NCBI GenBank assembly: GCA_016199495.1
Contig: JACQGQ010000037.1
Location: 1 to 37,009, forward strand
Direction: 5' to 3'
DNA length: 37,009 bases
Source of the DNA: Chloroflexota bacterium
GTDB taxonomy: Bacteria; Chloroflexota; Dehalococcoidia; Dehalococcoidales; UBA2162
Of the stretch, positions 1 through 37,009 are shown piece after piece. The stretch's first letter is position 1. Every line of letters begins with the position of its first letter. The translations under genes and the position numbers were made by a program. The notes below the pieces were generated by a model. That model did not search any database and was not told the DNA's origin. It saw only the letters and a program-made list of their open reading frames with translations.

Positions 1-42
1 CCCCCTCTCCTTTGAAGGAGAGGGGGACACAGGGGGTGAGGT
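1..42. repeat. Truncated copy of the modular palindromic repeat
   Basis: A CCCCCTCTCC/GGAGAGGGGG palindrome is followed by GGGGGTGAGGT. This is the reverse-oriented end of the repeat family seen intact at 10300-10436. The rest of the copy lies left of the window. Confidence 0.75.
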
Positions 43-175
43 AGATAAACCCCCTGATTGAAGTCAGCAGCACAAAAAGGATATACTATTTATAGAGAAG
101 TCCACCGTTTTCTGCTTAAATCACGGCCAGACGGCAGTGCTGGCTGGTAGCATTACAGGGAGGCTGAGGATAAAA

Positions 176-340
176 ATGGCTATTTTTATTGGCATCATGG
201 GCGGGGCTCTCCTCGGTAGCGCCATCGGTTATTCAGGCAAGCGTGCCGGTATCGGCTGACGATTCGGCGTCAGCCCCTGGTCAGGGGCAATTTTCGGCAG
301 CCTGATAGGCCTGCTCTTTACCTTATCCGCTGCGGGATAG
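176..340 (+). pseudogene. Small glycine-zipper membrane protein interrupted by an in-frame TGA
   Basis: Reading from ATG at 176, preceded by GGGAGGCTGAGG, gives 27 codons rich in Gly, Ala and Ile (IGIMGGALLGSAIGY) and then TGA at 257-259. The same frame then runs on for 26 codons (GAIFGSLIGLLFTLSAAG) to TAG at 338-340. The two halves together look like one roughly 54-residue protein with two glycine-zipper transmembrane helices, as in many small bacterial membrane proteins of unknown role. The second half has no obvious start or Shine-Dalgarno of its own. The simplest reading is a nonsense mutation. Selenocysteine readthrough is possible but unlikely, because the position is not a redox motif. 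Two hairpins directly follow the TGA (257-272 and 273-288). Otherwise nothing is seen in 43-365. Confidence 0.5.
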
Positions 341-365
341 TCCGCCAGAATTATAAGAGTTTATC

Positions 366-2357
366 ATGCCAGACTTTGAAATCGTTGCTGATTTTAAGAT
401 GACCGGGGACCAGCCACAGGCGGTGGAGAAGCTGGTGGCGGGGTTGCAGCGCGGCTTCAAGCACCAGACAGTACTCGGGGTTACCGGCAGCGGTAAGACG
501 TTCACCATGGCTAATGTTATCGCCCGGGCGCAGAAGCCGACCCTGGTCATCAGCCACAACAAGACCTTAGCCGCCCAGCTTTACACCGAGTTCAAGGAGT
601 TCTTCCCCAACAGCGCCGTGGAATACTTCGTCAGCTATTACGACTACTACCAGCCGGAAGCCTACATCCCGCGGACCGACCTCTATATCGAGAAGGACGC
701 CGATGTCAATGAAGAGATCGATAAACTGCGCCACGCCGCCACCCGTGCCCTTTTTGAGCGCCGTGACGTGGTTATCGTGGCTTCGGTATCGTGTATCTAT
801 GGCCTGGGTTCGCCAGAGGAGTACCACAGCTTTGTCTGTAGCCTGAAACGGGGCGATAGCTATAACCGGAGCCAGCTTCTGCACAAGCTGGTAGATATGC
901 AGTATGAGCGCAATGACATGGACTTCAGCCGGGGCAAGTTCCGTGTGCGCGGCGATACCCTGGAAATACAGCCGGCTTACGAGGAGCTAGCCCTGCGGGC
1001 TGAGTTCTTCGGCGATACCCTGGAACGTATTGTGCAGATAGAGCCGTTAACCGGCGAGCTACTGGCTGAGCTGGACTCGGTGGACATCTATCCCGCCAAG
1101 CACTTTGTTACCTCGCAGGCTAAGCTGATGCGGGCTATCGAGAATATCCAACGGGAGATGGAGGAGAGGCTGAACGAGCTGAGGCAGCAAGGCAAACTGG
1201 TTGAAGCCGCCCGGCTGGAGACACGAACCAACTACGATATGGAAATGCTCCGGGAAGCCGGCTACTGCGCCGGCGTGGAAAACTATTCCCGCCACCTCTC
1301 CGGGCGTGCCCCCGGCAGTGCCCCCTGGACATTGCTCGACTACTTCCCGGACGATTTTCTCCTCTTTCTCGATGAATCACACATGACCATACCCCAGCTT
1401 CATGGCATGTACCACGGCGACCGTGCCCGCAAGGAAACACTGGTAGAATATGGCTTCCGTCTGCCTTCGGCTCTGGATAATCGCCCGCTCAGCTTTAATG
1501 AGTTTGAGCAGCGCATCAACCAGGTTATCTACACCTCGGCGACACCGTCCGATTACGAGTATAGCCACAGTCAGCAGGTGGTGGAGCAATTAGTCCGCCC
1601 GACCGGTCTGCTGGAACCTACGGTTGAGGTCAAGCCAACCAGGGGACAGATTGACGACCTCATCGACCAGATTAAGAGGCGGGTCGATAAAGGCGAGCGC
1701 TGCCTGGTAACTACCCTGACCAAGAGGATGGCCGAAGAGCTGGCCGACTATTTAATCGAGCTGGGAATGAAGACCCACTACCTTCACTCCGAGATTAATA
1801 CCCTGGAGAGGGTGGAGATACTGCGTGACCTTCGCCTCGGTGTTTATGATATTGTCGTCGGCATCAACCTGCTGCGGGAGGGATTGGACCTGCCCGAGGT
1901 GAGCCTGGTAGCTATTCTGGACGCGGACAAGGAGGGCTATCTGAGGTCGGAGAAGTCATTGATTCAGACTATGGGGCGTGCCTCACGGCATATCGACGGG
2001 CATGTCATTTTGTATGCGGACACAATTACTAAATCCATGCAAGCAGCCATTGATGAAACACACCGCCGCCGCCAGATTCAGCAAGCCTATAATGCCGAAC
2101 ACGGCATCACTCCCCAGGGAATCAGAAAAGCCATCAAAGATATTACCGAGCGGGTGAAGCAGGTGGCCGAAACCAGAACTCCCTACGTAGCAGCGCCTCT
2201 GGCTAAAGAAGACATCGCTCGTCTCATCAAAGACCTGGAAGCACAGATGAAGACAGCCGCCAGAAACCTTGAATTCGAGAAGGCGGCGCTGCTGCGCGAC
2301 CGCATCATCGAGCTAAGAAAGGAATTTGACTACACCGGGATAAAAAGTGGCAGATAA
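366..2357 (+). CDS. uvrB: UvrABC excinuclease subunit UvrB
   Basis: UvrB is the damage-verification helicase of nucleotide excision repair. It is loaded by UvrA and recruits UvrC to cut the DNA. The 663-residue length is normal for a full family member. Visible features are the N-terminal DQPQA motif, Walker A GVTGSGKT at residues 38-45, the beta-hairpin region [12 protein letters not shown] near 90-105, the DESH Walker B near 337, the helicase segment [16 protein letters not shown], the arginine-containing QTMGRASRH motif, and a C-terminal UVR domain (LEKDL-type helices near 620-655) for UvrC contact. The ATG start gives the canonical MPDFEIV N terminus. The next small ORF overlaps its end, so the two are probably co-transcribed. 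Confidence 0.97.
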
Positions 2358-2517
2358 CCAGACGGAAACCAGACAGGAGCGCCGGGAAAAGAAACTCAAG
2401 CAAAAGCGAGAGCGAATACCCCAGCACGGAAAAGGGCTGGTGAGGATATACAAGGAAGCTATTCTCAAGCGGATAAACAAGCTGAGGAACGAGAAGGAGA
2501 AACAGCCGGGAAAGTGA
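2347..2517 (+). CDS. Small basic protein of unknown function, overlapping uvrB
   Basis: This ORF is absent from the supplied track. GTG at 2347 lies 11 nt inside uvrB in another frame and opens 56 codons ending in TGA at 2515-2517. The product starts [19 protein letters not shown] and is dominated by Lys, Arg and Glu, with no hydrophobic segment. It looks like a highly charged helical, nucleic-acid-associating peptide, although no family is recognised. GGGA lies just upstream of the GTG. Support for a real gene comes from the start/stop overlap with uvrB, the snug 7-nt gap to the next gene, and the lack of any competing frame. Function is unknown; co-expression with uvrB is inferred. Confidence 0.65.
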
Positions 2518-2524
2518 AGCGGCG

Positions 2525-2956
2525 ATGACCGATAAACCCAGGAAGAGACCAAAGTGTTCCACGTGCGGTAAGTGCTGCCGGGCGCCCGTTATTTTAATTA
2601 CGAAGCCCAGCGACCTCAGGCGATGGGCACAGCAAGGTCGGTCAGATATCCTCCGCTATGCTTCGGTACCTGTACTGCGAGGTTATGGTGACCTCTGGAT
2701 AAGCATCGACGGTAGCGAAGGGTCTGGCTATTGCCCGTTTATTAGGAGAGTTAGTCAGGATAAATTTACCTGCACAATCCAGGATACCAAGCCGAAAGTA
2801 TGTAAAGAATTCTGGTGTGAGTGGACCTACGGGGTTGGGCAGAAAGGAATACCTTTCAAAACTGACCGTGGCTGGACTGACAGAGCCAAGCAATTAGGCT
2901 ATGGGCAGAGCACTAATCGCAGCCGTCAGAATGCTAGTGTTCAGTCTCATAAATAG
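2525..2956 (+). CDS. YkgJ-type cysteine cluster protein
   Basis: A 143-residue protein with an N-terminal CSTCGKCC cluster (residues about 11-18), then GYCPFI near 68-73 and a CTIQDTKPKVCKEFWC segment near 82-97. This spacing matches the YkgJ / putative zinc- or iron-chelating family (UPF0153), in which about eight cysteines bind metal. Its biochemical role is not established. It follows the 56-aa ORF by 7 nt and is probably the last gene of the uvrB transcript, ahead of the hairpin terminator at 3038-3069. The last 25 or so residues are polar and low in conservation-type features, so the family domain probably ends near residue 120. Confidence 0.85.
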   Translation: MTDKPRKRPKCSTCGKCCRAPVILITKPSDLRRWAQQGRSDILRYASVPVLRGYGDLWISIDGSEGSGYCPFIRRVSQDKFTCTIQDTKPKVCKEFWCEWTYGVGQKGIPFKTDRGWTDRAKQLGYGQSTNRSRQNASVQSHK

Positions 2957-2984
2957 CTTTCATCAACAGCTCAAATTATTTACT

Positions 2985-3121
2985 CACCTCACCCCCTGTG
3001 TCCCCCTCTCCTTGAAAGGAGAGGGGGAAGAGATTTTAGAGAGGGGGCTTCGCCCCCTCTCTTTCTTTTACTCCCCCTTCCCCCGTATTAAATACGGGGG
3101 AAGGGGGCAGGGGGATAGGTT
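2985..3121. repeat. Modular three-hairpin repeat, full copy
   Basis: Three consecutive palindromes: CCCCCTCTCCTT...AAGGAGAGGGGG; AGAGAGGGGGC-TTC-GCCCCCTCTCT; and CCCCCTTCCCCCGTATT...AATACGGGGGAAGGGGG. It begins with ACCTCACCCCC and ends with GGGGGATAGGTT, so its outer ends are imperfect inverted repeats. It lies between convergent genes. The rest of the gap, 3122-3262, shows no gene. Confidence 0.85.
3038..3069 (+). terminator. Rho-independent terminator inside the repeat
   Basis: The middle hairpin of the repeat has an 11-bp stem with a TTC loop and is followed by TCTTTCTTTTA. It is the only stop signal seen downstream of the uvrB-YkgJ genes. Confidence 0.65.
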
Positions 3122-3262
3122 ACAAACAAGGCATGGCGCCATTTGTGAGTCTGCTCATCACTTTCAGCATTTGTCCACATTGGCATAATTTCAACTTATT
3201 TGCGGGACTAGACACTAGCCACTGATGTCACCTGGTAAATAGCAGATGTCGGGAGCAAGTAA

Positions 3263-5377
3263 TCAGGAGGTCAACCTCTTGTAGAGGATGGGCAGGTGCC
3301 GGGGAAGAGACTTGACATCAAGAATCACCTCATGGTCGATATCGTGGGACATATCTTTCAGGAAATCATATCCCGCGGCATCAATAGTAAGGCAGAAGGG
3401 CACGATATTCTTCCGCTTGGCTTCAACAAAAGCCATTTCGGTATCACGGAGGGCGTACTCTTTATCGTCGCTGTCCTGGCCGTAGTCCCTGTCCTGAGGG
3501 TAGCCATCACTAACCAGGAAGAGTATTTTAGTCGCGGCATCACTAGCCTCTAACTTTGAGATGGCATGTCTGATGGCTGGCCCCATTCTGGTGCTGAAGA
3601 GCGGCCTGATGCTGGCTATCCGCCTCTCCACAGTGCCAGAAAAGGCCTCATCCATCTCTTTGATAACCTGTAGCTCAACATTATCCCGACCAGAGCTGGA
3701 AAAGCCATAAACTCCGTAACAATCACCGATAATCTCCAGGGCATTTACCATCAAGACCACGCTTTCCTTGGCAACGTCAATTACCCGCCGCCGGGGACGT
3801 TTCGCCAGCTCTTCACTACGGTCGGCTCCTGATGGCGACGGTACCTCCATAGTATCGGGACGGCAATCGGGGTAGTCCCCTCCTTCATCGTTGTCCTTAA
3901 TTATTTCAGAGGTAGAAGCACTCATGTCAATGAGGAAGACCACGGCCACATCCCGCTGTATCTTCATTTTCTTCCAGTATATCTTCTCATTAGGTGTCTG
4001 CCCGGCCTTCCTCTCCACGACTGATTCAATCATAGCGTCCAGGTCTATTTCTTCACCATCCTGAAGTTTGCTCAACTTTTTAAGATTTTGCGGCGCCAGC
4101 ATTTCAAATTGCTTGCGAAGCTGCCGGGCAAGTGAGGAGTTACGGGACAGGGTTTCCTTAAAGAAATCAGCACTTCCGTCGGGCAGTGGTAGCTCTCTGA
4201 TGCGGCACCATCCGGGCAGGTAGCCACAGGTCCGGAAATCCCACTCGTCGTAGAGAAAAGTTCGCACCTCTTCCTTTTCCAGGGTCTCATCCAATGCAGC
4301 CCGGGGCTTACGCCTGTCTTCCTCCTCTTCATCCGAGGGGATTTCCTCTGCCTGGCTTCCAGCCGAGAAGTCATTCACATAGAAAGCAGCGGCGGGGTAG
4401 TGGTCGCGCAGAACCTCGCCAAGCTCTATTTCCCTGTTGACAAACCTTTTGATATCCTCGAGGGAGAATGGTTCAGTATCCGAGTTACCCCGTAATGCCA
4501 TTTGTAACAGGGACTGGTAAGCCAGCTCCGTGTCCAGCTCGTTTGCGCTACTGGCGGCGACGCTAAGCTCAGTCCCGTTCAATTCGGTCTCATTCAACCC
4601 GGTCACATCCCCCTGTTCCACGGGGAATCGCTGCTCAGGCAGAGCACTGCTGAGCTGGTAGAGACGAAAAGTAGCCTCGGCAGAATCTTCAACGGTCGCC
4701 TCCAGAGATTGCAGGCGCTGCAGGATTGGTAGGGCTGATTGAAGGGGCCGGCGCAGAATAGCGGGCAGCACCGGGGGTTTGCTGCCGAGACCCACCCAGA
4801 TGAGAATTTCAAGGAAAGCCCGTCTCAGAGGCAGAGAGGCAAGAGGCGGTCTCATCAATAGAGACTCTCGCTGAATCCGCTGATAGCTGCCCCTGATGCC
4901 GGCGTATTCCTGCTGCAGCCGGTAATCAATCCTGATATCTTCGGCCACGGCGAATATGCCGGTGGCGAGCTCCCTGTCGTCGAAGAGACTGAAGAACCTC
5001 TCGATGTCAGTCAGGTCAGCCTCGTCTTTGGCGAGCCGTTGCCCTGGCTGACCGGGGAATAGACCGGCGGCCTTTTCGAAGGAAAAATTAAAGGTGCCGA
5101 ATTCGATGTGGCCAGCTTGATGGGTAACCGCCGCCTTGTACCAGGCAAAGTTCTCCTCTTCAGAATCATACCTGTCCACAGCGAGGGGTAAGAAAATAGT
5201 GGTTCCCTTAGCGGCTGGTATGTCGGGATGCAGCCACCACCCCGAGCCCTGATAACAGTCAATTTGAACCCTGGCGCCAGCCAAAGCCTGGCTATACATG
5301 AGTAGTAGCCTACTCACCTGCTCAAGCTCAACGCGAGCGGATAACTGACTCAGGTTGTTAGCACTGTTTTGAGCCAA
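3263..5377 (-). CDS. NorD/CbbO-type von Willebrand factor A protein
   Basis: A 704-residue VWA protein. The C-terminal VWA domain (about 475-700) has a complete MIDAS set: DMSAS at 484-488, T596 in STRMGP and D624 in VSDGYPQD. Proteins of this class pair with a MoxR-type ATPase to insert or activate metal cofactors, as with NorD/NorQ for nitric oxide reductase and CbbO/CbbQ for Rubisco. The N-terminal region carries HQAGH (residues 85-89), which resembles a zinc-protease HExxH with Gln in place of the catalytic Glu. A poorly conserved acidic linker (about 340-365, many Glu/Asp) precedes the VWA half. The start is TTG, 9 nt after the ATPase stop, with AGGCGG upstream. No obvious client enzyme lies in the window, so the client is unknown. 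Confidence 0.85.
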   Translation of the reverse strand: MAQNSANNLSQLSARVELEQVSRLLLMYSQALAGARVQIDCYQGSGWWLHPDIPAAKGTTIFLPLAVDRYDSEEENFAWYKAAVTHQAGHIEFGTFNFSFEKAAGLFPGQPGQRLAKDEADLTDIERFFSLFDDRELATGIFAVAEDIRIDYRLQQEYAGIRGSYQRIQRESLLMRPPLASLPLRRAFLEILIWVGLGSKPPVLPAILRRPLQSALPILQRLQSLEATVEDSAEATFRLYQLSSALPEQRFPVEQGDVTGLNETELNGTELSVAASSANELDTELAYQSLLQMALRGNSDTEPFSLEDIKRFVNREIELGEVLRDHYPAAAFYVNDFSAGSQAEEIPSDEEEEDRRKPRAALDETLEKEEVRTFLYDEWDFRTCGYLPGWCRIRELPLPDGSADFFKETLSRNSSLARQLRKQFEMLAPQNLKKLSKLQDGEEIDLDAMIESVVERKAGQTPNEKIYWKKMKIQRDVAVVFLIDMSASTSEIIKDNDEGGDYPDCRPDTMEVPSPSGADRSEELAKRPRRRVIDVAKESVVLMVNALEIIGDCYGVYGFSSSGRDNVELQVIKEMDEAFSGTVERRIASIRPLFSTRMGPAIRHAISKLEASDAATKILFLVSDGYPQDRDYGQDSDDKEYALRDTEMAFVEAKRKNIVPFCLTIDAAGYDFLKDMSHDIDHEVILDVKSLPRHLPILYKRLTS

Positions 5378-5386
5378 AATGACCGC

Positions 5387-6259
5387 CTATTCAAAGATAG
5401 CGGAGACGACTTCTCGAAGGCTCCGTTGAATCTCAGCATCATCGGTTAGCGCCGCGACTACGGACACTTCAGCGGCACGGCGAGGCGAGACTCCAGCTTC
5501 AATCATCCTGGCGGCGTAGATGAGAAGACGGGTGCCCACGCCCTCTTCCAGGCCATACTCTCTCAGATTACGTACTTTCTCCCCGAGTTTGGCTAATTCG
5601 CCGGCTATTTCCGGGGAAGTACTGGCTTCATGCTGGATGATTTCCTTCTCCAGTTCCCGGGGCGGATGGGTAAAATCGATGGCAGCAAACCGTTGACGGG
5701 TACTGTGTTTCAGGTCTTTGAGCACGCTCTGATAGCCTGGATTGTAGGAGATTACTAGCAGAAAGCCGTCATTGGCTTCGACTACCTCTCCCTTCTTCTC
5801 GATAGGCAGGAAGCGGCGGTGGTCGGTCAGGGGATGAATGAGAACGGTCGTGTCTTTGCGAGCCTCAACAATTTCATCGAGGTAACAGATGGCACCCGCT
5901 TTCACCGCCCGGGTAAGCGGCCCATCGACCCACTTTGTCGAGTCTCCCTCGAGGAGATACCTCCCGACCAGGTCACTGGCCGTCAGGTCGTCGTGGCAAG
6001 CCACCGTTACCAGGGGTATTCCTCCATCCTCCGAGGCACAGAGGGCATCCTTTTGCCCCAGCTTATAAGCCATATACTCGACGAACCTGGTCTTGCCACA
6101 GCCGGTAGGCCCCTTGAGCAGAACCGGCACCTTCTGGGCGTAGGCCGCCTCGAATATCTGAATCTCGTCTCCCAGGGGCAGGTAGAAAGGTTCCTCTTTA
6201 ATAAAGTATTCTTCGATACGATACTGCTTAGCGGTGGTACTCTTCGTCTCAAGGGACAT
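5387..6259 (-). CDS. NorQ/CbbQ/MoxR-family AAA+ ATPase
   Basis: A 290-residue AAA+ ATPase with Walker A GPTGCGKT at 50-57, a Walker B core CYLDE, a sensor-1 like ISYNP segment, and a C-terminal CbbQ/NirQ/NorQ-type domain. In the known systems this ATPase forms a hexamer that works with a VWA partner to remodel or load metal into an enzyme. Here the VWA gene follows after 9 nt, so the two form one unit. The ATG start has GGAGG about 9 nt upstream. The promoter candidate at 6317-6345 reads into it. The client protein cannot be told from the neighbourhood. Confidence 0.9.
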
Positions 6260-6316
6260 TCAATTCGCCTCCGTTCCTGCCCCGCTTCGGGGGCACTATC
6301 TCTTACCCAACATATA

Positions 6317-6345
6317 ATCTTACTCGTTACCGGCCAGTCGGTCAA
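6317..6345 (-). promoter_or_regulatory. Sigma-70-type promoter for the norQ/norD-like pair
   Basis: On the minus strand TTGACC is followed after 17 nt by TAAGAT. Transcription would begin near 6310, about 50 nt upstream of the ATPase start codon. Confidence 0.45.
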
Positions 6346-6471
6346 GCGGATGGGGTGTGAAGCTATTCCCTAATGCCATTATACTACAAGAGCCATGACA
6401 CTACCAGCAGAATGGTAGCCAACACAGACGGAGTTGAAGCGGCGGGGGAAGTGAACAGCCTTATTAGCAAC

Positions 6472-6500
6472 TTGCTGTCTCTTCCACACAGGCGTATAAT
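6472..6500 (+). promoter_or_regulatory. Possible promoter inside the annotated 5' end of tcmP
   Basis: TTGCTG, 17 nt, then a perfect TATAAT. If used, transcription would start near 6507 and the first usable codon would be ATG 6511, giving a leaderless or nearly leaderless message. This conflicts with the longer ORFs starting at 6373 or 6499. Confidence 0.35.
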
Positions 6501-7335
6501 GCCAATTGAAATGGCTTTAGTATTCGATGAAATTGGCAAGTGGTCTGAGATAAAGCTAGATATTATCGAAAAATATGCTTTGCCATACTCCAAAATTCTT
6601 GCGAGCCGAAAGAATCCAGAGTTTCATCATGTCTACATCGATGCCTTTGCCGGCTCAGGTACACATATTTCAAGAACTACGAGAGACCCTATACGTGGAA
6701 GTCCTCAAATTGCTTTGGATATTAAGCCTCATTTCAAAGAATACTACTTTATTGATACTGATGGTGCTAAGGTAGCTGAATTAAATAGACTTATATCAGA
6801 TCGCCCTGAGGCTCATGTCCTTCAAGGAGATTGTAACTCGATATTATTGACAGATGTATTCCCAAGAGTGATGTACAAAGACTTTCGTAGGGGGCTTTGC
6901 CTCCTTGACCCATATGGGCTGGACTTGGATTGGAAAGTAATTGAGACGGCTGGACAAATGAAAAGCATTGATATGATTCTCAATTTTCCGGTCATGGCTA
7001 TGAACCGTAACGTATTTTGGCGTAATCCTGAAGGCGTAGACCCCGCGGATATTCTAAGAATGAATACCTACTGGGGGGACGAGTCCTGGAAGAAAGCCGC
7101 CTATCGTCCGACTCCCAATCTCTTCGGAGAAGTCAAGGGAATTAAGGGAAATAACAGAACAATCGCGTTAGCCTTTAAGAAGCGTCTTCAAGATGTGGCT
7201 AAATTTACTTATGTTTCAAAGCCGTTACCTATGCGAAATTCTAAGAGTGCTACTATATACTACTTGTTTTTTGCTACCCAACAGCAAATAGCCAACAACA
7301 TCATAACAAATATATTTAAAAAGTATAGCGGATAG
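6499..7335 (+). CDS. tcmP: Three-Cys-motif partner protein TcmP
   Basis: Recognised by the [20 protein letters not shown] opening and the YIDAFAGSG motif, both typical of the TcmP family. The order YIDAFAGSG (motif I like), FIDTD (acidic end of strand 2) and LLDPYGLD (motif IV like, compare DPPY) suggests a Rossmann methyltransferase-like fold, but no activity is known to me. The open frame reaches back to ATG 6373. Its first 42 residues show nothing family-like, so I place the start at ATG 6499; ATG 6511 is equally possible given the TATAAT at 6495. It sits 11 nt before a DUF5131 gene, its usual partner. The region is visibly more AT-rich than the flanking norQ and ftsK genes, which points to horizontal acquisition. 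Confidence 0.82.
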
Positions 7336-7346
7336 AGAATGAAATA

Positions 7347-8081
7347 ATGGCGCTATCATCATCCATAGAATGGACAGATTCTACATGGAATCCTATTACT
7401 GGATGTACCAAAATTAGCTCAGGGTGTGCCAACTGCTATGCTGAGCGCATGGCACTACGCCTAAAAGTAATGGGCAATCCTAATTATACCAATGGCTTTT
7501 CCATCACTTTACACGAAGACGCCTTAGAACTCCCTCTTAAATGGAGAAAACCACAGACTATATTTGTTAATTCCATGAGCGATTTATTCCATGAGAATGT
7601 CCCAGATGAGTTTATTCTTCGAGTGTTCGACATTATGCGACGTGCAGACTGGCATCGTTATCAGATTCTTACTAAGAGGACGGAAAGACTGATGGACATT
7701 AGCCCAAAACTTCCGTGGATGCCACACATCTGGATGGGCGCCACCGTGGAAGCGCAAAATTATATCTATCGTATTGACCACCTCCAGAGAACAAGCGCGA
7801 CTGTTAAGTTTCTATCACTAGAACCTCTGCTCGGCACGATTCCAAATCTGCGTCTCGAAGGAATAGACTGGGTGATTGTTGGAGGTGAGTCTGGGCCAAA
7901 ATCTAGACCTATGAAAAAGTCTTGGGTAATTGATATTCGCAACCAGTGCCAAGAGAAAAAAGTGCTATTTTTCTTTAAGCAATGGGGTGGCATAAACAAA
8001 AAGAGGACAGGGCGAGAGCTTGAGGGTCGCACTTGGGATGAAACACCGCCGTTGTTACCCGTCGCCCCGGTCTTATTATAG
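7347..8081 (+). CDS. DUF5131 / phage Gp37-Gp68 family three-Cys protein
   Basis: A 244-residue protein opening [15 protein letters not shown], the hallmark of the Gp37/Gp68 (DUF5131) family. Three cysteines, C20, C27 and C30 (C-x6-C-x2-C), resemble but do not match the radical-SAM CxxxCxxC cluster motif. An iron-sulfur role is plausible and not proven. Other family-like segments are [19 protein letters not shown] and VIVGGESGP. It follows tcmP in the same orientation and probably in the same transcript, the arrangement that gave TcmP its name. Codon use is AT-rich like tcmP. The C-terminal tail after GRTWDE reads into the end of ftsK, overlapping its stop region by 6 nt on the opposite strand, so the two genes converge. 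Confidence 0.85.
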
Positions 8082-10277
8082 TTGTTCCTCTTCCCCCTCA
8101 CCACTCTCCTCCTCAAGCTGTTCCATAATGCGGGCGGCGCGGGGGTAACCGATGTGCAAGCGCCGCTGCAAGAAGGAGGCGGAGATGTGCTGGTGTTCTC
8201 GCGCCAGTTGCCGGGCGGTCTCCAGGAGTGAGTCCGCCGGATAGCCCCCTTTTCGGGCAGTAGTGCCGGTTGGGGCAAGCTCTTCCAGCTTTAGCGAGGG
8301 CGCCTCTTCCCGCCGCTGACTTCCCCAGAGGTAGACCAGCCTCTCCGCCTCGGCATCAGAGACAAAGCACCCCTGGAGGCGTTTCGGCTTACCCGCCTCG
8401 GTCGGCATGTAGAGCATATCCCCTTTACCCAGGAGCTTCTCAGCACCGCCACCATCGATAATAGTACGTGAGTCTACTTGCGAGGTAACCGCGAAGCTAA
8501 TGCGAGTGGGGAAGTTAGCCTTGATTAAGCCGGTAACAACATCTACTGAGGGGCGTTGGGTCGCTACTACCAGGTGAATACCGACAGCCCGGGATAGCTG
8601 GGCGAGACGGCATAGAATCTGCTCGACCTCATCGCCACCGGACATCATTAAATCAGCCAGTTCATCAATGATGAGTACCATATAGGGCATTTTCTCATCC
8701 CCCTGCCTGGTTTTATTGTAACCCTCAATGTTACGGCTACTGGCGCTAGCCAGTTTTTGATAGCGTTGGTTCATCTCCTGGCTGAGCCAGCGCAGTACCC
8801 CCAGGGCTTTATCGGTATCGACGATAACCGGGACAACCAGATGGGGAATACTATTAAACGTGGTCAGTTCTACCCTCTTGGGGTCAATCATAATAAACTT
8901 AACATCATTAGGCGTATTATAGAGCAGCAGGCAGCAGATAATAGAGTTCAAGCAAACCGTCTTACCACTGCCGGTAGCCCCGGCAACCAGCAGATGCGGC
9001 ATCCTCGCCAGGTCAGCGGTTACCGCCTCACCACCAGCCCCCTTACCCAGTGCCAGAGTTAACTTGGACCTGGCTTGCATTTTCTGAAAAACGCTGGTCT
9101 CGATGACGCCACGCAGGCTGACCATGCTGGAAACGGTATTAGGCACTTCAATGCCGACTACCGATTTACCCGGCACCGGGGCTTCAATCCTGATACTGGA
9201 GGCCGCCAGTGCCAGGGCCAGGTCATTAGCCAGTGAATTGATTCTATCAACCTTAACCCTTGTTTTAGACACCTCTTCCAGCTTTACTTTAACATTGCCG
9301 TCTTTATCTCTCTCTCTTACTTCCTTCGTCTTTCTGTCCCAGCCTGGCTCCACACCGAACTGAGTAACCGTTGGCCCCTCGTTTATCTGCGCCACCTTAG
9401 CCTCAACGCCGTAGCTGGCGAGAGCCTCCTCGATAAGCCGGGCTCGGTGCATATTGTCAGCCTGACTAAACTGGACTTCGGGAGACCTATCTAAAATATC
9501 AATCGGTGGTAACCGCCAACCATCAATAGTAACCAGGTCCGGCGATTCACCATACTTCTTCCATACCTCCTGAGCCACCTGTTTCAGTTCCTTTACCGCC
9601 GGGGCAGAAACGCCCGTTGGGATGGCCGCTTTCCTTTCCGGCTCTATCCGCCGAAGTTCAGGAATCACGGTCACTGAAGGTAGTGACGGCTTTGGCTGGC
9701 GGGCCAGCCCGGGAATCGGCCTCTTTTTAGATTGTTTACCTATCCACCGGATTAACCCGGCCGCCAGACGGAAACTGACCCCGGGGACGACTAAAATAGT
9801 ACCGATAATAACTAACCCCAGTATCCGCAGTATGCCGGTAATATCCGTGTAGCCCACGATACCAAAGCTAAAGCTACCCCCCAGGCTAACCCCCCGGAGA
9901 AGACCCTCTCCGGGAAAATAAGCCAGTACTCCCCAGGCGGCCAGGGTAAAGGCAATACCAGCCAGCCAGTAGTGCCAACGACGTATCATTGAGGCTAGCT
10001 TCTGTAGCCATAGCCCTCCGACCAGAGCGGCCACAGCGCTGATGATAAAGACCAGCCCCCAACCAAACTGCCTCAGCGTATCTTTGATGACACCGCCAGC
10101 CCATGAAGTTAGCGCCGCCCATTGCCAGTATAAGAAGGCTAGAAGGATGGCTCCCAAGGTAACGTACCAGTAGCGGAACGGTGAGAGTAGCATAAAAGGC
10201 AGCAGCCCACTCCCCCACGACCTTCTTTGAGGCTTATCTCTGGATTTACCCTCGTTCTTAGACTTCGTCTTAGCCAT
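8076..10277 (-). CDS. ftsK: FtsK/SpoIIIE DNA translocase
   Basis: A membrane-anchored, ATP-driven double-stranded DNA pump for chromosome segregation at the division septum. With start ATG 10277 ([10 protein letters not shown]) it is 733 residues. Four hydrophobic segments lie near 30-60, 72-92, 102-122 and 147-177, followed by a Pro/Lys-rich linker that is very short for FtsK. The motor has Walker A GATGSGKT at 433-440 and Walker [10 protein letters not shown] near 536-544. A C-terminal winged-helix gamma domain ([21 protein letters not shown]) would read KOPS-like sites. The ORF track starts at GTG 10307, but that codon is the edge of the adjacent repeat (GTGAGGTTAG). The ATG has AAAGAG upstream and is preferred. 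The gene is third after udg and rnj on this strand. Confidence 0.95.
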
Positions 10278-10299
10278 CTTACTCTTTAGATTGTTTACT

Positions 10300-10436
10300 A
10301 ACCTCACCCCCTTTATCCCCCTCTCCTTGTGAAGGAGAGGGGGAAGAGATTTTAGAGAGGGGGCATTGCCCCCTCTCTTACTACACTCCCCCTTCCCCCG
10401 TATTTAATACGGGGGAAGGGGGCAGGGGGATAGGTT
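10300..10436. repeat. Modular three-hairpin repeat, best intact copy
   Basis: It begins AACCTCACCCCC and ends GGGGGATAGGTT. Between these lie the three palindromes: CCCCCTCTCCTT-GTG-AAGGAGAGGGGG; AGAGAGGGGGC-ATT-GCCCCCTCTCT; and the CCCCCTTCCCCCGTATT...AATACGGGGG arm pair. It is almost identical to the copy at 2985-3121, differing by a few bases. It separates rnj from ftsK. Confidence 0.88.
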
Positions 10437-10493
10437 GCTCAACAATCATCTTCCTAAGTATTGACTTTGCCAAATGTTTCAGTCGTTAATTGG

Positions 10494-12152
10494 TTACACC
10501 TTGACCATAAAGGGCAGCACCATCGGGTGGCGTCTCGTCTGTTGATAATAAAACTTGTTCAATGTATCTCTAACCTTGGTATTGATAAAGCCCCAATCAG
10601 CCGAGTGGGCGCCGCCATGGTCGAGGACTCGGGCTACCAGGTCACAGCTTTCATCGAGCATATCCTTGGATTCCCTGGTATCAACAAAACCTCGTGAGAT
10701 AATATCGGGACGCCCCACTATCTTACCGGTTTGCCGGTTAACGGCGATAATCACCATCACTATTCCGTCTTTCGATAGCATCTTCCGGTCACGGAGAACA
10801 ACACTGCCAATATCACCGACACTTAGCCCATCAACATAGACGTTACTCGAAGCAACCTTACCGGCTATCTTGCCTGCCTGCGGACCAAGCTCAAGGATAT
10901 CACCGTCTTCGAGCACGAAGATATTGTCTTTAGGGATACCGACTGATTGAGCCAGTTTCGCATGCAGGCTCAAATGGCGGTATTCGCCGTGGATAGGCAT
11001 AAAGAATTTTGGGTTGACCAGAGTTAACAGTAGTTTTAGCTCCTCCTGGCTGGCATGTCCGTGGACATGAACCGGTGCCACCTTATCATAAAATACTTGT
11101 GCCCCTTGCTTGAAGAGGCTATCCACTGTCTTGTTGACCAGCCCTTCATTGCCCGGAATAGGAGTTGCTGAAATAACTACGGTATCACCACGCAGAATGT
11201 GCACCTGGCGGTGGTCCCGGTTAGCCATACGCACCAGGGCTGAAGTAGGCTCGCCTTGACTTCCGGTAGTGACAAAGGCAACCTTGTTACGAGGCATACC
11301 ACGCAGGTCATCCATCCGGGCCAGGACCCCATCCGGTGCCTTAAGATAGCCTAATTCTAACGCCATGTGTGCCGTATCGCTCATACTGCGCCCGACAATA
11401 AAGACACGGCGCTGGTGTTTGGCGGCGGCATCAATAACCTGCTGAACACGCGAAATTAGTGATGAAAAGGTGGTTACAATCACTCTCCCCGGTGCCTCAG
11501 CCATAATATGGTCCAGTGTTTCACCCACCACCTTCTCTGACGGCGTGTAACCGGGTAGCTCAGCATAAGTGGAGTCGGCGAGGAGGAGCAAAACCCCCTG
11601 TCCCCCGAGCAGAGCCAGCCGCGACAACGCCGTCGGTTGGCCGCTAACCGGTGTATAGTCAAGCTTAAAATCTCCGCTATGAACTATGGTGCCAATCGGG
11701 GTAGTTATGATTAGACCGGCAGCATCAGGTATGCTGTGGCAAACCGGGAAGAACTCGACCCTGAATTTCCCCAGTGTAATCTTCTCACCGAACGGCACTA
11801 CCTTTAGACTGGCTCCCGAGAGCGCCTTCCGCTCTTTCAGCTTAACCGAGATAAGACCCCGGGTAAGCTTGGTGGAATAGACAGGGGCATTAAGCTGAGG
11901 CAGCAGATAGGGCAGGGCGCCAATATGGTCCTCATGACCATGGGTGACGACGATACCCTTTATCCTTGCCTGCTTATCCAGCAGGTAGCTAATATCAGGG
12001 ATTACTAAATCAACGCCAAACATCCCTTCCTCGGGGAACATAAGCCCGGCATCGATGATGATGATGTCCTCTTCATACTCCAGCACCATCATGTTTTTGC
12101 CGATTTCACTCAGTCCACCGAGGGGGATTACCTTGAGTCCTGGTTTAGCCAT
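10494..12152 (-). CDS. rnj: Ribonuclease J
   Basis: A 552-residue metallo-beta-lactamase/beta-CASP ribonuclease that degrades and matures RNA by endonucleolytic and 5'-to-3' exonucleolytic cleavage. Zinc-binding HGHEDHIG lies at residues 71-78. The start PLGGLSEIGKNM is typical. VCHSIPDA, SGDFKLDYTP and the later PIHGEYRHL (beta-CASP/C-terminal MBL) are also present, followed by the C-terminal domain. Length fits bacterial RNase J1/J2. The start is ATG with only a weak GGCGG upstream. The glycosylase gene lies 79 nt upstream on the same strand, so the two may be co-transcribed. Confidence 0.95.
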   Translation of the reverse strand: MAKPGLKVIPLGGLSEIGKNMMVLEYEEDIIIIDAGLMFPEEGMFGVDLVIPDISYLLDKQARIKGIVVTHGHEDHIGALPYLLPQLNAPVYSTKLTRGLISVKLKERKALSGASLKVVPFGEKITLGKFRVEFFPVCHSIPDAAGLIITTPIGTIVHSGDFKLDYTPVSGQPTALSRLALLGGQGVLLLLADSTYAELPGYTPSEKVVGETLDHIMAEAPGRVIVTTFSSLISRVQQVIDAAAKHQRRVFIVGRSMSDTAHMALELGYLKAPDGVLARMDDLRGMPRNKVAFVTTGSQGEPTSALVRMANRDHRQVHILRGDTVVISATPIPGNEGLVNKTVDSLFKQGAQVFYDKVAPVHVHGHASQEELKLLLTLVNPKFFMPIHGEYRHLSLHAKLAQSVGIPKDNIFVLEDGDILELGPQAGKIAGKVASSNVYVDGLSVGDIGSVVLRDRKMLSKDGIVMVIIAVNRQTGKIVGRPDIISRGFVDTRESKDMLDESCDLVARVLDHGGAHSADWGFINTKVRDTLNKFYYQQTRRHPMVLPFMVKV

Positions 12153-12231
12153 TTTTCAAACCGCCAACCCCTTTTAGTACTATAGTCGTATCTTAAAACC
12201 TCAAACCTCTTTAACTACTGTTGCCACAGTC

Positions 12232-12834
12232 TTAGACCTCAAACATCTTTAATTGCTCTGGCTGTGGCGCGGCTTCAGTCATACTTTTCGCCTCGACTAA
12301 GAGTGCCGGAATCTTAAGCATATCGGCTCCTATCGTTTGCCGCAAGCCTTGCTGATGAAGAGCCGCCGCCGGATGATACATAGCATAGTAAACGATATTA
12401 TCTTGTTTTTGAGCGGTGCCATGGATTTTACCGATACTCTTACCGGGAAAGAACATCGCCATCGAGTAGCGCCCGAGGGTTACAATCATCCTGGGGCGGA
12501 TTATCTCAATCTGGCGTTCCAGCCATGGTCGGCAAGCAGCAATCTCAGACGGGAGCGGGTCACGGTTTTGCGGGGGACGACTCTTAATCACATTGGCGAT
12601 ATAAACTTGCTCACGTTTCAACCCAATAGAGGCCAGTAATTCATCCAGATATTGTCCCGCCGGGCCAACAAAAGGACGTCCCTGCTGGTCTTCGTACCAG
12701 CCCGGCGCCTCGCCGATAAACATTATCTCAGCATCTTCGGGACCTTCACCTGGTACCGCTTTGGTGCGATGCTTAAACAAACCGCACCGCTGGCAGACAG
12801 CGATTTCCTTATAAAGCTCGCCCAGCGCTGACAT
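12232..12834 (-). CDS. Family 4 (UdgA-type) uracil-DNA glycosylase, one Fe-S cysteine replaced
   Basis: A 200-residue enzyme that removes uracil from DNA in base-excision repair. It has the family-4 core GEAPGWYEDQQGRPFVG (residues 41-57), NVIKSRPPQNRDP (81-93) and a C-terminal HPAAAL motif. Family members normally hold a [4Fe-4S] cluster with four cysteines. Here C14, C17 and C101 are present, but the position normally Cys in KCRPP is Ser85. The cluster may be absent, altered or completed by another ligand. The tail QLKMF (194-198) resembles the DnaN sliding-clamp binding motif QL(S/D)LF. It is the first gene of the udg-rnj pair. Confidence 0.93.
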   Translation of the reverse strand: MSALGELYKEIAVCQRCGLFKHRTKAVPGEGPEDAEIMFIGEAPGWYEDQQGRPFVGPAGQYLDELLASIGLKREQVYIANVIKSRPPQNRDPLPSEIAACRPWLERQIEIIRPRMIVTLGRYSMAMFFPGKSIGKIHGTAQKQDNIVYYAMYHPAAALHQQGLRQTIGADMLKIPALLVEAKSMTEAAPQPEQLKMFEV

Positions 12835-12970
12835 CTTATACTACTAACTTAAACAGGAAAGCCTAATTAGTCTTGTGCCTATGATAACACGACTAATATG
12901 TCAAGTCAATTTAGTGGGATATTTTCAAGCCTATCCCGGTATCATCTCTATTAGAAATCTTCTCTACCTG

Positions 12971-13004
12971 TTGACAGCATCAGTGCCCCGTTGTAGACTT
13001 CAAC
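12971..13004 (+). promoter_or_regulatory. glyA promoter candidate with a near-palindrome over the -10
   Basis: TTGACA at 12971-12976, a 17-nt spacer, then TAGACT at 12994-12999. The -10 lies inside GTTGTAGACTTCAAC (12990-13004), which differs by one base from the perfect palindrome in front of the antitoxin gene at 19042-19056. A start site 7 nt after the -10 would fall at the AGGAGG ribosome-binding site, leaving an unusually short leader, so the call is tentative. Confidence 0.4.
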
Positions 13005-13014
13005 AGGAGGAAAA

Positions 13015-14259
13015 ATGAAATTTTTAAGCCAAATAGACCCGGAAATCAGCCATGCCCTCGATTTAGAGGCGAAGCGACAAAAGGAAACAGTAAACCTTAT
13101 CGCTTCTGAGAACTATGCCAGCCGGGCTGTGCTTGAAGCTCAAGGCTCGTTTCTAACCAACAAATACGCTGAGGGTTATCCCCGGCGCCGCTACTATGGT
13201 GGTTGTGAAAATATGGATATAGTGGAAACCTTAGCCATCGAGCGGGCAAAAGAGCTGTTCCATGCTGAGCACGCTAATGTCCAGCCGCATAGCGGAACTC
13301 AGGCTAATATGGCAGTATATTATGCCCTATTAGAGTATGGTGATACCGTTATGGGCATGAGCCTGACTCACGGTGGCCATCTTACCCACGGTGATAAAGT
13401 AAGCTTCTCCGGCAAATCATATAATTTTATCCTCTACGGTGTTAACCGGGAAACAGAAAGGATTGACTACCCGGAGCTAGAGAGGCTGGCCTTAAAGCAC
13501 CAGCCCAAGCTGATTGTCGCTGGCGCCAGTGCTTATCCCCGTATTATCGATTTTGAGCGCTTCCGCCATATTGCCGACCTGGTAGGCGCCAAACTCATCG
13601 TTGATATGGCGCACATCGCCGGGATGATAGCTGTCGGTCTACATCCTTCCCCTGTACCCTATGCCGATGTCATAACCTCAACTACCCATAAGACGCTACG
13701 TGGTCCCCGGAGCGGGTTCATTTTATGTCGCCGCCAGTTGGCTGCGGCAATAGATGAGGCTGTCTTTCCCCAAATGCAGGGCGGACCCCTAATGCAGGCC
13801 GTTGCTGCCAAAGCGGTCGCCTTCCACGAAGCGATGCAACCTGACTTCGCCGACTATCAACGTGCCACGCTGGACAACGCCCTTGTTCTGGCCAGTGAAC
13901 TGGAGCGACTAGGGTTACGCCTCATCTCAGGAGGAACAGACAATCACCTGGTTTTGGTCGACCTCAGCGGAAGCGGTGTCACCGGCAAAGAGGCCGAAGA
14001 GGCTCTAGGCAGGGTCGGTATTGTTATTAATCGGAATAGCATTCCTTTTGACCCACGCCCGGCAATAATCACCAGTGGCATCAGACTGGGCACACCGGCG
14101 GTAACTACCCGTGGTTTCGGCAAAGAGGAAATAAGACAGATTGCTTCACTAATTGTCGCAGTAATCGCTAATCCGGACAAGCCCAATATTGAAAAGCAGG
14201 TAAGGCAGGCAGTTAGCCAGATGTGTTCCCGCTTCCCGGTACCCGGGATTGATGACTGA
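13015..14259 (+). CDS. glyA: Serine hydroxymethyltransferase
   Basis: A PLP enzyme that interconverts serine plus tetrahydrofolate with glycine plus methylene-tetrahydrofolate and is the main entry of one-carbon units. At 414 residues it is full length. Visible features include the [10 protein letters not shown] segment, [13 protein letters not shown], the [14 protein letters not shown] loop, [11 protein letters not shown] and the PLP-lysine motif [11 protein letters not shown] with K226. The ATG start has a perfect AGGAGG 5 nt upstream. It is divergent from the udg-rnj pair across a 180-nt gap. A strong terminator-like hairpin at 14391-14413 follows. Confidence 0.97.
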
Positions 14260-14270
14260 AATTATTTGAT

Positions 14271-14466
14271 AACCCCATCCCCTGTATCCCCTTCCCCTTG
14301 TTAAGGGGAAGGGGAATTTGTTTGTTTGAGAGAGGCAAAGCCTCTCTCAAACCCTCTCCCAAAAGGCATTACTGCCAAACTGAGTCGTTTAAGAGGGGCT
14401 GACGCCCCTCTTTTTAATATCTTCCCTCTCTCCTTTGAAGGAGAGTGGGATAAAGGGGGTGAGATG
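14271..14466. repeat. Modular palindromic repeat cluster, diverged copy
   Basis: Four hairpins in series: CCCCTTCCCCTT-GTT-AAGGGGAAGGGG; TTTGAGAGAGGC-AAA-GCCTCTCTCAAA; AAGAGGGGC-TGAC-GCCCCTCTT; and CCCTCTCTCCTT...AAGGAGAGTGGG. The right end GGGGGTGAGATGG and left end CCCCATCCCC echo the family termini. It fills the glyA-prs gap. Confidence 0.75.
14391..14413 (+). terminator. Terminator downstream of glyA, within the repeat
   Basis: A 9-bp stem AAGAGGGGC/GCCCCTCTT with a TGAC loop runs directly into TTTAAT. Confidence 0.7.
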
Positions 14467-14481
14467 GATAACAAATAGTGC

Positions 14482-14487
14482 TATAAT
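14482..14487 (+). promoter_or_regulatory. -10 element of a likely prs promoter
   Basis: TATAAT lies 37 nt before the prs ATG. No convincing -35 is seen. The -35 position falls at the edge of the repeat (GTGAGA). Confidence 0.35.
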
Positions 14488-14523
14488 GAAGCCATCTATT
14501 TTGAATTAAAGAAAGGATATGAC

Positions 14524-15465
14524 ATGGACGAATTGAAAGTGTTCACCGGTAATGCCCACCCGGCCCTGGCACAGGCAATCACCGAATATCTGGATATGCC
14601 CTTAGGCCGGTCCGAGGTTTTTGAGTTCAGTAACGAAAATATCTTCGTTCGTATCCTGGATAATGTCCGCCAGCGAGATACTTTTGTCGTGCAACCCATC
14701 TGCTCTCCGGTCAATAAGAGCCTGGTTGAGCTATTGATTATGATTGATGCCTTAAAGCGTGCCTCGGCCGAGCGCATTACCGCCGTAGTGCCCTACTACG
14801 GCTATAGTCGCACCGATAAAAAAGACCAGCCCCGCGTCCCGATAACCGCCAGGTTAATAGCTGACCTGCTCACGGTAGCTGGTGCCAATCGGCTGCTGAC
14901 CGTGGACTTGCACGCCCCGCAGATTCAAGGCTTTTTTAACATACCCGTTGATGAACTGACGGCTCTCTACCTGCTGAGCGATTATTTTAAGAAGAAAGAT
15001 TTTAATGACCTGGTGGTGGTGGCCACTGATATCGGTATTTCTAAACGAGCCCGAGACCTGGCAGCCAAGCTTAATGCCCCGCTGGCGATTATGGAAAAGA
15101 GACGGTTGGGTAATATCGACCAGACGGAGACGCTTAATGTTATCGGGGAGGTAAAAGGCAAGGTAGCCCTGACCATGGATGATGAAATAGATACCGCTGG
15201 CTCACTGGTAGATACTGTCGCCACCTTAATAAAGCACGGCGCCAAGCAGGTATATGCTTGCTGCACCCACCCCATATTTTCCGGTCCAGCTATCCAGAGA
15301 ATAGCCTCGTGCCCGGTGAAGGAGGTGGTCGTGACTGACACTGTGCCCGTCGCCAATAATAAGAAACTGGCAAAAATTACTGTTCTACCGATAGCCCCCC
15401 TGCTGGGTGAAGCTATCCACCGTATTCATAGCGGGCAATCCATCGGGGCGATGTTTGAGCAATGA
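14524..15465 (+). CDS. prs: Ribose-phosphate pyrophosphokinase (PRPP synthetase)
   Basis: Makes 5-phosphoribosyl-1-pyrophosphate from ribose 5-phosphate and ATP for purine, pyrimidine, His and NAD synthesis. At 313 residues it is full length. Features are FTGNAHPALA, the FEFSNENIFVRI segment, the PYYGYSRTDKKDQPR ATP loop, the metal-binding TVDLHAPQIQGFF, the catalytic Lys/Arg flap MEKRR and the PRPP loop TMDDEIDTAGSL. Some signature positions differ from the usual form: ATDIGISKRARDLA replaces the common SPDxGGxxRA, and DDEIDTAG replaces DDxIDTAG. This suggests a lineage variant rather than a defect. The start ATG has GAAAGGA upstream. Confidence 0.95.
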   Translation: MDELKVFTGNAHPALAQAITEYLDMPLGRSEVFEFSNENIFVRILDNVRQRDTFVVQPICSPVNKSLVELLIMIDALKRASAERITAVVPYYGYSRTDKKDQPRVPITARLIADLLTVAGANRLLTVDLHAPQIQGFFNIPVDELTALYLLSDYFKKKDFNDLVVVATDIGISKRARDLAAKLNAPLAIMEKRRLGNIDQTETLNVIGEVKGKVALTMDDEIDTAGSLVDTVATLIKHGAKQVYACCTHPIFSGPAIQRIASCPVKEVVVTDTVPVANNKKLAKITVLPIAPLLGEAIHRIHSGQSIGAMFEQ

Positions 15466-15466
15466 T

Positions 15467-15803
15467 AACCTCACCCCCTTAATCCCCCTCTCCTTGTGAA
15501 GGAGAGGGGGAAATACAGGTTTTGAAGGGGCTTCGCCCCTTCAATCTGCTCCTGATAAAGGGGAAGGGGAGAGACATTAGAAAAGGGGCGCTAGCCCCTC
15601 TGAGACGCCCTGTTAGTCTAAGCTCCCCCGAAGGAAAGGGAGAAGTCCTTCCATGCCATAGTAAGGGTTAGAGAGGGGTAAAGCCCTTTCAGGATTTAGA
15701 AAAGGGATACGGAAGGAGAGTTAAAGAGAGGCTTCGCCTCTCTTATGTAAACCAATGCCCCTTCCCCTTATCAAGGGGAAGGGGATAAAGGGGATGGGGT
15801 TAT
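15467..15803. repeat. Extended modular palindromic repeat cluster
   Basis: This fills the whole prs-secA gap of 366 nt, and no gene is seen in it. It opens AACCTCACCCCCTTAAT with the CCCCCTCTCC/GGAGAGGGGG hairpin. It then has TTGAAGGGGC-TTC-GCCCCTTCAA (15518-15545), several decayed hairpins, AAGAGAGGC-TTC-GCCTCTCTT near 15725, and CCCCTTCCCCTT...AAGGGGAAGGGG with a closing GGATGGGGTTATT. It looks like two or more copies inserted side by side and partly degraded. Confidence 0.75.
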
Positions 15804-15831
15804 TAGGTGAACTCGAAGGAGAGAGTGAGAC

Positions 15832-18624
<2,793 letters not shown>

Positions 18625-18636
18625 CTTAGCTTGTTT

Positions 18637-18980
18637 ATTAACCCACCCTCCGACCCCCTTACCCAATGTAGTGTCTTATAAGTTCATTGAATAATTCTTC
18701 TCACTTTCCTAAAGGGAGACTGAGAAGGATTTCTCTTTAAGCAGTCGTCAAAATCCCCCTTAATCCCCCTTTGGCAAAGGGGGAGACGAAAGAGATTAAA
18801 GCAACTTATTTACGAGACAGACTCCTAGTAGGGAAGGGAAACTCTAAGAGAGGTGAAGCCCCTCTTATATATCCAAAGCCCCTTCTCCTTAAGGGGGAGT
18901 CTGAGAGGGGCTTCGCCCCTCTCAAAAATCACTTTCCCTTCCCCTTAAAAAGGGGAAGGGGATAAAGGGGATAGGGTTAT
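18637..18980. repeat. Modular palindromic repeat cluster, decayed
   Basis: It occupies most of the 451-nt secA-antitoxin gap, with no gene seen. Recognisable modules are CCCCCTTTGGCAAAGGGGG near 18766-18783, CCCCTTCTCCTT-AAGGGGGAG, GAGAGGGGC-TTC-GCCCCTCTC near 18902-18924, CCCCTTCCCC...GGGGAAGGGG and the terminal GGGGATAGGGTTAT. The segment after it, 18981-19075, is the promoter region of the antitoxin gene. Confidence 0.7.
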
Positions 18981-19008
18981 AGTAAAAATAAAAGGGTGAA
19001 AGGGTTGC

Positions 19009-19056
19009 TTGACAAGGCAGAATGGCCTTTGCTATAATATGGTTGTAGACTACAAC
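19009..19056 (+). promoter_or_regulatory. Strong promoter with palindromic operator for the antitoxin-toxin pair
   Basis: A consensus -35 TTGACA (19009-19014) is followed after 18 nt by a consensus -10 TATAAT (19033-19038). The expected start site near 19045 lies within the perfect 7-1-7 palindrome GTTGTAG-A-CTACAAC (19042-19056). This position suits a repressor site, most simply for the HTH antitoxin encoded 19 nt downstream. A GGAGG ribosome-binding site follows at 19066-19070. Confidence 0.75.
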
Positions 19057-19075
19057 TATATTTCTGGAGGATAAG

Positions 19076-19573
19076 ATGACCAGCCAAAGAGAAGATGACT
19101 TAATCAGTGTCCGGGAAGCCGCCCGGGAGTGCGGGCGGAATATGGAAACTGTCCGCCGCTGGATTTGGGGCGGCAAATTGCCCGCCCAAAAGCTCGGTAA
19201 CCAGCTTTTCATCAAGCGGAGTGACTTCGCCGGCTTTTGCCGCGAGACGGCTATCCGGGAATACGAAGCCAAACCCAGGCCCGATTTTCCGGAGCGGGCG
19301 ATAGTTTTTCAAGAAAGACTGAAAGCCAAGGGAGTCAAGCCAATCGATACCGCCGAAGAAATTCGTAAGATGCGGGAGGAGCGTATGAATGAACTGGAAC
19401 AGCGTTTGCCTCAACCAGAAACCATGGTAAAACCGGGGAGTAAGGCTAACCTCATTAAGAGAATGCGGAAGCTGCGTGAAAGCATACGTACCAGGGTCGG
19501 AAACCTGGATGCGGCCGGGACGATAGAACAACTTCGTGAGGAGAGAATGAATGAACTCACGCGTCTGCGTTGA
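19076..19573 (+). CDS. HTH (excisionase/MerR-like) antitoxin with duplicated C-terminal motif
   Basis: A 165-residue protein. The N terminus (about 8-55: LISVREAARECGRNMETVRRWIWGGKLPAQKLGNQLFIKRSD) is a helix-turn-helix of the excisionase/MerR-like DNA-binding type. The C-terminal half is charged and helical and carries two copies of a short motif, MREERMNELEQR (99-110) and LREERMNELTRLR (153-165), sharing the eight residues REERMNEL. Such REER-type helices are common in VapB antitoxins that wrap a PIN toxin. The toxin gene overlaps its end by 23 nt. It probably represses its own promoter through the palindrome at 19042. Two toxin-binding helices in one antitoxin chain is unusual. Confidence 0.82.
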   Translation: MTSQREDDLISVREAARECGRNMETVRRWIWGGKLPAQKLGNQLFIKRSDFAGFCRETAIREYEAKPRPDFPERAIVFQERLKAKGVKPIDTAEEIRKMREERMNELEQRLPQPETMVKPGSKANLIKRMRKLRESIRTRVGNLDAAGTIEQLREERMNELTRLR

Positions 19574-19994
19574 TGCCAGCCTAGCCGTGCAATGGCTGAT
19601 ACCGACACAACAGGACCCGCTAGCAGAGTCTTTACTGCAATCGTGGGACCAGGCCGGGACTGAACTCATTGGTCCGCCATTATTTGATGCTGAGGTAACT
19701 TCAACTATCAGACGGCACGTGTATTTTAAGAAACTTCTGCCGGCGCAAGGGGAAAAAGCCTTTTTGTTCTACCACGAGCTAGCTGTGAAAATTGTCAGTC
19801 CGCCTGAGCTTCCCCGGATAGCCTGGCAACTGGCACAGGCATTCAATCTACCGGTATGCTATGATATGCACTACCTGGCCGTGGCCGAGCTTGAGGACTG
19901 CGAACTGTGGACGGCCGATAGCCGACTGGCTAACTCCCTGAAAGGCAAGAATAAGCGGCTAAGATGGTTGGGAGACTACGCTAAGAAAACCTGA
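19551..19994 (+). CDS. vapC: VapC-type PIN-domain ribonuclease toxin
   Basis: A 147-residue PIN domain, the endoribonuclease of type II toxin-antitoxin systems, which typically cuts tRNA or rRNA. The acidic metal-binding set is complete: D8 (CVDAS), E48 (FDAEV), D105 (CYDMHYLAVAE) and D123 (TADSR). The start ATG 19551 lies inside the antitoxin gene in another frame with GAGGAG just upstream, so translation is likely coupled. The substrate cannot be inferred from sequence. Confidence 0.9.
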   Translation: MNSRVCVDASLAVQWLIPTQQDPLAESLLQSWDQAGTELIGPPLFDAEVTSTIRRHVYFKKLLPAQGEKAFLFYHELAVKIVSPPELPRIAWQLAQAFNLPVCYDMHYLAVAELEDCELWTADSRLANSLKGKNKRLRWLGDYAKKT

Positions 19995-20027
19995 ATACTG
20001 CTGTGGAGGGTGAGAAGAGGAGTATAT

Positions 20028-21017
20028 ATGGGGAATCACATATTCCTTGCCAGTAAAGATAATTTTGAGAAATGCCTTGAATATGGAGTGTATGGCGGTA
20101 TTTCTCATTCCTTTGAAAGGACTAATTCAGAAATTATATCTGGGTTTGAAGCTATAAGACCAGGAGACTTCATATTCTTCTACGTTAGAAATACAGGTAT
20201 ATACGGCTTATGGAAAGCAACGAGCAGGCCCTTTCTTGATCGAGAGCGCAATGTGTGGGGAAGAAAAGACCAGCTTTACCCTTATAGAGTTTGCTTTGAG
20301 CCTTCGATAAGAGAGTTCCGCAAACCAATTGCTTTGAGTGATATCTTGGACCTACGAGACAAAGGCAAGATATGGACTTTTGACCTAGGGACTTTTACTA
20401 AGAAGAGTCATCAACCTATAACAACGGAAGAGGGAAAAGAACTAATCCGCCTTCTGCTGAGGAACAATCCTATTTTCCATTCGCTTAGGCAAACATCGAA
20501 CCCGTTTTTAGCCAGAGAAGAGGCTCTCCCGCTGAAACTTGAAACGAATAGCAAGGGACAAATAAGAATAGAAGGTTATCTAAATGCTTGGTTTATGCGT
20601 TCTTTTGCTCAAGGGAAGCTTAAAAGTCTTATCGGCGAGTATTACGATTTTCTAAATTACGTCCCTACTTCTTTCAATACAGTGATGGATATTTTCCTCA
20701 CTCACGTCACCTCGGTTGACGGTGTCGATGTGCTTCATAACTTTACTTGTATTGAGTTGAAAACTGGAATATGCGTAGAAGATAATCTGAATCAGATTAT
20801 TAAATACGAGAATTGGCTTGTCAGAAAACTTGCCAGTGGGGATAACGAAATGGTTCAAAGTATATTGGTTGGCTTTGACTTCGATGACAAAGTTCTAGAG
20901 TATGTACAGAAGCGAAGACTTATAGAGGAGAAAACGGTCAGGTTATTAAAGTATAGGGTGAACAGCGAACAAAACGACCTCATACTAACCGAGGTAGAAT
21001 TCGATAGAAGAGCTTAG
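20028..21017 (+). CDS. EVE-like domain fused to a PD-(D/E)XK nuclease domain
   Basis: With start ATG 20028 (AGGAG 5 nt upstream, preferred over GTG 20010) this is 329 residues. Residues 1-150 resemble EVE/PUA-like modified-base reader domains: an opening strand HIFLASKDN, GDFIFFYVRNTGIYGLWKATS near 46-67, and KPIALSDIL later. Residues 175-329 look like a PD-(D/E)XK nuclease of the DUF91/NucS-like kind, with E182, D221 (VMDIFLTH), E243-x-K245 (CIELKTG) and Q256 (NQIIKYENWL). The combination suggests a modification-sensitive restriction nuclease. Family assignment is by eye, and the function is inferred. The next gene starts 2 nt after its stop. Codon use is AT-richer than secA or valS. Confidence 0.68.
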   Translation: MGNHIFLASKDNFEKCLEYGVYGGISHSFERTNSEIISGFEAIRPGDFIFFYVRNTGIYGLWKATSRPFLDRERNVWGRKDQLYPYRVCFEPSIREFRKPIALSDILDLRDKGKIWTFDLGTFTKKSHQPITTEEGKELIRLLLRNNPIFHSLRQTSNPFLAREEALPLKLETNSKGQIRIEGYLNAWFMRSFAQGKLKSLIGEYYDFLNYVPTSFNTVMDIFLTHVTSVDGVDVLHNFTCIELKTGICVEDNLNQIIKYENWLVRKLASGDNEMVQSILVGFDFDDKVLEYVQKRRLIEEKTVRLLKYRVNSEQNDLILTEVEFDRRA

Positions 21018-21019
21018 TC

Positions 21020-21490
21020 ATGGAGAACAAAACATTCGTCATAAATTATGAAGCCTCAGACGAAACTATACATAAGTTCGCCGCGACTCTCCTTTTGAGT
21101 AAGTATGAGTCAGAACTTATACTCACGCAGGGCAAATACGCTTACAAAGTCAAGAGTGGAAATGGTGGGCATCTGTACTATAAGAAAGGCAATACTGGTG
21201 AATGGGTCTTGATTGCAAACTGGTGTTTCTACGGACTTTACATTGTAGTGCGCTACAGAAAGCCAGTCTGGCTGAGACCAATGTACGAAACTTTATTTGC
21301 TGGAATGAACTTTGTCGCTACTATTTTTGATGAACATAGCATCGAAATAGTAGGCACGGATGGGCAAATCTTACGAAGCAGGAGATTTCGTCTCAGCCCT
21401 CCTTCAGCTTTGGACAAGGTTATGTCAGAAAAATTCGGCTATGCCGAAGAGAAAATCCTGCGCCTTAAAACAGAACTTGAATTAGATTAG
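21020..21490 (+). CDS. Unrecognised 156-residue partner of the EVE-nuclease
   Basis: I do not recognise this protein. It begins MENKTFVINYEASDET two bases after the nuclease stop, so the two are almost certainly translated together. It has no signal peptide. A mildly hydrophobic stretch (VLIANWCFYGLYIVVRY, about 70-86) is too polar to call a membrane helix with confidence. Short alternating hydrophobic segments (YAYKVKSGNGGHLYYKK) suggest a beta-rich N-terminal half, and the C terminus (SEKFGYAEEKILRLKTELELD) is helical and charged. AT-rich like its neighbour. It could be a specificity, sensing or inhibitory subunit; this is inferred from linkage alone. Confidence 0.6.
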   Translation: MENKTFVINYEASDETIHKFAATLLLSKYESELILTQGKYAYKVKSGNGGHLYYKKGNTGEWVLIANWCFYGLYIVVRYRKPVWLRPMYETLFAGMNFVATIFDEHSIEIVGTDGQILRSRRFRLSPPSALDKVMSEKFGYAEEKILRLKTELELD

Positions 21491-21525
21491 TAATGACCAA
21501 TAGTGAAATCACCCAGGGTATCTAA
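21485..21525 (+). other. Remnant of a polX 5' end, now an 10-codon leader ORF
   Basis: GATTAG-TA-ATGACCAATAGTGAAATCACCCAGG encodes MTNSEITQGI and stops at TAA 21523-21525, which overlaps the toxin ATG (TAATG). The true PolX fragment at 21998 begins GATTAG-ATAAC-ATGACCAACACTGAG, encoding MTNTEIAQ. In the 25 nt from ATG, 19 match. The toxin-antitoxin pair is therefore flanked by two diverged copies of the polX start. Confidence 0.6.
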
Positions 21526-21791
21526 TGGATGTAGTCATTAGCGACCATGCCCGCTTTGAAATAGTTCGCCGTCAGCTTTCAGAAGAAGCGGTCAGAAATG
21601 TTGCCGAAAATCCACAGCAGGTGGTTAAATTGAAAAAGGAACGCAAGGTCTACCAGAGCAGATACTATGACCCAACTGAAGATAAAGAGATGATTTTGAG
21701 AGTAATCTGTGAAGAAAGGCTCAACCAGCTTTTTGTAGTTACCGCTTACCGAACTTCAAGGATTGACAAGTACTGGAAGAAGGAGGGCTAA
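21525..21791 (+). CDS. DUF4258-type putative toxin
   Basis: An 88-residue protein starting MDVVISDHARFEIVRRQLSEEAV, matching the DUF4258 pattern: an initial ISDHA(R)F segment, a helix, then KVYQSRYYDP and LFVVTAYRTSRIDKYWK. DUF4258 proteins are small BECR/RelE-like suspected toxins usually paired with a small antitoxin. Its start overlaps the stop of the leader ORF, and its last codons contain the AGGAGG ribosome-binding site of the next gene, so the order is toxin first. RNase activity is inferred, not shown. Confidence 0.8.
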   Translation: MDVVISDHARFEIVRRQLSEEAVRNVAENPQQVVKLKKERKVYQSRYYDPTEDKEMILRVICEERLNQLFVVTAYRTSRIDKYWKKEG

Positions 21792-21792
21792 C

Positions 21793-21996
21793 ATGAAAGT
21801 GATTTATGACTCAGATACCGATACCTTAAATCTTTTATTCAGGGACGAGCCTGTCGCCGAGAGTGATGAACTCAGGGAAGGTTTAATCATTGATTACGGT
21901 TGCGATGGAAAAATCGTCTCCGTTGAAGTTTTGGATGCGTCTGAACACGTTACCGAGCCACAGGGTATTACCTACGAGCTACGAGGTCGCCATTAG
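21793..21996 (+). CDS. DUF2283-type putative antitoxin
   Basis: With start ATG 21793 (perfect AGGAGG at 21781-21786) it has 67 residues. The sequence MKVIYDSDTDTLNLLFRDEPVAESDEL...IIDYGCDGKIVSVEVLDAS is a clear DUF2283 domain, which accompanies DUF4258 genes as the likely antitoxin. The track's longer start at 21763 lies inside the toxin and has no ribosome-binding site. One base separates it from the toxin stop. Confidence 0.85.
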   Translation: MKVIYDSDTDTLNLLFRDEPVAESDELREGLIIDYGCDGKIVSVEVLDASEHVTEPQGITYELRGRH

Positions 21997-22008
21997 GGAT
22001 TAGATAAC

Positions 22009-22392
22009 ATGACCAACACTGAGATTGCTCAGGTATTGGCTGATATTGCCGACCGGCTGGAGCTAAGGAAGGATAACTGGTTCAAGATACGGGCTTACCG
22101 CAAGGCGGCTGGCTCTATCGGAGAACTGCCAGTGGCGGTGGAACAACTGGTCAGGGAGGGACGCTTAAAGGAAATCCCGGGGGTGGGGGAGGCTATCACC
22201 AAGAAGATTACCGAGCTGGTAACCAGCGGGCGCCTTGAGTACTATGAGAAATTGAAAGCGGAGATGGCTGGGGTAAAAGTTAATTCGCCTGTCATTACGA
22301 GGAACGCAGTGACGAAGCAATCCGTAAAATCATACGGATTGCTTCGCCCCGATTTCATTGGGGCTCGCAATGACAAATTAGGAAAAACCTGA
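22009..22392 (+). pseudogene. PolX (family X DNA polymerase) N-terminal remnant
   Basis: The first 90 residues (MTNTEIAQVLADIADRLELRKDNWFKIRAYRKAA...IPGVGEAITKKITEL...GRLEYYEKLKAEM) match the 8-kDa helix-hairpin-helix domain of bacterial PolX/DNA polymerase beta-like proteins, including the GVGEAITKKI hairpin. A normal PolX has about 570 residues with polymerase and PHP domains. Here the frame runs straight into the palindromic repeat at 22291-22374, which encodes the last 35 or so residues, and then stops. No PolX C-terminal part is seen later. It is probably a broken gene. A free HhH domain that still binds DNA cannot be excluded. Confidence 0.75.
22291..22374. repeat. Compound palindromic REP/MITE-like element (GTCATTACGAG type)
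   Basis: Terminal inverted repeats GTCATTACGAG / CTCGCAATGAC enclose a perfect 13-bp hairpin GAAGCAATCCGTA...TACGGATTGCTTC and a smaller GCCCC...GGGGC hairpin. Elements of this GTCATTGCGAG...GAAGCAATC type are widespread in bacterial and metagenomic genomes. It sits inside the PolX remnant and is a different family from the CCCCCTCTCC repeats. Confidence 0.85.
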
Positions 22393-22410
22393 GGTTAAGA
22401 AATGAATGAA

Positions 22411-22615
22411 TCTATCCCCCTGACCCCCTTCCCAATGGGAAGGGGGAGTAATTATTCTTTGAAGGGGCTGACGCCCCTTCAAACTACCCTCAATGATGGG
22501 TATTAGAGAGGGGCGAAACCCCCAGAATGATAGGGTGTCAAAGAGGGACGAAGTCCCTCTAATATCCTCCTCCCCCTCTCCTTTCTAAGGAGAGGGGGAG
22601 GAAGGGGGTGAGGTC
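22411..22615. repeat. Modular palindromic repeat cluster, reverse orientation
   Basis: It begins TCTATCCCCCTGACCCCCTTCCC and ends GGGGGTGAGGTC, so it is inverted relative to 10300-10436. Hairpins include CCCCCTTCCC...GGGAAGGGGG, TTTGAAGGGGC-TGAC-GCCCCTTCAAA, AGAGGGAC-GAA-GTCCCTCT and CCCCCTCTCCTT...AAGGAGAGGGGG. Its right end overlaps the start of the next gene. Confidence 0.78.
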
Positions 22616-23366
22616 AATAGATAACCGTGAACTTAATAACCAGTTGACGGCAGCCGGGGATGCCGCCGCCATCAAGCACCTGGAACAGGCAATCGCCAGT
22701 GGCCAGCACTGGTATCTTGCCCTGCTTGAGGCTATCGGGCGGTGGGAGACGGTTGCGGAAACCGACCACGGACGCACCTATTCTTACCTTATCGACGGCG
22801 AGGCTTTCGACTGGCTGCTGCTAGCGGAGCGCCTCTGCCGGGCGGTGGCAAGTTCATTACCGGACGATGAGAAAACAGCCCTCCTTTTCCATGGTGAGCC
22901 ACCGCTTAACCTGCCCGCCGAGAAATTTAAGGAGCTTATCGGCCGTGCCAAGTATCATCAATACCTTAACTACTTTTACGGCATTACCGTGGAGGAGGCT
23001 TTAACCTGGGCGGTACAGGAGGAGGTACGCAAGGAAAGATGGGCTTCAGGCTACTGTAAGGAGCCGGACATTATTATTAACGAGGCTTACCGGCGAATCT
23101 ACGGCACGACCAAGGCTGTCTTGCTACGGCGTTTCCGGCGGGATAAGGCTTACCCTCAACTCAAGTCTATTAACCTGACCGAGCTAAAAGAGTTCACCTA
23201 CTGGCTGTTCAAGTATCGGCTGAAGCAATGTGATAAGGCCAGGGTAGCCAGCGATACCAAGAAGGCGCTCAACTGGCTGAAGAGCCACGGCTTATCCCGT
23301 CAGCCGGATAAGCCCGCTTTTAAGCCGGAACTGAGCCATGTCTTGCCATCCGAAGCAGTCGGTTAG
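22608..23366 (+). CDS. Conserved-looking hypothetical protein, 252 residues
   Basis: I do not recognise a family. The protein is soluble and helix-rich, with a WYLALLEAIGRWETV segment near 35-50, a HGRTYSYLIDGEAFDWLLLAERLCRAV segment near 54-80, and a Tyr/Arg-rich second half (YCKEPDIIINEAYRRIYGTTKAVLLRRFRRDKAYPQL). No cysteine cluster, membrane helix or nucleotide-binding loop is visible. Codon use is like the core genes. The start GTG 22608 is part of the repeat terminus GGGGGTGAGGT, with purine-rich GGGGGAGGAAGGG of the repeat as the ribosome-binding site. There is no better start downstream. Its stop overlaps the convergent uspA stop by 4 nt. Confidence 0.75.
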   Translation: MRSIDNRELNNQLTAAGDAAAIKHLEQAIASGQHWYLALLEAIGRWETVAETDHGRTYSYLIDGEAFDWLLLAERLCRAVASSLPDDEKTALLFHGEPPLNLPAEKFKELIGRAKYHQYLNYFYGITVEEALTWAVQEEVRKERWASGYCKEPDIIINEAYRRIYGTTKAVLLRRFRRDKAYPQLKSINLTELKEFTYWLFKYRLKQCDKARVASDTKKALNWLKSHGLSRQPDKPAFKPELSHVLPSEAVG

Positions 23367-23839
23367 GTAGTTTTCACCCCTTTTGTCGCCTTAATCACCA
23401 GTACCGGTTTGTCCCCACCCCGCAATACCCGGTCGGTAACACTGCCAAAAGCCCAGCGGCTAAATCCGGAGCGGCCGTGGCTTGACATGGCGATAATGTC
23501 AGCATTGATTTCGTGAGCGGCCGTAATAATCTCCTCGGCGGCATTACCAACGCCGACCCTGATTTTTACCGTGGCCCCCTTGCTGCTCAGCCCTTCACCA
23601 GCCTTACCCAGGTAGTCGGCGGCTTGCTGTTTGAAGCGCTTCATTTCCTGCTCGGTATAAGGCACCGAGACACCGGCTTCTCCGGCAACAACCCAGTGCG
23701 TCAGTAATGATAATACCTGAAGCAGAGTAACCTCTACCTTTGTCCCTGGTAATAGTCTGGAGACCAACTCTTCAATGTAGGGCAAGGCCGCCTCACCCAG
23801 CTTGGAACCGTCCAGTGGCACCAGTATTCTCTCGTACAT
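23363..23839 (-). CDS. Universal stress protein, UspA family
   Basis: A 158-residue single-domain Usp. It opens MYERILVPLDGSKLGEAALPYIEEL and ends with the ATP-binding motif MSSHGRSGFSRWAFGSVTDRVL (G-2x-G-9x-G-S/T), so it is the nucleotide-binding subtype. Usp proteins form dimers and support stress survival. The precise role is not known. The ATG start has GGAGG upstream, and valS ends 10 nt upstream on the same strand, so it is likely the second gene of a valS-uspA transcript. Confidence 0.93.
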   Translation of the reverse strand: MYERILVPLDGSKLGEAALPYIEELVSRLLPGTKVEVTLLQVLSLLTHWVVAGEAGVSVPYTEQEMKRFKQQAADYLGKAGEGLSSKGATVKIRVGVGNAAEEIITAAHEINADIIAMSSHGRSGFSRWAFGSVTDRVLRGGDKPVLVIKATKGVKTT

Positions 23840-23849
23840 TGCTTCCCTC

Positions 23850-26525
23850 CTAAAATTTAGCTACCTGCTGTCTTAGCCTTTCCAGCTTATCCCTTACTAT
23901 CCCCAGCTTGTCTCGCTCCTTGCCAATAACCGCCGCCGGTGCCTTAGCCAGAAAGTCGCTATTATTGAGCCTGGATTCAAGACGGCTCGCCTCAGCCTGG
24001 CTTTGCTCTATCTCCTTTTCCAGTCGCTGCCTCTCACCTTCTAAATCTACCATACTTTCCATCGGGATGACTACCTCAGTTTCCTTGAGCACCGCGACCA
24101 CGCTATTTTCACCCGGTGGAGCCTCCTCCCGGTTACCGATGAAGGTAACCGGCCTTGCCCTGGCTAATGTCTCGATCGCCTGAGAATAGGGCGTAATCGC
24201 CGGCGTCAGCTTACCACCGTAGATTTGAGCTTCAACCCAGCGGCTACTCTCGACATTATAGTGAATCCGGGTATTACGGATAGAACGTATTATCTCTATT
24301 ACCGCCTCCATAACACGCTCGGCTTCAGGGTCAACGGCTTGGGCATCAGCCTCGGGATAAGGCGCTACCATTATCGACTCACCAACCGGCCAGTCCGAAG
24401 CCAGGTGGCGCTTGAGGTTCTGCCACAGCTCTTCGGTCAGGAAAGGCATATAGGGGTGCAGCAGGCGGAGTGAAGTCTCGAGAACATAAACCAGGACGGT
24501 CAGGGGTGTCAGCACTGGCTCCGTAGCGGCGCGCAGGCGAGTCTTTGCCAGCTCGATATACCAGTCGCAGAATTCGCTCCAGAGGAAATCGTAGATTTGC
24601 TTTTGTGCCTCGCCAAACTGAAAATCCTCCATGAGACTGGTGACACTGGCTATAGTACGACTGAGCCGGCTCAGAATCCAGCGGTCTTCCAGCGCCAGTG
24701 CCCCCCACTGAATTGCCTGACCAGTCCAATCTGTCCCGATGCTCCTGAGCACGAAGCGGGTGGCATTCCACAGCTTGTTGGCGAAGTTGCGGCCGGTCTC
24801 CAACCTGGCTTGAGTCAGCTTGATATCGTTACCTGGCGCGGTGCCGGTGGAGACGGCGAAGCGCAGGGCATCAGTGCCGTATTTTTCCAGGGTATCAATC
24901 GGATTAAGCACATTGCCCCTGATTTTGCTCATCTTCTCCCCCCGCTCGTCCCGTATCAGTCCGTGCAGGTAAACGGTATGGAAGGGGATATTACCGGTAT
25001 CCTCCAGACCCATCATAATCATTCTGGCGACCCAGAAGAAAAGAATATCATAGCCGGTCTCCATCACCGTCGTTGGGTAGAAGTAGCCCATATCCTCGGT
25101 CTCGTCCGGCCAGCCCAGCGTGGAGTGTGTCCACAAGGCTGAGCTAAACCAGGTATCGAGCACATCCGGGTCTGGCTCGATACTGGCTGAGCCACAGTGC
25201 TGGCAAGCTTTAACATCCTCAACCGTCACCGTTAGCTCACCACACTGCTGGCAATACCACACCGGGATGGGGTGTCCCCACCATAGCTGCCGACTGATGC
25301 ACCAGTCACGGATATTCTCCATCCAGTTGAGATAGACCCTGGTAAAGCGGGGGGGAATAATGGTGATACGTCCGTCGACAACAGCCTCGATAGCCGGTTG
25401 CGCCAGGGGTTTGGTATTGATAAACCATTGCTTACTGGCAATCGGCTCAATCACCGTCTGGCAGCGCTGGCAGTGTCCCACCGCGTGGGCGTAAGGCTCA
25501 ACCTTGACCAGCAAGCCATCCTTTTCCAGGTCAGCCAGTATGGCGCCACGGCAGGCAAAACGGTCAAGCCCGGCATAGGGCCCGGCATTCTCATTCATGG
25601 TCGCATCCGGGTTCAGTATATTGATGAGCGGCAATCCCTGCCGCTGCGCCACCTCGAAGTCCACCGGGTCGTGCGCCGGGGTGATTTTAACCGCCCCGGT
25701 ACCAAAGCCGGGGTCAACCGCTTCATCGGCAATGACAGGTATTGCCCGGTTGACCGCCGGCAGGATAACTTTTTTACCGACCATAGCCTTAAACCGTTCG
25801 TCTTTGGGATTGACCGCCACGGCCGTATCGCCCAAGATGGTCTCCGGCCGGGTAGTGGCTACGGTAATAAAACCATCGCTGTCAGCCAGGTGATAGCGAA
25901 CATAATAGAGATGACCAGTGAGTTCTTTATGGTCGGTCTCAAGGTCAGAGAGGGCCGTGGCACAACGAGGGCACCAGTTGATAATCCGTTCCCCGCGGTA
26001 GATTAAGCCTTTATCATAGAGACGGACAAAAGCGGTACGTACCGCCCGGCTAGGCGCCTCATCCAGCGTAAAACGCTCCCGACTCCAGTCGCAAGAAACA
26101 CCCAACCTCTGGTGCTGGCGGGCAATAGTCTGGCGACAGTTTTCCGCCCACTGAGCTATTCTCTGCATAAACTGGTCTCGGCCGAGCTGATGCCGGTCTA
26201 TCCCTTCTTCCGCCAGCAATCTCTCCAGTACCACCTGCGTGGCAATACCAGCGTGGTCAACCCCGGGCAGCCACAGTGTCGGCTCGCCTTTCATGCGGTG
26301 CCAGCGAATCATAATGTCTTCCAGAGTGGCCGTCAAGGCATGCCCGACATGAAGCTCACCGGTAACATTGGGCGGCGGCATGATAATGACGAAGGGCTTT
26401 TTCTCCCGGTCTATCCTGGGCTTAAAGTAGTCCTTCTCCAGCCAGAACTGATACCACTTCTGCTCGACATTGCCCGGCTCATAGGCTCTGGGCATTTCGT
26501 CTTGAATCTGTTTTGATTCTGTCAT
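23850..26525 (-). CDS. valS: Valyl-tRNA synthetase
   Basis: Charges tRNA-Val and edits mischarged Thr. At 891 residues it is full length. The class I signature HVGH lies at 59-62 (PPPNVTGELHVGHAL). The CP1 editing domain follows (ATTRPETILGDTAVAV, GTGAVKITPAHDPVDFEVA). Zinc-binding WYCQQCGE/CQHCGS and the EKMSKIRGNV KMSKS loop near 530 come next, then the anticodon-binding domain and the C-terminal coiled coil (LEGERQRLEKEIEQSQAEASRLESRL) that contacts tRNA. The ATG start has GGGAG upstream. No T-box leader is seen; the upstream gap is filled by the repeat at 26552-26790. Confidence 0.97.
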   Translation of the reverse strand: MTESKQIQDEMPRAYEPGNVEQKWYQFWLEKDYFKPRIDREKKPFVIIMPPPNVTGELHVGHALTATLEDIMIRWHRMKGEPTLWLPGVDHAGIATQVVLERLLAEEGIDRHQLGRDQFMQRIAQWAENCRQTIARQHQRLGVSCDWSRERFTLDEAPSRAVRTAFVRLYDKGLIYRGERIINWCPRCATALSDLETDHKELTGHLYYVRYHLADSDGFITVATTRPETILGDTAVAVNPKDERFKAMVGKKVILPAVNRAIPVIADEAVDPGFGTGAVKITPAHDPVDFEVAQRQGLPLINILNPDATMNENAGPYAGLDRFACRGAILADLEKDGLLVKVEPYAHAVGHCQRCQTVIEPIASKQWFINTKPLAQPAIEAVVDGRITIIPPRFTRVYLNWMENIRDWCISRQLWWGHPIPVWYCQQCGELTVTVEDVKACQHCGSASIEPDPDVLDTWFSSALWTHSTLGWPDETEDMGYFYPTTVMETGYDILFFWVARMIMMGLEDTGNIPFHTVYLHGLIRDERGEKMSKIRGNVLNPIDTLEKYGTDALRFAVSTGTAPGNDIKLTQARLETGRNFANKLWNATRFVLRSIGTDWTGQAIQWGALALEDRWILSRLSRTIASVTSLMEDFQFGEAQKQIYDFLWSEFCDWYIELAKTRLRAATEPVLTPLTVLVYVLETSLRLLHPYMPFLTEELWQNLKRHLASDWPVGESIMVAPYPEADAQAVDPEAERVMEAVIEIIRSIRNTRIHYNVESSRWVEAQIYGGKLTPAITPYSQAIETLARARPVTFIGNREEAPPGENSVVAVLKETEVVIPMESMVDLEGERQRLEKEIEQSQAEASRLESRLNNSDFLAKAPAAVIGKERDKLGIVRDKLERLRQQVAKF

Positions 26526-26551
26526 AACTCCCTTTCTTAGATTATTTGTTT

Positions 26552-26790
26552 AACCTCACCCCCTTAATCCCCCTCTCCTTGTGAAGGAGAGGGGGAGGGG
26601 ATTTTTTAGAGAGGCTTCGCCTCTCTTTGCCTCACCTTTACTTAAATCCCTCTCGCTCTCCCTTTCTGAAAGGGAGAAGTTCTCCCCCTTTGGCAAAGGG
26701 GGACTCAGGGGAATTTCCCTCATGGGCTTCGCCCCCTCTCTTATCCATACTCCCCCTTCCCTTAGTAAGGGAAGGGGGTCAGGGGGATGG
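26552..26790. repeat. Modular palindromic repeat cluster, extended copy
   Basis: It starts AACCTCACCCCCTTAATCC. It has the CCCCCTCTCCTT-GTG-AAGGAGAGGGGG hairpin, AGAGAGGC-TTC-GCCTCTCT (near 26607-26626), CCCTTTCTGAAAGGG, CCCCCTTTGGCAAAGGGGG, GGGCTTCGCCCC, and a CCCCCTTCCCTTAGTAAGGGAAGGGGG closing palindrome ending GGGGGATGG. Compared with 10300-10436 it contains an extra block of about 100 bp between modules. It lies between valS and the nuclease gene. Confidence 0.78.
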
Positions 26791-26795
26791 ATTTA

Positions 26796-27770
26796 TCATC
26801 TGCCACCACGTAGACTTCTTACTTGTTCTTCTAAGTCTTTCAGAAGTCGCCCTTCCTGCGTTTTCCAGTATATGGGGCCCCATACCCCATGCTCGTCATG
26901 TTTAAAACTATGCTTTATTAGAAGAATTTTGGCAAGCTCGGATTTCGAATAGTTGCGTCCATCTCCTTCATATTTCAGTTCGTTTGAGGAAGCTATTACT
27001 TGCGCTCGTTCATCCGTGAATAGTCGGGTATTGTAGAAATACAAAACCTGCCTATCACTAAGCAAACCGTAGCTCATAAGTTCTTCAAATGTGACTTTTC
27101 CTCTAATCTTTAGCTGGCCACGAGGAAGCCTAATCTTCTGCCCCTCTTCAGAACTATCTATCGGTGTAAGTGGTAAAGAAGGTGAGACAGCATACAAAGG
27201 CTCAAATAAATGGGCATGGACTGATTCTGCTCCCACTCTCTTGAAGGTCTGGAACTCTACGACATTTATGGGGGAGTATCTAAGCAGGTCTAACGCTTCA
27301 TCTAATTCTCGTGTTCCATTCTCTATAATGACCACTAATATAGGGGGCTTCGTTATTAGGTCTGAAATAAACTTAAAAATTTCGCCAGAACCTATCGCCT
27401 CCTCAAATTTTACTTTTCGTTGTCTGTTTCCCTGTATATGTTGATATATGGCTTCAATAATCTTTTTTTGAGTAGCAGTTGTCCTTACGCCATTAATAAA
27501 TCTACCTACCTGATTTACTATATGGTCGTACAATTGGTGAGTAGACAATTCTATTTCCACAATATGCCATTTCGGTCCTTCACCGAATGTAATGACAAAC
27601 CCATCGGGCACAGAACCTTTCCCTGACCCCGATTCCAGTCTGCTCCCCTCAATAAATATAGACTTCCCGCCAAAGATTTCTCTGTAGTGTTCTTTAACAA
27701 GCGGATGAAATTCTTCCACCTCCTTTTTGGGTGTCCATAGTTCGTACTTCACACCATCTATAAGTAACAT
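26796..27770 (-). CDS. PD-(D/E)XK-like nuclease with C-terminal RAMA domain
   Basis: A 324-residue protein. The N-terminal half has PDGFVITFG (P55-D56) followed by WHIVEIELSTHQLYDHIVNQVGRF (E72-x-E74, Q87), the arrangement of a PD-(D/E)XK fold but with Glu where the catalytic Lys normally sits. Residues about 225-312 (VTFEELMSYGLLSDRQVLYFYN...DGRNYSKSELAKILL...WGPIYWKTQEGRLLKDL) resemble the RAMA domain found in restriction and adenine-methylase associated proteins, a suspected modified-DNA reader. A role in modification-sensed restriction is inferred. It starts 2 nt after the coaBC stop and uses a ribosome-binding site inside coaBC, yet is AT-richer, so it looks like a later insertion into that transcript. 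No methylase gene is seen nearby. Confidence 0.7.
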   Translation of the reverse strand: MLLIDGVKYELWTPKKEVEEFHPLVKEHYREIFGGKSIFIEGSRLESGSGKGSVPDGFVITFGEGPKWHIVEIELSTHQLYDHIVNQVGRFINGVRTTATQKKIIEAIYQHIQGNRQRKVKFEEAIGSGEIFKFISDLITKPPILVVIIENGTRELDEALDLLRYSPINVVEFQTFKRVGAESVHAHLFEPLYAVSPSLPLTPIDSSEEGQKIRLPRGQLKIRGKVTFEELMSYGLLSDRQVLYFYNTRLFTDERAQVIASSNELKYEGDGRNYSKSELAKILLIKHSFKHDEHGVWGPIYWKTQEGRLLKDLEEQVRSLRGGR

Positions 27771-27772
27771 TT

Positions 27773-28978
27773 TTATCTCCCACCCTTCTCAGCCAGCATC
27801 CCCACCACCCTGTCCAGTATCTTATCGGCGACCTCTCTCTTGAGCATCAGGGGTAGTTCTTCTACCTTACCGTCCCGGCTAATCAGGGTTACCCTATTGG
27901 TATCGACGGTGAAGCCGCTATCGGGAGCGGTCACATCATTAGCAGCAATGAGGTCAAGCTGCTTCTTAGCCAGCTTTTGCCGGGCATTAGCCACGTGGTC
28001 TTCGGTCTCGGCGGCAAAACCGACCCTGAGAAAGTCACCCTTGACCTCAGCCAGAATATCCGGCGTCTTCACCAGTTCCAGGGTTAAGCCAGCGCCGGCC
28101 GCTTCTTTCTTAATTTTCTGTCTGGCAGTGCTCTTAGGCTGATAGTCGGCAACCGCCGCCGTCATAATCAGGGCATCCGCCTGAGCGCAGGCCCTGGTTA
28201 CTGCCTCCTTCATCTCAACAGCACTGGTGATATGAACAACATCAATGCCCACTGGCTCAGACAGGGCAGAAGGAGCGGTGATGAGCGTCACTTTAGCCCC
28301 CCTATCCCTAGCCGCCTCAGCCACGGCGTAACCCATCTTACCTGAGGAACGATTGCCCACATAGCGCACCGGGTCGATAGCTTCCTGCGTACCGCCGGCG
28401 GTCACCACGATACGGCGCGCCGCCAGGTCACCGCTCCGGCCCAATACCTGCTTGATGGTGCCGATGATTTTCTCGACTTCAGCCAGGCGCCCCAGGCCTA
28501 CTTTACCCGAAGCTAAGCGGCCATAGGCCGGGTCGACGATAGTGAAACCCCTGGCTTTGAGCTTAGCCAGGTTATCCTGAGTGACCGAGTTCTGGAACAT
28601 GTTAACATTCATCGCCGGGGCGATAATGACCGGCGCTTCCGTCGCCAGCACCGTGGCCGACAACATATCATCGGCGAGACCAACCGCCAGCTTGGCGATG
28701 ATATTAGCTGTCGCCGGGGCGATAACGACGACATCGGCGGCTTCCGCCAGGGCGACGTGCTCAAGGCTGAACTCGGAGGCAAGCTCAAACATTCCGGTCA
28801 CTACCGGTTGGTTTGTCAGGCTGCGGAAGGTTAGCGGACTAACAAACTCGGTAGCTGACTCGGTCATAACCACCCTAACCTCAGCCCCGGCTTGAACCAG
28901 CTTGCTGGCGATATCAGCCGCCTTATAGGCGGCGATACTGCCGGTTACACCCAATACTACAGTTTTGTTAGTTAGCAT
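27773..28978 (-). CDS. coaBC: Bifunctional CoaBC (PPC synthetase/decarboxylase)
   Basis: Joins cysteine to 4'-phosphopantothenate (CoaB) and decarboxylates the product (CoaC) on the way to coenzyme A. It has 401 residues. The N-terminal flavoprotein has GSIAAYKAADI, the catalytic His74 in LEHVALAEAAD, and APAMNVNMF at 120-128. The C-terminal synthetase has ITAGGTQEAIDPVRYVGNRSSGKMG, AAVADYQP and the substrate-binding KIKK segment. At the decarboxylase motif normally written ACGxxGxGR this protein has ASGKVGLGR, so the usual Cys is Ser157. The ATG start has GGAGG upstream. Clustered with coaX and nnr. Confidence 0.96.
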   Translation of the reverse strand: MLTNKTVVLGVTGSIAAYKAADIASKLVQAGAEVRVVMTESATEFVSPLTFRSLTNQPVVTGMFELASEFSLEHVALAEAADVVVIAPATANIIAKLAVGLADDMLSATVLATEAPVIIAPAMNVNMFQNSVTQDNLAKLKARGFTIVDPAYGRLASGKVGLGRLAEVEKIIGTIKQVLGRSGDLAARRIVVTAGGTQEAIDPVRYVGNRSSGKMGYAVAEAARDRGAKVTLITAPSALSEPVGIDVVHITSAVEMKEAVTRACAQADALIMTAAVADYQPKSTARQKIKKEAAGAGLTLELVKTPDILAEVKGDFLRVGFAAETEDHVANARQKLAKKQLDLIAANDVTAPDSGFTVDTNRVTLISRDGKVEELPLMLKREVADKILDRVVGMLAEKGGR

Positions 28979-29048
28979 TAGTGCCTCCTTCTTGGAGAAA
29001 GTTTAAGAACCTCACTTTCCAGAATCTTATTAGGTAACCCTCCCCATT

Positions 29049-29082
29049 TGTCAGAGAGGCTTCGCCTCTCTTTAACTCTCCT
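29049..29082. repeat. Solitary hairpin module of the repeat family
   Basis: AGAGAGGC-TTC-GCCTCTCT followed by TTTAACTCTCC, identical to the module at 15719-15745 in the other orientation. It lies in the coaX-coaBC gap. On the plus strand it has a short T run. Confidence 0.65.
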
Positions 29083-29135
29083 TTAGTACCTACTCTTCAA
29101 AGATAATCCATAATAAAAATCACCTTTATCACAGA

Positions 29136-29903
29136 CTAGACTTTGTTCATTTGGTAGATGAGTCTTAATCCTATCAGCGTTAAATCAGGATTTACCTTAT
29201 CAATTACCGCTGTTTCTTTAGCCACAAGCCGGGCGTAACCCCCGGTAGCCACTACCATGGCTTTTTCCCCCCATTCCTGTTGAATACGAGCCACCATACC
29301 CTCAACGAGGGAAGCGTAACCATAGATAATCCCCGACTGCATGGCAGCCACGGTATTGGTGCCGATAACATGACTGGGACGAACCAGGTCCACACGGGGT
29401 AATTGCGCCGTCCTCGAGTAGAGAGCTTCAGCAGCGGTAGCTATTCCAGTAGCAATAATACCACCAATGTAATCACCTTCTCTGGAGACAATACCAAAAG
29501 TGGTAGCGGTGCCCAGGTCAATGATAATTACCGGACCACCGTAGAGATGGTGGGCAGCCGCCGCATCGGCAATACGGTCAGCGCCGACCTCTCTCGGGTT
29601 ATCCATGCGGATACGCACCCCGGTCTTAACCCCAGCCCCGATGACCAACGGCGTCGCCTTAAAATAGCGTTGCGCAAGGTCAACGAAGGTGGTGGTTAAC
29701 GGCGGGACAACATTGCACATAACGACATCTTTAATATCTGATGCGTCCAGACCTTGATAACGCAGTAGGTTAAGCAGTAAGGCAGCATACTCATCCGCCA
29801 TCTGGTTAACATTGGTCGCCATACGCCAGGTAACCCGAAGCTCCTCACCTTCAAAAACCCCGAAGGTGACATTGGTATTGCCGATATCAACAGCTAATAA
29901 CAT
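29136..29903 (-). CDS. coaX: Type III pantothenate kinase
   Basis: Phosphorylates pantothenate, the first step of CoA synthesis. Unlike CoaA it is CoA-insensitive and needs a monovalent cation. The 255-residue protein has the phosphate loop DIGNTNVTFG (residues 6-15), the pantothenate-binding NPREVGADRIADAAAAH segment with catalytic Asp, and the second ATPase-fold motif IDLGTATTF followed by YIGGIIATGI. The ATG start has GGGGGTAAGG upstream, 14 nt after nnr. Confidence 0.96.
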   Translation of the reverse strand: MLLAVDIGNTNVTFGVFEGEELRVTWRMATNVNQMADEYAALLLNLLRYQGLDASDIKDVVMCNVVPPLTTTFVDLAQRYFKATPLVIGAGVKTGVRIRMDNPREVGADRIADAAAAHHLYGGPVIIIDLGTATTFGIVSREGDYIGGIIATGIATAAEALYSRTAQLPRVDLVRPSHVIGTNTVAAMQSGIIYGYASLVEGMVARIQQEWGEKAMVVATGGYARLVAKETAVIDKVNPDLTLIGLRLIYQMNKV

Positions 29904-29917
29904 AGCCTTACCCCCAC

Positions 29918-31483
29918 CTAATAATGAGACGGGTTTTCCTTTAGTTTCTTAATAACCGGTGGCAGTGCCGGCAGAAGGTCACTAGCCAGCATACCGGCGT
30001 CACCCAGCCTGTCCCTGACCATCTCACCAGCCTGACCATGCAGGTAGACACCACCGGCCGCCGCCTCAAAAAGGGTTAGACCCTGTGCCAGCAATCCAGC
30101 GATAACTCCGGCAAGGACATCACCGGTGCCGGCTGACGCCAGCCCGGGGTTGGCTATCGGGTTAATGCTGGAGTGGCCATCCGGCGTCACAATCACGGTA
30201 TAAGCCCCCTTCAGAACAATCGTTTTGTGCCACTCCTGGGCTGCCTTCCTGGCAATGCCTACCCTATCTGACTGCACCTCATCGACACTCACCCCGGCCA
30301 GTCTGGCCATTTCACCGGGGTGTGGAGTAAGTATAGCATCATCGGCTAGCTGTTGCCACCAGTTCGGGGTTTTCGCCAGGGTATTCAGAGCATCGGCATC
30401 AAGCACCAGGCATGGCGACGCCTTCAACCGGAAAAGGATAGACTTAATAAATCTTGTGGGTGATTGGCTTTGTCCCAATCCGCAGCCCAGCAGCAGGACA
30501 TCGTAGTGACTGAGTTCCCGCTGTATCAGCCGGGTTGCCTGTGGAGAAAAGACGCCGGGAGTGGATTCGGGTAGGGGGAGATAGGTTACCTCGGTCAGCT
30601 TTGAAGCCAGAACAGGCTGCAGGCTGGCCGCCGTTGCCAGTGTTACCAGACCGGCGCCAACCCGCATGGCACCACTACAAGCTAAATAGGCGGCACCAAT
30701 ATAGTTGATTGAGCCAGCAACCACCAGAACCCGACCAAAGCTGCCTTTGTTAGCCCCGAGCGGACGCCTAGGGAGAACCGACCTCGCCCAGTCGCTAGTG
30801 ATAAGTTCATTAGTTACCGGCGCCGCCAGATACGATGGTATGCCAATATCGACGATAGTTATCTTGCCAGCCCTCTCTGCCCCGGGCAGATTGAACAAAC
30901 CCGGCTTGGGAAAACCAAGGGTAATGGTATTATCAGCATAAAGGCAGGCAGAGTCCACGGCACCACTATCGGCATCAAGCCCTGATGGCAAGTCCAGGGC
31001 AATGAGGCGCAGTCCTGGCTGCCGCTCTCTAGCCTGACTCACCCTGCCTAAGACTCTCACGAAAATGTCACCCAGCGGACGTCTTTTACCGGTGCCGAAC
31101 AGGGCATCGATAACAGCGTTGGCTGATGACAGCCGGTCATCAAGCCCGCCCAAGTTTTCATCCCGGGCGGCTTCAACCCAGGTCAGGCCGCGTTGCCGCA
31201 CCAGCTCAAGGTTGGCGTCGCCTGCTGGTCTCTGGTCAAAAAGATAGAGGCTGACCTCGGCTCCCCAGTCGTGAAGATAGCGAGCCGCCACCAGCCCGTC
31301 CCCACCATTATTGCCGGGTCCTACCAGGATTAGGATGCGTTGCTGGTCGATAACGCCCAGGATGCGCCTGACCTCTTCAGCCACAGCTTTACCGGCATTT
31401 TCCATAAGGACGCTGGTCGGCAAGCCAATGTTGCCACACTCCTGGTCTATTTGCCGCATCTGGTCAGCGGTGACAATTTTCAC
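29918..31483 (-). CDS. nnr: Bifunctional NAD(P)H-hydrate epimerase/dehydratase
   Basis: Repairs hydrated NAD(P)H. The N-terminal domain (1 to about 215) is the epimerase: MRQIDQECGNIGLPTSVLMENAG, GPGNNGGDGLVAARYL, DALFGTGKRRPLG and ALDLPSGLDADSG. The C-terminal domain (about 230-505) is the ADP-dependent dehydratase, a ribokinase-like fold with NKGSFGRVLVVAG, LDADALN, LTPHPGEMARL and the nucleotide-binding GLASAGTGDVLAGVIAGLL. At 521 residues it is the usual bacterial fusion (YjeF). The start is GTG with GAGG 8 nt upstream. It precedes coaX by 14 nt, fitting a cofactor-metabolism operon. Confidence 0.96.
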   Translation of the reverse strand: MKIVTADQMRQIDQECGNIGLPTSVLMENAGKAVAEEVRRILGVIDQQRILILVGPGNNGGDGLVAARYLHDWGAEVSLYLFDQRPAGDANLELVRQRGLTWVEAARDENLGGLDDRLSSANAVIDALFGTGKRRPLGDIFVRVLGRVSQARERQPGLRLIALDLPSGLDADSGAVDSACLYADNTITLGFPKPGLFNLPGAERAGKITIVDIGIPSYLAAPVTNELITSDWARSVLPRRPLGANKGSFGRVLVVAGSINYIGAAYLACSGAMRVGAGLVTLATAASLQPVLASKLTEVTYLPLPESTPGVFSPQATRLIQRELSHYDVLLLGCGLGQSQSPTRFIKSILFRLKASPCLVLDADALNTLAKTPNWWQQLADDAILTPHPGEMARLAGVSVDEVQSDRVGIARKAAQEWHKTIVLKGAYTVIVTPDGHSSINPIANPGLASAGTGDVLAGVIAGLLAQGLTLFEAAAGGVYLHGQAGEMVRDRLGDAGMLASDLLPALPPVIKKLKENPSHY

Positions 31484-31603
31484 GGAAGAATCCTCGGGGT
31501 GACTTTTATAACTTTTATAGTTGGAAGTTTAGCAATAAACAATCACTACATTCAATCTTTCACACTTTCACAAAATTCCGGGCATAAGTTGTATTATCCA
31601 CAG

Positions 31604-33010
31604 CTATTCCAGGTCTAAAACTTTACCTGGATTCAGAATATTATTGGGGTCGAATGCCCGCTTAATCCTTTTCATCAAGTCTATTTTGCTCTTATCCGCC
31701 GCCAGGTGAAGGTAACCTTTCTTGGTAAAACCCAGGCCGTGCTCACCCGATATTGTCCCACCTAACGACACTCCTACTTCATAGATTTTCTCAAGCAGCT
31801 CTTTTACCCTGGCTTCAGATTCGTCTCTTCCCCGGCTCATCGGGTGCAGGTGCACATTACCATCTCCGGCATGCCCGTAGGCGATAAGGGGTATCCCGTA
31901 TTCGGCGGCTATCCCTTTTGTTTTCTCGACAAACTCGGCGATGCGGCTGCGGGGGACAACCACGTCGACTAAATCCGTAATGCCAAAGTACCTGACGGCA
32001 TTGTAAAACTGCTCTCTCGCCTCAAGGAGGTTTCTCTTAGCTCTCTCGCTACCAGGGATAAAAACATCAACGGCGCCATGACTGAGACAAATTTCGCCGA
32101 TTTGCCCGGCGATATGGTGAACCTCATCTTCGCTGTCTGCCTCGACAATTATCATGAGAAAGGCGTCATAGTCATGTAAAGGAATTTCCTTACCGGTATG
32201 CTGTTCAACCATATCGATGACATCCCTCTCCATAAACTCTATACCGACCGGAAGTATCCTTTGCTTAAGGATAGCGGGGACAGACTTAATGGCATCGTGC
32301 AGACTATTAAATGGAACAAAAATTATTTCCCTCTTGCCTGGAGGTGGAATCAGCCTCAGTATGATTTTAGTTATCACCGCCAGGGTCCCTTCGGAACCAA
32401 TCAGTAGCTGGGTCAGTTCATAGCCAGTAGAGCACTTGACAAACTTTCCTCCCGCCGGCACTATGTCTCCCGTAGGTAGTACCGCTTCCAGACCGAGGAC
32501 AAAGTGCCTGGTGACACCATATTTCACGGCTCTCATCCCGCCGGCATTGGTGGCCGCATTGCCACCGATGGTGGCGCTGGTCTCACCGGGATAGATGGGG
32601 TAGTAAAGTCCCTGCTCTTCGACCGCCTGAAAAAAATCAGCCAGGACAACCCCTGGCTCAACCGTAGCCACGAAGTTATCCTTATCTATCTCCAGGATTC
32701 TGTTCATCTTCTCTAAAGAGAGCACAATCCCCCCATAAATGGGCACGGCACCACCGGCAAGACCGGTGCCTCCACCCCGGGGTGTGACCGGGATATTCTT
32801 CTCATTAGCCAGCTTCATTATCCTGGCTACCGAGCCGGTATCTTCAGGCTTTACCACCACCTCGGGAAGAACCGGTTTTAACTTGGGCGCCTCATCACGG
32901 GAGTAATCCTGCCGTTCCTCTCCGGTGAGGACATTCCCACCACCAACTATTTCAATCAGTAAAGCTATCAGGTCATCGGTCACTTTGCCGTAACGCCTTT
33001 GGGCTTCCAT
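31604..33010 (-). CDS. glcD: FAD-linked oxidase, GlcD/D-lactate dehydrogenase type
   Basis: A 468-residue flavoprotein of the VAO/PCMH superfamily. The FAD-binding region has VTPRGGGTGLAGGAVP and YYPIYPGETSATIGGNAATNAGGMRAVKYG. The C-terminal substrate domain has AYGHAGDGNVHLHP and the terminal GTISGEHGLGFTKKGYL and ILNPGKVLDL motifs. These fit glycolate oxidase subunit D or D-lactate dehydrogenase; the exact 2-hydroxy acid cannot be told. No GlcE/GlcF partner lies in the window. Its ATG directly abuts the Mut7-C stop codon (TAG then ATG), so translation is coupled to that gene. Confidence 0.93.
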   Translation of the reverse strand: MEAQRRYGKVTDDLIALLIEIVGGGNVLTGEERQDYSRDEAPKLKPVLPEVVVKPEDTGSVARIMKLANEKNIPVTPRGGGTGLAGGAVPIYGGIVLSLEKMNRILEIDKDNFVATVEPGVVLADFFQAVEEQGLYYPIYPGETSATIGGNAATNAGGMRAVKYGVTRHFVLGLEAVLPTGDIVPAGGKFVKCSTGYELTQLLIGSEGTLAVITKIILRLIPPPGKREIIFVPFNSLHDAIKSVPAILKQRILPVGIEFMERDVIDMVEQHTGKEIPLHDYDAFLMIIVEADSEDEVHHIAGQIGEICLSHGAVDVFIPGSERAKRNLLEAREQFYNAVRYFGITDLVDVVVPRSRIAEFVEKTKGIAAEYGIPLIAYGHAGDGNVHLHPMSRGRDESEARVKELLEKIYEVGVSLGGTISGEHGLGFTKKGYLHLAADKSKIDLMKRIKRAFDPNNILNPGKVLDLE

Positions 33011-33526
33011 CTACCTTGCCTCCTGCTGCCCGTTACTTAATTCTATATTTCCCCCGGCGGAGCCGGTCACGAATTTCTCCAGCTGCCTGGTCATCGCCTG
33101 CCAGTGAGTCCCCTTCCAGTAGATGCGATGGCAGGCAGGACACTGCTTATACTGACTCTGGGTCTGAAAAACATAGGGCGGCACCAGACCCTGTACCTGC
33201 TGTTTATTCCTTCCTTCCAGGGATTGGTTACACTCCAGGCAGATAGTGAACAGCCCGGATTGACCGTCCAGGTTCAGGGTCGCCACCACCTGTCGCATTT
33301 GTCGCTCCGGCTCATCACTCTGGATGAGCACGGCTTTGAGCCGTCCACTGGTTACCACCCCTCTTTTCATAATCTGGGTATCTCTGGTCAGTATCACCCT
33401 GTTCTCAGCGAGGGCAGTAGCTACCATCTGGGAATCATCACTACCAGCAAAGAACAGGGTATCATAGCCCATCATCCTCAGCCACCTGGCTAATTTGCCG
33501 ACGTTGTTGTCGACGATGAATTTCAT
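33011..33526 (-). CDS. Mut7-C RNase domain protein with zinc ribbon
   Basis: A 171-residue Mut7-C family protein. The N terminus MKFIVDNNVGKLARWLRMMGYDTLFF with D6 and TRDTQIM is a PIN-like nuclease fold. A zinc ribbon follows with C96/C99 and C129/C132 (CLECN ... CPACH), then IYWKGTHWQAM, the standard Mut7-C ending. It is a predicted RNase with unknown target. First gene of a minus-strand run with glcD. The last 20 residues are polar and without pattern. Confidence 0.92.
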   Translation of the reverse strand: MKFIVDNNVGKLARWLRMMGYDTLFFAGSDDSQMVATALAENRVILTRDTQIMKRGVVTSGRLKAVLIQSDEPERQMRQVVATLNLDGQSGLFTICLECNQSLEGRNKQQVQGLVPPYVFQTQSQYKQCPACHRIYWKGTHWQAMTRQLEKFVTGSAGGNIELSNGQQEAR

Positions 33527-33544
33527 AAAGTATTTCCTTATAAA

Positions 33545-33573
33545 AAGGCTCCGCCTCTCTTTGACTCTCCTTC
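33545..33573. repeat. Fragment of the hairpin module
   Basis: AGGC-TCC-GCCTCTCTTTGACTCTCCTTCAG matches the right half of the AGAGAGGCTTCGCCTCTCTTTAACTCTCC module at 29049. The left arm is mostly lost. Confidence 0.5.
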
Positions 33574-33613
33574 AGCCGTCTCTTGATGGCTTTCTGCCGC
33601 TGGGGATTTATTT

Positions 33614-34384
33614 TTACAGGTGAAGCCGCATCCCCTCGTAACCCAGGACGATTGGACTATTTAGCTCCTCGGCGACGGTCGCTATGTCAGCCGCTATCTC
33701 CTCCTCTAAGCCGGGATTCATATGAACGGCAATTACCCGGGGCAGGTAGCCCTTAAGCTTTTGGAAGACATCCAGTTCCTGCTTGAGCAGGCCGGGGGTA
33801 AGATGCCCCGACTCTCGGGCAAATCCTTCAAACCTATTTGAAGCGGTAACCTCGATAATAAGCAGTTGGGGTGAGACACACTGCCAGCAGTCAGCCAGGC
33901 CCGGCCCGGCATCCCCGCTGTAGAATACTACCTTACCATCGGGGGCGGTAATTTGGTAGCCGACGGCCGGAACGGAATGATTCACCGGAACAGCCATGAT
34001 AGTATAGCCTTCAATTGACTCGGTCTGGTGCGGTTCCATCACGGTAAATTTAATGGTCGGATTCCCCTGAGGTCGCTCCAGGAAGTCAGGATAAAGCTTG
34101 CCATCCACCAGGTGAGTCATCAGGGCGTCGTAGACTGACAGGATAGAATAGATATTAATGGTAGCCCCCGCCAGATAAAAATTCATCGCCAGAGCCGGGA
34201 CATCCCTGATATGGTCATAGTGTTGATGGGTAAGCAGAATTGCCTTGAGTCTTTTTTGAGCCGGAAAAGATAGGCTGGAAGTAAGCCCACCGGCATCCAA
34301 AACCAGGCTATCGTCAAGCAACAGGCTGACCAGTTTCGTATCTTGTGATTCGCAGTTATGCGCTCCCAGGAGCTGAATTTTCAT
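33614..34384 (-). CDS. MBL-fold metallo-hydrolase
   Basis: A 256-residue metallo-beta-lactamase fold hydrolase with the zinc motif THQHYDH (H53, H55, D57, H58), later His in VPVNHSVPAVG, Asp in FYSGDAGPG and a final His in AVHMNPG, so a complete two-metal site. The pattern recalls RNase Z/phosphodiesterase-like MBL proteins (single domain, YSGD), but no RNA-binding exosite arm is visible. The substrate is unknown. The ATG start has only a weak upstream purine tract. A repeat copy lies directly upstream. Confidence 0.85.
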   Translation of the reverse strand: MKIQLLGAHNCESQDTKLVSLLLDDSLVLDAGGLTSSLSFPAQKRLKAILLTHQHYDHIRDVPALAMNFYLAGATINIYSILSVYDALMTHLVDGKLYPDFLERPQGNPTIKFTVMEPHQTESIEGYTIMAVPVNHSVPAVGYQITAPDGKVVFYSGDAGPGLADCWQCVSPQLLIIEVTASNRFEGFARESGHLTPGLLKQELDVFQKLKGYLPRVIAVHMNPGLEEEIAADIATVAEELNSPIVLGYEGMRLHL

Positions 34385-34390
34385 TTTCCC

Positions 34391-34516
34391 AACCTCACCC
34401 CCTGTATCCCCCTCTCCTTCAAAGGAGAGGGGGAAGAGATTTTAGAGAGGGGCGAAGCCCCTCTCTTACTACACTCCCCCTTCCCTTAGTAAGAGAAGGG
34501 GGCGGGGGGATAGGTT
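34391..34516. repeat. Modular three-hairpin repeat, full copy
   Basis: AACCTCACCCCC...GGGGGGATAGGTT with CCCCCTCTCCTT...AAGGAGAGGGGG, AGAGAGGGGC-GAA-GCCCCTCTCT and CCCCCTTCCCTTAGTAAGAGAAGGGGG. The middle loop is inverted (GAA instead of TTC) relative to other copies. It lies between the transporter and MBL genes. Confidence 0.85.
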
Positions 34517-34568
34517 ACTAAACATTCTCAAGTAGATGTTTCTTTCCCCCGAGAAATCCACTTGATTT

Positions 34569-35237
34569 CTAATCGGAGATACGGAATGGGTTAAAGTTTG
34601 TCTCATAGTCATAGGTGTCCATTGCCTCTTTTTTCTTGAGGAAGTTCACCAGAGCATAGGTTAGCGGGGTAGCCACCACCTCAATACCGGTCTTGGCTAA
34701 CCAGTGATACAGAATTATTATCGGCAGAAATGAAGGGGTGCCGATAAAAGCCAGGGAAATAAATATCGCCGTGTCCAGCCCCTGCCCGACGACAGTGGAG
34801 CCGATGGTACGGCTCCATAACCAGCGGCCCCGGGTCAGAATCTTCATCCTGGCCAGGATAAAGGAATTGACGAACTCGCCACCAAGATAGCCGAAGAAGG
34901 AGGCGACGAGCAGCCTCGGCGTATAGCCCAAAATGCTCTGGTAAGCTGCTTGCTCTTTCCAGAAGGGGGCTGGGGGTAGAATCTGCCCCACCCAGGCAAA
35001 GGCAACGAAAATAAGATTACAGATAAAGCCGAGCCAGATGACTTTTCTTGTCCAACGGTACCCGTAGACTTCAGTGAGAATATCCCCGAAGATATAGCTC
35101 AGGGGGAAAACGAAGATGGCGGCCGGCAGGATAAGAAATCCCAGGCTTATTATCTTGACAGCAATGATGTTGGCCGTGATGAGGCAGGTAATGAAGATGG
35201 CGGTAATAATGACAAATCGATGTGAAACTTTCATCAT
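34569..35237 (-). CDS. Queuosine precursor transporter (YhhQ family)
   Basis: A 222-residue (from ATG 35237) polytopic membrane protein with six or so hydrophobic segments. PLSYIFGDILTEVYGYRWTRKVIWLGF and the later ASFFGYLGGEFVNSFILARMK and RTIGSTVVGQGLDTAIFI are the hallmark motifs of the YhhQ/QPTR family, which takes up preQ0/preQ1 or related precursors for tRNA queuosine. The TTG at 35243 in the track has no better ribosome-binding site than the ATG pair at 35237/35234. No queuosine biosynthesis gene is in the window, which fits salvage. Confidence 0.9.
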   Translation of the reverse strand: MMKVSHRFVIITAIFITCLITANIIAVKIISLGFLILPAAIFVFPLSYIFGDILTEVYGYRWTRKVIWLGFICNLIFVAFAWVGQILPPAPFWKEQAAYQSILGYTPRLLVASFFGYLGGEFVNSFILARMKILTRGRWLWSRTIGSTVVGQGLDTAIFISLAFIGTPSFLPIIILYHWLAKTGIEVVATPLTYALVNFLKKKEAMDTYDYETNFNPFRISD

Positions 35238-35309
35238 TTTCAAACTAAAGCCCTGGCTGACTGCTGCCGTCAGTAGATAAAGGTCTTCACTGGCTACATA
35301 TTGCCGCTA

Positions 35310-36266
35310 TTAAGTCCAGTGGCGGCGACGGAAGAAGTAGAGCATCGAACCAGAGGCAAGAAGCATGATTGCCATTAGAATGAGAAAGCCGAGAAGACTA
35401 CCTTGCTCTGGCCCGCCTGGTAAGGGTATATTCATTCCATAAATGCTGGAAACCATTAGAAAAGGCAAGAGAATGCTACCAAAAATGGTCAAGACACGAA
35501 TAATGCGATTGAGGCGGTCGGTGCTTAAAATATAATCGGTGTCCTTAAATATCTCAACAACCTCCCTAGCTTCATCTAGGCTGTCACATATCTTATTCAG
35601 GTGGTCCATGAGGTCGCCAAACTGAACACTTATATCTATTTTGCAAAATCGTTTTGATTTGCTCTCTAGCTCAGCAGTAACTACCCGTAAGGAATGAAGG
35701 ATTCGCCGCTGAGTGACAATATCGCGCCGCAGCACGGCTACCTCTTTAACCGCCTCAACATTCTCATCAAACACCCTGTCTTCCACCTCCTCTATCCAGG
35801 CTAGAATGCTGTTCAGGATAGGGAAATATGAATCAACCGTCCTATCCAGTATGCGGTAAAGAAGGTAGCCAGAGCCAGAGCCAAGGTTCTGTTGGCACAC
35901 CTCTTCATCAATCTGGCACTGGTGGAACAGGGCCACTAATGTCCTGAGCTGTCCGCTATGAACAGTAATCAGGTATTTTTCACCAACAAATACCGATACC
36001 TGGTCATGCCTGCTTACCCGTGTCATCTTGTCCCATACCGAGAAAGGGAAAATGAAAAAGAGGTAGTCCTTATATACATCTAGCTTTGGTCGCTGTCTCA
36101 GGCTGAGACAGTCGTCCAAGTCCAAGGGGTGAAAGGGATAGTTTTGAGCCAGATACCCTGTCTCCCGCTCTGTCGGCTGCTCAATGTTGACCCAGGTTAA
36201 GTCGCCCCAGGTGAGCGACTCCAGATGCAACGATTGCCCCTTCTTCTTTTCCTGAGAAACAGTCAT
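35310..36266 (-). CDS. corA: CorA-type divalent cation transporter
   Basis: A 318-residue CorA family Mg2+/Co2+ channel. It has a large N-terminal cytoplasmic domain ending in a long helix (EEVEDRVFDENVEAVKEVAVLRRDI...), two C-terminal transmembrane helices (about 253-278 and 292-312), and the selectivity-loop motif YGMNIPLP between them. Charged residues at the extreme C terminus (FFRRRHWT) form the basic ring. The ATG start has AAGGATG upstream. No M-box riboswitch is seen in the 297-nt gap upstream. Confidence 0.94.
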   Translation of the reverse strand: MTVSQEKKKGQSLHLESLTWGDLTWVNIEQPTERETGYLAQNYPFHPLDLDDCLSLRQRPKLDVYKDYLFFIFPFSVWDKMTRVSRHDQVSVFVGEKYLITVHSGQLRTLVALFHQCQIDEEVCQQNLGSGSGYLLYRILDRTVDSYFPILNSILAWIEEVEDRVFDENVEAVKEVAVLRRDIVTQRRILHSLRVVTAELESKSKRFCKIDISVQFGDLMDHLNKICDSLDEAREVVEIFKDTDYILSTDRLNRIIRVLTIFGSILLPFLMVSSIYGMNIPLPGGPEQGSLLGFLILMAIMLLASGSMLYFFRRRHWT

Positions 36267-36396
36267 GTTAAATCATCCTTCTCAATCGCACTGGATTATC
36301 AGTCGAGCTGACTATTCTCTATATTTTACCATACTTATTGCCAGATAACATCTAACCTGATATACTAGGCTAACCCTTGAGGCATTTTACAATATT

Positions 36397-36420
36397 CTGG
36401 CTGGTGATGGCACCAGCCAG
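36397..36420. other. Perfect 10-bp stem-loop in the corA upstream gap
   Basis: CTGGCTGGTG-ATGG-CACCAGCCAG. It has no T run on either side, so it is not a classic terminator. It lies 131 nt upstream of corA and 144 nt upstream of the gene at 36564. Nothing else is identified in 36267-36563 except a small GGGGAG...CTCCCC hairpin at 36521-36538. Confidence 0.6.
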
Positions 36421-36563
36421 AGACAAGGTTATTGTTAAGAGCCGGAAAGCACCAGGAACAAATATATTCCTTCGAGATAGCGGTCAATAGAATTGGCTAG
36501 CCTAGCTATCGGAAGCAAAAGGGGAGTATTACCTCCCCATCATACATTTAGGAGATAACACTA

Positions 36564-37009
36564 ATGCCAATCCATCCGCTGGAAGCAATTCTCCACCCAC
36601 AATCAATCGCTGTCGTTGGCGCTTCTGGCGGACCTGGTGGCTATTGGGGAGACTTTGTCAGGCCTCTGCTGAAGTATGGCTTCAAGGGAAAAATCTACCC
36701 GGTAAATCCCAGGTACCCAGAGATTGCCGGTATCAAAGCCTACCCCAGTCTTGGAGACATACCCGGGCCGGTTGACTATGTCATTTCGGCAGTGCCGGCC
36801 GCCGCCGTGCTCAATCTGCTGGCAGACTGCCGGCCAAAGGGAGTCAAAGCGGTTCATCTTTTCACCGGCCGCTTCAGTGAGACCGGGCGGGCCGAGCCAG
36901 CCGAGTTGGAACAGGCAATACTGAAGCAAGCCAGAAAATCAGGTGTCCGCCTCATTGGCCCCAACTGTATGGGCGTCTATTATCCCCGGCAGGGAATCTC
37001 TTTTGTCCC
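36564..37009 (+). CDS. ADP-forming acyl-CoA synthetase / CoA-binding protein, 5' part
   Basis: The ORF is missing from the track because it runs off the window. ATG 36564 has AGGAG 9 nt upstream and opens 148 codons with no stop. The start MPIHPLEAILHPQSIAVVGASGGPGGYWGDFV is the Rossmann CoA-binding domain of ADP-forming acetyl/acyl-CoA synthetases. VNPRYPEIAGIKAYPSL, DYVISAVPA and the SGVRLIGPNCMG segment (substrate-binding GPNC, ahead of the succinyl-CoA-synthetase-like domain) follow. In the full enzyme a histidine carries phosphate between the acyl-CoA and ADP, giving ATP from acyl-CoA thioesters. The remainder is outside the window, so whether alpha and beta parts are fused is unknown. 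Confidence 0.9.
   Translation, partial: MPIHPLEAILHPQSIAVVGASGGPGGYWGDFVRPLLKYGFKGKIYPVNPRYPEIAGIKAYPSLGDIPGPVDYVISAVPAAAVLNLLADCRPKGVKAVHLFTGRFSETGRAEPAELEQAILKQARKSGVRLIGPNCMGVYYPRQGISFV

Follow-up and report, generated by a model that had tools for sequence, protein, structure and literature searches.

A predicted PD-(D/E)XK-like protein family with an invariant E-x-E site and varying C-terminal tails downstream of coaBC in Chloroflexota

The Gene Between coaBC and valS

The window, that is, the whole 37,009-nucleotide stretch of DNA that was analyzed, carries between coaBC and valS an intact reverse-strand reading frame (26796–27770) encoding a protein of 324 amino acids (Table 1). The end of coaBC and the ATG of this frame are separated by 2 nt, and a Shine-Dalgarno-like sequence, GGTGGGAG, is found within the final coaBC codons. 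These coordinates and this sequence bear out the preliminary description, which had placed the start 2 nt past coaBC with its ribosome-binding site inside that gene and had coupled the nuclease-like gene to coaBC. The higher AT content noted at that time was also observed, with GC and GC3 values of 0.414 and 0.373 for the frame compared to 0.571 and 0.647 for coaBC.

Table 1. Features of the locus, with positions in the window
Feature	Position	Strand	Remark
CDS, 324 aa	26799..27770	-	stop codon at 26796-26798
coaBC	27773..28978	-	upstream partner of the slot
valS	23850..26525	-	downstream border of the slot
Shine-Dalgarno-like GGTGGGAG	27777..27784	-	within the final coaBC codons, 3' end
Conserved core, residues 1-195	27186..27770	-	PD-(D/E)XK-like alpha-beta-beta-beta-alpha...beta domain
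Gly42	27645..27647	-	Lys in 21/22 members; just past beta-strand 1, on the Asp56 side
Asp56 of the P-D motif	27603..27605	-	invariant 22/22
Glu72-Ile73-Glu74	27549..27557	-	E-x-E replacing (D/E)-x-K; both Glu invariant 22/22
His78, His83, Gln87	27510..27539	-	start of or within the next helix; invariant 22/22
RAMA-like tail, about residues 222-320	26811..27107	-	from profile comparison and predicted elements

Searches of Pfam, NCBIfam and PADLOC with the 324-aa protein gave zero matches at E ≤ 10, the defence-system models of PADLOC included, while PHROGs and PDB sequences returned noise only. Searches of phage and plasmid records and of viral contigs recovered no relatives. Genome searches yielded about 22 relatives, with homology limited to residues 1 to about 195–200. 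Residue statistics were taken from an alignment of 22 members, the window protein among them; the weak matches L006, L037 and L038, the last being an SbcC/Rad50-like protein as judged by eye, were excluded.

Repeats were observed in the same region. A hairpin, GAGAGGCTTCGCCTCTCTTT, occurs at 26609–26628, 29054–29073 and 15726–15745 of the window, and the first two of these copies flank the coaBC-nuclease pair. With 19 copies in the genome (at most 1 mismatch) compared to 0 for the reversed control, it looks like a short interspersed palindromic repeat. A CCCCCTTAATCCCCCTCTCCTT-like repeat matched the window 8 times against an expectation of 0, at sites including 26559–26580, 15474–15495, 10307–10328 and 34398–34419.

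Fold of the Conserved Core

The AF2 model of the core, built from the family alignment, reached a pLDDT of 86.4 and a pTM of 0.82. It comprises a helix (residues 17–27), three strands (37–41, 57–61 and 67–74), a second helix (80–94) and a later strand (144–149), which is the alpha-beta-beta-beta-alpha-beta order of PD-(D/E)XK domains. The acidic pair is located as expected for this fold, with Asp56 starting strand 57–61 and Glu72 lying in strand 67–74.

Comparison of the model with viral models (BFVD) in Foldseek matched gp54 of phage G (E = 5.8e-6, probability 1.0). This protein (L077:16934–17824) is itself unannotated and is a predicted PD-(D/E)XK protein. A search of PDB structures with the core alone gave no match at E < 0.001; the top TM-scores among the matches listed were those of EndoMS/NucS, BsmI and YaeQ (TMq 0.30–0.39), all PD-(D/E)XK nuclease-fold proteins, each match being individually non-significant. 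Judging from the model, the core of the 324-aa protein is likely to have a PD-(D/E)XK-like fold, and the PD...ExE...Q nuclease-like core of the preliminary description is upheld by the predicted fold, the gp54 match and the invariance of the motif in 22 members.

The pN/pS ratio of the core in three close pairs was 0.20, 0.20 and 0.08, values low enough to indicate purifying selection acting on it. Neither the core family nor its E-x-E site turned up in the libraries and literature searched, nor did the fixed slot or the variety of tails on a single core; the core family is regarded as uncatalogued and undescribed.

Active-Site Residues

The motif of the window protein reads P55-D56...E72-I-E74...H78...H83...Q87, and the residues invariant in the 22-member alignment are Asp5, Tyr9, Glu17, Gly34, Pro55, Asp56, Glu72, Glu74, Leu75, His78, His83 and Gln87. 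Because its positions stay invariant throughout, the motif is not a chance pattern. The residue two places past the second acid, where the canonical PD-(D/E)XK lysine is expected, was Glu in 22 of 22 members; the survey of homologs for Lys at position 74, proposed earlier, thus found it in 0 of 22, and the replacement of the catalytic Lys read from the single sequence is confirmed.

Since this Glu is invariant, the change from Lys is a family rule and not decay, and it marks, as far as the alignment can tell, a variant, non-canonical active site. The site had initially been called variant or inactive: the variant part stands, and decay is ruled out by the invariance together with purifying selection on the core. 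Active restriction enzymes are known in which Glu, Gln or Asn takes the place of the Lys, and for COG4636 a migration of the Lys to another structural element has been modelled (PMC551604).

The window protein alone among the 22 members carries Gly42, the other 21 having Lys42. With this lysine lost, the activity of the window's own copy is in doubt: it may be less typical than its relatives, and Gly42 may reflect a loss of activity.

A DNA- or nucleotide-binding role without cutting is possible, as no member has the Lys at its canonical position. The nuclease fold would then have been kept and cutting lost, with the protein serving as a regulator or decoy in which the E-x-E site binds a metal or ligand to a different end. 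Inactive REase-fold domains serving as nucleotide sensors are on record (PMC12839542), and the absence of Lys42 from the window copy points in the same direction. However, the joint invariance of three acidic positions, two His and a Gln exceeds the needs of binding, the known replacements of Lys occur in active enzymes (PMC551604), and the tails are of restriction type, so that this role is considered rather improbable.

C-Terminal Tails

Past residue 200 or so, the tails of family members differ, a variation that, like the common coaBC-valS slot, the preliminary description had not recognized. When assigned with the curated Pfam cut-offs, RAMA tails were found in L012, L017 and L033, an Mrr_N tail in L019 (with a weak Mrr_N match in L023), DUF4268 in L015 and L035, and DUF5655 in L018, L022 and L030, with L026 narrowly below the cut-off. 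A module without a Pfam hit, named B3/AbrB-like by eye (W..HP..k..D+v...viE.MK+YrL), is common to L002, L011, L013, L020 and L034. One further unnamed tail is common to L005 and L036, and L014, L016 and L021 have other tails again. Several of these modules are known from restriction contexts (PMC4619093; PMC11037411).

Homologs of the B3-like tail were also observed as stand-alone genes after coaBC, lacking the core (L043:2680–2979 and a 91 aa ORF in L046). Small proteins in which an N-terminal zinc-ribbon-like C..C...C..C stretch is followed by RAMA were noted in L069–L073, from genomes of the window's family.

The tail of the window protein stayed below the Pfam RAMA cut-off (PF18755), with no hit at E ≤ 10, and its score with the plain RAMA HMM was at noise level. 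Profile comparison by hhalign with the RAMA tails of its siblings gave P = 0.004 over 86–94 columns, end-to-end, at 27% identity. The score of 21.4 compares with a maximum of 20.3 among 300 shuffles (0/300 reach it), and the RAMA score of the window tail also exceeds those of eight non-RAMA tails; its predicted structural elements are of low confidence. The tail can thus be called weakly RAMA-like, the resemblance appearing real but weak on moderate evidence, and the RAMA-like domain proposed at the outset persists in the profile comparison and the shuffles, but not as a Pfam or plain HMM hit.

The proposal that this tail senses modified DNA fared less well. A strict modification-dependent type IV enzyme, in which RAMA reads methyladenine (6mA) and the core cuts, would suit the three sibling tails above the RAMA cut-off, the Mrr_N tail in L019 and a slot in which, by inspection, no methylase ORF was recognized between coaBC and valS, the outcome of the earlier suggestion to look for neighboring methylases. 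RAMA has also been proposed as a 6mA reader, and its fusions with nucleases are already known (PMC11037411), so the combination is not new. In contrast, at least five N6/N4 methylase genes are located outside the slot in the window genome, where one N6_Mtase match and no C5 methylase match were recorded, so self-DNA is probably modified. The solved RAMA domain of MPND binds DNA irrespective of 6mA, showing no preference for it (PMC9963953), other siblings have unrelated tails, and the RAMA resemblance of the window tail is itself weak. Strict 6mA dependence is accordingly judged unlikely.

The coaBC-valS Slot and Its Probable Exchange

Of the Chloroflexota members, thirteen, counting the window protein, are located 3' of coaBC, one of them with an intervening gene, and in 9 of the 13 the spacing is at most 20 nt. 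A fourteenth Chloroflexota member, L007, adjoins valS on a short contig. Neither coaBC nor valS was present within the stretch examined around the divergent L035, L036 and L037, and the members from WOR-3, Nitrososphaeria and Planctomycetota are outside the slot, the distribution beyond Chloroflexota being under-sampled. Defence-type neighbors outside the slot were confined to some members, namely GmrSD_N and YhcG at L016 and HepT at L021.

The gene is patchily distributed, occurring in 11 of the 393 class genomes, and was AT-richer than coaBC in all 13 slot members. The core and coaBC trees rejected each other in the AU test, while the corresponding distances were partly correlated (Mantel r 0.57, p 0.006); despite this partial correlation, simple vertical inheritance with coaBC is ruled out by the AU test. 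Synonymous divergence was lower in the tail than in the core for L013/L020 (p 5e-5) and L012/L033 (p 0.004), which suggests that the tails of these pairs are synonymously younger than the cores. The simplest reading would be homologous recombination via the conserved coaBC and valS flanks, the tails being exchanged to some extent separately from the cores.

It is very improbable that the gene is an ordinary accessory member of the coaBC operon, inherited vertically and serving a housekeeping purpose (e.g., DNA repair) with no tie to defence: the constant position beside coaBC, the coupling in 9/13 and a core fold like that of the repair nuclease NucS/EndoMS would fit it, whereas the patchy presence, the conflicting trees, the GC below coaBC in 13/13, the swapped tails and the relatives outside the slot in archaea, WOR-3 and Planctomycetota do not.

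Where relatives lack the gene, coaBC and valS are separated by a short gap or by other genes, such as those of SLFN_AlbA_2 or DUF4145 proteins. In Dehalococcoidia-type bacteria, almost every known copy occupies this gap, which resembles a small defence slot with exchangeable contents. The small genes downstream of coaBC in L042, L044, L050, L051, L052, L062 and L066 include SLFN_AlbA_2 and DUF4145 and, as judged by eye, NYN-like, GIY-YIG-like and another PD-(D/E)XK-like protein with E-C-K.

Proposed Function

Restriction-type tails, patchy occurrence and some defence-type neighbors favor a small type-IV-like defence nuclease, and on these grounds it seems somewhat probable that the protein is a modular stand-alone nuclease whose tail is an exchangeable DNA-binding module setting the target. 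Its N-terminal PD-(D/E)XK-like domain, constant across the family and bearing a D...E-x-E...H...Q site, would be joined by a flexible linker to this C-terminal module, which would decide the DNA attacked. BamHI has Glu at the Lys position and cleaves DNA in a metal-dependent manner; by analogy, the core may do the same. The gene would be expressed from the coaBC transcript and could be passed among related bacteria by homologous recombination at the coaBC and valS flanks.

A broader proposal is put forward only tentatively: the family may be a new class of single-gene nucleases with a Lys-free E-x-E site, and coaBC-valS in Dehalococcoidia a cassette slot in which cores and tails are re-assorted by flank recombination, providing a population-level repertoire of targets with no mobile element. 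If true, an uncatalogued family whose members all have an active site deviating from the textbook motif would be added to the modular restriction-type nucleases, and a fixed chromosomal site of DNA-reading-domain exchange would be identified in uncultured bacteria. The different tails on one core would also constitute a natural experiment on the targets of RAMA, DUF4268, DUF5655 and the B3-like module.

Comparison with Known Systems

BamHI-type REases and the window family both carry D...E-x-E where D...(D/E)-x-K would be canonical, on equivalent strands (PMC551604 for such replacements in general). Sequence similarity between them is not detectable, and the window family differs in having no methylase recognized in its slot, a different appended domain and the additional invariant His78, His83 and Gln87.

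NucS/EndoMS and YaeQ provide the best PDB fold matches to the core by TM-score among the matches listed, with non-significant E-values; in the window family, the Lys is replaced and the companion domain is different. Bacillus phage G gp54 resembles the family in predicted fold, similar length and N-terminal position of the nuclease domain, but it has a canonical D...E-I-K motif and is 14% identical.

As in PvuRts1I/AbaSI, TagI and the winged-helix fusions, a nuclease and a separate DNA-reading module are combined in one chain. PvuRts1I has an N-terminal PD-(D/E)XK domain and a C-terminal reader (PMC12707154), and the window protein is arranged likewise. Modification dependence, a feature of the PvuRts1I/AbaSI-type fusions, would be no more than a possibility in the window family. 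Unlike these type IV fusions, the family pairs a single core with at least five tails unrelated to one another, for the most part in one chromosomal slot.
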